The position numbers and the translations under genes were made by a program. The notes under the pieces are model-generated. The model saw only the letters and a list, made by a program, of their open reading frames with translations. It ran no database searches and was not told where the DNA came from. Below are positions 1-64,000 of a stretch of DNA of 64,000 bases, piece by piece. Numbering within the stretch: the first letter of the stretch is position 1; the number at the start of each line of letters is the position of its first letter. Origin of the DNA: Sneathiella glossodoripedis JCM 23214 (GTDB lineage: Bacteria > Pseudomonadota > Alphaproteobacteria > Sneathiellales > Sneathiellaceae); assembly GCF_000616095.1 (NCBI RefSeq), contig NZ_BAMS01000002.1, forward strand, positions 186,001 through 250,000, written 5' to 3'.

Positions 1-1161
1 TGTGGTCCGACAGGAATGAATATTATCCTGCCGTCCATCTCATCCTATCAGGTTGCCTTTGAAACAGATTATGCTACCGCGCAGCTTACGCTGACCTTTT
101 ATCTGGCCGCGGTGGCGATCGCACAGCTGATTTATGGCCCGTTGTCGGACCGGTTTGGTCGTTTGCCCATTATCTATTTTGGATTGAGCGGATTTGTCGT
201 GGGCAGTGTTTTATGTCTGTTGGCGCAATCCGTTGAGATGTTACTGGTTGGACGTATCGTGCAAGCCTTTGGTGGCTGCGCAGGAATGGTTATGGGACGG
301 GCCATGGTGCGCGATAAATACAGCGCTGAACAGGCGACTTCGGTTATCGCTTATATGACCATGGCGATTGTTCTGGCGCCGACACTGGGCCCGGCATTGG
401 GCGGTGTGCTGGAAGATTTCTACGGTTGGCGCAGCAGTTATGTTTTTGTTGTGGTCATGGGCACGCTGGTGCTGCTGGTGGTCAGCCGATCCTTGCAGGA
501 AACCCTGCCGGTAAACCGGCGTCAGACGACACATTTCAAAGGGATGATCAAATCATTCGGATATCTTTTAGGAAACGCAAAATTTAACGCCTATGCCTTT
601 ATGGTTGCGTTCAGTACGTCTGCGTATTTTGCTTTTCTGGGTGGGTCATCTTATGTGCTGATCGATCTGATGGGGGCGACGGCGAGTGAGCTTGGTCTCT
701 ATTTCGTGGAAGTATCAGCCTTTTATATTTTAGGAAATTATTTGACAGCCCGCCTCAGCACCCGATTTGGGGTAAACCGGTTAATTGCGCTTGGAACGGT
801 GCTGTGCCTTTCAGGTGCGAGCATGATGGTTTTCTATGGCTATACAGCGGAACACACTCATTTCACATTTATTGCCATGATGTCGGTGATTGCTTTTGGC
901 AACGGATTTTGCGTCTCTTCAGGGATGGCGTCAGCCATTGGAGCGGATCCTGCACGTGTTGGGGCAGCGTCCGGGCTTGCCGGATTTATGCAAATCGGCT
1001 TTGGCTCGCTTGCAACTTTGATCGTGGGCAGTCTGTTTACAGTCTTTCCTGATACATCCATGCCGCTTTTGCTAACTGTGTTTGGGTGTTGTGCAATTTC
1101 GCTATTTTCATTTGCGTTTGGACAGTGGTGGGCCCACCGCGGAGACCGCGTTCTCGCCTGA
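1..1161 (+). CDS. Bcr/CflA-type MFS drug efflux transporter, 5' end cut by the window
   Basis: Inner-membrane proton-driven efflux pump of the 12-TM drug:H+ antiporter group. The frame is open to base 1. The first visible residues (GPTG-MNIILPSI) match the end of the first membrane helix of Bcr/CflA proteins, so the ATG at 16 is internal and the true start lies upstream. The motif GPLSDRFGRLP is the MFS loop 2-3 signature, and ALGGVLEDFYGWR resembles motif C plus the following loop. About eleven hydrophobic segments follow. It ends 75 bases before an acyl-CoA ligase on the same strand. The substrate cannot be told. Confidence 0.88.
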   Translation, partial: CGPTGMNIILPSISSYQVAFETDYATAQLTLTFYLAAVAIAQLIYGPLSDRFGRLPIIYFGLSGFVVGSVLCLLAQSVEMLLVGRIVQAFGGCAGMVMGRAMVRDKYSAEQATSVIAYMTMAIVLAPTLGPALGGVLEDFYGWRSSYVFVVVMGTLVLLVVSRSLQETLPVNRRQTTHFKGMIKSFGYLLGNAKFNAYAFMVAFSTSAYFAFLGGSSYVLIDLMGATASELGLYFVEVSAFYILGNYLTARLSTRFGVNRLIALGTVLCLSGASMMVFYGYTAEHTHFTFIAMMSVIAFGNGFCVSSGMASAIGADPARVGAASGLAGFMQIGFGSLATLIVGSLFTVFPDTSMPLLLTVFGCCAISLFSFAFGQWWAHRGDRVLA

Positions 1162-1236
1162 TCGGTATCTTTGTGCTTTACCTATATTCGATTTTTCGGA
1201 TACTGGAGAAAAGACAAATGACAGGGGGAGATGTTC

Positions 1237-2796
1237 ATGCGAATTTCACAGCTACTGGAGCGGGCAGCACAAACAAAAGCGGATGCCATTGCGACCATAT
1301 TTGGCGATCGTACCAGGACCTATTCCGAGTTTCGCCATCGCGTCCAGAAATTTGCCGGTGCACTGAGAGAGCTTGGGGTCACAGATGGCGAGAGAGTCGC
1401 CATTTTGGCGCAAAACTCGGATCGGTATCTTGAGTTTTATTACGCGACCCCTTGGGCGGGCGGTGTGTTTGTACCGGTAAATACGCGACTTGCTGTCCCT
1501 GAATTTGCCTATTGGCTTAACGATAGTGGTTCAGAAATTCTGCTGGTGGATGATGCGTTTGCACCTGCGGTTGCTGAGCTTCGTAATCTGGTCAAAGGCC
1601 TGAGGACAGTGATATATATTGGGGATAAGGAGACCCCAGAGGGGCTTTTGAATTATGAAGACCTCATAGCAGAGGCTGCGGCGGTAGAGGATGCCGGGCG
1701 GCACGGGGATGATCTGGCCGGGCTTTTTTACACGGGCGGGACCACGGGGGTTTCCAAAGGGGTGATGCTCAGTCATAACAATCTTGTCGTTAATACGCTG
1801 AATTCCATGCCAGCCTATGGGTTCACCGAAGAAAGCGTTTGGCTGCATGCGGCGCCCATGTTTCATATCGCTGACGGGGCCGCTGTTTTTGCCGCCGTGA
1901 TGGGGATGAGCCGTCATGTGTTCATCCCCGGCTTCACACCAGAGCTGACATTGCAGGCCATTGAAAATCACGGGATCACTGAAACGCTTCTGGTACCAAC
2001 CATGGTCAATATGCTGGTTAATCATCCCAGAGTACGCGATTTTGATCTGAGAAGCCTGAAAAATATTGTTTATGGCGCGTCCCCCATGCCAGAAGCGGTT
2101 ATTGTGAAAGCGCTTGAGGAGTTGCCCGGATGCGGGTTCACCCATGCTTATGGGCAAACAGAATGTGCGCCGCTGGTGACCTATACGGGGCCAGAATATC
2201 ACGTGCTTAGCGGGCCAAATGCGGGGCGTTTCAAATCTGCAGGTCGGGCGGCCTATTCGGTGGAAGTGAAAATATTCGATGATGATGACAGGGAAGTGGC
2301 GCCAGGGACTGTCGGTCAGGTCTGTGTGCGCGGCGACAATGTCATGTTGGGATACTGGAACAAACCCGAGCAGACGGCCGAGGCCCTTAAAGGCGGGTGG
2401 ATGCACACAGGCGATGGCGGTTACATGGATGAACAGGGCTTCGTCTATATTGTAGACAGGGTCAAGGACATGATCATTTCCGGCGGGGAAAACGTCTATT
2501 CAGCGGAAGTGGAAAATGCCATCTATCAGCATGAGGCGGTTGTTGAATGTGCCGTAATTGGTATTCCTCATCAGAAATGGGGGGAACAGGTTCACGCAGT
2601 TGTTCGCCTGGAAGAGGGGGCTGAAGTGAGCGAGGCGGATATCATCGAGTTTGCGCATACATTGATTGCCGGTTTCAAATGCCCGCGCAGCGTTGAATTT
2701 ACCAAAGATCCGCTGCCATTGTCCGGGGCAGGAAAGATCCTCAAAACTGAACTTCGCAAACCCTACTGGGCGGAGCAGGAGAAGGCGGTTAGCTGA
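1237..2796 (+). CDS. AMP-dependent acyl-CoA synthetase (long-chain fatty acid/carboxylate CoA ligase)
   Basis: Adenylates a carboxylic acid and transfers it to CoA. About 519 residues, normal for the ANL family. Visible motifs: P-loop YTGGTTGVSKGV (about residue 164), YGQTEC (A5), TGDGGYMD (A7), DRVKDMIISGGENVY (A8) and the catalytic-lysine segment GAGKILKTELRK near the C-terminus. An in-frame ATG at 1231 abuts the GGGGGAG Shine-Dalgarno run; the ATG at 1237 has proper spacing and is preferred. It is followed by a strong terminator. Closest in style to medium/long-chain acyl-CoA ligases; the substrate is unknown. Confidence 0.88.
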   Translation: MRISQLLERAAQTKADAIATIFGDRTRTYSEFRHRVQKFAGALRELGVTDGERVAILAQNSDRYLEFYYATPWAGGVFVPVNTRLAVPEFAYWLNDSGSEILLVDDAFAPAVAELRNLVKGLRTVIYIGDKETPEGLLNYEDLIAEAAAVEDAGRHGDDLAGLFYTGGTTGVSKGVMLSHNNLVVNTLNSMPAYGFTEESVWLHAAPMFHIADGAAVFAAVMGMSRHVFIPGFTPELTLQAIENHGITETLLVPTMVNMLVNHPRVRDFDLRSLKNIVYGASPMPEAVIVKALEELPGCGFTHAYGQTECAPLVTYTGPEYHVLSGPNAGRFKSAGRAAYSVEVKIFDDDDREVAPGTVGQVCVRGDNVMLGYWNKPEQTAEALKGGWMHTGDGGYMDEQGFVYIVDRVKDMIISGGENVYSAEVENAIYQHEAVVECAVIGIPHQKWGEQVHAVVRLEEGAEVSEADIIEFAHTLIAGFKCPRSVEFTKDPLPLSGAGKILKTELRKPYWAEQEKAVS

Positions 2797-2850
2797 AAAA
2801 TCTCTGTGAAAAGCAGGCTGAAGCACCACCATAGAGCGTTACAAAAAAAA

Positions 2851-2881
2851 AGCAGCGAAGGGGTTATCTTCGCTGCTTTTT
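2851..2881 (+). terminator. Rho-independent terminator after the acyl-CoA ligase
   Basis: A perfect 10-bp stem (AGCAGCGAAG with CTTCGCTGCT, 7-base loop) is followed by five T. A run of A precedes the stem, so it may also act on the other strand. Confidence 0.9.
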
Positions 2882-3502
2882 GGAGATGCGTATTTCCATC
2901 AATCCGCATTGATGAAGATCCAGCATCGGGCTTTATCGTTAACAACAGGTTAATTTTTGTGAAATTTATTAGGTTTTTATTAAAAAACCTGATTAATCGG
3001 CGCTGTTAAGGCTTTTTGATGCTTCCAATGCGATGCAAGCGACCGCTTTTAATCAAATAAAATCAGACTTTTACACTGAATAGTTCTCATGTTTGTGAGG
3101 ACTAGGAAGCCATAAAGTCTTAAAAACTGCGAGATTCGCTTTGATTCGTAAAGCTACAGGCGGGAATATTCGAGATTCTACAACTAAAAATTACAACTCA
3201 AAACCGAATGCAACTTTTACTTTTTATTAACCATGTTCATTAACCAAATTTCGTCCTAAATCAACAAAATGTGCCCGATGAATGTGAGTTTCACTTGAGA
3301 AATGCAGGGGAAAAGAGGGATACTGCGCATATTAGATTTCAGAAGTGAAATTCAGTCCAGAAGTTTTCCAGAAGTACAAAAATTAATTAGTGAAACGCAC
3401 GCGATGAGCGATTGTGCACGCGTGAAAAGGGTCGTTTGTGGTTGTCATACCCCCGACAGGCAAAAGTGTGAAACATAGCAAGCGGGTCTTATGGAGAAAA
3501 AG
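2882..3502. other. AT-rich non-coding stretch upstream of the VPLPA-CTERM cluster
   Basis: About 620 bases without a credible gene. It is AT-rich, with several TTAACC/TTAA steps and a small A/T inverted repeat near 2971-2990. I see no RNA gene, no insertion sequence and no convincing sigma-54 promoter (GG-N10-GC). It probably holds the promoter and long leader of the first exported protein. Confidence 0.5.
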
Positions 3503-4222
3503 ATGATAGGGAAATTGTTAAAAGGGGCGGCGATTGCTGCCGTTACATTTGCTTTGGCGTCGGTCGCGAACGCTGGCTCTCTTACTGTTGTCGGTGGTGC
3601 TGATCACAGCCTTTCAGGTTTTGATCTTTCTGGTACAACAGGATTGAATAATGGCGATGGGGTCAAATTGTTTGATGGTGATAATGATCTTGTTTGGCTT
3701 TTTCCGCCAATTTTTGCGGATGACGGTGTACCTGACACTGATGGTTTAAATGGGTTGCAGCTTTCAGGGGCACCTAGCACACTTCGTTTTACCTATTTGG
3801 GTAGTGAAGCTGGCGATTTGAACCGTGCATTTTATTCCGGAACATCACCAGCGACACTTCTTTTCGACACCTCAAGTGGTATTGGAACTTTCACAGACAT
3901 TTTAATTGGCACAGATGGTGCTGTTCCTTTTTACTTTGAGAATGAGGGCGGTTATAGCTGCGCTATCATCTTTTGCTGGGAAAATGATGATGAACAGGCA
4001 AATAACGAAGATGGTATAGACTGGCATGTTAGTTTGGCTTTTTATCAGGAAAGTGCAACTTCAGTGATCGCCTTGTTTGGTGATGGTTCTGGTGATTTGG
4101 ACATGGATGATATGGCAATGCGCATTTCAGTTGTTCCTTTGCCACCTGCGCTGTTGATGTTTGGTGCAGCTTTAATTGGGCTGGGCTGGTTCCGTCGCCG
4201 CAAAATGAGTGGAACTGCATAA
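3503..4222 (+). CDS. Exported VPLPA-CTERM sorting-signal protein 1
   Basis: Secreted protein of about 239 residues with a signal peptide (MIGKLLKGAAIAAVTFALAS, cleavage after ANA) and the tripartite C-terminal sorting signal VPLPPALLMFGAAL...GLGWFRRRK, the VPLPA-CTERM type processed by exosortases. The middle is rich in D, G, S and aromatic residues and is not recognisably related to the next three proteins. An upstream in-frame ATG exists at 3491, but GGAG at 3493-3496 lies 6 bases before the ATG at 3503. First of four tandem sorting-signal genes. No exosortase is in the window. Function unknown; likely surface or extracellular-matrix protein. Confidence 0.85.
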   Translation: MIGKLLKGAAIAAVTFALASVANAGSLTVVGGADHSLSGFDLSGTTGLNNGDGVKLFDGDNDLVWLFPPIFADDGVPDTDGLNGLQLSGAPSTLRFTYLGSEAGDLNRAFYSGTSPATLLFDTSSGIGTFTDILIGTDGAVPFYFENEGGYSCAIIFCWENDDEQANNEDGIDWHVSLAFYQESATSVIALFGDGSGDLDMDDMAMRISVVPLPPALLMFGAALIGLGWFRRRKMSGTA

Positions 4223-4253
4223 GACATCACTTTAAGCCATTTGAACTTTTAAC

Positions 4254-4284
4254 GCGGGAAATGCCTTGGTATTTCCCGCTTTTT
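4254..4284 (+). terminator. Rho-independent terminator after VPLPA-CTERM protein 1
   Basis: A perfect 9-bp stem (GCGGGAAAT with ATTTCCCGC, 8-base loop) is followed by five T. Confidence 0.88.
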
Positions 4285-4455
4285 CATTGCGGATTTGGCT
4301 ATAATTCTGATGGCATGGCGGCTATGCGGCCGGGTCATGGCAGTTGGGTATATTTTGCTTGTATGAAATGCTTTAATCCGATAGTTAAGCAGCAGAAATG
4401 CGCAGGCTGTAAGTTCTTGGTTTTAGAAGTGAGATACATGCGCAAGAGTTGATTA

Positions 4456-4484
4456 CTCTTTTGTGGTGATTGGTCACAAAAGAG
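4456..4484 (+). promoter_or_regulatory. Perfect 10-bp hairpin in the leader of VPLPA-CTERM protein 2
   Basis: CTCTTTTGTG pairs perfectly with CACAAAAGAG around a 9-base loop. The 3' arm runs straight into the purine-rich ribosome-binding region, and no T-run follows. This suggests a 5'-UTR structure or an operator rather than a terminator. Confidence 0.45.
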
Positions 4485-4501
4485 GGGTAAGGATTACAAT
4501 A

Positions 4502-5122
4502 ATGATTAGAATTTCCGGATTGTTGATCGCAATCGTCGCTGCGTTTTTGACCGTTGCGGGTTCCGCCAATGCGGCAACCATGTGGTTCACAAGTGGAAAT
4601 GGGACCGCCGGTGCCAATTCCTATAGCTTTACTGTTGATGGTGTCACAGCCGTTGCAACCCCGATGGGCAGGTCCAATGGCGGGCAAACTATTCACCAAT
4701 ATAGCACTGGGCTTGGTGTCTACAGCAGCGATTGTAATTACAGCTGTTCCACTGACAGTGACCATCAGGTGGATGGTTATATGTATGGCGAAGCGGTTCG
4801 GCTGCGCTTTAGTGAGCCGGTTCTGTTGACGTCCATCCTGTTTTCCTATGTGGGATGGAATGATGATTTCAAATACCGTGTGGACCGCCAAAGCTGGTCA
4901 GCCAGGCTGGATATTCCAAATGACAGCAGCTATGAATTTGCGGGCGATGGTATTTTGGGGCAGGTCTTTCGTATTGGTGCATTCGACTATAATGATGAAT
5001 GGAAGCTGCGCGGCGTGAGCTTTAGCACCATCAGCGCGGTTCCGTTACCGCCAGCATTGCTGATGTTTGGTGCAGCGCTTGCAGGCCTTGCGCTGTTCCG
5101 GCGGGGTAAAAAAGCCCTGTAA
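4502..5122 (+). CDS. Exported VPLPA-CTERM sorting-signal protein 2
   Basis: About 206 residues: signal peptide (MIRISGLLIAIVAAFLTVAG, cleavage after ANA), a beta-rich body, then the sorting tail VPLPPALLMFGAALAGLALF-RRGKK. The body shares a plan with protein 3: a (T/S)SGNG opening, a 'VDGVTAVATP' strand, GLGVYS, the segment VDGY, then FSYVGWNDDFKYRV and a closing LRGVSFS strand. The start at 4502 is chosen from AAGGA at 4489-4493; the upstream in-frame ATG at 4463 lies inside the hairpin and has no ribosome-binding site. Own terminator follows. Probably anchored or released by an exosortase encoded elsewhere. Confidence 0.85.
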   Translation: MIRISGLLIAIVAAFLTVAGSANAATMWFTSGNGTAGANSYSFTVDGVTAVATPMGRSNGGQTIHQYSTGLGVYSSDCNYSCSTDSDHQVDGYMYGEAVRLRFSEPVLLTSILFSYVGWNDDFKYRVDRQSWSARLDIPNDSSYEFAGDGILGQVFRIGAFDYNDEWKLRGVSFSTISAVPLPPALLMFGAALAGLALFRRGKKAL

Positions 5123-5151
5123 TATTTCAGGTTTTGGATAAAGTTTCGAAA

Positions 5152-5176
5152 ACGGAGGCAAGTTGCCTCCGTTTTT
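5152..5176 (+). terminator. Rho-independent terminator after VPLPA-CTERM protein 2
   Basis: ACGGAGGCAA and TTGCCTCCGT pair almost without a loop and are followed by a T-run. The same stem recurs after proteins 3 and 4. Confidence 0.88.
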
Positions 5177-5295
5177 TATGGCCGGGGAGTAACAGCGCCC
5201 ACGAAATCCTCACAGCATAGAACGAGCCTTCGTCTGTAGATCGCCTGCTGCCGTTTGCGCCGCGGGCTATCAAACGTTTTAAGGAGTAAAATGTT

Positions 5296-5898
5296 ATGAG
5301 AGTATATTTTTTAAAACTGCTGGGGGTCATCTCCCTGCTTTTATGGGCTTCCCATGCGGGGGCTAACACATACGATTTTACATCTGGTAATGGAATCAAA
5401 CTTGGCAATTCTTACCGTTTTGCAAAGGGTGGGATTACGGTGGATGCAACTCCACATAGTACGCTAGCAATTCCTAGTTTTCCCGACATCCATCAAGATG
5501 GCAATGGCTTGGGGATTACAAGTCATCGATGGGACGACGGAGAGGTAGATGGGTATGGTGCCGATGAAACGATTAAATTGACTTTCAGTACAAGTGTTAT
5601 GCTTGAAAGCATTTTATTTGGGGACGTTGGCTTTAACGATCACTTCAGATATCGGGTTGAGGGCGGATCCTGGGTCACTAGAGATATTTCAGGTTCTGGA
5701 AACAACGGATATTTTGACTTCGCCCTTCCAGGAATTCTTGGAACTGTTTTGGAAATTGGCGCAGAATACTGGAACGATGATTTCATGGTAAGAGGCGTTA
5801 AAGTATCTGCTGTCCCTCTGCCACCAGCCGTTTTATTGTTTGGTGCAGCGCTTGCGGGGCTTGGGTGGTTCCGCCGTCGGAAGATGGGTCAGGCGTAG
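5296..5898 (+). CDS. Exported VPLPA-CTERM sorting-signal protein 3
   Basis: 200 residues. Signal peptide MRVYFLKLLGVISLLLWASH with cleavage near AGA-N; body opening YDFTSGNG; then GGITVDATP, GLGITS, VDGYGADE, a FGDVGFNDHFRYRV segment and VRGVKVS; sorting tail VPLPPAVLLFGAALAGLGWF-RRRK. It is clearly a paralogue of protein 2. AAGGAG at 5281-5286 gives 9-base spacing to the ATG at 5296; the ATG at 5291 is out of frame and stops after two codons. The 3' end of the gene and its terminator are nearly identical to those of protein 4. Confidence 0.86.
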   Translation: MRVYFLKLLGVISLLLWASHAGANTYDFTSGNGIKLGNSYRFAKGGITVDATPHSTLAIPSFPDIHQDGNGLGITSHRWDDGEVDGYGADETIKLTFSTSVMLESILFGDVGFNDHFRYRVEGGSWVTRDISGSGNNGYFDFALPGILGTVLEIGAEYWNDDFMVRGVKVSAVPLPPAVLLFGAALAGLGWFRRRKMGQA

Positions 5899-5951
5899 GC
5901 CATTATTTAAGAAACAAGTCGGAGACGGAGGCAAGTTGCCTCCGTTTTTTT
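5831..5951 (+). repeat. Direct repeat copy A: sorting-tail codons plus terminator
   Basis: From 5831 to 5931 this matches 6628-6728 base for base except for two substitutions. It covers the last ~22 codons of protein 3, the stop codon and the whole 3' UTR. The terminator stem is also shared, while its loop differs (AAGTT here, GTGAT in the other copy). Confidence 0.9.
5925..5951 (+). terminator. Rho-independent terminator after VPLPA-CTERM protein 3
   Basis: Stem ACGGAGGCAA/TTGCCTCCGT with a T-run. It has the same stem as the terminators after proteins 2 and 4. Confidence 0.88.
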
Positions 5952-6053
5952 ATGAGGAATTGGCAGAAAAGACCTCACAGTTGGTCGGAAGACCCGTCCC
6001 AATGATGTCCGGTTCAATCGAGACCGGTATCCTAGAGTATGATGGAGTATAAT

Positions 6054-6695
6054 ATGTATTTAAAATGGATGGCGATCCTTCTGACACTTCCTTTTTTGCT
6101 CAGCCCAGCAGTGGCAGGCGCAGGTGTTATTTATTTTAGCGACGGTTACGGTGAAATTATCGATGGAGTGTATAATTCACCCACGGTAGATGGGGTTTTC
6201 GTAACGGCAAAGGCAACTGCTTATGATGCCGGTGTCCCCGTCAACGCCGCTCTTAATCAGGATTTTGATGGTTTGGGCGTTGATGCGACTTCAGGTGATC
6301 CGAATATCGATTTCAAAGGGCCCAAAGAAGGGATCAAATTGGCCTTTAGCAAACCGGTTTTGCTTACTGAATTGATGTTCACGAATGATGATGACGCGTT
6401 TAGTCAAGATTACAGTTTTGATCTTAATTTTGATGGAGCTATTGTATATGGCAATGGTATTTTTGATGCATATGAGGATTATGAATATCTGGGATATGGA
6501 TCCTATATATTCACTACAGGCATCCTTATTAACTACATGATTGAAATCATGAACTCCAACATAGACACAAGCTATCGATTGTATGGGGTGCGTTATTCGA
6601 CATCGGCTGTCCCGCTGCCGCCAGCGATTTTATTGTTTGGTGCGGCGCTTGCGGGGCTTGGGTGGTTCCGCCGTAGGAAGATGGGTCAGGCGTAG
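6054..6695 (+). CDS. Exported VPLPA-CTERM sorting-signal protein 4
   Basis: About 213 residues with signal peptide (MYLKWMAILLTLPFLLSPAV, cleavage near AGA), a body of acidic and aromatic residues (DGLGVDA, IKLAFSKPVLLTELMF, YRLYGVRYS echo proteins 2 and 3) and the tail VPLPPAILLFGAALAGLGWF-RRRK. GGAG at 6044-6047 sits 6 bases before the ATG at 6054, so the in-frame ATG at 6039 is probably not used. Body similarity to protein 3 is weak while the 3' end is nearly identical in DNA, so the tail appears to have been exchanged or copied separately from the body. Confidence 0.84.
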   Translation: MYLKWMAILLTLPFLLSPAVAGAGVIYFSDGYGEIIDGVYNSPTVDGVFVTAKATAYDAGVPVNAALNQDFDGLGVDATSGDPNIDFKGPKEGIKLAFSKPVLLTELMFTNDDDAFSQDYSFDLNFDGAIVYGNGIFDAYEDYEYLGYGSYIFTTGILINYMIEIMNSNIDTSYRLYGVRYSTSAVPLPPAILLFGAALAGLGWFRRRKMGQA

Positions 6696-6749
6696 GCCAT
6701 TATTTAAGAAACAAGTCGGAGACGGAGGCGTGATGCCTCCGTTTTTTTT
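6628..6749 (+). repeat. Direct repeat copy B: sorting-tail codons plus terminator
   Basis: Partner of 5831-5951, offset by 797 bases. The two copies are near-identical over about 100 bases; the terminator loop is the only clustered difference. Confidence 0.9.
6722..6749 (+). terminator. Rho-independent terminator after VPLPA-CTERM protein 4
   Basis: Stem ACGGAGGC/GCCTCCGT with loop GTGAT and eight T. It lies just before the 3' end of the convergent OmpA-domain gene and has no A-run on the other side, so it acts on the plus strand only. Confidence 0.9.
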
Positions 6750-6759
6750 GGTGCTGGCA

Positions 6760-8328
6760 TCAGTTGGGGCAAAGACGAATGTCAGCGCGGCGGGGGCGGA
6801 GGCTGTTTGTGGGATTAACTCCCATGCCCATTGCAAAGATCTGGCGATCAGGGATCCCGCGGCTGATGAGTATCTGGGCGATTTTTTCAGCGCGAAGTTT
6901 AGAGAGGTGATGGTTGAGGGCAATAGGGCCGCTGGCGTCCGCATAGCCTGTAATCAGGATATCAACGTCTGACTGGCGTTGGATAATATCCTTTGCGAGC
7001 AGACGAAGCTGCTGCAAGTCGCGCGGATGATCAATGGCTGTACCGCCAAGGGCAAACGCAACACTGAGCTGGACATTTGATCGCAGACAGGACGGGATTC
7101 CAGAGGGCTCTGGTTTTTGTACTGGCGCGGGTTTAGTTGCTGTTTCTGCGGCTTTCGATGACAGTGTTGCAAGTGCCGTTTTGATATCATTTATTTCTGC
7201 CCTTAAATCCGCCATGGCCGTTTCGGTTTTTTCGAAATATTTGGTGAAATGCCGCAGGCTGGTGATCATATAGCTTTGCAAATTTTCTAGGCCGGATTTA
7301 ACCTGATCAGGCAGTTCCAGTGTGCTGTCCGCGGCCGTGAAATATTCAATGCCACGCGGCAGCACTAAAGGGGTCCGTGCACGCAAATCAAAAAACAGAT
7401 CAAAATGTGCTGTGCTGCCTAAATGGAGCGCCGAAGAGTGGCTGTCCTGATCGGGAAATACAACCGTCGAGACCGGAAAGAGGAGTTTCGAGATCAGATC
7501 AAGCGGCGAGAAATCATTGGGTGATGCATTGTTTAAGGCGGGGCAGGCAACACCCAAGCGATAGCCGGGTAAGCTGGAGGATGCTGTCTGGGCCGGTTCC
7601 GTCGCGCAGGAGCTAAGCCTGTCAGCCTGATTGACCACATGTGCCCCAATCAAGGAAGTCAGCAGAAATAACAGCAGACTGAAAGCAGCAAATTTGTGAT
7701 CCCCCATTTCGCGGAAAAACAGGTAGCGGGAAAATACATCCTGCGCCTGACGAAACGGCCGTCCCTCTCGCAAGCGGCCATCTTCTTCACGGAGATTGAG
7801 GAAGGCGCGTGAAAACCTGCTTTGCGATACAATCACTTTATGGTCCTGAATACGCCCCCGGCGCGGGACAATCAAGATCAGGCGAAGCAACATATTACTG
7901 AGGAGGATATAAACGGCGATCAGAACTGCCTTGATGCGGGCGCCCGCACTTAGTCCTTCAAACTCATCAGAAGTGAACAGTTGATACAGGAGTACACCCG
8001 TGAAGATCAATGCCAGTATCAGGCTATATAGAAGCCAGATCCCGATGAAGAGAAGGGTCATGACAACAGCCAGTTTGAGTGCTGTCAGAATAATATCTTC
8101 GAGGCCGGCAAATTCCAGATAGGAAATGTCGAAGCGATCCAGAATTGACAGTTGCAGTATAGTCCCGCTTATGACGAAATAGATGGCCAACAGTGTAATG
8201 AGTGTGGGGAGGAACAATGAAAAATTCCGGGTGTGATTGACCCGCATATGGATATCGCAGAATAATTCCCCCTCTAGCGCTGAATTCCTGCATCGACGGC
8301 CGCTTCGGGTTTTGCCCTGACATTGCAT
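6760..8328 (-). CDS. Membrane protein with N-terminal Cys/His knuckle and C-terminal OmpA peptidoglycan-binding domain
   Basis: 522 residues. Residues 3-27 have the pattern C-x-G-x-T-x2-G-x2-C-x8-9-C-x2-H, like the short zinc-binding knuckles of DUF5763-type proteins. About five membrane segments follow (near residues 37-59, 78-97, 99-116, 132-152, 211-230). The C-terminal ~110 residues are an OmpA/MotB-like domain with ITGYADASG and LSKLRAEKIAQIL. An odd number of helices would place the knuckle in the cytoplasm and the OmpA domain at the cell wall. A 30-residue stretch around 'MADLRAEINDIKTALATL' looks coiled-coil. Start ATG has GGAG upstream. The combination is unusual; the role is unknown. 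Confidence 0.75.
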   Translation of the reverse strand: MQCQGKTRSGRRCRNSALEGELFCDIHMRVNHTRNFSLFLPTLITLLAIYFVISGTILQLSILDRFDISYLEFAGLEDIILTALKLAVVMTLLFIGIWLLYSLILALIFTGVLLYQLFTSDEFEGLSAGARIKAVLIAVYILLSNMLLRLILIVPRRGRIQDHKVIVSQSRFSRAFLNLREEDGRLREGRPFRQAQDVFSRYLFFREMGDHKFAAFSLLLFLLTSLIGAHVVNQADRLSSCATEPAQTASSSLPGYRLGVACPALNNASPNDFSPLDLISKLLFPVSTVVFPDQDSHSSALHLGSTAHFDLFFDLRARTPLVLPRGIEYFTAADSTLELPDQVKSGLENLQSYMITSLRHFTKYFEKTETAMADLRAEINDIKTALATLSSKAAETATKPAPVQKPEPSGIPSCLRSNVQLSVAFALGGTAIDHPRDLQQLRLLAKDIIQRQSDVDILITGYADASGPIALNHHLSKLRAEKIAQILISRGIPDRQIFAMGMGVNPTNSLRPRRADIRLCPN

Positions 8329-8508
8329 TTTACTTCTCCACCACTTGTTAAAAGAACAATATTGGTACTTATAAACAACTTTAAGTGGCGAATTGTGAAA
8401 TGACTGGCGGGTTTTGCAAATTCAGGTGATTGCACTTCTTGCTCTGACAGGGGAATAGGTTTAGGAATATAACTTAAAAGAAGCTAGAGTTTTTGAGGAA
8501 ATTACCAA

Positions 8509-10362
8509 ATGCCCCAATATCGATCCAAAACCTCAACCCATGGCCGTAATATGGCTGGTGCGCGGGCGCTATGGCGCGCGACAGGAATGCAGGATGGGGA
8601 TTTTGAAAAACCGATTATCGCCATCGCCAATTCATTTACGCAGTTTGTGCCCGGTCATGTGCATCTTAAAGACCTGGGACAACTGGTAGCCCGCGAGGTG
8701 GAAAAATGTGGCGGTGTTGCCAAGGAATTTAACACCATTGCCGTGGATGACGGCATTGCAATGGGGCATGATGGCATGCTCTACAGCCTGCCATCGCGCG
8801 AGGTGATTGCCGATGCTGTTGAATATATGGTCAATGCCCATTGCGCCGATGCCATGGTCTGCATTTCCAACTGCGATAAAATCACGCCCGGCATGCTGAT
8901 GGCGGCAATGCGGCTCAATATTCCGGTGGTGTTTGTCTCTGGCGGGCCGATGGAGGCCGGTAAGGGAATGGCAGACGGCAAAGAGGTCGGGCTTGATCTG
9001 ATCGATGCGATGATTCAGGCCGGAAATCCTGATATTTCTGATGAACAGGTCGCGGAAGTCGAACGCTCTGCCTGTCCGACATGCGGATCGTGCTCAGGCA
9101 TGTTCACGGCAAATTCCATGAACTGTCTGACCGAGGCGCTGGGTCTGGCACTGCCGGGCAATGGCAGTTTGCTGGCAACCCATGCGGATCGCCGCCAGCT
9201 CTTTTTGGATGCTGCGCGTACCATCGTGGACATTACCCGCCGTCATTATGAGCTGGAAGAAAAGGGATTATTGCCGCGGGAAATTGCCTGCTTTGAAGCG
9301 TTCGAAAATGCCATGACACTGGATATCGCCATGGGCGGTTCTACAAATACAGTGTTGCATTTGCTGGCCGCAGCACAGGAAGGTGAAATCGATTTTACCA
9401 TGGAGGATATTGACCGCTTAAGTCGGAAAGTCCCTCATTTGTGTAAAGTGGCCCCCAGCACACAGGATTATCACATGGAAGATGTGCACCGTGCCGGTGG
9501 CATTATGGGGATCCTTGGAGAGCTGGATCGGGCTGGCCTGATCCATAACGAATTGCCCATGGTGCATAGCCCCACGGTTTCGGATGCACTGGCCATGTAT
9601 GATGTGGTGGTCAGCCGCGCCAATACCGTGCAGGAATTTTATCGCGCCGGGCCCGGGGGCGTGCGAACAACAGAAGCGTTCAGCCAGTCCAAACGGTATG
9701 CCGATCTGGATACCGATCGGGTCAATGGCTGCATTCGAATGAAAGAACATGCTTATAGTCAGGATGGCGGGCTTGCCGTTCTGTATGGCAATATCGCCCA
9801 TGAAGGCTGTATCGTGAAAACAGCGGGTGTGGATGAAAGCATTCTGAAATTCACCGGGCGGGCGCGTATCTTTGAAAGTCAGGATAGTGCTGTTGAAGCC
9901 ATTTTGGGTGACAAGATTGTCGCAGGTGATGTGGTGGTGATTCAGTATGAAGGGCCCAAGGGTGGCCCGGGTATGCAGGAAATGCTGTATCCGACTTCAT
10001 ATCTGAAATCAAAGGGATTGGGTAAAGAATGTGCCTTGCTGACAGATGGCCGTTTTTCCGGAGGCACATCAGGTCTTTCCATCGGTCATGTGTCACCTGA
10101 AGCTGCCGAAGGGGGTAATATCGCGCTGGTTCAGGAAGGCGATACCATTGAGATTGATATACCAAACCGGACCATCAATCTGGCAATTACGGATGCACAG
10201 ATGGAAGAGCGCCGCAAAGTAATGGAAGCGCGCGGCGGTGATGCCTGGAAACCTACAGAGAAGAGATCACGGGTCGTTTCCAAAGCCCTGCAGGCTTATG
10301 CCGCTTTGACAACCAGTGCGGCCCGCGGTGCGGTCAGGGATGTGACGCAAGTCCAGAAATAA
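8509..10362 (+). CDS. ilvD: Dihydroxy-acid dehydratase
   Basis: Dehydrates 2,3-dihydroxy-isovalerate and 2,3-dihydroxy-3-methylvalerate in valine, leucine and isoleucine synthesis; cytoplasmic Fe-S enzyme. Full length (617 residues). The cluster ligands are visible in [12 protein letters not shown] (near residue 122) and [19 protein letters not shown] (near 195). GGSTNTVLH and [20 protein letters not shown] are the family signatures. GAGGA lies upstream of the ATG. It stands alone, with 180 bases upstream and a strong terminator downstream. No leader-peptide attenuator was recognised. Confidence 0.97.
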
Positions 10363-10385
10363 CAACCCGCTCTTTACATGATAGA

Positions 10386-10422
10386 AGCGCGCATATTAAT
10401 GGAGTATGCGCGCTTTGTTTTT
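10386..10422 (+). terminator. Rho-independent terminator after ilvD
   Basis: AGCGCGCATA pairs with TATGCGCGCT (10 bp, 9-base loop), then TTGTTTTT. An in-frame ATG of the next gene (10406) lies inside this stem and is therefore an unlikely start. Confidence 0.85.
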
Positions 10423-10480
10423 GCTTGAATTGGTTGTGCGCCTATGCAAGAATTTATTTGCTGAATTGGGGAGGGGCGCT

Positions 10481-10912
10481 TTGAAATTTTTTTATCTTTT
10501 TGCGATGTTGGTGGTATCCGCCTGCGTGACAGACGGTGCAATGAGCCCAGTTACCCGTGAGCCAGTGGTCAATCATGATAAATACAGGAAGATTACCTTG
10601 AATTGGGCGGAAACAGGTCGAGGATTAACAACACGTCTATATTTAAGGGGACTAAACGATGGCGGGCAGTACCGGATATGTGCCTATTACGTAGATGATG
10701 CGACCGGCGTTCAAAAGCTTTCGGTTCGGGCGTGGTTGGACGAGGCTTACTTCACTTATAAGGGGGAGAAAATCGTATCCACGAAATTTGTACCCTGGCA
10801 AGCCAGGTCAGTTGGAGCCAAAGCCGCATGTGTTACGACCAAGGCCTTGTACAAGGATGTGAACCTTTTCGGGATTAGGGTCGAAGGAAATACGGTTAGA
10901 GTGAGTTTTTAA
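10481..10912 (+). CDS. Small predicted lipoprotein of unknown function
   Basis: About 143 residues from a TTG start. A very strong GGGGAGGGG lies 6 bases upstream, and the protein then begins MKFFYLFAMLVVSAC, a lipoprotein signal peptide with lipobox VSAC. The longer reading from 10406 would start inside the ilvD terminator and bury the signal peptide. The mature part has strands and conserved-looking C, W and Y residues (YRICAYYVDD, KAACVTT) but no family I recognise. Its stop codon overlaps the stop of the convergent YjbR gene. Confidence 0.7.
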   Translation: MKFFYLFAMLVVSACVTDGAMSPVTREPVVNHDKYRKITLNWAETGRGLTTRLYLRGLNDGGQYRICAYYVDDATGVQKLSVRAWLDEAYFTYKGEKIVSTKFVPWQARSVGAKAACVTTKALYKDVNLFGIRVEGNTVRVSF

Positions 10913-11268
10913 CCCACCAATCCCAGTTCTTTTTGCATCTTTTTCGTCAGTTTTTTAGAGACGATTTCGTGGGCGGTTTTGATATAGGTTTTTAAGTCTT
11001 CATCCGTCATGGCATCGGGATGTTCCAGTTGCACCCATTTGGCCCGCGCAAGGTAGGGTGCGGGGATGATGCCGTCCTGTTCGATCAGGATCTGATAAGA
11101 CAGATCACTGCATTTGAACGAAATTTTCGAGTGATTGCCCGCTCCCCAGATGGAGCAGATGGCAAAGATTTTGCCGCCCACCTTCCAGACACTGGAATTC
11201 CCCCATTGAATGACGTTGCTCGTTGCCTTCAATGAGGCGCAAAATTCGTCAAATTCCTGTTCTGTCAT
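10909..11268 (-). CDS. MmcQ/YjbR-like protein
   Basis: 119 residues with the compact YjbR fold pattern: an N-terminal 'EFDEFCASL' helix, KVGGKIFAI, the PAPYLARAKWVQL segment and a C-terminal helix 'YIKTAHEIVSKKL'. The family has been called DNA-binding from fold, but its molecular role is not established. The ATG is preceded by AGAG. It converges on the lipoprotein gene, the two stop codons sharing a TTAA. Confidence 0.85.
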   Translation of the reverse strand: MTEQEFDEFCASLKATSNVIQWGNSSVWKVGGKIFAICSIWGAGNHSKISFKCSDLSYQILIEQDGIIPAPYLARAKWVQLEHPDAMTDEDLKTYIKTAHEIVSKKLTKKMQKELGLVG

Positions 11269-11354
11269 TTTTTGATCTCTAAAGAATTAGTTAATCCTTA
11301 ATTTACTCAATCCCTGCATAATTGACAAATACCGGATTTGTATTGAAGTAAAAT

Positions 11355-12512
11355 ATGTATCAGTTATATCTCGCAATCAGTGGTCATGTGGCAATCGCCA
11401 GTATTCTTATTGCCTGCGCGACATTAGCATCACCGTCGCGATATCAAAAACCACATCTTCGATCTGCTTTTGTTTATTTTCGAGCCTTTATGGGGCTGGG
11501 TGGTGTATCTGTACTCTTCCTTAGCCTGAGTATTCTTGAGAGAAATTTATTTCTGGAGAGCCTGATCTGGATTTTTGGTGTCACTGCGTCTGCGTGTTTT
11601 TTGATTGGTTTAAACCACGCAGTAGGGAGAAAATTTAGCGGTTTTGATAAAATCTTGTTTGTTGCTTCCTTCATCGTATCCGTCTTAACGATGACCGTCT
11701 GGACAGGGGATGTCGCAAGAACGCATTCGTCGAATTTTATTTACTTTTGTATGCTGGCTTTGATTTTGTCAGCGCTCAATGCATCAAGACGGCAGCATGA
11801 AAGAGCGTTCAGATTGATGAAAATGGCGTCTTTATTTTGCATGGTGCCACTTTTGATCCGCTCTTTGCTCATGATCATATGGCCAGAGACGGGTGTGAAA
11901 ATTTCTCTCATTATATGGACCGGTATTCATGGGGGATACATGATCTTTTTAACCTTTATCCTGCAGATGATGTATTCAGTTACCTTGATCGAAGAATTAA
12001 AGCGGGTGAGCCTGACAGATGCGCTGACGGGTTTGCAAAACCGCCGCGCTTTTAATGATTTATATCAAGTACTCAGAGATCCGGAGGGTGAGCGAGAGGG
12101 TGATACAGGGCTGTTGATCTGTGATCTGGATTTCTTCAAGAAGGTCAATGACAACTATGGGCACGAAAAAGGTGACGAGGTGCTCAAAGCTTTTGCAGAA
12201 ACATTAAAAGCCAACAGCCGGAGCGATGATTTTGTTTCGCGCATTGGCGGAGAAGAATTTGTTATTATTGCCAAAAATTCAACAGAGCAATCCGTACAGG
12301 CGCTAGCTGATCGATTGCTGGAAGCAACGCGGGCGCTCACATTTTCTCATAACGGGGAAGAGTTTCACATTTCCACCAGCATCGGAGCGGGTCTGGTTCC
12401 GGCGCGGCACGGGTTCAAAGATCCGTTCAAGATTATCGACAAGGCATTGTATCACGCCAAAGAAACCGGTCGCGATAAGGTGACTTATGTCCCGCTGCCC
12501 GCCGGCGTATAA
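11355..12512 (+). CDS. Membrane diguanylate cyclase (GGDEF domain)
   Basis: 385 residues. About seven membrane helices fill residues 1-215, followed by a GGDEF domain (residues 220-380) that makes cyclic di-GMP from two GTP. The active site reads RIGGEEF and the allosteric inhibitory I-site RxxD (RSDD) lies exactly five residues before it, so the enzyme should be active and feedback-inhibited. ICDLDFFKKVNDNYGHEKGD is the metal/nucleotide segment. No sensory domain other than the membrane part. The start has only a weak ribosome-binding site (GAAG). Confidence 0.92.
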   Translation: MYQLYLAISGHVAIASILIACATLASPSRYQKPHLRSAFVYFRAFMGLGGVSVLFLSLSILERNLFLESLIWIFGVTASACFLIGLNHAVGRKFSGFDKILFVASFIVSVLTMTVWTGDVARTHSSNFIYFCMLALILSALNASRRQHERAFRLMKMASLFCMVPLLIRSLLMIIWPETGVKISLIIWTGIHGGYMIFLTFILQMMYSVTLIEELKRVSLTDALTGLQNRRAFNDLYQVLRDPEGEREGDTGLLICDLDFFKKVNDNYGHEKGDEVLKAFAETLKANSRSDDFVSRIGGEEFVIIAKNSTEQSVQALADRLLEATRALTFSHNGEEFHISTSIGAGLVPARHGFKDPFKIIDKALYHAKETGRDKVTYVPLPAGV

Positions 12513-12514
12513 GG

Positions 12515-13015
12515 CTAGCTATTCTTTATGTTCAGGCGAAATGTATAGCTGGTTGGGCGATCATATCCGGCATGTGCGCTTTCACCGGTTTTTACAAATC
12601 CCAAATTCTGAAAAAAGCGATGATTTTCGGTAAGCTCCACGCGAACCTGAATTTCAAGAACAGGCTTGCCCAGCTCAAGGGCGTGGTCGCGGCAGGCAAA
12701 TAATAGTTTTTGTCCAATGCCAGCGCCTTGATAGCATTGTGAGACCGCCAGTTTACCAACGTAAATGTAGTCTTGATACTCTTTTGCGAAAGCACAACCG
12801 ACAAGGTGATCATCAATAGTGGCTGTAAAAAGAGTTTCTTCGCGGCATTTTTGCGTCAGTGACGTTTCGTTGAGCAGATGCATGGAGGAGGGAGGATCAA
12901 TACGATCTTGCATATAGGCAAATGCTTCACGGATAAGGCTCAGGAGTTCCGGAATTTGCGAATACTTTTCGTCGCGGCGCACAATTACAGGAGGATTTGA
13001 TGTTTTCGAGTACAT
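12515..13015 (-). CDS. GNAT-family N-acetyltransferase
   Basis: 166 residues. The acetyl-CoA-binding motif A is seen as VGKLAVSQCYQGAGIGQKLL (about residues 90-110), followed by 'LEIQVRVELTENHRFFQNLG', the usual end of the fold. It transfers acetyl from acetyl-CoA to an unknown amine. Its stop faces the stop of the diguanylate cyclase two bases away. Confidence 0.85.
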   Translation of the reverse strand: MYSKTSNPPVIVRRDEKYSQIPELLSLIREAFAYMQDRIDPPSSMHLLNETSLTQKCREETLFTATIDDHLVGCAFAKEYQDYIYVGKLAVSQCYQGAGIGQKLLFACRDHALELGKPVLEIQVRVELTENHRFFQNLGFVKTGESAHAGYDRPTSYTFRLNIKNS

Positions 13016-13050
13016 TTTTGCAAATCCCGAAAGGTTAGGCTTTTTGTTAC

Positions 13051-13566
13051 TTATCGGGGCAGGGTGAAACGGGAAATGTGCTTGAGTGCAACTTCGCTTT
13101 CTACCTGACTGTCAGTGCGGGCAATATAGTCGACAAATGTGAGCAGGCGGGTGACAGTTGTGCCATCTTCGGAAATGGGACAGATGACGGTTTCAATGCC
13201 TTTAAAGTATTTTTGCGGGCCCACATAGGGAATCGAGTTTCGGTTTATTTTGCAAGTGTTGACCACTTCTTCCATGCTTTGCCAGATTTTACTGTCGGGG
13301 CCGCGCCCTTCATAGGTGCGCCAGCGTTTGCCCATGCTGTTTTGAGCGCTGTGAGAAAGGATGACGTCGCCGGTGATCCGTTCAATAAAGTCCAGAGGGT
13401 CATATTCTACGTGGATCAGGACAAGATTTGGCAGTAGGTGCTTAATTTCGGCAGGGTTTATATCTGCCCAGCGAGGCATCAGGCGATTGCCACATTTTTC
13501 GGTCCAGTATTTCAGGCCTTCATCAACTATTGTGGATTTCAAGCCTTCAAAATTTTCGTGCTGCAT
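13051..13566 (-). CDS. PAS-domain protein (PAS_5 type)
   Basis: 171 residues, a single PAS-like sensor domain without an output domain. The pattern 'LKYWTEKCGNRLMPRWADINP ... LLPNLVLI' followed by 'ERITGDVI', 'GPQKYFKGIETVICPISEDG' and a closing TFVDYI strand is typical of the PAS_5 group common in Rhodospirillales and relatives, where it is usually a stand-alone protein. Ligand and partner are unknown. It lies between an acetyltransferase and a histidine kinase on the same strand. Confidence 0.82.
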   Translation of the reverse strand: MQHENFEGLKSTIVDEGLKYWTEKCGNRLMPRWADINPAEIKHLLPNLVLIHVEYDPLDFIERITGDVILSHSAQNSMGKRWRTYEGRGPDSKIWQSMEEVVNTCKINRNSIPYVGPQKYFKGIETVICPISEDGTTVTRLLTFVDYIARTDSQVESEVALKHISRFTLPR

Positions 13567-13658
13567 AGTACCTACTACTCAGTTACTCCAACTCGTGCAG
13601 TGTATAGCAGGCAAGGCGCACATTAACAAATTATTAAATAGATAAGATATGCTCAGGA

Positions 13659-15302
13659 TTATGCCGCCAGACCTTTCAGGCGGGAGTGGGGCAGGATGAC
13701 ATGGGCACTGGTTCCAACACCAAGCTCACTTTCCAATTTGAAGTAGCCATCATGGGATTCAGTCAGCAAACGGACCAGGCTGAGACCCAATCCGGTTCCC
13801 TGATGATTGCGATTATAGGTTGATTGGATTTGACCAAACTGGGTTTGCACATGGTCAATATGTTCCTGTGCGATGCCGATACCCGTATCGGTTACACTGA
13901 TTACAATATCCTGATCCGCATTGAAGCTGACGCGGGTGCAGATTTCGCCGCCTTCGTCTGTAAATTTGACCGAGTTGGAAAGTAAATTCGCAATGATCTG
14001 TTTGATTCGGGTGGGATCCGCAAACAGGACGGGCAGGTTATCTGGTAAATCGGTTGTCAGGATCAGTTTTCGTTTCTGCGCAGAGACCGACACCATTTGA
14101 AGGCAGCTGTCAATGATTGCTTTAAGATCCATATCCTGTTCCATCAACTGGATTTGGTTGGCTTCAATTTTGGCAACGTCGAGAATGTCATTGATAACCT
14201 GCAGAAGATGTTCGCCTGCATTGTTAATGTCGGTGGCGTATTCTTTGCGCTTTTCCTTGTCCAGTATGGCGTAATCATCCATCATCAACAGTTCGGAAAA
14301 CCCTATAATTGCATTGAGTGGTGTGCGCAATTCATGGCTCATATTAGCGAGAAACTGTGACTTGGTGCGGCTCGCCTTTTCAGCAACTTCTTTGGCGATG
14401 CGAAGTTCGCTCGTGCGTTCCTCCACCATGTCTTCGAGCTTTTGAGTGTTTTGACGCAGGACCAGCTCTGCTTCTTTCTGGTCGGTAACATCTACAAATG
14501 TAACCAGCATACCCGCCGGTGTTGGTTGTCGGGTGACTTCCAGATAACGCCCATCAAGCTGTTTGCGAACCTGATGAAAGGGAGTGAAGGAGCGAACATT
14601 ATTAAGCAGTTTTTCAAGGATTTCCTCAGAGATTTCCTCGCCGACCTTGTCATGGGTCATCACATGCATGATGAAATCTTCAATCGGGGTTCCCTTTTTA
14701 CGCAAGGTATCGGGAAAATCCATGATTTCAAAAAACAGCTCGTTCCAAAGCGTGAGGCGTAGATTGTTGTCAAACAGTCCAAGGCCAGCGTTTACATTCT
14801 GCACAACTGTTTCCAGCGTTGTGGCTTTTTCAGAAAGCTCAATTCGCCGTTCTGCGAGTTCAAGCGTGCGCTGACGGACGCGTTCATCGAGCCGGTTGTT
14901 TGCTTCTTCAAGTTTCTCGCGGGAATTTGCAAGTTCTGTTATGTCAGAATAGGTTGTGACGAAACCGCCGTCGGGCAGGGGATTGCCAACAACACGGATC
15001 CGTCGCCCATCCGGTCTGGTGCGTTCGAAGTCATGGGGTTCCCGCAAATAAGCGAGGCCCATCCGTTCTGCGATCTGTTCCTCAATATCGCCGGGGCCAT
15101 ATTCCCCGCGCTCAGCATTATAGCGAAAGACATCCTCAAGTCGCGTTTTGCCAGCGACCAGCAAGTTGGGTGGGAGGTCCAGTATTTCGATAAATTTCAG
15201 GTTAACAAACACAAGATTGAAATCTGCATCCATGACACTAATGCCGTGATCCAGATATTCAAGGCAGGTATGTGTAAGTTCCATCCCCCATTGCTCAGAC
15301 AC
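13659..15302 (-). CDS. Soluble PAS-PAS histidine kinase
   Basis: About 547 residues. Two PAS-fold-7 domains (residues ~10-125 and ~175-285), each followed by coiled coil (NNRLDERVRQRTLELAERR; LEDMVEERTSELRIAKEVAE), then HisKA with phospho-acceptor SHELRTPLN (~residue 325) and an HATPase domain with N box NLLSNSVKFT, G1 DTGIGIA and G2 GTGLGLS. No membrane helix, so it senses a cytoplasmic signal. The longest frame begins at GTG 15335 without a ribosome-binding site; GTG 15302 has GGGGGAAG nine bases upstream and is preferred. No response regulator is adjacent, so it is an orphan kinase here. Confidence 0.9.
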   Translation of the reverse strand: MSEQWGMELTHTCLEYLDHGISVMDADFNLVFVNLKFIEILDLPPNLLVAGKTRLEDVFRYNAERGEYGPGDIEEQIAERMGLAYLREPHDFERTRPDGRRIRVVGNPLPDGGFVTTYSDITELANSREKLEEANNRLDERVRQRTLELAERRIELSEKATTLETVVQNVNAGLGLFDNNLRLTLWNELFFEIMDFPDTLRKKGTPIEDFIMHVMTHDKVGEEISEEILEKLLNNVRSFTPFHQVRKQLDGRYLEVTRQPTPAGMLVTFVDVTDQKEAELVLRQNTQKLEDMVEERTSELRIAKEVAEKASRTKSQFLANMSHELRTPLNAIIGFSELLMMDDYAILDKEKRKEYATDINNAGEHLLQVINDILDVAKIEANQIQLMEQDMDLKAIIDSCLQMVSVSAQKRKLILTTDLPDNLPVLFADPTRIKQIIANLLSNSVKFTDEGGEICTRVSFNADQDIVISVTDTGIGIAQEHIDHVQTQFGQIQSTYNRNHQGTGLGLSLVRLLTESHDGYFKLESELGVGTSAHVILPHSRLKGLAA

Positions 15303-15440
15303 GATAGCCAGCTTCCCCCATAGCAACAGCCACACTACAACAATTTTTACTCTTCATGGCCGAAGAGATTAGGGGGCAATTCCTAAATTTGTCCTAACGG
15401 GGGCGGAATAATAATACTTTTGCAATAGCCAGAAGGCGCC

Positions 15441-16214
15441 TCAAGCGGAGGTTTTCAGCGCCGCCCAGATCGGGGTATGGTCGGAGGGACGTTCCTGCCC
15501 GCGAGGACCTTTGTCGATACCAACCATGTCCAGCATGTCCACAGCTTGTGCGGACATCAACAGATGATCGATCCGAATACCATTATCTTTTTGCCAGGCA
15601 CCGCGCTGATAATCCCAATAGGTATAATTGACGTCAGGCGTAAATGTGCGATAGGCGTCGTAATAGCCCAAATTCAAAAGCTGACGAAAGCGGTGACGGC
15701 TTTGGGGTTGGGTGAGTGCGTCCCCCTCCCACGCCTTGGCGTCGTAGCAGTCCTCATCCTGAGGAATGATGTTGTAGTCACCTGCCAGTACCACCGGTAT
15801 TTCCTCTTTTAGTAAGGAGCGGGCGTGGGTAATCAGGTGATCCATCCAGCGCAATTTGTAGGGAAATTTCTCGGTTTCGACCGGATTTCCGTTGGGCAGG
15901 TAAATGGAGGCAACGCGAATGCCATCGATGGTCGCTTCAATGTAACGGGACTGGTCATCGTCTTCATTTCCGGGAAGACCGCGGATGATATTTTCAATTG
16001 GCGATTTGGAAAGAATAGCGACGCCGTTATAGGTTTTCTGACCATGGGTTTCCACATGGTAGCCGAGCTGTTCCACCTCTTCGCGGGGGAAAGCCTCATC
16101 CACGACTTTCAACTCCTGCAGGCAAAGAACGTCTACGTTACTGTCTTTGAGATAATCAAGAAGTCTGGGCAGGCGTGCCTTGACAGAATTAACGTTCCAA
16201 CTGGCTATTTTCAT
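15441..16214 (-). CDS. xthA: Exodeoxyribonuclease III
   Basis: 257 residues, the usual size. AP endonuclease and 3'-5' exonuclease of base-excision repair. Active-site blocks are all present: ASWNVNSVKARL, CLQELKV (metal Glu), YLPNG, GDYNIIP, RIDHLLMS and the final SDHTPIW. AAGG precedes the ATG. It is followed on the minus strand after 138 bases by the histidine kinase, and lies downstream of erpA. Confidence 0.96.
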   Translation of the reverse strand: MKIASWNVNSVKARLPRLLDYLKDSNVDVLCLQELKVVDEAFPREEVEQLGYHVETHGQKTYNGVAILSKSPIENIIRGLPGNEDDDQSRYIEATIDGIRVASIYLPNGNPVETEKFPYKLRWMDHLITHARSLLKEEIPVVLAGDYNIIPQDEDCYDAKAWEGDALTQPQSRHRFRQLLNLGYYDAYRTFTPDVNYTYWDYQRGAWQKDNGIRIDHLLMSAQAVDMLDMVGIDKGPRGQERPSDHTPIWAALKTSA

Positions 16215-16292
16215 ATCTGAACCTTGAAATCATCGGCGAACATTGCCCTATTGATGACGAAAATAAGGTCCGATAGCAAGTCCCTTTAAGAA

Positions 16293-16643
16293 TTAAACGG
16301 AGAAAGACGAGCCGCAGGAACAGGAAGCTGTTGCATTGGGGTTTTTGATTTGAAAAGCAGAGCCAATCAGATCATTGACAAAGTCTACTTCTGAGCCCGC
16401 CAGATACATCAGTGAGATACTGTCCACAAGCAGGGTTGCGCCTTTGTTTTCAACAACTGTGTCGTCAGGGTTTTTGGTGTCGTCCAGATCAAAGCTGTAT
16501 TGAAAACCGGAGCAGCCACCACCGTTGACCGCAACGCGCAGCATTTTCTTGTCGGAATTCATTTCTTCCACAATCGCATTGATGCGCTCTGCGGCACTGT
16601 CCGTCAGTTTGACGGGGGGATCCATTGTATCCTGTGCGATCAT
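16293..16643 (-). CDS. erpA: Iron-sulfur cluster insertion protein (A-type carrier)
   Basis: 116 residues. A-type carrier that delivers Fe-S clusters to apoproteins. The three cluster cysteines are seen in NGGGCSGFQY and the C-terminal SCSCGSSF. An N-terminal extension of about 8 residues precedes the fold. It is divergent from the ArgRS-like gene, the position it often holds next to dgt/argS in Alphaproteobacteria; dgt is absent here. Confidence 0.94.
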   Translation of the reverse strand: MIAQDTMDPPVKLTDSAAERINAIVEEMNSDKKMLRVAVNGGGCSGFQYSFDLDDTKNPDDTVVENKGATLLVDSISLMYLAGSEVDFVNDLIGSAFQIKNPNATASCSCGSSFSV

Positions 16644-16754
16644 AAAAAAGCCTCTGGGCTAAACATTGGGTTCACATTATTACTCTAACAGGTAATGATG
16701 TATTAATCGTGAAGTCAAATGTCAATTCCCCATATATGAGGAACAGATCACAGA

Positions 16755-17794
16755 ATGTCGGACCATTACTGGATCACAATCCGAAACCAATTGCTGACGG
16801 AAATTCGCACTCATGCAGGTGAGACTGCCAATGACGTCATCCCATCGCTGACGTTGCGCCCACCCAAAAACCTGCTTGGGGGGATTTATGCAGCAATATT
16901 GTCCAGTTGCTAGGCGGGACACAGGATGGAAATTGCCTCATGCAGGCTGATCTGATCGTATCCGCATTGCGATCGCTTGAGTGTGTTGATACCGCACAGC
17001 TTGCTGATAACGGGTATATTAACATCACACTGGCCGTTGATACCTTGAGCGGTGATTTATTGAAAATTGAAGAAAGCGGATGCAGCTACGGCCTGCAAGG
17101 GCTTGATGCCCATTGTAACAGTGTCACGCTTTCAAGTCCGCAGTCGCGAGATGATTTGCTGGCACTCCGTCAGGCATACAATGTGACATATCTTGAAAAA
17201 ATTGCCCGCATGGCCAAGGTGGATGTGGAAAGCGGGGTCTGGCAGGAGCCCGAACTTCGGGGATATCCGTCGGCCACGGCACTGGCCAAATGCGGCGAGG
17301 ATGTCTTGAAACTGTCCCTTTTGGGGAACGGAACTGATTTTGCCGTACATTTCAGTCCCGTGCTGGCCTGCGATCGATCATATGATAATCCTGCCTTTTG
17401 CGTGCCATATGCGGAGGCGCGGATTGGTCAGATTTTACGGGATCAGTCGGTGAAAGACGTATCGGACGCAGATACTGAGCTATTGCTGCATACTGTAGAT
17501 CATACCGCCCTTGAAGGGGCACAAGAGCGAAAGCTGATGATGCATCTGCTTAACTGGCCGCTTTGTGTGCGGCAAAGTCTGAGGGAGGGGGATATGGTGC
17601 ATTTGGTGTCTTTCCTATCAGAGCTATCCCTGCTATTTTTCCGGTTGAATGAACATAGAAGGTTGCAATCATCAGATTATTTGCACCATAAAGTGTATAA
17701 AACAGCACGTCTGCAGCTTTTGCGGGCGAGCAGAAAGTTGCTGTCAGGTGGTCTGGACCTGATGGAAGTTAACAGGGCAGAGGAGTTCATTTAG
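16755..17794 (+). CDS. Arginyl-tRNA synthetase-like protein lacking the catalytic core (frameshift in this sequence)
   Basis: Reading through one extra G in the six-G run 16878-16883 gives a continuous ~345-residue protein. The N-terminal ~85 residues resemble the ArgRS N-terminal domain ('PPKNLLGDLCSNIVQLL' corresponds to the family's conserved GDL...N region). The HIGH and KMSKS Rossmann core is missing: only a short bridge remains before 'GEDVLKLSLLGNG' and 'YDNPAFCVPYAEARIGQIL', which match the post-KMSKS and DALR anticodon-binding parts of ArgRS. It therefore cannot charge tRNA. It occupies the argS position in the SPOR-nagZ-scpAB operon and overlaps the SPOR gene by one base. Possible roles are tRNA binding or a scaffold. 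Confidence 0.75.
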
Positions 17795-18795
17795 TGAGCG
17801 ATAATCACAATTTTGACGATGACGACGATTTTTTCGAAGACGATTATGTGCCGCCTATGAGTCGTTGGAAACTTCTGGGAGCTGCTCTGGCTGTAGTGAT
17901 TGTGGCCGGTTTCGGAATTGGGATCTGGTATGCATATGATCAGGGCGTCAAAAAAGGAGTGAAACTGGCACCGCCGATTATCAAGGCGGATGACACTCCG
18001 GTAAAGGAACAGCCTGAGGATCCGGGTGGGATGGAGATCCCGCATCAGGATAAAGAAGTCTTTAATGTGATGAAGCCTGAAGCCGAACAACCCGAAAAGG
18101 TTGAGCAATTGATGGCTCCCCCTGAGCAGGTTGTGGAAGAGGCTCCGCCAGTTGATATAAAAGAAGATCCGCTTCCGAAAAAATCAAGTGAGCCCGAGAA
18201 ACTGATTTCCGAGCAACCTGTGGAAGCGCCAAAATCAACAGAAGAAATGCTGGCAGCCGCGAAAGAGGCAGCCAAAGAAGCAATTGAGGGGCCGGACAAG
18301 AGCGCTGACGCTGCGAACACACAGTTAAGTGATGCTGCGGCAGAAGAAGCACGTAAAGCAGAAGAGGCGAAAGCGCAGGCGGCCGCAGAAGCGCAAGCTG
18401 CAGAAAAGGCCGCAGCAGAAGCCAAGGCCAAAGCTGATGCAGAGGCGGCTGCGAAAGAAGCAGCAGAGAAAGAAGCAGCGGCCAAAGAGGCAGCAGCGAA
18501 AGCGGCTCAGACGGTCAATGCTTCAGAGCGTGCCGCTGAGGGCGAGGTTGCCTATCGTGTTCAGCTTGGAGCGTTTCGATCCGAAGATGCAGCAAGAAAA
18601 GCGTGGAGTGATCTACAGAAAAAGCATGAAGAGTTGTTACGCGGTGAGGTTTACAAAATCCAAAGCGTCGATGTTACAGGCAAGGGCAAATTCCATCGCC
18701 TGCAAGCCGGTGCTTTTAAAAACCGCGATGGGGCCACTGCGCTTTGCGGTAAATTGAAAGCAGCTAAACAGGATTGTCTGATTGCCAAAAACTGA
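17794..18795 (+). CDS. SPOR-domain membrane protein
   Basis: 333 residues from a GTG that shares its G with the previous stop (TAGTG); AGAGGAG upstream. An acidic cytoplasmic tail (residues 1-25, many D/E) is followed by one membrane helix (about 27-50), a long proline- and acid-rich linker, an Ala/Glu/Lys-rich helical stretch (residues ~150-245) and a C-terminal SPOR domain (YRVQLGAFRS..., LQAGAFKNRDGA). SPOR domains bind peptidoglycan stripped of stem peptides at the division site, so a role in septation is likely (FtsN-like topology). Conserved neighbour of nagZ in Alphaproteobacteria. Confidence 0.9.
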   Translation: MSDNHNFDDDDDFFEDDYVPPMSRWKLLGAALAVVIVAGFGIGIWYAYDQGVKKGVKLAPPIIKADDTPVKEQPEDPGGMEIPHQDKEVFNVMKPEAEQPEKVEQLMAPPEQVVEEAPPVDIKEDPLPKKSSEPEKLISEQPVEAPKSTEEMLAAAKEAAKEAIEGPDKSADAANTQLSDAAAEEARKAEEAKAQAAAEAQAAEKAAAEAKAKADAEAAAKEAAEKEAAAKEAAAKAAQTVNASERAAEGEVAYRVQLGAFRSEDAARKAWSDLQKKHEELLRGEVYKIQSVDVTGKGKFHRLQAGAFKNRDGATALCGKLKAAKQDCLIAKN

Positions 18796-19833
18796 TTTGA
18801 GCAAGTCCCGCGCGGTCATTTTTTCCTGCGCGGGGACACGCCTGAGTTCTGAAGAAAAGCGATTTTTCAGAGAGGAAAAACCGTTTGGTTTCATCCTGTT
18901 CGCAAGAAATGTTGATAATCCGGATCAGTTAAGAGGGCTGATACAGGAGCTTCGTCTGTCTGTTGAGGATGAAGATGCGCCAGTTCTTGTTGATCAGGAA
19001 GGCGGCCGTGTTCAGCGACTGCGTCCACCGCATTGGTTCAAAGCACCTTCGTTCGGGCAAATTGGGGCTCTTTATGAGGCGAGCCCGGAAAAAGCGCGCC
19101 GAGCTGCTGAACTCTCCAGCAGATTGATTGCAAAGGATTTGGTCAAAAGTGGCTTTAATGTGAATTGCAGCCCGTGCCTTGATATGATGAGGGCAGAGAC
19201 ATCAGAGGTGGTGGGAGACCGATCATTTGGATCTAAAGCTGAGATCATTGTTGATCTAGCATCTGTCGTTGCAAGAACCTATATGGAATGCGGTATTATG
19301 CCAGTAATCAAGCATATGCCGGGGCATGGCCGAGCGAGAGTGGATAGCCATCATGAGCTGCCTGTTGTCGGGGCGAGCCTTGCTGAGTTGGAAGAGACTG
19401 ATTTCCAACCGTTCAAGGCGCTGGCCGATCTATCTTGGGGCATGACTGCGCATATCGTGTTTAAAGATTTGGACAAGACTGCCCCTGCGACACAATCAGC
19501 AACGGTGATCACGGAAGTTATCCGGGGAAAAATTGGATTTGACGGATTGTTATTGACGGATGATCTGAACATGAATGCCTGCAAGGGGACTTAGGGCTGC
19601 GGGCACGGCGGGCACTGGATGCGGGTGTAGATATTGTGCTCCATTGTTCGGGCAAGCTCGAAGAAATGCAACAGGTTGCCCCCAACTGCCCGGGTCTTGA
19701 GGCCAAAACTATTTCACGCATCGAAGCGGGTTGGCGGCGGCTTGATGACCTGTGCGATGGGGCTGACAGCAATTTACGCTATGATGGCGCGGCCATGCGG
19801 GCAGAGCTTGATGCATTGCTTCAGCAGGATTGA
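18782..19833 (+). CDS. nagZ: Beta-N-acetylhexosaminidase (frameshift in this sequence)
   Basis: Family 3 glycosidase removing GlcNAc from anhydro-muropeptides in cell-wall recycling. VDQEGGRVQRL, KHMPGHG and the DSH catalytic loop (VDSHHELP) are intact. The first frame ends at 19594 after LLTDDLNMNACKG; adding one G to the GGGG run at about 19586-19589 restores DLGLRARRALDAGVDIVLHC and the remainder to 19833. A single-base deletion, probably a sequencing error, is the simplest reading. TTG start overlaps the end of the SPOR gene. Confidence 0.9.
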
Positions 19834-19841
19834 GGATACCG

Positions 19842-20528
19842 ATGGACTTGGAAGAATTAATCTATAACGGATCCACCTGGATCATTCCGGCCCTGCTTGC
19901 CATTACCCTGCATGAGGCGGGGCATGCATTTGCGGCGTGGAAACTGGGTGATCCAACAGCTAAATCCATGGGCCGTGTGACACTTAATCCGATCCGTCAT
20001 ATTGATCCGTTCGGGACCATTATTCTGCCGGGAATGTTACTGTTACTGAAAGCGCCATTTCTGTTCGGTTATGCCAAGCCGGTACCAGTGAATTTTGGCC
20101 GTTTGGGTAATCCGCGGCGGGATATGGTGCTGGTCGCGCTGGCGGGACCGGGAATGAATTTCCTGTTGGCGTTTCTTTTTGCATTGGGGTTTCACTTTGT
20201 AACCCTGTTTCCAGAAGAACAAGGTGAGTGGGTCTTTCGCAACCTGAGAAATGGTCTGATCCTCAATGTGGTATTGGGGGTTTTTAATCTGCTGCCTATT
20301 CCGCCGTTGGACGGGGGGAAGGTTGCTGTCGGTATTTTACCAAATTCGCTTGCCCTGCCACTTGCACGGCTTGAGCGATACGGGTTCTTCATCCTGATTG
20401 CTGTGATTTTTCTGCTTCCAATCGCCACCCGAGCTGTGGGATATGAAATCAATATTCTCCGCTGGGTATATGATGGTCCGATCAGCTATGTGGTGAGACT
20501 GATTGCCAATCTTGCCGGGCTGAACTAG
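19842..20528 (+). CDS. Site-2-protease-type membrane zinc metalloprotease (M50)
   Basis: About 228 residues with five to six membrane helices. Zinc motif HEAGH in 'ITLHEAGHAFAAW' (residue ~25) and the third ligand Asp in NLLPIPPLDGG (~155) are present; NPIRHIDPFGTI is a group signature of the short S2P-like rhomboid-independent family. No PDZ domain. GAGGA sits just before the ATG at 19842; an in-frame TTG at 19830 overlaps the nagZ stop. Cleaves unknown membrane substrates; conserved between nagZ and scpA. Confidence 0.9.
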   Translation: MDLEELIYNGSTWIIPALLAITLHEAGHAFAAWKLGDPTAKSMGRVTLNPIRHIDPFGTIILPGMLLLLKAPFLFGYAKPVPVNFGRLGNPRRDMVLVALAGPGMNFLLAFLFALGFHFVTLFPEEQGEWVFRNLRNGLILNVVLGVFNLLPIPPLDGGKVAVGILPNSLALPLARLERYGFFILIAVIFLLPIATRAVGYEINILRWVYDGPISYVVRLIANLAGLN

Positions 20529-20561
20529 ACTTCCCCTTATCGTCAAGTTGGGGTTGAAGGA

Positions 20562-21374
20562 TTGACGGATAAAAAGGGACTGTTCGACAACAATACAGAG
20601 TTTGAAGCGGATCCGGCGCCGGTGCGATCCGAATACGCGCTTGTGGTTGATCTGGAAGGTTACGAAGGGCCGCTTGATATTCTGTTGGCGCTGGCCCGGG
20701 ATCAAAAAGTTGATCTGCTGAAAATTTCGATCCTGCAACTGGCGGAACAGTATCTGGCTTTTATTGAAGAAGCGCGCAGGCTTCGACTGGAAATAGCGGC
20801 AGACTATCTGGTGATGGCCGCGTGGCTTGCTTTTTTGAAATCCAAACTTCTGCTGCCTCAGGAAGAAGAGGGTGAGGGGCCATCCGGTCAGGAAATGGCG
20901 GAGCGACTGGCCTTTCAGCTTAAAAAGCTGGAAGCGATGCGCGGGGCTGCGGAAAAGCTGATCAATGGGACGCTCACGGGGCGGGACCGTTTGCGCCGTG
21001 GACGCCCAGAAGGGGTGAAGGTAATCCGTCATTCCAGATATGATTGCTCCCTTAGAGAGTTGCTTCAGGCCTATGCCCAGCATCAGGAGCGCAAAGGCAT
21101 TCGCAATCCCATTCGTTTGATGCGTGAGGCAGTTTTTACAGTTGAGGCGGCGCTGGAGCGGCTTGAAAATATGCTGGGCAAATTGCCTGAATGGGCCGAT
21201 TTAAGTGCCTACCTGCCCGACAACCTCAAAGACCCGTTTTCGATACGTTCGGCGCAGGCATCCACGTTGCTGGCCAGTTTGCAGTTAGTGAAAGAAGGAC
21301 AGATGGAACTGCGTCAGTCTCAGACATTTGGCCCTATTCAGGTGCGGTCAGCTGCGCGCAAGGAGGACGAATGA
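20562..21374 (+). CDS. scpA: Segregation and condensation protein A
   Basis: 270 residues. Kleisin subunit that bridges SMC heads and binds ScpB. The family block 'GYEGPLDILLALARDQKVDL' is near the N-terminus, followed by ADYLVMAAWLAFLKSKLLLP and a C-terminal winged-helix part. The apparent start is TTG at 20562 with a GGGG/AAGGA region just upstream. It overlaps scpB by ATGA. Confidence 0.93.
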   Translation: MTDKKGLFDNNTEFEADPAPVRSEYALVVDLEGYEGPLDILLALARDQKVDLLKISILQLAEQYLAFIEEARRLRLEIAADYLVMAAWLAFLKSKLLLPQEEEGEGPSGQEMAERLAFQLKKLEAMRGAAEKLINGTLTGRDRLRRGRPEGVKVIRHSRYDCSLRELLQAYAQHQERKGIRNPIRLMREAVFTVEAALERLENMLGKLPEWADLSAYLPDNLKDPFSIRSAQASTLLASLQLVKEGQMELRQSQTFGPIQVRSAARKEDE

Positions 21375-21970
21375 GTATAAATCCTGATCATGTGAGAATG
21401 GCCGAGGCCTTGCTTTTCGCGGCCAAAGAGCCTTTGGATGAGATCAGTATCGCCGCGAGATTACCCGATGATGCTGATGTTCCAGCCATCCTGGAGCATC
21501 TGCAGAAGAGCTATGAGCATAAGGGGATCAACCTCAGTCGCCTTGCCGGAAAATGGGCTTTTTTGACAGCGCCGGATCTATCCTGGTTATTGTCTGATGA
21601 GCGCGAACAGGAGCGTAAACTCAGCAGGGCAGGGCTGGAGACATTAGCGATTATTGCCTATCACCAGCCAGTTACCCGCGCTGAAATCGAAGAAATAAGA
21701 GGCGTTGGTCTCAGCCGCGGGGTGATGGATGTCCTGTTCGACGCGGGTTGGATCCGGCCAAGGGGACGGCGGAGGACACCGGGACGGCCGGTCACCTACG
21801 GTACAACCGAAGAATTTCTGATCCATTTTGGATTGGATGATGTTCGGGACCTGCCGGGATTTGATGAGATGAAGGCAAGCGGGCTACTGAATACGGAGCC
21901 GTCAGGCCTGTTTGATGATATTCCCGGTCTGGGGGATACTACGCACGACCCAGAGGAGGAAGAGGATTAA
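21371..21970 (+). CDS. scpB: Segregation and condensation protein B
   Basis: 199 residues. Dimeric winged-helix partner of ScpA in the SMC condensin complex. 'MAEALLFAAKEPL' is the N-terminal family signature; 'ETLAIIAYHQPVTRAEIEEIRGV' and 'GRRRTPGRPVTYGTT' complete it. The ATG at 21371 has a perfect AGGAGG; an upstream in-frame start would lie deep inside scpA. Acidic C-terminal tail. Last gene of the SPOR-nagZ-scp operon. Confidence 0.95.
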   Translation: MSINPDHVRMAEALLFAAKEPLDEISIAARLPDDADVPAILEHLQKSYEHKGINLSRLAGKWAFLTAPDLSWLLSDEREQERKLSRAGLETLAIIAYHQPVTRAEIEEIRGVGLSRGVMDVLFDAGWIRPRGRRRTPGRPVTYGTTEEFLIHFGLDDVRDLPGFDEMKASGLLNTEPSGLFDDIPGLGDTTHDPEEEED

Positions 21971-22096
21971 AATAACAGATTCTCTTAATCCTGTCCCTGT
22001 GCGAAGAAGTGCAACCCACCTCACCGGCAAAAAATCATATTTAAACAAGCAGTTACATCCATAAGTCTTATGTCTTTGGTCTTAAAAATTGTGAGG

Positions 22097-22130
22097 AATT
22101 TTCAGCTTTGTCTGTCTTGAGCTGAAAATT
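22097..22130. promoter_or_regulatory. Perfect 11-bp inverted repeat upstream of the four-PAS chemoreceptor
   Basis: AATTTTCAGCT pairs with AGCTGAAAATT around a 12-base loop. There is no T-run on either side. It lies about 130 bases upstream of the chemoreceptor start, so it could be an operator or a leader hairpin. Confidence 0.4.
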
Positions 22131-22262
22131 GGAAATTTGCGGACGAATTACGCAAGGCATTCATCTCTTGTTAAGTAATGAAACATAGCTTCCTCCTTGA
22201 TTATGAGCTGGCTCTCATGGACTGAAATGTCAGGCATGATGGGCGCTACAAGAGGGGTTATG

Positions 22263-24338
22263 ATGACATTGTTGAGTGTTTTTTCTGGTAGAAATAGTTC
22301 GCAAGCACACAAGCTGGAGGCAATCAGTAATTCGCAGGCGATTATTGAATTTACGCTGGATGGTATTGTCACGGCTGCAAACCGGAATTTTCTGAGCGTT
22401 ATGGGGTATGAACTGGACGAAGTGCTGGGGGAGCATCACAGTCTGTTTGTTGATGAAGAGCACAAGAACAGCTCCGATTACGCTCGATTTTGGGAGCGGC
22501 TTGGAGCCGGTGAATTTGAAAGTGGTGAATTCAGGCGCGTCGGTAAAGGTGGGCGAGAGGTTTGGATACAGGCATCCTACAATCCGGTTCTGAACGATAA
22601 GGGTGAGGCTGTCGGCGTCTTAAAAGTCGCTTCGGATATTACTGCAAGCAAGTTGCGCGCTGCTGATCGTGAGGGGCAAATTGAAGCCATTCACAAGTCT
22701 CAGGCTGTCATCGAATTTGATCTGGACGGCACTATTCTGGACGCCAATCAGAACTTTCTGGGGGCAATGGGATATTCGCTTGAAGAGATCAAGGGACAGC
22801 ATCATAGAATGTTCGTTGAAGAAGAAGAACATCGTGCGGCCAGTTATCAGGAATTTTGGTCAAACCTGGCGCAAGGAAAATTTCACAAGGGTGAATATAA
22901 GCGGTTGGCAAAAGGGGGGCGGGAAGTATGGATCCAAGCCTCTTACAATCCGATATTCTCACCCGATGGGAAGCCGTTCAAAGTTGTGAAATTTGCGACA
23001 GATGTAACGGCTGAGAAAAGAAAAAGTCTTGATTTTGAAGGGCAGGTCGCGGCGATTGACCGTGCACAGGCCGTCATCGAGTTTGATCCACAAGGAAACA
23101 TATTGAGTGCCAACAGGAATTTTCTGGAAACTGTTGGATATTCCGAACAGGAAGTTGTTGGTCAACATCACAGCATGTTTGTGAGCAGTGAGGAGAAACA
23201 AAGTTCGGAATATAAAAATTTCTGGGCGAGACTGCGCAGTGGTGAGTTTGATTCAGGAATTTACAAGCGCTACGGCAAGGGAGGGCGTGAAATTCACATT
23301 CGTGCCACATACAATCCTATTTTCGGATGGAATGGGGACGTAATCAAGATTGTGAAATTTGCGACAGATGTCACCCATCGAATTGTTGAGATGGCTGATT
23401 TTTCCGGTCAGATTGAAGCCATTAGTAAATCGCAGGCCGTGATTGAGTTTGATCTGGATGGTAATATTCTGAAAGCAAACGACAATTTCCTCAATGCGAT
23501 GGGATATACGCTTGCTGAAATAAAAGGTCAGCATCACAGCATGTTTGTAGAGCCCAATGAAAAGACTTCCGCCGAATACAAAGCCTTCTGGGCCGGTTTG
23601 AAAGAAGGCAAGCACGACTCGCGGGTTTACAAGCGGATTGCAAAGGGGGGACGAGAAGTCTGGATCCAGGCGAGCTACAATCCTATTCTGGACGTGAATG
23701 GAAAGCCGTTCAAGGTTGTGAAATTTGCGACAGAAGTAACGGAGTTGATGCAAACGCTGGAATTGTCCGATACCACTTATGTCAAGATGTCGAAGGTGTC
23801 CGAAGCCATTGAGCAGATGTCCTCCGCGATTGATGAAATCAGTGGCAATATGCACCAGTCGCAGGAAGCGACACAGAAAATTAGCGAAAAAATCCATACG
23901 ACAAGTAGTGCAAGTACCAACCTGATCGATACTATGAAGGCGATGGAAGATGTGGTGCTGTTAATTCATGATATTGCCGATCAGGTGAACTTGCTGGCGC
24001 TTAACGCGACCATTGAGGCCGCGCGGGCAGGGGAAGCTGGCAAAGGCTTTGCTGTTGTGGCAACCGAGGTTAAAAACCTTGCCAATCAGACGTCCAAAGC
24101 CACTGATGATATTTCTGAGAAGATTTCAGATGTTCAGAAGCTGTCACAGGAAGTTGCGGGCAGTGTGTCTGAAATCGTGGAACAGGCGGAATCTGTCAAT
24201 GAGTATGTGGGCGGTTCTGCAGCAGCCTTGACCCAGCAGGACCAGATGGCGAAGGAAGTGAAGTACAGTACCCAACAGGCGACCACATCCGTACAGGAAA
24301 TCAATTCCCGTATTAGACAATTATCGAACGCAAGTTAG
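22263..24338 (+). CDS. Soluble methyl-accepting chemotaxis protein with four tandem PAS domains
   Basis: About 691 residues and no membrane helix. Four PAS domains of ~122 residues (about 15-135, 137-257, 259-379, 381-501) repeat the same pattern: QAVIEF(D)xxGxILxAN, [16 protein letters not shown], FWxxLxxGxF, [15 protein letters not shown] and VVKFATDVT. The C-terminal ~190 residues form an MCP signalling hairpin with tip [31 protein letters not shown]. This PAS arrangement resembles cytoplasmic haem- or flavin-type energy/redox sensors such as Aer2-like proteins. AGAGGGG precedes ATG 22263. No che genes are nearby. Confidence 0.9.
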
Positions 24339-24859
24339 TCGAGCCCCAGCTGCAGATACATATAACTGGTGGGCACGAGGGTTTCGCTGTTAGGCTCCAA
24401 CGCGAAATCAGGGATAACGCCCGCCAGTTTAAATCCATGATTTTCATATAATCGCTGGGCGGGGCTGTCTGTGACCGTATCCAGTGTAATCAGTTTTTTC
24501 CTGCGATCTTTTGCCTCGTTAATGAGAGTATGCATCAATTGATCGGCAATACCGCGGCGGCGATAGTCCGGATGGACGAGCAGCTTTGTCACTTCAGCGC
24601 GATGTGGCTGATTGGGTGTTAGCTTATGGATCAATTGCACCGTTCCGGCGACTTTTCCGCCTTCCAGAGCAACCCACAGCGTCCGCGCGTGAGTGGCAAG
24701 CGCCGGCGCTGCATTTTCCAGCCAATAGGCAGCGGCTTCTTCTTTTGAGAAGGGAAGGATGAAATTTACATTTGCTCCCGCGTGGACACAGTCTTTTAGC
24801 AGAATAGAGAGAGCCTCGAGATGGTCGTGAAGCTGGTTTGGTTCAAGTTTCTGGATCAT
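24335..24859 (-). CDS. GNAT-family N-acetyltransferase
   Basis: 174 residues. Acetyl-CoA motif '[20 protein letters not shown]' (about residues 90-110) and the following '[20 protein letters not shown]' are diagnostic. Substrate unknown; the arrangement resembles small-molecule or antibiotic-type acetyltransferases. It converges on the chemoreceptor with a 4-base overlap and lies directly downstream of the XRE-cupin regulator on the same strand, with which it may form an operon. Confidence 0.85.
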
Positions 24860-24877
24860 TGGCGTGGCAACTTATGT

Positions 24878-25429
24878 CTAGATGAGAGCAAGGATATATT
24901 TTGCAGGTGAGTTTGTAGTTTCAAAACGGGTCGGGCTATTGCTGTGATAGCGAAGGCAATCCCCAACTGTAAGATCGTGTTGATTTCCATCGATTGTGAC
25001 GCTCAAGCTGCCACTTACAACATAGAGATGATGTTCAAGGCCGGGAATTGTCGGGCGATCATATTGAATGACTTGACCCGCGGCGATTTCACATTCGAGA
25101 AGTTCCCCTTTCAGCGCTTTTGAAGGCGGAGATAAGGAACGCCGTAGAAAACCAATTTGTGCATCTTCCCAAACAGGTTGATCGGCTCTGCGAATGCAGG
25201 GCGCATATGTTTCTTCGACCATTGACAGAAGATGGGTGAGGGTCAGTCCATAAGCCGCACAGAGTTTGGAGAGCATGTCTGTTGTGGGACTGACATCCGC
25301 ATTTTCCATTCGTGAAAGAGTGGCGCGGCTGATACCACACCGATTTGCCAGATCCTCCAGTGAATAACTTTGCGCTATTCGGAGTTCTTTCAGGCGTTTG
25401 GCCAGCCGTTCTGTGAGGTCAGTTTCCAT
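24878..25429 (-). CDS. XRE-family regulator with C-terminal cupin domain
   Basis: 183 residues. N-terminal helix-turn-helix (residues ~8-62: YSLEDLANRCGISRATLSRM) and a C-terminal small-molecule-binding cupin (~105-183, with HHLYVVSGSL and GDCLRYHS). Such regulators often control transport or catabolism of a ligand sensed by the cupin. It is divergent from the iron-type ABC transporter, 170 bases away, and is followed by an acetyltransferase. Confidence 0.9.
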   Translation of the reverse strand: METDLTERLAKRLKELRIAQSYSLEDLANRCGISRATLSRMENADVSPTTDMLSKLCAAYGLTLTHLLSMVEETYAPCIRRADQPVWEDAQIGFLRRSLSPPSKALKGELLECEIAAGQVIQYDRPTIPGLEHHLYVVSGSLSVTIDGNQHDLTVGDCLRYHSNSPTRFETTNSPAKYILALI

Positions 25430-25456
25430 GCATTTATTCCCAAAATTCCCTTATAT

Positions 25457-25469
25457 GAGAAATATTCTC
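25457..25469. promoter_or_regulatory. Fur/Irr-like palindrome 1
   Basis: GAGAA-ATA-TTCTC is a perfect inverted repeat with the AGAA-N3-TTCT core found in Irr-type and 7-1-7 Fur-type boxes. It lies 28 bases before the XRE-cupin start on the regulator side of the divergent spacer. Confidence 0.5.
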
Positions 25470-25516
25470 TATTTTGAGATATGTCAATTCATTAGTTATT
25501 CAGAGCGTAGGCTGCC

Positions 25517-25535
25517 AATGAGAATAATTCTTATT
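25517..25535. promoter_or_regulatory. Fur/Irr-like palindrome 2
   Basis: A 19-base palindrome (AATGAGAATAATTCTTATT) with one mismatched pair. It has the same AGAA-N3-TTCT core as palindrome 1, 60 bases away, and lies 66 bases upstream of the iron-type permease. Confidence 0.6.
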
Positions 25536-25600
25536 TACAAGCACCGGCTTAAGTCCTATTCAGGGTTTGAATTTTTTGGCAACCCAGAGCAAAGTTACCC

Positions 25601-27308
25601 TTGGTTTCAGATACCTCCATAACCGCACCGACCGACGCTTCCAGAAGAAAACTGCGTCTGGGCGAGGGGCTGTTGAACATTACTGCGTTGTTGATTGCAC
25701 TGCTGATCGCAATCCCGGTAATTGTGGTGGCAGCTTTTGTCTTCGTGCCAGCTTATGACGTGTGGGCCCATTTGGCGGCGACAGTTCTGCCCGGATATTT
25801 GATAAATACCCTAATTTTGATGGTAACCGTGTCTGCCCTCGTGCTCGGGATCGGGGTCACAACTGCGTGGTTTGTAACGATGTATGACTTCCCCGGGCGG
25901 AAGTTATTCAGCTGGGCACTGTTTTTACCGCTGGCCATGCCCGCCTATATCATTGCTTATACCTATACAGGGATGTTTGATTTTGCGGGTCCTGTGCAGA
26001 CATTCCTTCGGGAGTTGTTTGGCTGGGGGCGAACGGATTACTGGTTTCCGCAGGTTCGAAGTGTCGGCGGCGCCGGTTTGATGTTGGGGTTGGTTCTGTA
26101 CCCTTATGTGTTTTTAGTCAGCCGGGCATCTTTTACAGAGCAATCAATTGCAGCGCTGGAAGTCGGTCGCACACTTGGACGGTCACCCTTTATGGTATTT
26201 TGGCAGATTGCACTGCCATTGGCGCGACCTGCTATTGTCGCAGGGCTGGCGCTTGCTCTTATGGAGACATTAAGCGATTTTGGAACCGTCCAGTATTTTG
26301 CGGTAGATACTTTCACGACCGGTATCTACCGAACCTGGTTGGGCTTGGGGGAGCCGGCAGCGGCGGCACAACTCGCAGCCATATTGATGCTGTTTATTTT
26401 GTCTTTGCTGGCGCTGGAGCGTTACAGTCGCGGGCGGCGTAAATATCACCATACCGGTGGACGATATCAGGAAATCAGGCGTCAGCGTTTGCGGGGAATT
26501 TCAGCAATCGCAGCAAGCGCAGGCTGTTTTTTACCGGTCTTTATGGGTTTTCTTCTGCCTGTTGGCTGGCTTGTAAACAAAAGCCTGTTGTATCCGGAAA
26601 CGGTTTTGAATTCTGAATTCCCGAAGCTTGTGCTGAGCAGTGTAGGAGTTGCGGGAAGCGCTAGTTTACTAGCGCTTGTTATCGCCCTGTTTCTGGTATT
26701 TGTCATTGGCCGCAATATAAAAGGGCAGGGTAATGTCCTTCGCAAGGCCAGTTTGCGCATTTCATCCATGGGATATGCCATACCCGGGCCAGTTCTGGCG
26801 GTTGGATCATGATCCGTTTGGGTATTTTGACAATGCGCTGGACAGTTTTACCCGAAATTATCTGGGTTTCTCAACGGGACTTCTCTTAAGCGGAACTTTG
26901 GCCGCACTCATGTTTGCCTATGTCGTTCGGTTTTTGGCGATTTCACTTGGAACAGTCGAAGCGAGTATGGAGAAGATCACGCCCAATATGGAGCGGGCAT
27001 CAACAGTGATGGGGGTGACGGGGATCAGGATGCTTGCTCGCGTGCATATTCCCATTATGTCGGGAAGCCTGATGGCTGCGTTATTAATTGTGTTTGTAGA
27101 TGTCCTGAAGGAGTTGCCTGCAACCCTGATCATGCGTCCCTTCGGATTTGAGACACTGGCAGTGCGGGCCTATGAGCTGGCATCTGATGAACGCCTTGCC
27201 GAAGCGGCGGGGCCATCGATTGCAATTGTGCTTGCGGGCATTGTCCCCGTAATTATCCTGAGCCGGGCCATTTCCAGATCACGCCCCGGGCAGAAAGGCC
27301 AAGTGTAG
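25601..27308 (+). CDS. Fe3+-type ABC transporter permease, two-domain (frameshift in this sequence)
   Basis: FbpB/AfuB-like inner-membrane permease made of two fused six-helix units. EAA loops are seen in 'EVGRTLGRSPFMVFWQIALP' and 'ERASTVMGVTGIRMLARVHI'. The first frame stops at 26812 after GYAIPGPVLAVGS; the second resumes with LDHDPFGYFDNALDSF. Family members usually have several more residues between these points, so the lesion may be a small deletion whose length is not a multiple of three, rather than a single-base slip. The start is uncertain (TTG 25601, no clear ribosome-binding site). No periplasmic iron-binding protein is adjacent. Confidence 0.85.
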
Positions 27309-27317
27309 GTTGGTAAC

Positions 27318-28357
27318 ATGAGTAAAGTAACACTGAGCCAGATCCGTCACGTCAATAGCGAGCAATTTTCGTTGCAGATTGATCATCTTGTCGTTGAAGA
27401 AGGGGAAATTGTCTGCCTTTTGGGGCCTTCCGGGTGCGGTAAATCAACAACCTTGCGTCTGGCAGCCGGACTTGAGCGTCCGAGCAGCGGTGAAGTTCAG
27501 ATTGGCAATCAAATAGTCGCATCCAAAACCAAATTTATCGGGGCGGAAGAGCGGCGCGTTGGCTGGTGTTTCAGGATTATGCGTTATTCCCGCATTTGAA
27601 TGTGAGTGAAAATGTCGCTTTTGGATTGGATCATTTGCCAAAGCAGGAGCGGCGGGAGATTGCTAGATCATTGCTGGAGCAGATGGGGCTTGCCCGTTAT
27701 ATGGATCACTATCCGCATATGCTTTCAGGCGGTGAGCAGCAACGCGTGGCGCTGGCACGGGCACTGGCCCCAAACCCCAGACTTTTGTTGATGGATGAAC
27801 CATTTTCCGGTCTGGACACTGTTTTGAGAGATCAGGTGCGCGATGAGACATTTCGGTTGCTCAAGAAAACCGGAACAACGGTACTTCTGGTAACGCACGA
27901 TCCCGAAGAAGCGATGCGAATGGCGGACCGGATTGTGTTGATGAAGGATGGGAATATTGTTCAAAGCGGCAGTCCAGCAGAATTGTACAGCCATCCAGCG
28001 GACGCGTTTGTCGCCAGTTTTCTAGGGCAGGTTAATGTCATCAATGCGACTGCTGTAGATGGTATCTTGCAGACGGAACTGGGGCAGGTCGCTCACCCAA
28101 AAGCAATTGCATCGCAAGGAGCCTGTCAGGTGCTGGTTCGCCCTGAAGCAATCCGGATGGAGCCGGTTCGCGATGAAGGTGAAGTGGTGGCTGATGTGCT
28201 GTTTGTGCGCAATCTGGGCCCTTATGTTCTGGTGGACCTGCAATTATCTTCAGGGACGATTGCAACAGCGCGGGCAGCGAGCCTGTTGCAACCTGAACCC
28301 GGCGAGAGGGTTTCAATTCAACTTGACCGCCGGCAGGTTTTTTTCTTTCCAGCGTAA
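27318..28357 (+). CDS. Fe3+-type ABC transporter ATPase (frameshift in this sequence)
   Basis: FbpC-like ATPase that powers the permease just upstream. Walker [12 protein letters not shown]-loop [10 protein letters not shown], signature [15 protein letters not shown], Walker [13 protein letters not shown] and the H-switch VTHDPEEA are all present, plus a C-terminal TOBE-like regulatory domain (~residues 265-346). The frames meet at about 27560: one missing base in GTTGGCTGGTG restores V-G-x-V-F-Q. Likely a single-base sequencing deletion. Nine bases separate it from the permease stop. Confidence 0.88.
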
Positions 28358-28550
28358 TTTTTCCAACGCCAAAGCGTAAAATGCGACAGGGATGCAAAAA
28401 AAGCTGTCGTATCTTTGGCCGTTCATGGTTATATAGGGTATGGGAGACTGTCATAGTGTGAAGCCGGTGGTTTTTGGAGCGGCAGCGCAGCGTGGCACAG
28501 AAATTTTTTTTCAAATTTGTCTTACAGGGTGAGACAAGGAGTTATTTATT

Positions 28551-28775
28551 ATGAGTATTGGTCCTTGGCAGATTATTTTGATCCTCGTCATCGTGCTCAT
28601 CATTTTTGGTGCTGGTAAACTGCCTCGTGTTGCTGGAGATCTGGCAAAGGGTATCAAGAATTTCAAAAGCGGCATGAATGAGGATGACAAAGAAACCTCA
28701 GAGCCTAAAGAGATTAAGGACACGAATTCGGCGAAAGAGACAGCAGACGAAAAAGACAAGGCTGCACACGGCTAG
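28551..28775 (+). CDS. tatA: Sec-independent protein translocase TatA
   Basis: 74 residues: one N-terminal membrane helix (GPWQIILILVIVLIIFGAGK), the LPRVAGDLAKGIKNFK amphipathic helix with its FGAGKLP hinge, and a charged tail. Forms the pore for folded proteins carrying twin-arginine signals. AAGGAG upstream. First gene of tatABC; the alphaproteobacterial order continues with serS and surE. Confidence 0.96.
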   Translation: MSIGPWQIILILVIVLIIFGAGKLPRVAGDLAKGIKNFKSGMNEDDKETSEPKEIKDTNSAKETADEKDKAAHG

Positions 28776-28821
28776 TCTAACGCTGCAAACTCAATTTAGG
28801 TAAAAGGCTGGATGGTGAGCC

Positions 28822-29259
28822 ATGTTTGATATTGGCTGGTCGGAGATGGTGTTTGTTGCCATCATTGCGGTCCTGGTTATTGGTCCAAAAGACCTTCCCA
28901 AGACAATTGCAACAATTGGCAAATATATCCGCAAGATCAGAGGCGTTGCCCGGGATTTTCAATCAGGTATTGATGATCTCGCCAAGGAAGCTGAGCTTGA
29001 TGAAATCAAGAAATCCGTAACCGGGGATGATTTCAATATCAAAAAGCAGGTTGAAAAAGCTGTTGATCCAACCGGCGATTTTTCTAAAGCTTTTGAGGAT
29101 ATCAAGCCCGATATAATCGATGAAAAGCCCCAGCCAGAAAAAGCTGATACAGCGGCTGTGACAGCAGAGGCAGACACCAGTACAACAGTGTCACCAAAGA
29201 GTGCATCACCTGCACCAGAAGGTGAAGAGGCGAAATCAGAAAGTAAAGTATCCACCTGA
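28822..29259 (+). CDS. tatB: Sec-independent protein translocase TatB
   Basis: 145 residues: MFDIGWSEMVFVAIIAVLVI membrane segment with the GPKDLP hinge, an amphipathic helix (YIRKIRGVARDFQSGIDDL) and a long acidic, low-complexity tail. Part of the TatBC receptor for twin-arginine signal peptides. Its stop overlaps the tatC start by one base (TGATG). Confidence 0.95.
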   Translation: MFDIGWSEMVFVAIIAVLVIGPKDLPKTIATIGKYIRKIRGVARDFQSGIDDLAKEAELDEIKKSVTGDDFNIKKQVEKAVDPTGDFSKAFEDIKPDIIDEKPQPEKADTAAVTAEADTSTTVSPKSASPAPEGEEAKSESKVST

Positions 29260-30134
29260 TGCAAGCGGATAACGAGATTGACGACAGCAAAGCCCCGTTA
29301 ATGGAGCATATCATCGAGTTCAGAAACCGTCTGGTATACTCGGTGATCACGCTGCTGGTGACCTTCATATTCTGTTATATAATCAGTCAGGAGCTGTTTT
29401 CCTTTCTGGTAAGGCCACTGGTAGAAGCGCTTGGAGATGATCTGGAAGGTCGGCGAATGATCTTCACGGGATTACATGAAGCGTTTTTCACTAACATCAA
29501 AATCGCCTTCTTCGTGGCGTTGTTTGTCTCTTTCCCCATTATCGCGACGCAAATCTGGGCGTTTGTGGCGCCCGGGCTTTACAAGCATGAGAAAAGAGCG
29601 TTTCTGCCCTTTCTTGTGATGACGCCGATCCTGTTTTTTCTGGGAGGTGCGCTGGCATATGAATTGGTGATGCCGCTGGCCTGGAATTTTCTGCTGGGTT
29701 TTGAAAGTAACGGGGATGCTTCGATCTATGCGCAGGCATATGCCGGTCTTACAGAAGCCTATCCGTCCCTGATAGCATATCTGCCAGCACCGTCGCAGGC
29801 CATGACACTTCCCATTCAGGCGGAAACCCGCGTGAGTGAGTATCTGAGCCTGTCTATGAAGCTGATTTTCGCTTTTGGCCTTTGCTTTCAGCTTCCTGTT
29901 CTGCTGACCTTGTTGGGACGTGTCGGGATTGTGAGTTCCGCAGGGCTTAAAGCGAAATTCAAATATGCTATTGTTTTCGCCTTTATTGCGGCGGCAATTC
30001 TAACCCCACCTGATCCGCTGTCGCAGATCACATTGGCTATTCCGATTATCATTCTGTACGGACTGTCGATTTTAAGCGTCAGAATGGTGGAGAAAAAGCG
30101 GGAAGCGCGCGAAGCCGAACTGGATGAGGAATAA
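29259..30134 (+). CDS. tatC: Sec-independent protein translocase TatC
   Basis: 291 residues with six membrane helices. PLMEHIIEFRNRL is the N-terminal signature, and FVSFPIIATQIWAFVAPGLY-KHE forms the conserved loop that binds the twin-arginine motif. A periplasmic loop of ~30 residues carries an insert (GFESNGDASIYAQAYAG). Start overlaps tatB. Confidence 0.96.
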   Translation: MQADNEIDDSKAPLMEHIIEFRNRLVYSVITLLVTFIFCYIISQELFSFLVRPLVEALGDDLEGRRMIFTGLHEAFFTNIKIAFFVALFVSFPIIATQIWAFVAPGLYKHEKRAFLPFLVMTPILFFLGGALAYELVMPLAWNFLLGFESNGDASIYAQAYAGLTEAYPSLIAYLPAPSQAMTLPIQAETRVSEYLSLSMKLIFAFGLCFQLPVLLTLLGRVGIVSSAGLKAKFKYAIVFAFIAAAILTPPDPLSQITLAIPIIILYGLSILSVRMVEKKREAREAELDEE

Positions 30135-30276
30135 GCCCCTCATGGAGTTTGTGCAACAGATTGATGCGTGAAACTGCTTTTATGCCAAACAACAGTTGAA
30201 GCGTCTGGACGAATGGGACGGACGCGCTTATACAAAACATTCCAACCTGACACCCAATTAGAAGACCGGCTTTATT

Positions 30277-31551
30277 ATGCTAGATTTAAGATGGATTCGT
30301 GAAAACCCGGAACAGTTTGATGCCGCATTGGCAAGGCGCAAGCTTGCACCCTTATCTGCGGACGTAATCCAGCTCGATGAGAAACACAGAGAGTTACAAA
30401 CAGAGTTGCAGAGCGCACAGGCGCGACGGAACGAGGCTGCGAAAGCGATTGGCAAGGCTAAATCCGCCGGCGAAGACGCAGAGGCCCTGATCAAGGAAGT
30501 AGCGACACTTAAATCCTCGGTTCAGCAAATGGAAGCTGAGGAACGTGAGCTTGCCGCACAGATGGAGGAGTTGCTCTCTGGCATTCCCAACATTCTCAAA
30601 GATGATGTTCCTGATGGGGAAGATGAAGATGAGAATGTGGAAATTCGTAAATTTGGCGAAATTCCAACATTTAATTTTTCGCCCAAGGAACATTATGAAC
30701 TGGGTGCCGATCTGGGATTGATGGATTTTGAAACTGCTGCAAAGCTTTCAGGTAGCCGTTTTGTGGTTAATAAAGGGGCGCTCGCCAAGCTTGAAAGGGC
30801 GCTCTCTGCATTTATGATTGATGTGCATACCAACGAGAAGGGGTATGAAGAGGTTTCACCACCCGTCATCGTGCGCGGCGATGCCTTGTATGGAACTGGC
30901 CAGCTACCCAAGTTTGAAGAAGATCTTTATAAACTGGATACAGGAAGTTACCTAATTCCGACGGCCGAAGTTTCGCTGACCAATCTGGTGAAGGATTCAA
31001 TCGTGCCAGAGGCTGAACTGCCCCTGCGCTATACTGCGCACACGCTGTGCTTCAGGTCAGAAGCCGGCTCAGCGGGCAAGGATACAGCAGGTATGCTGCG
31101 CCAGCATCAGTTCGCAAAGGTGGAGATGGTGTCTATCACAACACCAGAGACTTCAGATGCGGAACATGAGCGCATGACTGCTTGCGCCGAAGATATTCTG
31201 CAGCGTCTGGGGCTTGCGTACCGGTTGGTGGTGCTTTGTAGTGGTGATACCGGATTTGGTGCGCGCAAAACCTATGACATAGAGGTATGGTTGCCCGGTC
31301 AGAATACCTATCGCGAAATTTCAAGCTGTTCCGTCTGCGGTGATTTTCAGGCCCGTCGGATGAAAGCGCGCTATCGCCCGACCGATGGTAAGAAACCCCA
31401 GTTTGTCCACACTCTTAACGGATCAGGGCTGGCTGTGGGCCGGACGATGATTGCAGTGATGGAAAATTATCAACAGGAAGATGGTTCTATCCTGATCCCT
31501 GAGGTCCTTCGCCCCTATATGGGCGGAATGGACATAATCAAAGCCAGATAA
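30277..31551 (+). CDS. serS: Seryl-tRNA synthetase
   Basis: 424 residues, normal length. An N-terminal antiparallel coiled coil (residues ~30-100) grips the tRNA; class II motif 2 is [20 protein letters not shown] and motif 3 is [39 protein letters not shown] lies between them. Conserved neighbour of tatC and surE. Confidence 0.97.
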
Positions 31552-31572
31552 CAAGAAAGGTAAGGTGGCATT

Positions 31573-32328
31573 TTGAGAATTTTGCTTACGAATGACGATG
31601 GATATGATGCACCGGGTATGCGGGTGCTCCGCAAGATTGCAGAGGCACTCTCTGATGAGATCATCGTGGTTGCACCTGCTAAAGAGCAAAGCGGGGCGTC
31701 ACGGTCTTTGACACTGCATGATCCGATCCGTCTGAACCAGCATTCGGATACAGAATATTCAGTAGAGGGCACACCGACAGACTGCGTTATGATGGCGCTG
31801 AATTATCTGTTCAAGGATAACCCGCCGGATCTGATTTTGTCCGGTGTCAACCGGGGCGGTAACCTGGGCGAAGATGTGCTGTATTCTGGCACCGTCGCGG
31901 CTGCCAGTGAGGGAACCTTGCTTGGTGTCCGGTCTATCGCCTTGAGCCAGTGTATTCTGGATGCGGATCAGATTTACTGGGATACTGCAGAAGAACTGGC
32001 ACCCGGTATTATCAAGAAATTGCTTGATCTGGACTGGGGCGAGGGAACTTTGATGAATATCAATTTCCCATCTGTGGCAGTTGCCGACGTTAAAGGAACA
32101 GTCGTGACACGACAGGGCAAGCGTGATCTGTCAAACCTGTTGATTGATGCGCGTGTTGATGCCCGTGGCCGGGATTATTTCTGGCTGGGATACCGTCCAT
32201 CACCCGGAACACCGGGGCTTGGAGATGACCTGCATGCGGTTGCGGCAGGTGAGGTGTCAGTAACACCTTTAAACCTAAACCTGACAGCAACAGCGCTGAT
32301 GGATAGTATTGCAAAAAGCCTCGACTAG
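31573..32328 (+). CDS. surE: 5'/3'-nucleotidase SurE
   Basis: 251 residues from TTG, with AAGGTGG upstream. Metal-dependent nucleoside monophosphate phosphatase. MRILLTNDDGYDAPG carries the metal-binding Asp pair, and SGVNRGGNLGEDVLYSGTVA is the second active-site block. Followed by pcm, the usual stationary-phase survival pair. Confidence 0.96.
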   Translation: MRILLTNDDGYDAPGMRVLRKIAEALSDEIIVVAPAKEQSGASRSLTLHDPIRLNQHSDTEYSVEGTPTDCVMMALNYLFKDNPPDLILSGVNRGGNLGEDVLYSGTVAAASEGTLLGVRSIALSQCILDADQIYWDTAEELAPGIIKKLLDLDWGEGTLMNINFPSVAVADVKGTVVTRQGKRDLSNLLIDARVDARGRDYFWLGYRPSPGTPGLGDDLHAVAAGEVSVTPLNLNLTATALMDSIAKSLD

Positions 32329-32349
32329 GCTTGTGCAGAAAGAGTTGAT

Positions 32350-32996
32350 GTGAACGATAACGCGGCACAGAAAATTCGACTGATCATGGAGTTGCGGCGC
32401 ATGGGTATCACAAATACCGATGTGCTTTCTGCCATGGAGCGGATCCCGCGTGAGACATTTGTGCCGCCAACTTTTCGCGACAGGCTTATGAGAATATTGC
32501 GCTGCCGATCAGTAGCGGACAAACCATCAGCCAGCCCTATATTGTCGCCTATATGACGCAGTTGTTGAACCCGGATGCCCGAGCCAAGGTTTTGGAAATT
32601 GGCACCGGGTCCGGATATCAGGCGGCGATCCTCTCCAAACTGTTCAGGCGGACCTACTCAATTGAGCGTTATCGCAGCCTGCATATAAAAGCCGTTGAAA
32701 TATTTGAGAAATTAAAGATTTCAAATATTACCACCAAGTTGGGGGATGGGTATCGCGGCTGGAGCGAGCAGGCCCCGTTTTCACATATTATTGTCACAGC
32801 CGCCGCCGAAGATGTTCCGGCGGCGCTTGTGGATCAGCTCGGTGATAATGGTGTTCTTGTTATTCCCGTTGGTCCCGATCAGGGAGATCAGACCATTTTG
32901 CGGATCACGAAAGACCATCACGGAATGGTTGCAGAGGAAGAAATGATTCCCGTTAGATTCGTGCCGTTAGTTCAAGGGCTTGCGGTGGAAACTTGA
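32350..32996 (+). CDS. pcm: Protein-L-isoaspartate O-methyltransferase (frameshift in this sequence)
   Basis: Repairs isoaspartyl residues using S-adenosylmethionine. The SAM-binding motif is VLEIGTGSGYQAAIL. The first frame runs from GTG 32350 to 'PPTFRD'; one missing base near 32479 (GACAGG for GACCAGG) restores QAYENIALPISSGQTISQPY, the normal continuation. The rest is intact to 32996. About 215 residues overall, the family norm. Confidence 0.92.
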
Positions 32997-33064
32997 TTTT
33001 CCACTATATGTATACATAGCGTAAAAACCTTGCGATTCGCACAAGTTTATGGTTAAATTCATCT

Positions 33065-34329
33065 ATGAAGAGCGGGAATCTTAAATTGCTGAACAGGCTT
33101 ATGGCAGGAATTGCCTGATGGGGGCATTGTCCGGCTGTGTGTATGACAGATATCTGGAGCAATCTGCGCGGACTGTCAGCAACCCTGCAGTGCAGCAAAC
33201 CCCTGTTCGAAATGAAGCGCCTTCCAACATGGTCATGCAGGTGGATCAGTCGCGGTATTACGCGGATCTGGCCTATCGTCATGTAACAGTGCGGCGCGGT
33301 GACACCCTGTCCATGATAGCGGATCGCAGCGGTGTTCCTTTAAGCGCGGTTATTGCGCTGAATGATGCCCGTCCGCCATATTATATTTATGCCGGACAAT
33401 TGGTGAAGATCCCGGATTTTCGGGAGCATCGCGTGGTCGGGGGTGAAACGCTTTATGCAATTTCAAGGGTGTATGACGTTGAGGTCGCAGAGCTGGTGCA
33501 TTTTAATTTCCTGTCAGCACCGTATGAGTTGCGGGCTGGTGAAATTCTTAAAATCCCAGCGAAACTCGGATCTCAAACTCAGGTTGCCGCTATTGGATCA
33601 ACAGCATGGACCGTTTCATCAAATGAAAACACTACGGTGAAATCAGCGGGAGTTGGGCATTCCAGTTCCAGTGCGGCATCTAAATCGAGCGCAAAGGCTT
33701 CGGTGAGCACCAAAGAGCTTGCTGCCCCATCGCAGATTAAGTCTGAACCGACCCAGAGGGTTGTGCGTGAGCCATTGAGTTCTGAACGCGCGGAACCAGA
33801 GGTCCGTGTTGCCAGCCTCAACCCACAAATTCAGTCCCGCCCTGCACCGCAGGAAAAGGTAGAGTTGCAGGGCGCTGAAATTCCGGCAAATGCGTTGCCA
33901 CCGCTTCCAAGGCAGCGATACAGTATCAAAAAACCTCCTTCGCGGGATGGATCGCGTTTTGCCTGGCCTGCAAAGGGAAAGATAATTTCTGGCTTTGGCA
34001 AGAAATCAAGCGGATTTCATAACGACGGGATCAATATCAAACTGGCGCCCGGAACTCCCGTTCGAGCGGCGGAGAACGGTGTGGTTTCCTATGTTGGGGA
34101 CGAAATGCGTTCTTTTGGAAATCTGATCCTGATTTCCCATGCAGATGGTTATGTGACAACCTACGGTCATGTGGCCGCAATGCATGTGTATAAGGGGCAG
34201 ACCGTGCAAAAGGGAGAGGTGATTGCAATTTCAGGCGCAAGTGGGGACGTAAGTGTGCCTCAACTGCATTTCGAAATTCGCAAGAACGGAACCGCCAAGA
34301 ACCCGATGCAGATTTTGGCGGCCAGATAG
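33065..34329 (+). CDS. nlpD: LysM-M23 lipoprotein, NlpD-like amidase activator (frameshift in this sequence)
   Basis: Outer-membrane lipoprotein of about 421 residues. With one C restored near 33115 (GCCTG to GCCCTG) the N-terminus becomes 'LMAGIALMGALSGC', a signal peptide with lipobox LSGC; without it the gene would start at 33118 with no signal. Two LysM modules (RHVTVRRGDTL..., REHRVVGGETL...) and a C-terminal LytM/M23 domain. The zinc site is degenerate (HNDGIN rather than HxxGxD, QLHFEIR rather than HxH), as in NlpD/EnvC, so it probably activates amidases instead of cutting peptidoglycan. The surE-pcm-nlpD order is conserved. Confidence 0.88.
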
Positions 34330-34335
34330 AGTGCG

Positions 34336-35193
34336 CTAATCCAGACGGGTTTCCGTGCGGCCCGCCAAATCCTGAACATATTGCCAGGCGACACGACCAG
34401 AGCGACTTCCGCGGGTGCGGGTCCATTCGATAGCCTCGCGCTGCATTTCCTTATCACTGATAGGAATGTTGTAATGGTCGATATATCCTCGAATCATATC
34501 CAGATATTCGTCCTGTGAACAGCTGTGAAATCCGAGCCACAGACCAAAACGATCTGAGAGGGAGACTTTCTCTTCAATGGCTTCGGAGGGCATGACAGCG
34601 GTTGCGCGCTCATTTTCGATCATATCCCGGCGCATCAGATGACGCCGGTTTGAGGTCGCATAAAAAATTACATTTTTAGGACGCCCTTCGAGACCCCCAT
34701 CAAGTACTGTTTTCAGGGATTTGTACGTGTCGTCGTCTCCGTCAAAGGAGAGGTCATCACAAAAAAGAACCACATTTCGATCGGCTTTTTGCAAGGTAAG
34801 CATCAGATCGGGTAGGGAGGGGATATCCTCGCGGTGAATTTCTACAAGTGCCAGCGGTCCGCCAAGTTCTTTATTCACAAATGCATGGGCAGCCTTGACC
34901 AATGAACTTTTCCCCATTCCGCGCGCGCCCCAAAGCAGGGCGTTATTGGCAGGAAAACCCTTGGCAAAGCGCATGGTATTATCGATGAGAATGTCTTTGA
35001 CCCGGTCAATTCCCTTTAGCATACCCATATCGACATGATTGACTGATGCAACGGGGCGCAGTGTGTTGCGTTCAGCATGCCAGATGAACGCTGTCCCATT
35101 TTCAAGATCTGGTTCAACAGGATCAGGGGGGCTGAGCCGCTCCAGGCTGTCAGCAATACGGGTGAGTTGCTCAATTATTTCTTTTTGACTCAT
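34336..35193 (-). CDS. DUF815-family AAA ATPase
   Basis: About 285 residues from ATG 35193 (a longer TTG start at 35226 has no ribosome-binding site). Walker A is WGARGMGKSSLVKA, Walker B VVLFCDDLSF, and ATSNRRHLMRRD corresponds to sensor 1. The family (DUF815) is common next to yajC in Alphaproteobacteria; its function is unknown. It converges on nlpD with 6 bases between stops and is divergent from yajC. Confidence 0.9.
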   Translation of the reverse strand: MSQKEIIEQLTRIADSLERLSPPDPVEPDLENGTAFIWHAERNTLRPVASVNHVDMGMLKGIDRVKDILIDNTMRFAKGFPANNALLWGARGMGKSSLVKAAHAFVNKELGGPLALVEIHREDIPSLPDLMLTLQKADRNVVLFCDDLSFDGDDDTYKSLKTVLDGGLEGRPKNVIFYATSNRRHLMRRDMIENERATAVMPSEAIEEKVSLSDRFGLWLGFHSCSQDEYLDMIRGYIDHYNIPISDKEMQREAIEWTRTRGSRSGRVAWQYVQDLAGRTETRLD

Positions 35194-35450
35194 AATAACC
35201 AATTGACTGTTGAGAATTTGCCCCAATCTAATGCTTTGAGAGCAAATGCCCAGAGAAAATATTCAAGAGATGAAAAATCACGGGGTTTGATCGTCGCCTC
35301 AAGCGGCAAAAGGGCGATTGCTGCTTGCAAAGAAGGACAGGTCTACTATAACAGTCCTTCGTATTTTTGGGCGACTTGGGGGGCTATTCCTGAGCGCTGT
35401 CGTGAAATGAAACACGCTTGATCTCAAGCGTAAGTGTAAGGATGTATGGA

Positions 35451-35801
35451 ATGAGCCAAGAGCTAGTTCAATTGATGCCGCTGATCCTGATCGGTGTGGT
35501 ATTTTATTTTCTGCTTATCCGTCCGCAGCAGAAACGCGTTAAGGCGCATCGTGAAATGGTTGAAGGTGTTCGCCGCGGAGACAATGTTGTCACAGCTGGC
35601 GGCCTGATGGGTAAGGTTACCAAGGTTCGCGAAGACAATGTTGTGCAGGTTGAAATTGCACCAGATGTGAAAGTTGACGTTGTGAAGTCAACGCTGTCTG
35701 AAGTACGCGGAAAAACTGAACCAGCAGCAGCGGCTGCAGCGCCTGCCGATAAGGGCGGTGAAAAGTCAGGTGGACTTTCAGGTCTATTCAAAAAGAAGTA
35801 A
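35451..35801 (+). CDS. yajC: Preprotein translocase subunit YajC
   Basis: About 116 residues: one membrane helix (LMPLILIGVVFYFLLIRPQQ), the KRVKAHREMVEGVRRGDNVVTAGGL core and an Ala-rich tail. Forms the YajC-SecDF accessory complex of Sec export. TAAGGA lies 8 bases before the ATG at 35451; the longer frame from 35418 lacks a ribosome-binding site. Confidence 0.95.
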   Translation: MSQELVQLMPLILIGVVFYFLLIRPQQKRVKAHREMVEGVRRGDNVVTAGGLMGKVTKVREDNVVQVEIAPDVKVDVVKSTLSEVRGKTEPAAAAAAPADKGGEKSGGLSGLFKKK

Positions 35802-35812
35802 CGGATTAACCG

Positions 35813-37399
35813 ATGATTAGCTTCCCGAAATGGAAGGCAGTTCTGGTGGTGCTTGTTTGCATACTCGGGGTTGCCTATACAGTTCCCAATTTTGTACCAA
35901 AGTCCTCGCTGGAAGGTTTGCCTGAATGGGCACCGAGCCAGCATATCAATCTGGGACTGGACCTGCAGGGAGGCTCCCATCTGTTGATGCAGGTGGATAC
36001 GGCCGATGTAACGGAAAAAATGCTGGAAAGCCTCAAGGATGAGGTTCGAAATGCACTGCGTGGTGGTTCCAGCCGAATTGGATATCGCAATCTTGATATT
36101 CGCGACGGCAGCGTTGTGTTTTCGTTGCGCGATGCAGCGGACCGCGAAGCCGCGAGAGAAGCCTTGCTTCCGCTGTCCTCGTTAATGCCAAATGGACAGC
36201 GCAGTCATCTGATTGACATTAGCGACGATGGCAAGAATGCCAGCGTTACACCCAGTGAGCAGGCCATCACCGATCGCATCAGCGCAGTTGTTGAGCAATC
36301 CATTGAGATTATCGGGCGCCGGGTTAATGAGACCGGCATTAATGAGCCCACCATCCAGCGGCAGGGGCGGGACCGGATATTGGTTCAACTGCCTGGCGTT
36401 GGAAATCCGCAGCGGATTATTGATCTGATCGGCCAAACCGCCCAAATGACGTTTCATCTGGTGGATTTGTCCGCATCTGCCATTGGTAATGGCCCAGCGC
36501 CTGCTGGATCCAAGCGACTTCCTTCACTTAATGAAGAAGGGGTCAGTTATGTGATCAAGAACCGCGTGATGGTCTCGGGTGAAAATTTAGAAGATGCACA
36601 GGCCACATTCCAGCAGGGGCAGCCTGTAGTCTCAATTCGATTTAACGGACTGGGTGGCAAGCAGTTTGGCAAGGTAACAACCGAGAATGTGGGCAAGCCG
36701 TTTGCAATTGTGCTTGATGGTAAAGTGATCAGTGCGCCGCGTATCAATGAGCCAATTCTGGGCGGGTCGGCGATCATTTCAGGTGGATTTACCATTCAGG
36801 GTGCTCAGGATCTGGCGCTGTTGCTGCGCGCAGGTGCGTTGCCTGCACCGCTCAACATTCTGGAACAGCGCTCGGTTGGACCGGATTTGGGGGCAGACTC
36901 AATTGCCGCAGGCAAGATCGCTGGTATCATTGGTCTGATTGCCGTTGCGATATTCATGATTGTCACCTATGGCCTGTTTGGAATTGTGGCCAATGTGGCG
37001 CTTGCCATGAACATGTTCCTGATTATGGCACTGCTTTCAGTTCTGGGCGCCACATTAACGTTGCCGGGTATTGCCGGGATTATCCTGACAATCGGTATGG
37101 CGGTGGATGCCAATGTTCTGATTTTCGAGCGAATCCGGGAAGAAGTTCGAAATGGTAAGTCGCCCACAAATGCTATTGAGAGCGGATACAAGCGGGCCTT
37201 TACGACGATTGTGGATGCGAATGTGACAACTGGTATTGCAGCAGTGATCCTCTTTGTAATGGGATCAGGGCCGGTTAAGGGTTTCGCGGTGACACTTGGT
37301 ATTGGTATCGTCTGCTCTATGTTCACGGCCATTTTGCTGTCGCGGATGATCATCACTTACTGGGCAATTCGCACGCGCCCCAAAACACTGAATGTTTAG
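35813..37399 (+). CDS. secD: Protein translocase subunit SecD
   Basis: 528 residues with six membrane helices and a large periplasmic part. LGLDLQGGSHLLMQVD is the first-domain signature, and TIGMAVDANVLIFERIREE in the membrane half carries the proton-relay Asp. Uses the proton gradient to finish Sec translocation. Eleven bases after yajC, 12 before secF. Confidence 0.97.
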   Translation: MISFPKWKAVLVVLVCILGVAYTVPNFVPKSSLEGLPEWAPSQHINLGLDLQGGSHLLMQVDTADVTEKMLESLKDEVRNALRGGSSRIGYRNLDIRDGSVVFSLRDAADREAAREALLPLSSLMPNGQRSHLIDISDDGKNASVTPSEQAITDRISAVVEQSIEIIGRRVNETGINEPTIQRQGRDRILVQLPGVGNPQRIIDLIGQTAQMTFHLVDLSASAIGNGPAPAGSKRLPSLNEEGVSYVIKNRVMVSGENLEDAQATFQQGQPVVSIRFNGLGGKQFGKVTTENVGKPFAIVLDGKVISAPRINEPILGGSAIISGGFTIQGAQDLALLLRAGALPAPLNILEQRSVGPDLGADSIAAGKIAGIIGLIAVAIFMIVTYGLFGIVANVALAMNMFLIMALLSVLGATLTLPGIAGIILTIGMAVDANVLIFERIREEVRNGKSPTNAIESGYKRAFTTIVDANVTTGIAAVILFVMGSGPVKGFAVTLGIGIVCSMFTAILLSRMIITYWAIRTRPKTLNV

Positions 37400-37411
37400 G
37401 GGGAGGCAGAT

Positions 37412-38376
37412 ATGAAGCTGAAACTTATACCAGAGAAAACAAGCGTTCCGTTCCTCAAACACAGATTAAAGACATTCATTCTGTCTGGACTGTTGATCAT
37501 ATTGTCCGCAGTCATGTTCTTTGGCCCAGGATTGAACAAGGGTATCGATTTCGAAGGCGGTATCATGATTGAAGTGGGCTTTAAGGAAGCTCCGGATCTG
37601 TCAGATATGCGCTCGTCTCTTGGTGGGCTTGGACTTGGGCAGGTGTCTTTACAAACATTTGGCGCCCCGGATGATATTTTGATCCGTGTTCAGCGTCAGG
37701 ATGGAGCAATGACGCCCAGAAAGAAGCCGTTGAGATTGTCAAAGCACAGCTTGAAGAAGATTACGGCAAGGATAGCATTTCCTATCGCCGGATTGAATTT
37801 GTTGGACCAACCATTTCTGAAGAACTGGTAGCGACAGCCATTGAGGCGGTTCTGGTCGCGGTGATTGCCATTCTGATCTACATTTGGCTGCGCTTTGAGT
37901 GGCATTATTCGGTAGGTGCGATTGCTGCACTGGTCCATGACGTGATCCTGACGATTGGCATGTTTGCCATTACCGGGATCGAGTTCAATATTGCTTCTGT
38001 GGCGGCGATCCTGACCATTGTTGGTTATTCGATCAATGATACCGTGGTCGTGTATGACCGCATACGAGAAAACTTCCGTCGCTACAAGAAGATGGAAGTT
38101 AAAGATCTGCTGGACAAGTCCATAAACGAGACACTCTCGCGGACGGTGATGACATCGGTGACCACTTTGCTGGCCCTTGTCGCGCTGTTTATTTTTGGCG
38201 GGGAAGTCATTCGCGGGTTTGCAACAGCCATGATCTTTGGTGTGGTCGTCGGAACTTATTCATCCATTTTTGTGGCAGCACCTATTTTGTTGCAGATTGG
38301 TCTGGATCACCACAATGAGGAAGATGACGCGTTCAAACCCAGCGCCGATGATGAAGCGGTTGAAGGTGAGCGCTAG
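37412..38376 (+). CDS. secF: Protein translocase subunit SecF (frameshift in this sequence)
   Basis: About 321 residues after correction. GIDFEGGIMIEVGF and VGYSINDTVVVYDRIREN are the SecF signatures. The first frame derails after VQRQDG at about 37705; one missing base in GGAGCAATG gives GSNDAQKEAVEIVKAQL and continues to FVGPTISEEL and the membrane domain. The gene is close to indispensable in this complex, so the lesion is almost certainly a sequence error. Confidence 0.93.
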
Positions 38377-38404
38377 TCTCACCTTTCATGCCTGAGGAGG
38401 AGTT

Positions 38405-38782
38405 GTGCAAGATATTTCCGGTACCCCAGAAGAGGGACAACAACTGGTCAATTCATATGGGGATGGCGGCTTTCGGGTCAGTGGTGTTCGCTATGAAGGG
38501 AACATTATTATCCTGCCGGATCAAACACTGAACTGGTCACTCGAGCGGATCGATGAGCTAACGGTTGAGAGTTTACAACCTGTTCTGGATGCGGAGCCCG
38601 CGGTGGAAATCCTGCTGATTGGTTGCGGCGGTATGATGGCTTTCATTGAAGAAGAAGTCCGTGCAAAGCTGCGCTCAAAAGGGATCACGATCGACAGCAT
38701 GGATAGCGGCGCGGCCGTACGTACCTATAACGTCCTCCTGCTGGAAAAGCGCCGAGTGGCGGCAGCGCTCATCGCAAGTTGA
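38405..38782 (+). CDS. Mth938-domain protein
   Basis: 125 residues, GTG start with AGGAGGAG upstream. 'FRVSGVRYEGNIIILPDQTL' and 'EILLIGCGGMMAFIEEEVRA' are characteristic of the Mth938/DUF498 fold, related to the mitochondrial complex I assembly factor NDUFAF3. It is a standard neighbour of secF in Alphaproteobacteria and often precedes the phytoene-synthase-like NDUFAF6 homologue, as here with sodB in between. Function in bacteria is not settled. Confidence 0.9.
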   Translation: MQDISGTPEEGQQLVNSYGDGGFRVSGVRYEGNIIILPDQTLNWSLERIDELTVESLQPVLDAEPAVEILLIGCGGMMAFIEEEVRAKLRSKGITIDSMDSGAAVRTYNVLLLEKRRVAAALIAS

Positions 38783-38802
38783 TTATCTTTAAATTGAACA
38801 CA

Positions 38803-38831
38803 AAAAAAGGCGCTCGATTGAGCGCCTTTTT
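38803..38831. terminator. Bidirectional rho-independent terminator
   Basis: AAAAAGGCGCTC and GAGCGCCTTTTT pair around a 4-base loop. A-run and T-run flank the stem, so it serves both the Mth938 gene and the convergent sodB. Confidence 0.92.
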
Positions 38832-38851
38832 ATGTGCCTGTTTAGACTGGA

Positions 38852-39445
38852 TTATGCATTTGCAAGATTGGCGTTTGCAAAGTCCCAGTTGATCAGGTGT
38901 TCCAGGAATGCACCCATGTAATCAGGGCGGCGGTTCTGGAAGTCCAGATAGTAGGCGTGTTCCCACACATCCATTGTGATCAATGGTGTCGCGCCGTCGG
39001 TCAATGGGCATTCAGCATTTGGTGTTTTGGTCACTTTGAGCTTACCGCCATCAAGTACCAGCCATGCCCAACCAGAGCCAAACTGGGTTGCACCTGCTGT
39101 TTTAAATTCTTCTGCGAATTTTTCGTAAGAGCCGAAATCTTCGTTGATTTTTTCTGCAATCGCACCTGTTGGGGCGCCGCCGCCATTTGGAGACATGGAA
39201 TTCCAGTAGAAAGTGTGGTTCCATACCTGTGCGGCGTTATTGAAGATACCAGCCTTTGAAGCATCGCCTGCAGTTTCTTTCATCAACTCTTCGAGAGATT
39301 TGCTGCTGTCGCCGTCAAGCAGATTGTTCAGGTTAACAACATATGTGTTGTGATGCTTGCCGTGATGAAAGTTCAGAGTTTCCTCAGAAATATGAGGTGC
39401 CAATGCATCTTTTGCGTATGGAAGGTCTGGTAGTTCGTAAGCCAT
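38852..39445 (-). CDS. sodB: Superoxide dismutase (Fe type)
   Basis: 197 residues. Metal ligands are seen in LNFHHGKHHNTYV, VWNHTFYWNSM and MDVWEHAYYLDFQNRRPDY. The residue pattern GSGWAWLVLDGGKL and the overall length favour the iron enzyme. No signal peptide, so cytoplasmic. AGAGGA precedes the ATG. Confidence 0.95.
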   Translation of the reverse strand: MAYELPDLPYAKDALAPHISEETLNFHHGKHHNTYVVNLNNLLDGDSSKSLEELMKETAGDASKAGIFNNAAQVWNHTFYWNSMSPNGGGAPTGAIAEKINEDFGSYEKFAEEFKTAGATQFGSGWAWLVLDGGKLKVTKTPNAECPLTDGATPLITMDVWEHAYYLDFQNRRPDYMGAFLEHLINWDFANANLANA

Positions 39446-39644
39446 TTTATCCTCTTGCCAGTGTGAAGCAGTTCTATGCTGCTGTTGATTTATGACGTGT
39501 CGCAGTTAATCTGCCACACAAGTGATTATTCCCAAGATATATAGTAAATATTTCCCGATTCACACCGATTTTTTTAATTATTCCAATGTCATTTCTGTTA
39601 CATACTTGCGACGGTGATTTTCTTTACGATGAACGGGCGATATC

Positions 39645-40490
39645 TTGAGTGCAGAAGAGGACTTTCTAGTATTGGCAACTGAGGTAAAGCGGTTTGATTA
39701 TGACCGCTGGCTTGCCACGCTCTTTATGCCGGCGGAGGTTCGGACCTCAGTAATGGCGGTGCTGGCGTTTAATGCCGAGATTGCACGTGTTAGGGAAACG
39801 GTGAGCGAGGCAATGCTGGGTGATATTCGTCTGCAATGGTGGCGTGACGCATTGTCTGACCTGCAGTCAGGTGTGGTGCGCGCCCATCCGGTCTTGCAGG
39901 CCCTGTCCAAAATCAAGGCGCCAAGAACGCTTGATGTTTCACTGATGCAGGAAATGATCGATATGAGGGCCAAAGATCTGGATCCGGCCCCGATTGCCAG
40001 CGAAGGTGAGTTGCTGGTTTATGCAGAAGCAACCGGCGGAAATCTGCATCGTTTAATCTATAATGTTCTTTGCCATAAAGAAACGTCAGGTGCGGTTGAA
40101 GCCGTTATGCGTAGCGGGCGTTCCCTCGCGCTTACAGGCATATTACGCGCCGTCCCATTTCATGCACAAAATGATCTGCTGCTGTTGCCTATCAGCGTTT
40201 TGAACTCTCATGGTCTTGAGGCGTCGACTGTATTTCGCAGTGAGCATAAAGATCATTTCCGAGCGGTTCTGGAGCAATTGCATGAACTAGCAGAAGAGGA
40301 ATATCTGCAGGCGTTTGAAAAGTCGCTGTCGCTTTCCAAAGTGGAAAAACCGGCGGTTCTTTGTAATGCTTTAACAGGCATATATCTCGCGCGGCTCAAA
40401 AAATGTGAGTTCGAGCCAGCCGATCCTCGCATGCAGGTGAGTAACATCCGGAAAATTTTTGCAATGACCGGCTACAAGCTATTTGGCTGA
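39645..40490 (+). CDS. Squalene/phytoene-synthase-family protein (NDUFAF6-like)
   Basis: 281 residues, probable TTG start. 'FNAEIARVRETVSEAMLGDI' and LQWWRDALSDL mark the trans-isoprenyl-diphosphate synthase fold. The second aspartate-rich motif of true phytoene synthases is not obvious, which fits the NDUFAF6-like group associated with respiratory complex I assembly instead of carotenoid synthesis. No carotenoid gene is nearby. Confidence 0.82.
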   Translation: MSAEEDFLVLATEVKRFDYDRWLATLFMPAEVRTSVMAVLAFNAEIARVRETVSEAMLGDIRLQWWRDALSDLQSGVVRAHPVLQALSKIKAPRTLDVSLMQEMIDMRAKDLDPAPIASEGELLVYAEATGGNLHRLIYNVLCHKETSGAVEAVMRSGRSLALTGILRAVPFHAQNDLLLLPISVLNSHGLEASTVFRSEHKDHFRAVLEQLHELAEEEYLQAFEKSLSLSKVEKPAVLCNALTGIYLARLKKCEFEPADPRMQVSNIRKIFAMTGYKLFG

Positions 40491-41456
40491 CTACATATTG
40501 CCCAAACGCCAGGATTGACCTTGCATGAAGTTCTGCGCAAGGAAGCGATAGGTTTTCTTGAGCTGTTTTTCAACTTCCGTATTTTCTTCTGGTCCCAGAT
40601 TTTTCCACCCTTTGATCATGTCATCCCAGATCATGAACCGTTGATGAAGGTCATCCCGTGTTTTGCGGATATATTCGATGGTTGGATCAAAGTTTTTGAG
40701 GATTGTCAGAACCTCACAGGTCTGGGCGTCCAGCTCATCAAAGGTCCGGTCAAAATCTGATATAACAGGATCAATCAAGGCGTGGATGCGGGTTAGATCA
40801 TCAATCATTCCCCGATCGCGACGATAGACGGTTTTCAGCCGGTCCACATTATTGCCTATCTTTTTGATGTGCATATAATGTTCACGCAGGGCTTCGATAT
40901 AGGAAAGTTCGCGAATTACATCATCCACTTTTTCAACAACGTCATCCTTGGTAATTCCAAGTTTGTTGGCGATTTCCTTAAATGCGTTCTGGACCTTTTC
41001 TTTAGTTCCTGGGTCACTTGCAATAGCTTCAAGTTCGCCGGAATTTGTAATGATCTCTTCGGTGCCGGATAACCACGAGACCAACTGCATTGTAATACGG
41101 CCGCGTGCAATATTACGATGACGTTCTTCAATGGACCAGGAGGCAGAGCCATCCAGTATTTCAGAAGGAATGGAATCGTTCGGATGAATTTCACGAACGA
41201 ATTTTAGGGAACTGCTCACAATGCGAAGAAGTTCCGCGTCCGAACTTTCTTCTTCGATATCGAATTCCTGACAGATGGAAGATACGGGAATGGCGCCTGT
41301 CATGTCACCAAGCATGACATACAGAGCAGGTGTGCGCGTATCATGGGTCAGCCGGAAATGAGCGCCCTTGACCTTGAAAATCTTGTGCTCAAAAGCAAAA
41401 TGCGTGCTGGTGCTTAATTGCTCTGCATCTGCTTCAGTTGTCTCTACTTCTGCCAT
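40491..41456 (-). CDS. Conserved-looking hypothetical protein, 321 residues
   Basis: Soluble, acidic, helix-rich protein with no signal peptide or membrane helix. The first ~100 residues look like alternating strands (FAFEHKIFKVKGAHFRL, PALYVMLGDMTGAIPVSSI); residues 130-310 look helical and charged. I recognise no family. ATG start preceded by a weak GAACA. Its stop is immediately next to the stop of the phytoene-synthase-like gene, and trmFO follows upstream on the same strand after 142 bases. Confidence 0.7.
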   Translation of the reverse strand: MAEVETTEADAEQLSTSTHFAFEHKIFKVKGAHFRLTHDTRTPALYVMLGDMTGAIPVSSICQEFDIEEESSDAELLRIVSSSLKFVREIHPNDSIPSEILDGSASWSIEERHRNIARGRITMQLVSWLSGTEEIITNSGELEAIASDPGTKEKVQNAFKEIANKLGITKDDVVEKVDDVIRELSYIEALREHYMHIKKIGNNVDRLKTVYRRDRGMIDDLTRIHALIDPVISDFDRTFDELDAQTCEVLTILKNFDPTIEYIRKTRDDLHQRFMIWDDMIKGWKNLGPEENTEVEKQLKKTYRFLAQNFMQGQSWRLGNM

Positions 41457-41598
41457 ATGTTCCCAATTAATAAAATGGGCAATATACTTATATTACCGAT
41501 TTACTACACTTTTCACTCGAGCACTCTTTGGTGTTCTGAGGCCATTAACCAAGAGCTTAACCCGACATCGTAACCAAAAGGTTACCAAATCAGATAAA

Positions 41599-42947
41599 TT
41601 ACGCAGCTTTTTCTTCAAGCATTTCTTTCCAGATATCAAAGTCGAGAAACGCCCGCGCGGTGTAGGCCTGTTTGCGTTCTTTTTTCTTAACCCGTTGTTC
41701 TAGCGGTGGAAAAAGTCCGAAGTTGACATTCATTGGTTGGAAAGTTGACGCATCCGCACCGCCTGTAATGTGACTTTTAAGGGCACCTAGTGCTGTCGTT
41801 AAAGGTGGAAGCTGGAAATTTTTCCCTAATTTTTCTGCAGCCAGAAAACGACCGGCCAGAAGACCAATCGCTGTACTTTCCACATATCCTTCAACGCCGG
41901 TTATCTGTCCTGCAAAACGGATGTTGGGCCGCGCTTTAAGGCGCAGCTCTTCATCGAGAACTTCGGGGCTGTTAATGAAGGTATTGCGATGCAAGCCTCC
42001 AAGGCGAGCAAACTCAGCTTTTTCCAGCCCCGGAATTTTACGGAATATGCGGGTCTGTTCCGCATATTTGAGCTTGGTCTGGAAGCCAACGATATTATAC
42101 AGGGTTCCGAGTTTGTTATCCTGACGCAACTGGACAATGGCATAGGTTTAACATTCGGGTTATTGGGATTCGTAAGTCCGACAGGTTTCATTGGACCATA
42201 GCGCAAGGTTTCAGGACCGCGTTCGGCCATGACCTCGATCGGCAAGCATCCGTCAAAATAGGGTGTGTCTTTTTCCCATTCCTTGAAGTCTGTTTTATCC
42301 CCTTCGTTCAGATCCTGAATGAATTCGCGGTATTGCTCTTCTGTTAGAGGGCAGTTGATATAATCCGTACCGTCCCCCTTGTCATAGCGGGATTGGAACC
42401 AGGCAATATCAAAATTTATACTGTCCTTGTAAACAATGGGAGCGATCGCATCAAAAAAGGAGAGGGCATCTGCACCCGTTGCGGCATGTATTTCCTGAGC
42501 CAGTTTTTCAGATGTTAGCGGTCCTGTTGCGATCAGACAGTTTCCCCATTCCGCTGGAGGCAGTCCTTCCACTTCACCGCGCTCGACTGTAACCAACGGA
42601 TGGGCGAGCAGCTTTTCCTGAACGGCCGCAGAAAAGCCATGACGATCCACAGCGAGTGCACCTCCAGCCGGCACGCGATTTTCATCTGCACTTTGCATAA
42701 TGATGGAGCCCAATTCCCGCATTTCGCGGTGTAGCAATCCCACCGCGTTATTCTGCGCGTCATCAGAGCGAAAGGAGTTGGAGCAAACCAGTTCTGCGAG
42801 GGTATCCGTGATATGGGCATCAGTGCCCCGTACAGGGCGCATTTCATGCAAGATAACAGGAACGCCTTGCTGTACCAGCTGCCATGTGGCTTCGGATCCG
42901 GCAAGGCCGCCGCCGATAACATGAACGGGATCAGGTGATTTGCTCAT
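41599..42947 (-). CDS. trmFO: Methylenetetrahydrofolate-tRNA-(uracil-5-)-methyltransferase (frameshift in this sequence)
   Basis: Flavoprotein making m5U54 in tRNA with methylene-THF as carbon donor. [15 protein letters not shown] is the FAD-binding motif; [21 protein letters not shown] carries the catalytic Cys region. The first frame derails at KP near 42145; adding one C (AAACCTATG to AAACCCTATG) gives [20 protein letters not shown] and the normal C-terminus to 41599. Full length about 450 residues. Confidence 0.94.
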
Positions 42948-42977
42948 AACTTCTTCACTTCCATATCAAAAGGCCGA

Positions 42978-45890
42978 TCAAGCGACCTTTGGTTTTTTTG
43001 TCTTCTTGCCCTTGGCTGTTTTGGCGTCATCTTTACCGGCAACGGGAACCGCAGGACTTTTTGCCAGTATCTCTTTCAAATACTGACCGGTGTAGCTTTC
43101 TTTAACCTCGGCCACCTGTTCAGGGGTTCCTTCAGCTACCAGATATCCACCTGCATCACCACCATCGGGGCCCATATCCACAATCCAGTCAGCGGTTTTG
43201 ATAACTTCAAGGTTATGTTCAATGACCAGAACGCTGTTACCCGTATTCACCAGAGCCTGCAGGACTTCCATCAGTTTACGAACGTCTTCAAAATGCAAAC
43301 CCGTTGTTGGTTCGTCCAGAATATACAGGGTTCTGCCAGTTGCCTTACGGGATAATTCTTTTGCGAGTTTGACACGTTGTGCTTCACCGCCAGAGAGTGT
43401 CGTGGCTTGCTGCCCCACATGAATATATCCAAGGCCGACCTGCTGCAGTGTTTCAAACTTTTCACGAACCGCAGGAACAGCTTTGAAGAAGACGACCGCT
43501 TCATCAACTGTCATGTCGAGAACATCTGAAATGCTTTTATCCTTGAAAGTGATTTCAAGTGTTTCACGATTATAACGCTTGCCTTTGCAGACATCACATT
43601 GCACGTAAACATCCGGCAGGAAGTGCATTTCAATTTTGATAACCCCGTCTCCTTTACACGCCTCGCAGCGTCCGCCCTTGACGTTAAAAGAGAAGCGGCC
43701 TGATTTATACCCACGGGCCTTGGCCTCTGGCAGGCCCGCAAACCATTCACGAATGGGTGTAAAGGCGCCTGTATATGTTGCTGGATTAGAGCGAGGGGTC
43801 CGTCCGATCGGACTTTGATCAATATCGACGATTTTATCCAGCCACTCAATCCCTTCGATCCGGTCATGTGGGCCGGGGTGATTGCGGTTGTTATTGAGCT
43901 TTTTGGCAATGGCTTTATACAGCGTTTCAATGATCAGGGAGGATTTACCACCTCCGGATACGCCAGTGACACAGCAGAATGTACCAAGTGGAATGTTTAC
44001 ATCCACCCGTTTCAGATTGTTGTGTCGGGCTCCGACGATTTTGAGCTGACGCGCGGCCGTTTGGCGGCGACGTGCCTTGGGCAGAGGAACTTCCATTTCA
44101 CCGGAGAGGTATTTGCCGGTGATGCTTTCCTCAACCTTCATGATGTCCTCGGGTGTGCCTTGTGCAATGAGGCGACCGCCGTGGCTACCTGCTTTTGGAC
44201 CCATGTCTATCACATGGTCTGCAGTCATTATGGCTTCTTCATCATGTTCCACGACAAGGACGGAGTTCCCCTGATCGCGAAGATTAACCAATGTTTTGAG
44301 CAGTCGTGAATTATCCCGCTGATGCAGACCAATAGAAGGCTCGTCCAGTACATAAAGCACCCCTGTCAGACCTGATCCGATTTGGGAAGCCAGCCGAATG
44401 CGCTGACTTTCACCGCCAGAGAGTGTACCCGAGCCGCGAGAAAGGGTGAGATATTCCAGCCCTACATCGACAAGGAAACCCAGCCGTTCGTTGATTTCCT
44501 TCAATACGCGTTCGGCGATGGATTTGTCTTTTTCACCCAGTTTGTCGTTCAATTCTTCAAACCACTGACGAGCATCAAGAATTGATTTTTTCGAAACTTC
44601 GCCGATGTTCAGTCCGTCAATTTTGACAGCGAGAGCTTCCTGTTTCAGTCGGTGGCCATTACAGGTTTTACAGTCGGTCTTGTCCTGATATTTTTCCATA
44701 TCCTCGCGAACAAAACTGCTGTCAGTCTCCCGCCAGCGCCGTTCTATATTTGGAATGACACCTTCAAAGGGTTTGTTTGTCTTATAGGTCCGCATGCCAT
44801 CATCAAATGTGATCTGGACCTTTTCGTCACCAGTACCAAAAAGGATTTTTTCCTGATGCTCTTCGGCCAGATGTTCCCACGGGGTATCGACATCAAATCC
44901 ATAATGGCGGCCTAATGCTTCGAGCGTTTGCATGTAGTAGGGCGCAGGTGTTGCAGAGCGGGACCAGGGTGCAATAGCGCCTTTGCGCAATGATAACGTG
45001 ACATCCGGTACGATCAGTAGCGGATCAAAATACATTTCCGTGCCCAGTCCGCCGCAGGATGGGCAAGCCCCGTATGGGTTATTGAAGGAAAAGATCCGCG
45101 GTTCAATTTCTTCGATGGTGAAGCCGGATTCAGGGCAGGCAAATTTGGCGGAGAATATTTTTCTCTCTTTAGTGTCTGCATCCTCTGCAACGAAAAGGCC
45201 ATCTGCCAGATCGAGGGCGGTTTCAATGCTTTCCGCCAGACGGGTTTTGATATCCTCGTTGAGGACAACACGATCGACCACGACATCTATATGATGTTTC
45301 AGTTTCTTGTCCAGCTCCGGAACATCTTCGATTTCGTATATTTCACCATCAATTTTGACCCGCTGGAAACCGCGTTTGCGAAGGTCGAGGAATTCCTTGC
45401 GATATTCGCCCTTGCGTCCGCGCACGATGGGTGCCATCAGATAAAGGCGTTTGCCCTCCCCCATGGTGAGAACCTGATCGACCATCTGGCTAACGGTCTG
45501 ACTTTCAATGGGCAGGCCCGTTGCCGGTGAATAAGGAACACCGATACGCGCATATAAAAGTCGCAGATAGTCATAAATTTCCGTAACCGTACCGACGGTT
45601 GAACGCGGATTTTTCGATGTGGTTTTCTGCTCGATTGAAATAGCCGGGCTGAGACCATCAATATGATCCACGTCAGGTTTTTGCATCATTTCCAAAAACT
45701 GGCGTGCATAGGCGGAGAGACTTTCCACATAGCGCCGCTGACCTTCGGCATAGATGGTGTCGAAGGCGAGGGAAGATTTACCAGAACCTGAAAGGCCAGT
45801 GATGACCACCAGTTTGTCGCGAGGGATGTCGACATTCACATTCTGCAAATTATGTTCCCGCGCGCCGCGGACGCTGATTTTTGTATGCAT
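42978..45890 (-). CDS. uvrA: UvrABC system protein A
   Basis: 970 residues, full length. Damage-recognition ATPase of nucleotide-excision repair. Two Walker A sites ([20 protein letters not shown]), two signature motifs ([24 protein letters not shown]) and zinc-binding Cys pairs ([20 protein letters not shown]). A basic ~25-residue C-terminal tail ([13 protein letters not shown]) is extra. Divergent from ssb across 198 bases, the common arrangement in Proteobacteria. Confidence 0.97.
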
Positions 45891-46088
45891 GTGTAATTAC
45901 CTGGATCCATGAGGGTAGCTTTGCGCGGAACTTATCCTGTTCGGACATAAATTTCCACCCCTTCGCAAAAAATATGTTGTTCTTTTGTTCTTATTCACAA
46001 ATTCCTCTATTTCCACTGGTCAGGTGACGATCTTGCCGTTAGACTTGGCGCAAATTTATGACCTTTTAAGAATCGAAAGCATTGGGAT

Positions 46089-46598
46089 ATGGCAGGTAGC
46101 GTCAATAAAGTAATTCTGGTTGGTAATCTGGGTGCGGATCCGGAAATTCGGCATATGCAAAACGGTAAGCCGGTTTGTAATTTGCGGATTGCAACGTCAG
46201 AAAGCTGGCGGGACCGTGATAGTGGGGAGCGGCGTGAACGGACCGAATGGCACCGCGTGGTCATTTTTAACGAAGGTCTGTGTAAAGTTGCTGAAAATTA
46301 TTTACGCAAAGGTTCCAAAGTTTACCTGGAAGGCCAGTTGCAGACCCGCCAGTATGAGCAGGATGGAATCACCAAATATTCAACAGAAATTGTTCTGCAG
46401 GGCTTCAATTCAAATCTGACCATGCTGGATAGTGCTGGTGGTCAGGGTGGACAAGGTGGCGGCTTTGGTGGCAATAATCAGAGCGGTGGTTTTGGCGGCG
46501 GTAGTCAAGGCGGTGGCTTTGGTGGTAGCAGTCAGGGCGGCGGTTTTGGTGGCGGTCCAGCCGGCGGCGGCGATTTTGATGACGATATTCCTTTCTAG
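46089..46598 (+). CDS. ssb: Single-stranded DNA-binding protein
   Basis: 169 residues. OB fold (residues 1-112: [31 protein letters not shown]), a glycine-rich linker of GGGFGG/GSQ repeats and the acidic tip DFDDDIPF that recruits repair and replication proteins. Divergent from uvrA. No ribosome-binding site of note. Confidence 0.96.
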
Positions 46599-46625
46599 GC
46601 TTAGCGCGGAAAGTCAGTAGATCGA

Positions 46626-46652
46626 AAACCCGGCCTAGCGCCGGGTTTTTTT
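46626..46652 (+). terminator. Rho-independent terminator after ssb
   Basis: AACCCGGC and GCCGGGTT form the stem and seven T follow. Confidence 0.88.
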
Positions 46653-46675
46653 GATCCCGCAAGGATTACAGCAAT

Positions 46676-47098
46676 ATGGATTTTGAAATTAAGAACGGAT
46701 CAAGCGCGGATGTGGAACTGATTGATGCGCATATTAAGGAGTTCGAGAAGCGCAATGACAAGGAGCGTATCGAAGCCCGACTTGCTGATCGACAAAGTTT
46801 GATCTTGATAGCGGTTCAACATGGCAGACCCATCGGATACAAGGTCGGCTACGCCTTGGATGAAAAAGTATTCCATAGCTGGATTGGGGGAGTGTTGCCT
46901 GAATTTAGGGGCAGGGGCGCCGCACAACTTCTTCTTGAGGCGCAGGAAAAACACATACGCTTGATAGGGTATGAATATATTCAGGTGAAATCCATGAATA
47001 GGTTTCCGGCCATGCTGCGACTATTAATCAGAAATGGGTATGAGATAACTGGTTTTGATACACAAACCACCAAGATCAGTTTTCAAAAAACGCTGTGA
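46676..47098 (+). CDS. GNAT-family N-acetyltransferase
   Basis: 140 residues. Motif A reads GVLPEFRGRGAAQLLLEAQ, followed by a YIQVKSMNRFPAMLRLLIRN strand/helix that is usual for this fold. The substrate is unknown. It lies between the terminator of ssb and its own terminator, so it is transcribed alone. Confidence 0.82.
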   Translation: MDFEIKNGSSADVELIDAHIKEFEKRNDKERIEARLADRQSLILIAVQHGRPIGYKVGYALDEKVFHSWIGGVLPEFRGRGAAQLLLEAQEKHIRLIGYEYIQVKSMNRFPAMLRLLIRNGYEITGFDTQTTKISFQKTL

Positions 47099-47099
47099 A

Positions 47100-47124
47100 A
47101 AAGGCCGCAGAATTTGCGGCCTTT
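47100..47124. terminator. Hairpin terminator between the acetyltransferase and the serine hydrolase
   Basis: AAAGGCCGCA pairs with TGCGGCCTTT around a 5-base loop. Short A- and T-tracts on either side allow action on both convergent genes. Confidence 0.75.
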
Positions 47125-47150
47125 GATTGAAACAGACTGTTTGCAGCGTT

Positions 47151-48347
47151 TTAATTGTTGAGCGCACGATATACAGCACCCCGAATTTTAGGTCTGTAAG
47201 GTGCCCGTAGCTTGGGTGCCTGCATCATGTAAACAACAATCAGGTCATGAGCGGGATCGATCCAGAAATAGGTTCCTGCATAACCGCCCCACCAGTAATC
47301 ACCAACAGTACCGGCAATCGCAGCGACAGGATCGGTTCGGACCGCAAAGCCATATCCAAAACCGTATCCTTGGCCAAGCAGGTTATAGTTCCCCGGTGTT
47401 ATGCCGCCGAGCTGATCTGTTGTCATCATGGCAACTGTTTCAGGTTTAAGGATCTGAACGCCCTTATAGCTGCCCCCATTTAGAATCATACTGGTGAAGG
47501 TGAGATAGTCATCAGCGGTGGAGAGCATTCCGCCGCCACCGGACTGGTAGGCAGATTTCATCATGGGGTTGAGAAGTCCGGGATATTGTGGCTCGACGAC
47601 ACGGTCCTGTTTATCTTCTGGTACGTGAAAGCCGGTATCTTCCATGCCAAGTGGATTGAGGATGGTGGCCTCTACATACTCACCCAGACTTTGCCCGGAT
47701 GCGATTTCAATTACATGACCCAGAACATCAGTTGAGTGACTGTATTCCCACTTGGTGCCCGGCTGGTGTTCCAGAGGAAGAGATGCCAGTTTGAGCGCCA
47801 TATCCTTATTTGTCTGGGCGGGATCATACAGATTGACCTTTTTATATTCGGTCCGTGTCGGAGTGTCGCCAAAGAAGCCATAAACAATCCCTGAGGTGTG
47901 GCGGAGCAGGTCTTCGATTGTGATGGGCTGCTGCTGGGGCAGCTTTGCCCCATTCACGAGGACCGTTGTAGATTTATACTCAGGGATGTATTTGTGCAGT
48001 GGATCCTTAATGTTCAGCTTACCATCTTCGTGTAATTTCATAATGGCGACAGAGGTGATGGGTTTGCTCATTGAGTAGATGCGGAAAATATCATCCGTCC
48101 TCATAGGACCTTCGCTCGCACCTTTACCACGGGTACCGTAAGCCTTGTGGTAGACGAGCTTTCCATCTTTCATAATGGATAGTGTCGCGCCGCCAAGGGC
48201 ACCGGCTGCAATATCATCACTAATTGCCTGTTCAAGCGGGGCGAGTTCGCTGACCGATAGCCCGACTGAAGCCGGGTCAACCCTTTCATGGGCTGAAAGC
48301 AGGGTGGGGTATAAAAATACTACTGACAGTAAAACACCGAGACGCAT
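47151..48347 (-). CDS. Exported serine hydrolase of the beta-lactamase/penicillin-binding fold
   Basis: About 398 residues. GGGAG lies seven bases before ATG 48347, which begins directly with a signal peptide (MRLGVLLSVVFLYPTLLSAH); a longer start at 48368 is less likely. The active-site Ser and Lys are in SMSKPITS (S-x-x-K), and Tyr in WEYSHSTDVLG. The third KTG-like box is not clear (HDLIVVYMMQ). Typical of class-C-like esterases such as EstB, not of a proven antibiotic beta-lactamase. Periplasmic. Confidence 0.86.
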   Translation of the reverse strand: MRLGVLLSVVFLYPTLLSAHERVDPASVGLSVSELAPLEQAISDDIAAGALGGATLSIMKDGKLVYHKAYGTRGKGASEGPMRTDDIFRIYSMSKPITSVAIMKLHEDGKLNIKDPLHKYIPEYKSTTVLVNGAKLPQQQPITIEDLLRHTSGIVYGFFGDTPTRTEYKKVNLYDPAQTNKDMALKLASLPLEHQPGTKWEYSHSTDVLGHVIEIASGQSLGEYVEATILNPLGMEDTGFHVPEDKQDRVVEPQYPGLLNPMMKSAYQSGGGGMLSTADDYLTFTSMILNGGSYKGVQILKPETVAMMTTDQLGGITPGNYNLLGQGYGFGYGFAVRTDPVAAIAGTVGDYWWGGYAGTYFWIDPAHDLIVVYMMQAPKLRAPYRPKIRGAVYRALNN

Positions 48348-48502
48348 TTGTTTTCTCCCTTTTATCATTACTTTTCGTTGTTTTAGCCTCAGCTTATAAT
48401 ATTGGCGTGTTATAGCAACTGCTATTCAAAGAATTATGTTCCGCATCAGCTGAATTTTCTGCTAGTGAAAGAGCTTCGCAGACAAGCAGGCGTTGAAGGA
48501 TT

Positions 48503-49216
48503 ATGACGGATACACAGAATGAGCAGATTTTCGATACCTTGTTTTATGAAAGAAAATCTGTAAGAGCTTTCAGTGAAAAGCCTGTGCCCGTTGCGCTGAT
48601 TGTTCGTATTCTGGAATTGGCCTCACAGGCGCCAAGTGGCGGAAATATGCAGCCTTGGCAGGTTCACGTTTTGACGGGAGCTACAAAAGATAAGTTATCA
48701 CAGGCCTTAAAGAGCGCCTATAGCGCAAAGCCAAGTCAGGCGAAAGACGACTATGCCTATTATCCAAGGGAGACGCTCCAACCCTATACGGATAGAATAA
48801 AAAAAGCCGGTGAGGATTTATATGCATGTGTGGGTATTGCACGGCGCGATATTGCAGCCCGGCGGAGGCAGCAAATGCGAAACTACGAGTTTCATGGGGC
48901 GCCTGTTGGGTTAATCCTGACTATGGATCGCAAGCTTGAAGCTGGCTCTTATGTGGATATGGGAATTTATATCAGTCATATTCTGTTAGCAGCCCAAGCG
49001 TTGGGGCTTGCAAGCTGTGCGGCTGCGAGTTTTATCAGTTACGCCGATGTGGTGCGAAAGGTTTTGAAATTACCTTCGGAGCAAAAGGTTGTTTGCGGTG
49101 TGGCGCTTGGATATGAAGACAAGGAGCACCCGTTGAATAAAAGGACGCGTGTGCGAGCGGACTTAAGCGAGTATGTCGCCTGGCATGTGGCAGAAAATGA
49201 CCAAGAACCAGATTGA
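48503..49216 (+). CDS. Nitroreductase-family FMN oxidoreductase
   Basis: 237 residues. 'RKSVRAFSEKPVP' and 'LASQAPSGGNMQPWQVHVL' are the FMN-binding motifs; 'DMGIYISHILLAAQALGLAS' and 'VCGVALGYEDKEHPLN' close the fold. Reduces nitro, quinone or enone-type substrates with NAD(P)H. GAAGGA precedes the ATG. It overlaps the downstream AMP-ligase gene, so the two are probably translationally coupled. The true substrate may be the product of that operon and not a nitro compound. Confidence 0.9.
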   Translation: MTDTQNEQIFDTLFYERKSVRAFSEKPVPVALIVRILELASQAPSGGNMQPWQVHVLTGATKDKLSQALKSAYSAKPSQAKDDYAYYPRETLQPYTDRIKKAGEDLYACVGIARRDIAARRRQQMRNYEFHGAPVGLILTMDRKLEAGSYVDMGIYISHILLAAQALGLASCAAASFISYADVVRKVLKLPSEQKVVCGVALGYEDKEHPLNKRTRVRADLSEYVAWHVAENDQEPD

Positions 49217-50651
49217 GCCAATTCATTCACGTCTGCGTCAGATTGCATCTGCCAGTCCAGAGAAGCACGCCATCATTAGCGGGGGCGAGAGACTGACATA
49301 TGAACAGTTTTTCAACCACTCCCGCCAATGGGCATCTGTTTTCAAAAAGCATAACTGTAAATCCGTAGCTGTTATTTTAACCAATGGAACCCAGCTGCCT
49401 TGTCTGTTTGTGGGCGCAACCTTTGTGGGCGTTAATGTTTGTATTTTGAGCCCGGACTGGCCAGCTGGTCAGATCGAAATTCTTCTGAAAAGAATAAGGC
49501 CGGATATGATTGTGGATGAAAACACAATTTCAGAATTTTTAGGAAGTGCAGAAATTTTGCCTGTACAGGCTGAGGAGTTTGACATTGACGCCGCCTTTTA
49601 TACCGGTTTCACGTCAGGAAGCAGTAGTATTCCAAAAGGCTTTGTGCGGGATCAACGCAGTTGGCTGGAGAGTTTTCTCTCTGATCAGGAATATTTTTCA
49701 TTCAAAGAGGGCGATATCTTCTTTGTCATGGGAAGTTTAACTCATTCCCTGCCTTTATATGGCGTTATACGTGGCCTGTATTTGGGGGCGACGGTGTACT
49801 TGGCCAATGGTTTTCATACCAGGCGACTGCTTCAAGATTGTGTGGATTGCACGGCGACGGTTATATACGGCACCCCAACCCAATACAGAGCGTTGCTGGA
49901 TCAGGCAAATAAAGATGGGGTTCAGCTAAAATCGGTTCGAATGACTTTATCCGCAGGCTCCAAATTTCCTGATAAATGGTTGGAGGATATGGGAGCTGTA
50001 TTCAGCCATGCGAAGCATTTTGAGTTTTTTGGGACCTCGGAATTATCCTACATTTCAGCTCGTGAAATAAAGGGCCAAGACCCGCAAAATCTGGTTGGTT
50101 TGCCTATGCCATCTGTTGAGGTTCGTATTCTGGACGAAGAGGGCGAGACGGTACCGGCGGGGGAGATTGGAGAAATTTACGTGAAAAGCCCGTTTCTGTT
50201 TCAGGGATATGTAGGGGATACAGGAGTAGCGACACGAATTGGCTGTCGGTTTAAGGACGGGTTTTTATCGGTAGGTGATAGAGGGCATCTGGATACAGAA
50301 GGTCAGCTTTATATTGATGGGCGGATGGATCGGCTTTTTCAGGTGTCGGGGAGAAATATTCATCCGGAGGCAATTGAGGCAGCGCTTAGCGAAATCGCGG
50401 GGATTGAGGCTGCCATGGTTTTTGGCGTGGAAGATAAACTGCGCGAAAACAGAATTGTCGCGATACTAAAAATTTCAGCCCCCTTAAAGCTTCGTAATAT
50501 TCGCAGTCAATTGCGTGATACCCTTCCGCCATATATGATTCCCACAGATTATTTCATATGTGAAGATTGGCCGCTAACGCATTCACAGAAAACAGATTTT
50601 CCAAAATTGAAAAAATTATATCTGGCCAATAAGCTTAGGAGATACCTATGA
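49197..50651 (+). CDS. AMP-dependent acid ligase
   Basis: About 484 residues. P-loop TSGSSSIPKG, A5 FFGTSELSY, A7 VGDRGHLDTEG, A8 GRMDRLFQVSGRNIHPE and the A10 catalytic Lys (PLTHSQKTDFPK) are intact. Activates an unknown carboxylate as acyl-AMP. The start is uncertain: ATG at 49173, 49185 and 49197 all lie inside the end of the nitroreductase gene; 49197 is used here. The stop overlaps the thiolase start (ATGA). More divergent than the window's other two acyl-CoA ligases and shorter, so perhaps a biosynthetic acid:CoA or acid:carrier ligase. Confidence 0.86.
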   Translation: MTKNQIEPIHSRLRQIASASPEKHAIISGGERLTYEQFFNHSRQWASVFKKHNCKSVAVILTNGTQLPCLFVGATFVGVNVCILSPDWPAGQIEILLKRIRPDMIVDENTISEFLGSAEILPVQAEEFDIDAAFYTGFTSGSSSIPKGFVRDQRSWLESFLSDQEYFSFKEGDIFFVMGSLTHSLPLYGVIRGLYLGATVYLANGFHTRRLLQDCVDCTATVIYGTPTQYRALLDQANKDGVQLKSVRMTLSAGSKFPDKWLEDMGAVFSHAKHFEFFGTSELSYISAREIKGQDPQNLVGLPMPSVEVRILDEEGETVPAGEIGEIYVKSPFLFQGYVGDTGVATRIGCRFKDGFLSVGDRGHLDTEGQLYIDGRMDRLFQVSGRNIHPEAIEAALSEIAGIEAAMVFGVEDKLRENRIVAILKISAPLKLRNIRSQLRDTLPPYMIPTDYFICEDWPLTHSQKTDFPKLKKLYLANKLRRYL

Positions 50652-51787
50652 GTGAGGCTTTTATCATCGCAGCCAGACGGACCGCCGTCATGCCCATTAA
50701 TGGGGCCTTTTCGGAGTTGGAAGCCTTTGAGTTGCTCTCACCGGTGATAACGGCCCTGTTGCAGGATGCGGATATGGACGCAAGTAGGGTAGACCGGGTG
50801 ATTATGGGAAATGCCCTGTCAGGAGGGGGAAATGTCGCACGAGTTGCAGCGCTGGATGCGAGGTTGAAGGAGTCAGTTTCCGCTTTAACCGTTGATACCC
50901 AATGTTGCGCTGGGCTTGATGCAGTTGGTCTGGCTAGCGAAATTGTGAAAAGTGGTGCTGCAGACGTCATTGTTGCAGGGGGCGTTGAGTCATATAGCCG
51001 TGCCCCGCGCCGTATTCGCCGGGCAAAAACTGCAAATGAGCAGGATGCGGAATATGAACGTCCCGCTTTTACCCCGTGGGCGGACCGTGATCCGGACATG
51101 CTGGAAGCGGCAGCGAGACTTGCCAAGGACTTACAGATCAGTCGCAGCCTGCAGGATGATTTTGCTATGGAAAGCCATCAAAAGGCGCTTAAATTCCGCG
51201 AACAGGTTGGCGCCGAAATTGTCCCGCTTCTGGGACAGGTCAATGACGGGGCGACACGGGCGCTGGGGAAGGGATTATGTGACCGGCTGCCCGGCATTGC
51301 TGGTGAAGCAGGATATGAGCTGACATCGGCAAATACGGCGTTGAAGGCCGATGCCGCAGCGGCTGTGCTGGTCGTGAGTGAAAATGTTGTATCAGAGTAT
51401 ACTGGTCACCTAAATAATCCCTGTGAAATTGCGGGATATACAACATGTGGAGCAGATCCGGAAAACCCTGCTCTGGCGCCTATATCAGCTTTGAAAGCTT
51501 TGTTGGATCAAAGTGAATTGAGTGCAGGGCAGATTGATGTTGTAGAAATGATGGAGGCATTTGCTGTACAGGCGATGGTGTGCCTGCATAGAAGTGGGCT
51601 TGCAGGGCAACCTTTCAATTTGGGCGGCGGGGCGCTGGCACGTGGGCATCCGATTGGGGCGTCGGGGGCGATAAACGTGGTTCGCCTGTATCATCAATTA
51701 CAAGCCTTTCCTGCGGGCAGCAACGGGATTTCGGCCATCGCTGCTGCAGGTGGGCTTGGGAGCGCCATGCTCTTGCGACAACCGTGA
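50648..51787 (+). CDS. Thiolase-like enzyme with altered active site
   Basis: 379 residues, thiolase fold complete. The nucleophilic Cys is present (VDTQCCAGLDAV, near residue 87) and so is GGALARGHPIGASGA with its catalytic His. The usual NEAFA is MEAFA, and the last-block Cys (CxxGGxG) is Ala (AIAAAGGLGSAML). Loss of that acid/base Cys argues against ordinary reversible thiolysis and fits a one-way Claisen condensing or acyl-transfer enzyme. Coupled by ATGA overlap to the AMP ligase; no ribosome-binding site of its own beyond AGGAGA inside that gene. Confidence 0.88.
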   Translation: MSEAFIIAARRTAVMPINGAFSELEAFELLSPVITALLQDADMDASRVDRVIMGNALSGGGNVARVAALDARLKESVSALTVDTQCCAGLDAVGLASEIVKSGAADVIVAGGVESYSRAPRRIRRAKTANEQDAEYERPAFTPWADRDPDMLEAAARLAKDLQISRSLQDDFAMESHQKALKFREQVGAEIVPLLGQVNDGATRALGKGLCDRLPGIAGEAGYELTSANTALKADAAAAVLVVSENVVSEYTGHLNNPCEIAGYTTCGADPENPALAPISALKALLDQSELSAGQIDVVEMMEAFAVQAMVCLHRSGLAGQPFNLGGGALARGHPIGASGAINVVRLYHQLQAFPAGSNGISAIAAAGGLGSAMLLRQP

Positions 51788-52379
51788 TTACGCTGCTTTT
51801 AATCCCATTTTATGAGCGGATTGAAACCACTTTTGCGCCTTTTCCTCGGGTGCTTCCGTTGCGGGTGCAAAATTTTTGAATTTCTTCGGTTTTATACCGA
51901 CGAATTTGAGCACCTGTCGTTCCATCTGCTTTTTAACGGCTGCATTATAAAATACGGACAGGGCAAGAGGGGGTGTCTGATGTCAGCAGGATACTTCCGG
52001 TTTTACCGGTAAGCAGGGGCGCAGGCAGTCCCAACAGTGATTTATTGCGAGTGTCAAACGCTATTCCGGGTAATAAAGTACGGTCAATCAATCCTTTAAG
52101 TTTTGAAGGTATACCTCCCCACCAAAGGGGCATTGCGATGACCAAATGATCACACCATTTCAGGTCCTCTACAAATCTCTGTAAGCCTTCTTCCAAAGGT
52201 TTGCTGTGCTCATAATTTCCGTCACCAAAATCGGGATCGAAAGTCATTTCTCCCAGATTATAGCGGCGGACTTGGTGGCCGGCTTGTTCTGCGCCGCGTT
52301 GATAGGAAGTAATTAATCCGGAGGAGAGGGAATTGTCGGCTGGATGGCCGTTTAGTGCTAGTATATGTTTAGATGTCAT
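51788..52379 (-). CDS. NAD(P)H dehydrogenase (quinone), flavodoxin fold (frameshift in this sequence)
   Basis: About 197 residues. 'ILALNGHPADNSLSSGLI' binds the flavin phosphate and 'MPLWWGGIPSKLKGLIDRTL' is the family signature. The first frame ends at 51945 after DTPSCPVRIL; a one-base shift near 51957 gives VFYNAAVKKQMERQVLKFVG and a normal C-terminus ending next to the thiolase stop. Two-electron reduction of quinones or other electrophiles. Divergent from a TetR gene with shared operators, so it is probably derepressed by its substrate. Confidence 0.86.
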
Positions 52380-52393
52380 TGGAAACCTATTAA

Positions 52394-52432
52394 TTGACCG
52401 TAGTCATTTTTAAATAAACTGACCACGGTCAA
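52394..52432. promoter_or_regulatory. Twin palindromic operator between the quinone reductase and tetR
   Basis: TTGACCGTAGTCA and TGACCACGGTCAA are inverted copies with one mismatch, separated by 13 AT-rich bases. Each copy is itself a palindrome (TGAC-N4-GTCA; TGACC-AC-GGTCA), centres 25 bases apart. The element sits 14-16 bases from both start codons, as expected of a TetR operator repressing both genes. Confidence 0.8.
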
Positions 52433-52448
52433 TTTCAAGATAAAAAAT

Positions 52449-53054
52449 GTGCCAAAGAGAAATAAATTGAAAAAACCGCAGAAAAGAGCCATCGATACTC
52501 GAAATAAAATTTTGGATGTTGCCCGGGAAATGGTGCTTGAGGTTGGGTATGAGGGGCTCAGGACTGAAGAAATCGTGGCCAGTGCAGGCGTTGCCAAGGG
52601 AACGTTGTTCGCCCATTTTGGTGACAAGGATCAATTGTTATTCATCCTGATTTGCGAAGAATTTGATGGCACTGTGGCGACCCTTGTAAGATTGATGAAT
52701 GAGCAGAGCATATCGCAGGCGGATTTCATAAAGTCGTTATACCCGATGATGCATCTGTTAAGCCGGGAGCGGGTCATCTTCGAGCTGTTTCACTATTTTT
52801 CCGGTGTGCCAATGGATGGGTTTGATTTTGACACAGGCGACGACTGCAGCGAGTTGCAGGAACTGCTGAATATGCTGGTGGCACGCCTGCAAGAAGGAGG
52901 AGAAGCTCGGGCAGATACGAGTGCAAGCAATCTTGCAGAAGGTTGTATAGCGTTTGTGGTGCAAGCTGCTTCCTATCGATTGAGCGGTCAGTATAAAACG
53001 GCTGGAGAGGCAGAGGCTGCCTTTGAGGAAAAACTTAAACTCTGGCTTCGTTAA
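52449..53054 (+). CDS. TetR-family repressor
   Basis: 201 residues from GTG 52449 (no ATG fits). Basic N-terminus, then the TetR DNA-binding domain: RNKILDVAREMVLEVGYEGLRTEEIV with the recognition part AGVAKGTLFAHFGDKDQLL. The C-terminal ligand domain is unlike families I can name. It very likely represses itself and the divergent quinone reductase through the twin operator, and may also affect the acyl-CoA ligase 89 bases downstream. Confidence 0.9.
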   Translation: MPKRNKLKKPQKRAIDTRNKILDVAREMVLEVGYEGLRTEEIVASAGVAKGTLFAHFGDKDQLLFILICEEFDGTVATLVRLMNEQSISQADFIKSLYPMMHLLSRERVIFELFHYFSGVPMDGFDFDTGDDCSELQELLNMLVARLQEGGEARADTSASNLAEGCIAFVVQAASYRLSGQYKTAGEAEAAFEEKLKLWLR

Positions 53055-53143
53055 AGGCAGTATTGCCCTCCATTTCAGCCTTTGATTTTGGTCCAAAGAC
53101 CGGCATACTCCCTATTATAAAAAAATAATAAACGGGGGAGAAT

Positions 53144-55020
53144 ATGACGCCATCACTGGATCAGCCATTACGCAACTTGCAGGACGTAATTGCCTTTGAA
53201 CAGACGCCGGAGGAGGTATGGCTGAAGCCGCAGACGATCTATTCAGCGTTTCGTCAAACAGCAGAGAATTTTACTGATAAGGATGCCCTTATTGTTCAGC
53301 CCGCGGATGATGTAATGGGGGATGGTCAGCATATCAGCTATAGTGAGCTATTAGGGCGTGTCCATCAAGTTGCGAATATGCTGCTGGCAGCCGGGTTAAA
53401 GCCTGATGAGACGGTTACGCATCTGTTACCGCAATCCGCGGAGGGTATATTCACGCTGATCGGTGCAGAAGCGGTAGGGATTGTAAATGCGGTCAATCCG
53501 CTGCTTGAGCCCGCACATATTATTGGAATTATGAAAGCTGCAAACAGCAAGGTTCTGATTGTACCGGGACCTGACGTCAGTAATGAAATCTGGGAAAAGG
53601 CTCGAGCGATTGCCGATGAATTTCCGGATTTGAAAGCTGTATTTGTGGTGGGCAGCGGTGCGGGTTGTGATGGCAAACGTTTTCGATCCTTTGCAAGTGA
53701 AATGAACGCTCAGACAGATGCTGAGATAGTTGATTTGCCCGATCGCGGACTGGATGATGTGGTGGGGTATTACCATACTGGAGGTACGACCGGTGTGCCA
53801 AAACTGGTCCCTCACACAAATCGAATGCAACTGATCCAACTTGCTGCCACCGGATTTCTGGTTGGCTATACGGAGCGTGATATTATGATTGCGGGCTTGC
53901 CGCTATTTCATATCAGTGGATCGATTGTTGGGGGTCTGGTTCCTTTATGCCAAGGCTCCACACTGGTAATTGCAAGCCCCTTGGGGTGGCGAGGGCCATC
54001 CCTTGTAATGAATTACTGGCGGTTGGTTGAGAAATTTGGTCTCACCATATTGGGAACGGTGCCAACTGTGTTATCTGCCTGCTGAATGTCCCTGTAAATG
54101 GTGCGGATATTTCAAGCTTGCGGATCGGAATTACGGGCGGTTCAGGATCGCCACTTGAAGTTTTGAACGCGATCACGCGTATTAGCGGTGTTCCCATGCT
54201 GGAAGGCTACGGCATGACCGAGGTGACCTCTTACACAACACTGATGCCACGTGACGGCGAACTCCGCTTTGGCTCTGTTGGCATTCGGGAACCTTATGCG
54301 CAAATCAAAGCGGTAATTGTCGATGAGAAAGGCAGTTATGTCAGGGATGCCGAAATAGATGAGGTTGGGGTTATTGTCATGCGTGGCACCTGTGCCATGG
54401 CTGGCTATGCGCAAGATCAACATAACGCTGGTGTATTCTTAGAAAATGGCTGGTTGAATTCAGGTGATCTTGGACGCATTGACGCTGATGGATATATTTG
54501 GCTAACGGGAAGATCAAAAGATCTGATCATTCGCAGTGGACATAATATTGATCCAGCCCTGATAGAAGAGCCGCTGCATGAACATCCTGCTGTGGAACTG
54601 GCCGCGGCGGTTGGACGCCCGGATGATTATGCCGGAGAAATGCCCATTGCTTATGTACAACTGAAACCGGGATTTTCTGTGAGTGAAGAGGAATTGGCTG
54701 CTTTCGCACGTGAAAGAATTCAGGAGCGAGCGGCCAATCCAGCAGAAATTATCCTGATTGAAGAGATGCCGCTTACCGGCGTTGGCAAAATATTCAAACC
54801 GGCCCTGCGCGAAGACGCGGCGCGAAAGGTTTTTGAGGCCGTTCTGAGCGATTTGCAGGATAAGGCTGGCAAGGTCACGATTGAAATGACGAACAGAGCG
54901 AAAACCGGCATGACAGCAATAGTGAGAGTGGGGGCGCAGGCAGATGAAGAATGTCTTGCCGAAATTCGAAAACGGCTTGGTGCTTTTACGGTCGCCCATG
55001 AAATTGACAGGCATGACTGA
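53144..55020 (+). CDS. Acyl-CoA synthetase, ~625 residues (frameshift in this sequence)
   Basis: ANL-family ligase. P-loop YHTGGTTGVPKLVPHT, GYGMTEVTSY (A5), NSGDLGRIDADGY (A7), GRSKDLIIRSGHNIDP (A8) and 'PLTGVGKIFKPAL' (A10). The first frame stops after VPTVLSAC at 54085; one missing C (GCCTGCTGAATG to GCCCTGCTGAATG, near 54078) restores LLNVPVNGADISSLRIG. It has ~100 residues beyond the A10 lysine, longer than a standard ligase, like FadD-type acyl-CoA synthetases with a C-terminal extension. GGGGGAG precedes the ATG. Substrate unknown. Confidence 0.88.
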
Positions 55021-55114
55021 GGTGATTTTGGGTGATCACAAATAGCTGATCCTTCAAAGGCTCCGTTTCGTAATTTAACAGGGGTATGATATGGTCAAGT
55101 TGGTCAGTTATTTG

Positions 55115-55132
55115 CTGATCAACACTGATCAG
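55115..55132. promoter_or_regulatory. TGATCA palindrome 1 upstream of the secreted MBL-fold protein
   Basis: CTGATCA-ACAC-TGATCAG is a perfect 7-bp inverted repeat with a 4-base spacer, about 80 bases before the start codon. Confidence 0.45.
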
Positions 55133-55165
55133 TTGCTTTCTCCGTGGGCGCAAAATGAATAAAAA

Positions 55166-55183
55166 CCTGATCTTTTGATCAGG
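55166..55183. promoter_or_regulatory. TGATCA palindrome 2 upstream of the secreted MBL-fold protein
   Basis: CCTGATC-TTTT-GATCAGG is a second perfect 7-bp inverted repeat with the same core, centred about 51 bases from the first. It could also act as a leader hairpin; no T-run follows. Confidence 0.45.
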
Positions 55184-55211
55184 GCATCGCTAATTTGCCA
55201 GGAGGGCGAAA

Positions 55212-56174
55212 ATGAAACATCTATCCGTTTTTGCATGTGTATTGATGGGGGCATGGACTGGTGCCACAGCATTTGCCAGTGAGGTCAAGGTAACTCCATT
55301 AGGTAGTACTAAGGGGGAGTTTTGCCATTTGGACAGGGCAATGATTTTTGAAGACCCGGATGGCACCAGAATTTTATATGACGCAGGCAGAACCGTGGCG
55401 GGCCCCACTGATCCGCGCCTTGGTAAAATTGATGCGGTGCTGGTGTCGCACATGCATGGAGATCATGTTGGCGATCGGACAATTGCTGCTGAGAAAGAGG
55501 GTGATTGCGGCAAACCCGAGTTTCCCAATGTTGTGCTACCGACAACGAATTCTGTTCAGATTGCCCATGAAAAAGGAGCGGTCATAGTAACAGGCAGTGA
55601 GATGCCAAAATTCTTTGCATCAAAACTGAAATCAATTGGTGGGGACCCCTCAAAGTCGCTATTGGTCAGATTTGGGGCCAGTCGCAAGGTGGGCGGTGTG
55701 ACCATCACAACGGTACCGGCTGCCCATTCCAATGGTGTTGCCGGCGCGATGATTGGCGGAGATCTTGGCAAACATCTGGATGATGCTGGATTGACAGCCT
55801 ATGCCGGTCCGCCCACCGGATATGTGCTTACTTTTAGTAATGGACTGGTTGCTTACCTGTCCGGAGATACTGGCGTAACCGCCGAGCAAAAAATTGTCGT
55901 TGCAGATCAGTATAAAGCGAAGCTTGTTGTTTTAAACATTGGAGACACCTTTACAACAGGTCCGCAAGAGGCTGCCTATGTGGTGAATGAATTAATCCAG
56001 CCCGTATCAGTTATCGCATCCCATGCCAACGAAGCGGCAACAAAGGATGGAGTTGTCGTCGGCGGCAGTCGAACTGATCAGTTTATAAAAGCGTCAAAAG
56101 CGCCTGTATATGTCCCGCTGAGTGGCCGGGTTATGGCGTTTGAAGCCAGTGGTGCCTGCGCAAGCGGGTGCTGA
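55212..56174 (+). CDS. Secreted metallo-beta-lactamase-fold hydrolase
   Basis: 320 residues. Signal peptide of ~22 residues (MKHLSVFACVLMGAWTGATA, then FAS). Metal site HMHGDH (residue ~80), a second His in PAAHSNG, and Asp in LSGDTGVT with a final His in ASHANEA are all seen, so two-metal hydrolysis is likely. It resembles UPF0173/lactonase-type enzymes more than antibiotic lactamases. AGGAGG precedes the ATG. The leader carries the two TGATCA palindromes. Confidence 0.87.
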   Translation: MKHLSVFACVLMGAWTGATAFASEVKVTPLGSTKGEFCHLDRAMIFEDPDGTRILYDAGRTVAGPTDPRLGKIDAVLVSHMHGDHVGDRTIAAEKEGDCGKPEFPNVVLPTTNSVQIAHEKGAVIVTGSEMPKFFASKLKSIGGDPSKSLLVRFGASRKVGGVTITTVPAAHSNGVAGAMIGGDLGKHLDDAGLTAYAGPPTGYVLTFSNGLVAYLSGDTGVTAEQKIVVADQYKAKLVVLNIGDTFTTGPQEAAYVVNELIQPVSVIASHANEAATKDGVVVGGSRTDQFIKASKAPVYVPLSGRVMAFEASGACASGC

Positions 56175-56198
56175 ATATCTGGAAAATTTGGATGGTCA

Positions 56199-56236
56199 GT
56201 TTCAGGCACCGCTATTCGCTGGTCGGTGCCTGAAAC
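56199..56236. terminator. Large hairpin between convergent genes
   Basis: GTTTCAGGCACCG pairs perfectly with CGGTGCCTGAAAC (13 bp, 12-base loop). It lies exactly between the stop codons of the MBL-fold gene and the ABC permease. There is no T-run, so it may be a rho-aided or mRNA-stabilising structure. Confidence 0.6.
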
Positions 56237-56238
56237 AC

Positions 56239-57053
56239 TTATATGCGCCAGCGAAGAAACAGCTTTTCTGCCCGGCCAATCAGCCAGCTGACAATCAGTC
56301 CCATGATCGATAGAATGGCGACACCTGCAACAAGCTGGTCCATCGCCATCAGATTACCTGCGAGCAGGATATAGGCCCCGACACCGTATTCTGCACCAAT
56401 CATTTCCGCCGCAACGAGTAGAATAATGGCAATGGATGCGAGATCCGAAAGCCCGATAGTATGGCGGGCAGGGCGCCTGGAAGAATGATTTTCCAGACAA
56501 TTGACCACCATTTCAAATTGAAGGATTGCCCCATGCGGATCAGATTGCGGTCCACATTGTCAATGCCGCCATAAACAGCGATAACCGTTGGAAAGAAAGT
56601 GCCAAAAAGGATCGTTGCAATTTTGCTTTCTTCACCAATTCCAAACCAGATGATGAAGAGTGGGAGCAGGGCAATTTTTGGTATCGGAAAGATTGCCGCG
56701 ACAAAGGGGACAATTCCGCCGCGCGCCAGGGTGAAAAGGCCGGCGGCAATTCCAAAAGCAATTCCCAGAAGCGACCCGGCGGTCCATCCGAATATAAGCC
56801 GCTGCAAGGAAGCGCCCAGATGGCGCGCAAGGTCACCTGAATTGAGGAGTTCTTTGAAGGCGGCAAAAGCTTCTGAAGGGGCGGGAAGTACAAGTGGACT
56901 GATCCAGCCAATTGCTGCGCCAAATTCCCAAAATCCGATCAGGAAGGCAAATAGGATAGGGGCCACAATGCGCACCGGCTTTGGGCGAAACCCGCCACCG
57001 CGATACGGCACGGGAGAGGCGCCTTGTTCAGCATTTTTAATCTGTTCAGACAT
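56239..57053 (-). CDS. NMT1-type ABC transporter permease (frameshift in this sequence)
   Basis: SsuC/TauC-like inner-membrane permease, about 271 residues and six helices. 'LPAPSEAFAAFKELL' and 'PIPKIALLPLFIIWFGIGE' are family signatures, and the EAA loop is 'GQSFNLKWWSIVWKIILPGA'. The frames meet at about 56440: one missing base after GFRIS restores ASIAIILLVAAEMIGAEYGV. Overlaps the ATPase gene by 8 bases. Confidence 0.9.
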
Positions 57054-57811
57054 GGCTTAACTCCATATCCGCAGCCATGGCTTCTTCACGCATAAGCTCC
57101 CATAGATATTTCTGTTTGTCTGCCAGCAATTGAGGATGCGACTGACGGTCCTGCAAAGGGATGTCAATGTCTACGATTTCGCGAATTTTTCCCGGGCGTC
57201 GTGACAGAACAATAACCCGGTGACCAAGCCGCGCGGCTTCGTTCAGGTTGTGGGTCACATAGCAGGCCGTGTAGTTTTCTTTCAACCATAGATCCATAAG
57301 GTCATCCATCAGCAATTCACGGGTTTGACTGTCGAGCGCTGATAATGGCTCGTCCATCAACAGGCAGGCCGGGCGCACCGCAAGCGCACGCGCAATAGCA
57401 ACGCGCTGCTTCATTCCGCCAGAGAGCTGTTTGGGTAAGGCGTTTTCAAAGTCTGACAGCTTTGTCCGAGCCAGTACGTCTGCAATAATATTTTCCGCTT
57501 CGCTGCCGCGAATGCCGTGATCTTCCAGTACCAGACTGATATTTCCTTTCACAGTTCTCCAGGGAAGAAGAGCGAAATCCTGAAAGATATATGTCAGCGG
57601 ATTAAGACTTTCAGCAGGTGCACTTCCCAGTTGAAGAACTTGACCCCGATCCGGTTTTTCAAGCCCGCCCATAAAGCGAAGAAGTGTTGATTTGCCGCAG
57701 CCCGAAGCCGATGAGACAAACGATTTCGCCCGCCCTGATATCGAAGTCAATACCGCTGAGCACTTCCCGGTTGTCATAGGAATGTGTGATGTTGCTGAGG
57801 CGAAGATCCAT
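57046..57811 (-). CDS. NMT1-type ABC transporter ATPase (frameshift in this sequence)
   Basis: SsuB/TauB-like ATPase, ~255 residues. Starting at ATG 57811 the protein reads MDLRLSNITHSYDNREVL... and EIVCLIG; a lesion near 57706 (apparent loss of two bases from a GCGC step) then breaks the Walker A, which continues as SGCGKSTLLRF in the next frame. Signature LSGGMKQRVAIARAL, Walker B CLLMDEPLSALD and H-switch VTHNLNEA are intact. Follows the binding-protein gene after an intercistronic terminator. Confidence 0.9.
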
Positions 57812-57827
57812 ATTGTTACCTGTACAT

Positions 57828-57855
57828 AAAAAACGGGCGGCTCGATAGCCGCCCG
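57828..57855 (-). terminator. Intra-operon terminator between binding protein and ATPase
   Basis: On the minus strand CGGGCGGC pairs with GCCGCCCG (6-base loop), followed by six T. Partial read-through would give more binding protein than ATPase and permease. Confidence 0.85.
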
Positions 57856-57878
57856 AAAGTCTGGGTCGGCCCAGGGTG

Positions 57879-58915
57879 TTATTTTATGGTCTGCACAAAG
57901 CTGGCATCAACCATTTTATCAAGGGTGAGGGTTGCTGGCGCCAGTTTGTTCGCTTTGAACCAATTGAGCTGACGCTCCACATCGGCGACATTCAGGGCAG
58001 CCCCTTCGTTAAGATGAACCGCACCTGCTTGATGGAAGGGGCAGCTTTTTCGAGGGGACGGCTGGTGTAGACATATTTGTGGATCAGATCAACCATGGCC
58101 TCCGTTGCCGCAGGATCCTTGTCCTGATTGCGCATCACGGCCTGATAATCAGCAATACCTTTTGAATAGGCTTTGAGGAAGCGTTTGACCACATCCTTGT
58201 TGTCTGTCGTATTCTTTGTTGAGGTGAAAATCGTTGTCACCTGATAGTCAGACATGTCCTGAATTTTGCCGATTTCCTTGGCTGCACCGCCCTTGACAAG
58301 TGCCGCAGCAATATGTGGAACGATCGCCATTGCATCAACCTGACCGGATTTCAGGGCGCCAATCATCGATCCCACTTTTTGCAGTGGTTTAAGTTTCAGA
58401 TCATCAACTGCGAAACCATTATTTTCAGCGATAATGCCGGCCATATAGTGAAAAGAAGAACCTTGTTGGGTCATGGCCCAGCTTTTGCCCTTCAGATCCG
58501 CAGGGGTTTTTAGACCCGCTTCATATGCCGCGTTGGAGGCGAGAATTACATTACCCGGTGCCCCTTTTTGTTCTGCCATCAGGCCGCCAATTACTTTCAA
58601 TGCCCCTTTGTCGGCGAGGCTGTAAAAGCCACCGCTCAAAGCTGTGACACCAAAGTCAATATCACCTGAGGCGATGGCAACCGCTATTGGTTGAGCCGCT
58701 TGAAAAAATTTAAGCTCAACATCCAGCCCTTCATCTTTGAAATAGCCTTTTTCATAGGCAATAAAGGTTGGTGAGTGGGATGTGAAGCGCAGCGCGCCAA
58801 CAGTAACCTTGTCAGCGGCAAGAGTTGGCGTAGCAAGTGCAGAAAATACGGCAGCACTAGCAATGGCTCCCATCAGGGCCCGGCGGGTCATTGTTGCAAA
58901 TCTAGATGTTTTCAT
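57879..58915 (-). CDS. NMT1/SsuA-type periplasmic substrate-binding protein (frameshift in this sequence)
   Basis: About 345 residues. Signal peptide with a twin-arginine-like start (SRFATMTRRALMGAIASAAV) and cleavage near LAA. 'YEKGYFKDEGLDVELKFF' and 'GDIDFGVTALSGGFYSLADKG' are typical of the family that binds sulfonates, nitrate, taurine or thiamine precursors; the ligand is not certain. The frame breaks near 58025 (KQVRF); one missing G gives KQGAVHLNEGAALNVADVER and a normal C-terminus ending VQTIK at 57879. Confidence 0.9.
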
Positions 58916-58964
58916 AAGGTGAAACCTCCCCTTTTACTGAACTGTTTTTTCAAAACCTACGCGA

Positions 58965-58978
58965 TTGATTGAGATCAA
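58965..58978. promoter_or_regulatory. Perfect FNR/FixK-type box upstream of the ABC operon
   Basis: TTGAT-TGAG-ATCAA matches the FNR/FixK consensus TTGAT-N4-ATCAA exactly. It lies within a longer overlapping dyad (58962-58985, CGATTGATT-N6-AATCAATCG), about 50 bases upstream of the binding-protein start codon. Confidence 0.7.
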
Positions 58979-59129
58979 TCAATCGAGAAGACGAATTTAT
59001 CTTAGGAATGCGGAAAATTGATCAAGGATCCGGCTATGAAAAACCAGTATCGGTGACAGGCTGCCTTCATGAACTGCCAATTGAATGCGTTCTGCTTATT
59101 AGGACAAGTAGGTCGAGGAAAGTGTTCAA

Positions 59130-59279
59130 ATGGAACTTTATGATCTGGACGGAAAATCAGTATACGTTAGCTTTAAGGGGAATACTCAAAGTCAGTGTCT
59201 TGAATTTGCCATACGGGATAGAGTGTTACTGAATCGGGCGGATCTACAAAAACCGGAATTCAGGAATTGTGTTTCATAA
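59130..59279 (+). pseudogene. Pentapeptide-repeat protein fragment (N-terminal part)
   Basis: A 49-codon frame with a good ribosome-binding site (GAGGAAAG). The start MELYDLDGKSVYVSF and 'CLEFAIRDRVLLNRADLQ' match the N-terminal leader of the next pentapeptide-repeat gene (MEIKDTNSKVIFSA, CVEEAVRKNVSLKNADL). It stops after FRNCVS, before any repeat array. Probably a truncated paralogue; a genuine short protein is less likely. Confidence 0.55.
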
Positions 59280-59497
59280 GGAATGGCTTCCCCATAGATA
59301 AACTGTATATGCCTTCAAACTTGATAAGGATCAGTCATAGAAGGCAAGTTTTTAGATTAGTCGCTTGAGAATGAGAGTTAAAAGATCTCTGCGATTGCAT
59401 TCGGGAACCCTTACAGCTCTTCCAAAGTCAAGTTCACATATGATGTTTTGCATCCGTCTTTTGGAAGGAATTAGCGTTGACCCAAAAGGATGTAGAG

Positions 59498-60271
59498 ATG
59501 GAAATAAAGGACACAAATAGTAAAGTCATTTTTTCTGCGCCTGGTGCACACACGATCAAGGAATGCGTAGAGGAGGCGGTTCGTAAAAACGTTAGTTTGA
59601 AGAATGCTGATTTAAAAAATACCAATCTTAAGAAACTTATAATTCATAAAGAATATGATTTTTCAGGCGCGAATTTGTCTGGAGCAAAATTAAGGGAAGC
59701 GAGTTTTGAGAATGTCAATTTTCAAGAGGCAGATTTTTCAAACTCTGATTTGTTCAGATGCAAAATAAACCATTGTAAAGTAGAGCATTCAACTTTTACG
59801 GGCTCCAGCGTAGTGGCAGTTCAAATGCGTGATTGCCGTTTTGTTGACTGTGATTTTCGTGAAGCTGATCTTTCGAGATCCCGTTTCGAAGATATTGAAA
59901 TGATTGCAGGCCAATTCGATAGCACCAAACTTACGGAAACTAAATTTAAAAATGTATTTTTGATTTCAAATGCTTCCGAAGAAACAAAACATTTATTGGC
60001 GGACGAATTGACAAGAGATCTGGCTGGAGTGGTTCTCGATTTTCTTGGGTTAAGTCAATTTATTAACTCCAAGTTTTATTGGACCAAATTCAATGGCGGT
60101 AAAATCAAGGCATGGAATTTGGAGAACTGTAATTTATGCAATGTATTTTTTGACACGACGGGGTTTGAAAAAACAAGCTTTACCAGATGCCAAATTAACA
60201 GAATCGTATTTACAGGAGAGAATTGCCAAAAGCCTGAATTTGTAGACTGTAAAATTCGTAACTGTAATTGA
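59498..60271 (+). CDS. Pentapeptide-repeat protein
   Basis: About 257 residues. After a ~35-residue leader the sequence forms A(D/N)LXX repeats (LKNADLKNTNLKKL, FSGANLSGAKLREASFENVN, FQEADFSNSDLF, FREADLSRSRFEDI), which fold as a right-handed quadrilateral beta-helix. A helical break (residues ~150-185) separates a second set with phenylalanine-rich repeats. The ATG at 59498 aligns with the upstream fragment; TTG 59477 with GGAAGGA is also possible. Role unknown. AT-rich unlike its neighbours, suggesting transfer. Confidence 0.72.
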   Translation: MEIKDTNSKVIFSAPGAHTIKECVEEAVRKNVSLKNADLKNTNLKKLIIHKEYDFSGANLSGAKLREASFENVNFQEADFSNSDLFRCKINHCKVEHSTFTGSSVVAVQMRDCRFVDCDFREADLSRSRFEDIEMIAGQFDSTKLTETKFKNVFLISNASEETKHLLADELTRDLAGVVLDFLGLSQFINSKFYWTKFNGGKIKAWNLENCNLCNVFFDTTGFEKTSFTRCQINRIVFTGENCQKPEFVDCKIRNCN

Positions 60272-60492
60272 GCTGGTAGTTTTGGGTAATAAGTCTGTGG
60301 TTCTTGTTACAGAAGCGTCATTTGCAACTTATAAATCCTGACCTGAATTATTAAGATTCAGGTCAATTTGTTGTTGACTTAACCTTGATCCTAGCGGTTT
60401 GGCGCATTCTTGAAATGAAAATGCAACATTCCAAAAATTCTTTCTTAAGTGAGCCGTTAAGCCGAATAACTACCTAGTTCCGGAAAGCTGCG

Positions 60493-61881
60493 TTGTGCGT
60501 CAAATTATCACGACTTTGGTTTGCGGGAAGTACAGTGGCTAAGTTCCTTGAATATGATAAGGGGCCGTCCGCATTTGGAGCATCGCTAAAAATGATTAAT
60601 TGTTCACTTAGCGGGTGGGAGTTCATGGATAATGGATATCGGGAACTTGAAATTCATGATTGCTTTGGTCGCGACATAGGTTTTAATAATTTCACAGTAA
60701 CCAATGCGTTATTAAACTATTGCCACTTTGAGAAATTTAAAGCACGGCATTTTTCATTCTATGTTCCGGGACTTCAATCACAGACAGGACCAGAAAGTCA
60801 GGCAATCAAAGCGCATGAAAACACTGGGTCTAAAAGATTCTTGTTTTCCAACTGTATTCTGAAAAGTAAGCCATAACTTGTATGGTGTCGATCCTGACAA
60901 AGTCGAGTTTAAGAATTGTGATTTGATTGGTCCTCCACATTGATAAGAAAGTAGAAGTTTGCGAGGGCTTGAACGACTATAAAGATGGCTTTGTCATGAG
61001 GCGGGATCTTTCAGGGTTTTGACCTTCAGGTCAGCAGATTTTCTGATCAAAAGATGGATAATACGGACTTCTCCTGCTCACAATTGACCAATAGCGTATT
61101 CAGTGATTGCAGCCTCAAGGGGGCAAAACTTGGGTCAGCAAATCTGATCTGCGCCACTTTCGAAAATTATGAACTGATACTGTATCCTTTAATCACGCCA
61201 CCCTGTCAGGTGCAAATTTATCAATTGCAATCTGAATAATTTTTTCTCATGTTACTGCTATTGGAGCGACTTTTGAGGAGGTTTGCTTGAATGAAGTGCA
61301 ATTTATTTATACTCATTTAGACGATTGCCGATTTAAAGCTACGCTGCCTGATCACCATTTGGTGGAAATTGACGCAGCCACCGGTGAAGTTTTGCCGAGT
61401 TCAGTAGATCGCGTTTTGAGCTTGTTGAGTTTACCAGCTCTATTATGGAGCATACAGTTTTTGAAAATCTGAATCTCCAGAGGGTTCGGATTGACGAAAT
61501 AGCGCCGAGGAGTATCCGTTGTTACTACACCATAATGAGAGACTGCGCACTCCGCTTTGACATAGACCCATTTCTATAATTTAGAAGCTTTTGATCCGGG
61601 GCGGTAATTTGGGTTTTTCTGGTGGAAATATCGCACTGTTTGAGGTGTGCAAAATCATTGATTCTAGAGTGCTTTATAAAGAAAAACCGCAATATGATTT
61701 GTCTCAAGTAATCGCGAGGTTTAAAGAGTCCATTTTTAGCAAAGTTAGCACCGAATTGCAGGAGCCTGGCGAAAAATTCCTGTTTCATTTCAATGCCTGT
61801 GAGGAGATCACGGATGAAGGGCGGCGTATAATCGCGGATGGCGTTGATGAATGGAGTAACAGGGGGCAGGTGCCCAACTAG
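60493..61881 (+). pseudogene. Degenerate pentapeptide-repeat gene remains
   Basis: No single frame is open, but repeat-like segments appear in all three plus-strand frames in order: 'MINCSLSGWEFMDNGYRELE', NLYGVDPDKVEFKNCDLIG (about 60878-60940), 'MDNTDFSCSQLTNSVFSDC' and SLKGAKLGSANL (61054-61170), ATLSGANLSIA (61196-61230), ATFEEVCLNEVQF, and 'MEHTVFENLNLQRVRIDEI' (61445-61560). A last open frame (61591-61881) is not repeat-like. At least five frameshifts or stops would be needed, far more than in the surrounding genes, so true decay is likely. Confidence 0.6.
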
Positions 61882-61934
61882 ATGATTTACCGGGAGACAT
61901 TCTAGTTATTGGCGGGCCGGTGAAATGGGCAGGT

Positions 61935-62384
61935 TCATATTGGCAATGCAGTTGTGAATTTGATTTCTTCCATGGCGAAATTGCTGCTCACATCACTTAA
62001 GGGAATGGATTGGATGAGGCGGCGGTAAAACTCGTCATAGGAAGCAATATCCGGCACCACGACCTTGAGCAGATAATCCACATCTCCGCTCATGCGATAG
62101 AATTCCGTGATTTCCGGAAATCGTTCGACGACGGTCGCAAAATTTTCAAGCCAGTTTGGGTCATGGGAGCTGGTTTTGACATTTACGAAGACGGTTACGG
62201 GCAGTCCGACCTTTTCCCGGTTCAGCAAGGCAACATTGGCCCGGATAATGCCCGTTTCCTGTAAAGATTTGATCCGGCGCCAACAGACTGTGCGTGAACA
62301 TCCAACCAGTTCAGCCAATTCATTGGCGGGGATTAGATTGTCTTTTTGAAGATGGGCAATAATTTTTCGATCAAGATCATCCAT
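61935..62384 (-). CDS. Lrp/AsnC-family transcriptional regulator
   Basis: 149 residues. N-terminal HTH (LDRKIIAHLQKDNLIPANEL, CSRTVCWRRIKSL) and the C-terminal RAM ligand-binding domain (VFVNVKTSSHDPNW, YRMSGDVDYLLKVVV). Usually senses an amino acid. Divergent from the DUF6356 gene; the spacer is very AT-rich with a repeated ATTGATAA, where it may bind. Confidence 0.92.
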   Translation of the reverse strand: MDDLDRKIIAHLQKDNLIPANELAELVGCSRTVCWRRIKSLQETGIIRANVALLNREKVGLPVTVFVNVKTSSHDPNWLENFATVVERFPEITEFYRMSGDVDYLLKVVVPDIASYDEFYRRLIQSIPLSDVSSNFAMEEIKFTTALPI

Positions 62385-62526
62385 GAAACATATTTCCCGA
62401 AAATTGATAAATATTGATAATTGTGTTTCGCATTTTTGCGATAATTAGTCAATTTTGGGAAAAATGTTCCGCTGTAAGAGGTACACTGAAGGCAGTTAAG
62501 TGATGAGACACAATTGCGAGGAAATT

Positions 62527-62799
62527 ATGCAAAACCCATTGAACCTGTTTACCGATCATCCAAGTTCTGTAAATGAGACCTATCTGGAGCATATGCAGAT
62601 GTCTGGTGGTTTTGGCATTTGGCTGCTTCTTGCCGCTCTGTGCGCTTTTATTCATGCACTGCTTCCCTTTGCATTTGAAAAAACGGCCGGCGGTATAATT
62701 CGAAAACTGTATTCGCGCATGGTCTCCAACCGGGTGGTCAAAACTTCTGATAAAGGTGACATATCTGCCAGTGATGCGGCTTCCTTTTTCCATATTTAA
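62527..62799 (+). CDS. DUF6356-family small membrane protein
   Basis: About 90 residues. 'FTDHPSSVNETYLEHMQMSG' is the conserved N-terminal block, followed by one membrane helix (IWLLLAALCAFIHALLPFAF) and a basic stretch. Found mostly in Alphaproteobacteria; function unknown. GAGGAA lies just before ATG 62527; the longer GTG start at 62500 is less likely. Confidence 0.8.
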   Translation: MQNPLNLFTDHPSSVNETYLEHMQMSGGFGIWLLLAALCAFIHALLPFAFEKTAGGIIRKLYSRMVSNRVVKTSDKGDISASDAASFFHI

Positions 62800-62937
62800 C
62801 CCATGTTGTTGGCGCGCAATCATCTGTGTTCTATATTTAAAAGTCATTGACCTAGCTGGTGTCAGGGCGCATAAATCGCCACTGGAAATTCTTCAGGGGG
62901 CTTGATAATTGCTGCTCATGCGATGGCTTAGGGGACA

Positions 62938-64000
62938 ATGCGACCAATACTGTTTGTAAATGGTGCCGTGCTGGCCATTATCTCTTTGCCGCTTCTCATT
63001 ATTGAGATGCTAAATCGCGGAGCGGATCAGCCGTTTCTCAAAGCGTTTGGGATGATCATATTTGTGGGGCTTGGCTTGATGCTGGCCGCAAGAGGTGGAT
63101 CAATCCGCTTTTCCAATAAACAGATTTTCGTTTTAACAGCGTCAATCTGGGTCACGTTGACATCAGCGGCAACCCTACCATTCTGGATCTATGGGATGAG
63201 CCTGTCTGATGCTGTGTTTGAGGCAACCTCAGGTATCACCACCACGGGCGCGACGGTTCTTGTGGGGCTGGACGATTTGCCTAACAGCATATTAATGTGG
63301 CGCGCTTTTCTGCAGTGGCTCGGCGGCATTGGAATTGTGGTGACCGCTATTGCGTTATTGCCATTTCTGGGGATTGGCGGAATGCAGCTGTTTCGTACGG
63401 AAAGCTCCGAAACGTCAGAAAAGGAATTGCCATCTGCCGCAAAGCTGGCATCGACGACCATGTGGTATATCTGGTTCTGACGATAGTCTGTGCTTTTGCC
63501 TATATCCTGCAGGGCATGACAGTATTTAATGGTATTGCTCATGCTTTTACAACGGTGGCAACCGGGGGCTTTTCCACCCACGATGCATCAATTGGATATT
63601 TTGAGAGCCCGTGGATCAAATGGACCTGCATAATATTCATGTTCCTGGGGAGTATTCCCTTTCTTTGGTATATTCGCGCGCTGAGAACGCGGCAATTTTC
63701 CAGTGAGCAAATCCGTGTTTATGTGTTTGGTCTGATCGCAGTTATTTCGGTGCTGACTTTGTGGTTGATGAATGAGCTGGAATTCAAGCCGGCCGATGCC
63801 ATCTTGCATGCGACGTTCAGTGTGGTGTCTGTGGTGACTACGTCAGGGTTCGCCATATCGGATTATTCCGGCTGGGGCAGTTTTACAGCCATGCTGTTCT
63901 TTTTTCTGATATTTTCTGGTGGATGTACAGGTTCAACAACCGGGGGGATCAAAATTATGCGCTTTATTATTAGCGCCAAAATGATCCGACAGGTGGTACG
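62938..64000 (+). CDS. Potassium uptake protein TrkH family, 3' end cut by the window (frameshift in this sequence)
   Basis: Inner-membrane K+ channel of the Trk/Ktr superfamily. Filter loops are visible: SGITTTGATV, TVATGGFSTHD, VVTTSGFAIS and GGCTGSTTGG. The first frame stops at 63480 after MWYIWF; one missing base near 63475 restores LTIVCAFAYILQGMTVFNG and the reading to the window end. Its regulatory partner TrkA is not in the window. AGGGG precedes the ATG. Confidence 0.9.

Follow-up and report, generated by a model that had tools for sequence, protein, structure and literature searches.

The stretch of Sneathiella glossodoripedis JCM 23214 DNA analyzed here (the window; 64,000 nt) holds three open reading frames, encoding a nitroreductase-family protein (NTR), an AMP-forming acyl ligase (ACS), and a thiolase-fold protein (THL), all on the forward strand and each overlapping the next (Table 1). 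The coupled three-gene operon proposed by an earlier, sequence-only reading was confirmed by the window's ORFs and a domain scan in its reading frames, order, strand, and overlaps. Counted from the first ATG of ACS, the NTR/ACS overlap measures 44 nt, and it persists from either of the later in-frame ATGs at 49185 and 49197. ACS and THL share the 4 nt ATGA. Related gene sets were counted in 86 distinct listed loci; the genome contig loci are the best 80 of at least 523 confirmed, and L017 and L057, which duplicate DNA within L011 and L014, were left out before counting. An NTGA overlap between ACS and THL was kept in 70 of the 85 other listed loci. NTR, a separate gene in the window, is fused to the N terminus of ACS in 5 of 86 loci, and a fused 717-aa ORF in L012 holds both domains.

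Table 1. Genes of the operon and codons of THL, in window positions
Feature	Position	Strand	Evidence
NTR, nitroreductase-family protein, 237 aa	48503..49216	+	PF00881, 113.5 bits
ACS, AMP-forming acyl ligase, 492 aa, start inside NTR	49173..50651	+	PF00501 + PF13193
THL, thiolase-fold protein, 379 aa	50648..51787	+	PF00108 + PF02803; TIGR01930, 274.3 bits (cutoff 240.55)
Cys86 codon, nucleophile (= Cys89 of Z. ramigera thiolase)	50903..50905	+	88/88 aligned rows
Met302 codon, replaces Asn316 of NEAF	51551..51553	+	Met in 88/88 aligned rows
His334 codon of GHP (= His348)	51647..51649	+	88/88 aligned rows
Ala365 codon (GCT), replaces acid/base Cys378	51740..51742	+	Ala in 88/88 aligned rows

The Lys of the C-terminal SxKxD motif of ACS, presumably the catalytic Lys, was present in all 88 aligned rows of the listed loci. 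The best NCBIfam match of ACS was PRK07638 (301.8 bits, with the next match at 194), far below cutoff; PRK06690, also far below cutoff, was the best match of THL after the general TIGR01930. We take both to be Bacillus families. THL had no match in PHROGs. Genes for acyl-coenzyme A (CoA) dehydrogenase and 3-hydroxyacyl-CoA dehydrogenase, as used in beta-oxidation, were absent among the three genes of the operon.

The modified active site that had been ascribed to the thiolase was borne out by alignment: Cys86 and the His of GHP are kept, with Met in place of the Asn of NEAF and Ala in place of the acid/base Cys. The Ala had been placed at 51753 to 51755, but these positions are not in the reading frame and coincide with G369; Cys378 aligns instead with the codon listed in Table 1. 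A sequence error at this codon was ruled out by the same Ala365 in all rows, and the same holds for Met302, since both residues are common to the whole alignment. The canonical Cys, which close homologues should carry if the Ala were an error, occurred in 0 of 88 rows. The invariance of Cys86 is partly by construction because one search pattern of the two includes this nucleophile, whereas Met302, His334, and Ala365 lie outside both patterns. Both Asn316 and Cys378 were kept in all three THL paralogues of the same genome. All 12 of the plasmid-borne relatives examined were without the acid/base Cys.

The structural model of THL (pLDDT, 96.1) matched 4n45 with a Z score of 56.6 and an rmsd of 2.0 over 372 aligned residues. 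All 50 structure matches listed were thiolases, and an OleA- or HMG-synthase-like fold was not among them. THL thus resembles the biosynthetic thiolases of Z. ramigera and C. acetobutylicum in its whole-length fold (Z score of about 56), nucleophilic Cys, and GHP His but differs from them in having Met for Asn316 and Ala for Cys378. Judged from these residues, the ordinary thiolase mechanism would not be open to THL, which, having lost both Cys378 and Asn316, should work as an acyl transferase instead of a thiolase. An excerpt of PMC3406046 gives Cys378 as the proton-abstracting acid/base and Asn316 as the enolate-stabilizing residue of the oxyanion hole. It also describes TLP1 of M. smegmatis, likewise a thiolase relative whose NEAF and CxG motifs are altered. 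Unlike THL, which keeps Cys and GHP, TLP1 is described there as being without conserved CXS and GHP and as 15% identical to the Z. ramigera thiolase.

Gene order was conserved, as the sequence-only reading had suggested checking. NTR-ACS-THL recurred in all five other genomes of the genus that carry the thiolase, and ACS immediately preceded THL in 86 of 86 listed loci, which rules out a chance neighborhood. A complete bioM-bioN-bioY importer was found within 6 kb (center to center) in 68 of these loci, and all or part of bioMNY was found in 69. These counts were made within the loci with HMMs grown from the bioYMN genes of the window genome, and Pfam checks covered representatives, which passed the cutoffs for BioY (PF02632, 119.6 bits), ABC_tran, and CbiQ. 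The best NCBIfam matches of the representatives were ECF ATPase models, yet they scored below the cutoffs of those models. In GC-rich loci, where longest-ORF calling is misleading, genes were called by homology. In plasmid records with the same annotated gene sets, BioY adjoined the pair in seven of seven inspected among 23 found. Of the 17 listed loci without a nearby importer, 14 came from genomes with BioY (12 of 15 searched, one with BioY just beyond the fetched edge, together with G000 and G005), and the remaining three were Tatumella loci. For comparison, BioY was found in 66 of 144 Alphaproteobacteria.

A nitroreductase gene was present in 41 of the 86 loci and absent from 45, a MaoC-like gene was present in 10 but never together with NTR, and neither was present in 35. 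The NTR proteins form two lineages, and the gene may have been recruited to the set more than once. The invariant core is therefore ACS plus THL, usually with a biotin importer; NTR is common but outside the core. Besides BioMNY, NTR, ACS, and THL, no gene family exceeded 7 of 87 listed loci in a first family count, which preceded the discovery of the MaoC-like gene. Ligase, hydratase, and thiolase fold are parts of a beta-oxidation type, and a family with an acyl-CoA dehydrogenase member (L013) occurred in 4 of the 87 loci, one of them a duplicate, in a count in which not every neighbor was named. These parts could in principle shorten the valerate chain of biotin for its breakdown. We regard this as very unlikely, given the acid/base Cys missing from all aligned rows and from the plasmid-borne relatives, the paucity of further conserved families, and the small share of loci with a MaoC-like gene. 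Moreover, in the excerpt of PMC6391492, the comparable gene pair of S. aureus is repressed by biotin, i.e., switched on when biotin is scarce.

The sequence-only reading had taken the operon to be a small biosynthetic unit and had matched it to no known pathway. Its gene company, the association with biotin importers, is where the operon can be placed. A unit for an unrelated acyl product finds some encouragement in the window itself, where no importer adjoins the operon, and in related ligase-thiolase pairs without a nearby importer. For example, related ACS-thiolase pairs occur in three Rhizobium plasmid loci where bioMNY is absent within 6 kb, so such pairs can serve elsewhere; on Rhizobium plasmids, such a pair is accompanied by a thioesterase gene. 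Such a unit is nevertheless improbable, in view of the 69 loci with bioMNY genes close by and of the thiolase tree, in which the window THL groups with the G005 protein among bioMNY-linked relatives (support of 92, modest for exact placement). No pointer to a stand-alone natural-product cluster was seen in the gene, domain, and neighborhood analyses.

A second importer type accompanies the same genes. In three Tatumella genomes, NTR-ACS-THL lies beside a homologue of E. coli BioP (YigM). The gene adjoining NTR encodes a protein that shares 37.5 to 39% identity with E. coli BioP, and no other BioP homologue was found in any of these genomes at an E value of ≤0.001; against TIGR00950 (cutoff, 230.2), the Tatumella protein scanned scored 193.8 bits and E. 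coli BioP scored 309.9. The BioP family differs from BioMNY, so that two unrelated importer types are involved. As the assignment of BioY rests on family membership, the linked BioY could carry another acid, such as pimelate, lipoate, or a related compound, for use by ACS and THL. Little probability attaches to this, since Tatumella pairs the same genes with a BioP relative and since many carriers are without the biotin synthase BioB, which would make pimelate useless to them for biotin synthesis.

BioB was searched for in more than one sample. None was over cutoff in the window genome. BioB exceeded the cutoff in one of the six genomes of the genus that carry the trio and in 14 of 32 named carriers, which were picked by hand from the 80 best-listed genomes. 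With BioB missing from many carriers, the trio does not simply represent a step in de novo biotin synthesis, and for the window genome such a step was rejected. No protein passed the BioF cutoff in any of 24 genomes; all 24 had matches below it, up to 378 bits, which are probably related alpha-oxoamine synthases.

The operon of the window genome lies on contig C11 and its bioYMN genes lie on C5. Within the genus, 6 of the 10 genomes with ECF-type bioYMN carried the trio, versus 0 of 14 others (Fisher P = 0.0016, a value that ignores shared descent). The other four bioYMN genomes, two of which are incomplete assemblies, had no trio at an E value of ≤1e-60, so the trio is not needed for uptake. 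Of the 12 genomes of the genus with solo BioY, 10 had another acyl-CoA ligase next to BioY, with no THL match in flanks of about 1.5 kb.

Regulatory sites did not connect the operon with the distant bioYMN genes. The BioR box TTATNNATAA was not found in the window (0 found, 0.82 expected), and no exact box occurred in 11 upstream stretches (two of NTR and nine of bioY); matches with one mismatch preceded five of nine bioY genes and neither of the two NTR genes. No motif common to the upstream region of the window operon and that of the distant bioYMN was found. A promoter-like CTGGACA-N17-TAAAAC was noticed by eye before several bioY genes and was not seen before NTR. In these searches, neither control by BioR nor coregulation of the window operon with bioYMN found support.

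No paper listed in literature searches dealt with the gene set in Proteobacteria or with the chemistry behind it. The closest parallel is yhfT-yhfS of Firmicutes, which excerpts of PMC7235819, PMC6391492, and PMC11089781 describe as regulated by BirA together with bioY. There, the genes are annotated as a putative fatty acid-CoA ligase and an acetyl-CoA acetyltransferase, and the excerpts report no tested function for them. Both systems comprise a ligase-thiolase pair tied to bioY, a likeness based on descriptions and on sub-cutoff NCBIfam profiles. Unlike yhfT-yhfS, the sets described here are often joined by ECF BioM/BioN plus an NTR or MaoC-like gene, and no BioR-type site was found.

Since the gene set travels with biotin importers, it probably processes imported biotin-like acids rather than fatty acids. 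The explanation we favor, with confidence evenly balanced between acceptance and doubt, is that the operon works as a CoA-thioester module: an imported biotin-related acid is activated, and its acyl group is transferred by Cys-His chemistry, not by Claisen chemistry. The link to biotin importers is well supported; the substrate, each reaction, and the purpose of salvage are what we infer. A biotin-related carboxylic acid would enter via BioY/BioMN, or via the BioP relative in Tatumella, and ACS would convert its carboxylate to a CoA thioester (or acyl-AMP). THL would then take the acyl group onto Cys86, helped by His334, and pass it on, while NTR, or the MaoC-like hydratase in other lineages, might add a redox or hydration-type change to the thioester. 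This outline retains the sequence of acid activation, acyl transfer, and reduction proposed earlier, which is plausible, and supplies the importer context that was missing. Its most likely purpose would be salvage of altered biotin, i.e., vitamers whose side chain has been changed, as would be fitting in organisms unable to make biotin. Points against the explanation include the distance of the window operon from bioYMN, the lack of a BioR box or shared motif upstream of NTR, the 45 listed loci without NTR and the 35 with neither NTR nor the MaoC-like gene, the four bioYMN genomes of the genus without the trio, the Rhizobium pairs away from bioMNY, and the modest support in the thiolase tree.

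Alternatively, ACS might retain imported biotin in the cell by turning it into an adenylate or CoA thioester, with THL releasing it or handing it to an acceptor and the vitamin itself unchanged. Such trapping would fit the invariance of ACS and THL beside optional NTR and MaoC, as well as the other ligase next to solo BioY, which is expected if activation drives uptake. It would also fit two Paracoccus plasmids on which BioY, without adjacent BioM/BioN, is followed by ACS-THL. However, it leaves NTR and MaoC without a role, even if NTR may have joined repeatedly, and we consider it possible but rather unlikely.

A second thiolase clade adds to the support for the biotin link and bears on a further reading. 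In a sample of nine plasmid loci, all had Gly at the Cys378 site (read by alignment in one and by motif in the rest) and all kept the Asn of NEAF; the nucleophilic Cys and the His are retained in this clade as well. This Gly-type clade adjoined bioMNY in six of the nine loci, including one from Streptantibioticus (Actinomycetota). Imported biotin with a shortened or oxidized side chain (e.g., bisnorbiotin) might be activated as a CoA thioester, re-extended, dehydrated by MaoC, and reduced by NTR to biotin. This previously undescribed repair is, in our view, unlikely, somewhat more so than trapping. A thiolase-fold enzyme with a decarboxylating donor would not need Cys378; the Gly-type clade would be the clearest condensing enzyme, and the Met/Ala type of the window would be a less likely one.

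Nearly all cells depend on biotin, which many environmental bacteria are unable to synthesize. For Firmicutes, the excerpts cited above already place a CoA ligase/thiolase pair under the control of biotin. Added here is the occurrence of such a pair in Proteobacteria at large and in a single actinomycete, next to two unrelated importer types and with extra enzymes. The catalytic losses in THL argue against the annotated reaction, and "acetyl-CoA acetyltransferase" is probably the wrong name for proteins of the THL type. Taken with these losses, the importer company and the extra enzymes make the function of the gene set testable.

The nitroreductase-family gene (NTR), the AMP-forming acyl ligase gene (ACS), and the thiolase-fold gene (THL) were located in the 3.63-Mb window genome (G000; the window is C11:186001-250000). 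As the sequence-only reading had described, all three overlap: NTR and ACS share 44 nt, or 20 or 32 nt if ACS begins at later ATGs, and ACS and THL share 4 nt. The window also holds a 144-aa flavodoxin-like ORF (51945-52379), which may be frameshifted, since its homologue in genome G005 is a 240-aa ORF. A PRK07529-like acyl-CoA synthetase occupies two reading frames (53144-54085 and 54118-55020) and is a single 623-aa ORF in G005 (L010); the split represents a frameshift, a pseudogene, or an assembly error.

Positions of the three operon genes in the window and their Pfam domains
Gene	Position	Strand	Pfam
NTR	48503-49216	+	PF00881
ACS	49173-50651	+	PF00501+PF13193
THL	50648-51787	+	PF00108+PF02803

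In the alignment, THL retains Cys86 and His334; its Met302 replaces Asn316, and its Ala365 (codon 51740-51742) replaces Cys378 (Z. ramigera thiolase numbering). All four positions were invariant across 88 rows, comprising the window and 87 loci (two of them duplicates) that include the best 80 of at least 523 confirmed loci. This bears out the earlier description of a thiolase with its nucleophilic Cys and GHP His, but with Ala for the acid/base Cys and Met for the Asn. The three ordinary paralogues compared, out of 10 other matching stretches of the window genome, all had Asn and Cys at the two changed positions. The AlphaFold model of THL (mean pLDDT, 96.1; pTM, 0.94) resembled biosynthetic thiolases along the entire chain and matched 4n45 with a Z of 56.6, an rmsd of 2.0, and 32% identity over 372 aligned residues. 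Passages on the Z. ramigera thiolase name Cys89 as nucleophile, Cys378 as base, and Asn316 with His348 as the enolate oxyanion hole (PMC3406046). Because the nucleophile and the His are kept and the equivalents of Asn316 and Cys378 are lost, THL should, by the established mechanism, still make an acyl-enzyme yet not perform Claisen chemistry.

Within an order-level sample of 25 genomes, the thiolase was detected (E ≤ 1e-60) in six, all belonging to the genus, and the order NTR-ACS-THL was kept in all five besides the window genome. In a wider scan of public genomes, the confirmed loci numbered at least 523. The best 80, seven loci from other genomes, and the window, minus two duplicates, form the 86-locus best-match set used below; one contig of G018, a genome of the same genus, is for example identical to one in a public Sneathiella metagenome-assembled genome (L014 and L057). 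ACS lay immediately 5' of THL in 86/86 loci of this set, so gene order, one of the points on which the sequence-only reading had allowed itself to be refuted, is conserved. The junction was an NTGA overlap in 70 of the 85 loci other than the window. In the thiolase tree, the window is sister to G005 (support 92, no starred set), and the neighbors of this pair are mostly rows linked to the ECF-type biotin importer bioMNY; bioMNY linkage changes 6 times and NTR presence 11 times. In several loci from Rhodobacteraceae and Tatumella (e.g., L059:5844-7001 and L044:5835-7004), ACS is missing the first ~100 ligase-model positions and has Glu instead of Asp in the GD motif.

Complete bioM, bioN, and bioY were found within 6 kb in 68 loci of the best-match set, a partial importer in 1, and none in 17. 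Representatives of the neighbors that recur matched the Pfam models BioY (PF02632), ABC_tran, and CbiQ above cutoff; their best NCBIfam matches were ECF ATPase models, under the cutoffs of those models. In G000 and G005, bioYMN sits on other contigs, away from the operon. Genome searches for the other 15 loci recovered BioY in 12, in G118 just past the edge of the fetched locus, and did not find it in three Tatumella genomes. There, NTR adjoins an EamA-type protein 37.5 to 39% identical to the unrelated E. coli biotin transporter BioP, the sole BioP homologue found per genome at E ≤ 0.001; the one scanned was above the PF00892 cutoff and under that of TIGR00950. The background frequency of BioY was 66/144 Alphaproteobacteria. 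Within the genus, the trio occurred in 6/10 genomes with ECF-type bioYMN versus 0/14 others (P = 0.0016, ignoring shared descent). BioY adjoined the ligase-thiolase pair in all 7 plasmid records inspected, out of 23 carrying a relative: four Azospirillum plasmids (ABC-EcfT-BioY-AMP ligase-thiolase), two Paracoccus plasmids (BioY-ligase-thiolase with a convergent nitroreductase and no adjacent BioM/BioN), and one Marivivens plasmid with all six genes.

Other features of the bioY surroundings were noted. A PRK06155-like acyl-CoA ligase distinct from ACS adjoins BioY in 10 of 12 solo-BioY genus genomes (L131:5525-7848 and L132:7339-9652) and is a second ligase-BioY pairing. The region 5' of bioYMN in L013 (42-4849) holds an acyl-CoA dehydrogenase gene and two ORFs whose first residues resemble subunits of acyl-CoA carboxylase, a biotin user; the G005 bioYMN (L130) has similar neighbors. 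The family to which this dehydrogenase belongs was present in 4 of the 87 loci (one a duplicate) that include the best 80. By eye, a number of bioY genes in the genus (L129, L130, L111, L112, and others) were seen to be preceded by similar promoter-like sequences, CTGGACA-N17-TAAAAC.

In a second clade, the Azospirillum bioMNY-linked thiolase, ~40% identical to THL and ~60% to Rhizobium-plasmid thiolases, retains Cys, NEAF, and GHP and has Gly at the Cys378 position. This motif set was found in 9/9 loci examined. Six (four Azospirillum, one Shinella, and one Streptantibioticus [Actinomycetota]) adjoin BioM-BioN-BioY-ACS; three from Rhizobium carry a thioesterase gene and lack bioMNY within 6 kb. 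With Gly here and Ala in the window clade, the Cys378 base is missing from all biotin-linked thiolases examined, and among these Asn316 is lost in the window clade only.

Accessory enzymes varied across the best-match set. NTR was near the pair in 41/86 loci and fused to ACS in 5. The NTR tree has one group of 33 rows (support 98/99) and 8 others of the window type, from which two window-genome paralogues were not separated; the nitroreductase may thus have been recruited more than once. A MaoC-like gene of ~145 codons lies directly 3' of THL in 10 loci (e.g., L018:6379-6810 and L046:8148-8585). Eight of the 10 were scanned against PF01575: all four in one scan exceeded the cutoff, and four others were under it or had no match. 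NTR and the MaoC-like gene never shared a locus (0/86; P = 0.0012, ignoring shared descent), and 35 loci had neither.

Biotin synthase (BioB) was over cutoff in 5/24 genus genomes, including one of the six that carry the trio, and in 14 of 32 named carriers selected from the best 80 loci; no match in the window genome was over cutoff. BioF was over cutoff in 0/24 genus genomes, and the weaker matches in all 24 are probably related enzymes. The module thus occurs in genomes with and without BioB and is not simply a part of biotin synthesis; the pattern fits the processing of biotin, or of related compounds, taken up from outside.

The yhfT-yhfS ligase/thiolase pair of S. aureus and B. subtilis is reported to be repressed by BirA along with bioY, and the passages concerned term its products putative, stating no tested function (PMC7235819, PMC6391492, PMC11089781). 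Sections on Paracoccus and Rhizobium biotin genes describe bioMNY and do not mention the pair (PMC4554459, PMC8914248). Our literature search found no paper on a proteobacterial counterpart of the pair or on its chemistry.

We are highly confident that the gene set is linked to biotin uptake, and the link is strong. The module is likely to activate an acyl group and pass it on, with no Claisen chemistry involved. Its purpose may be vitamer salvage, in which imported altered biotin would become a CoA thioester through ACS and undergo Cys-His acyl transfer on THL. Against salvage, the window operon does not adjoin its importer, a search for a shared regulatory site found none, NTR is optional, and related ligase-thiolase pairs occur without bioMNY. 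Salvage is the best of several open readings, and we give the whole statement, with salvage as the purpose of the module, an even chance of being correct.
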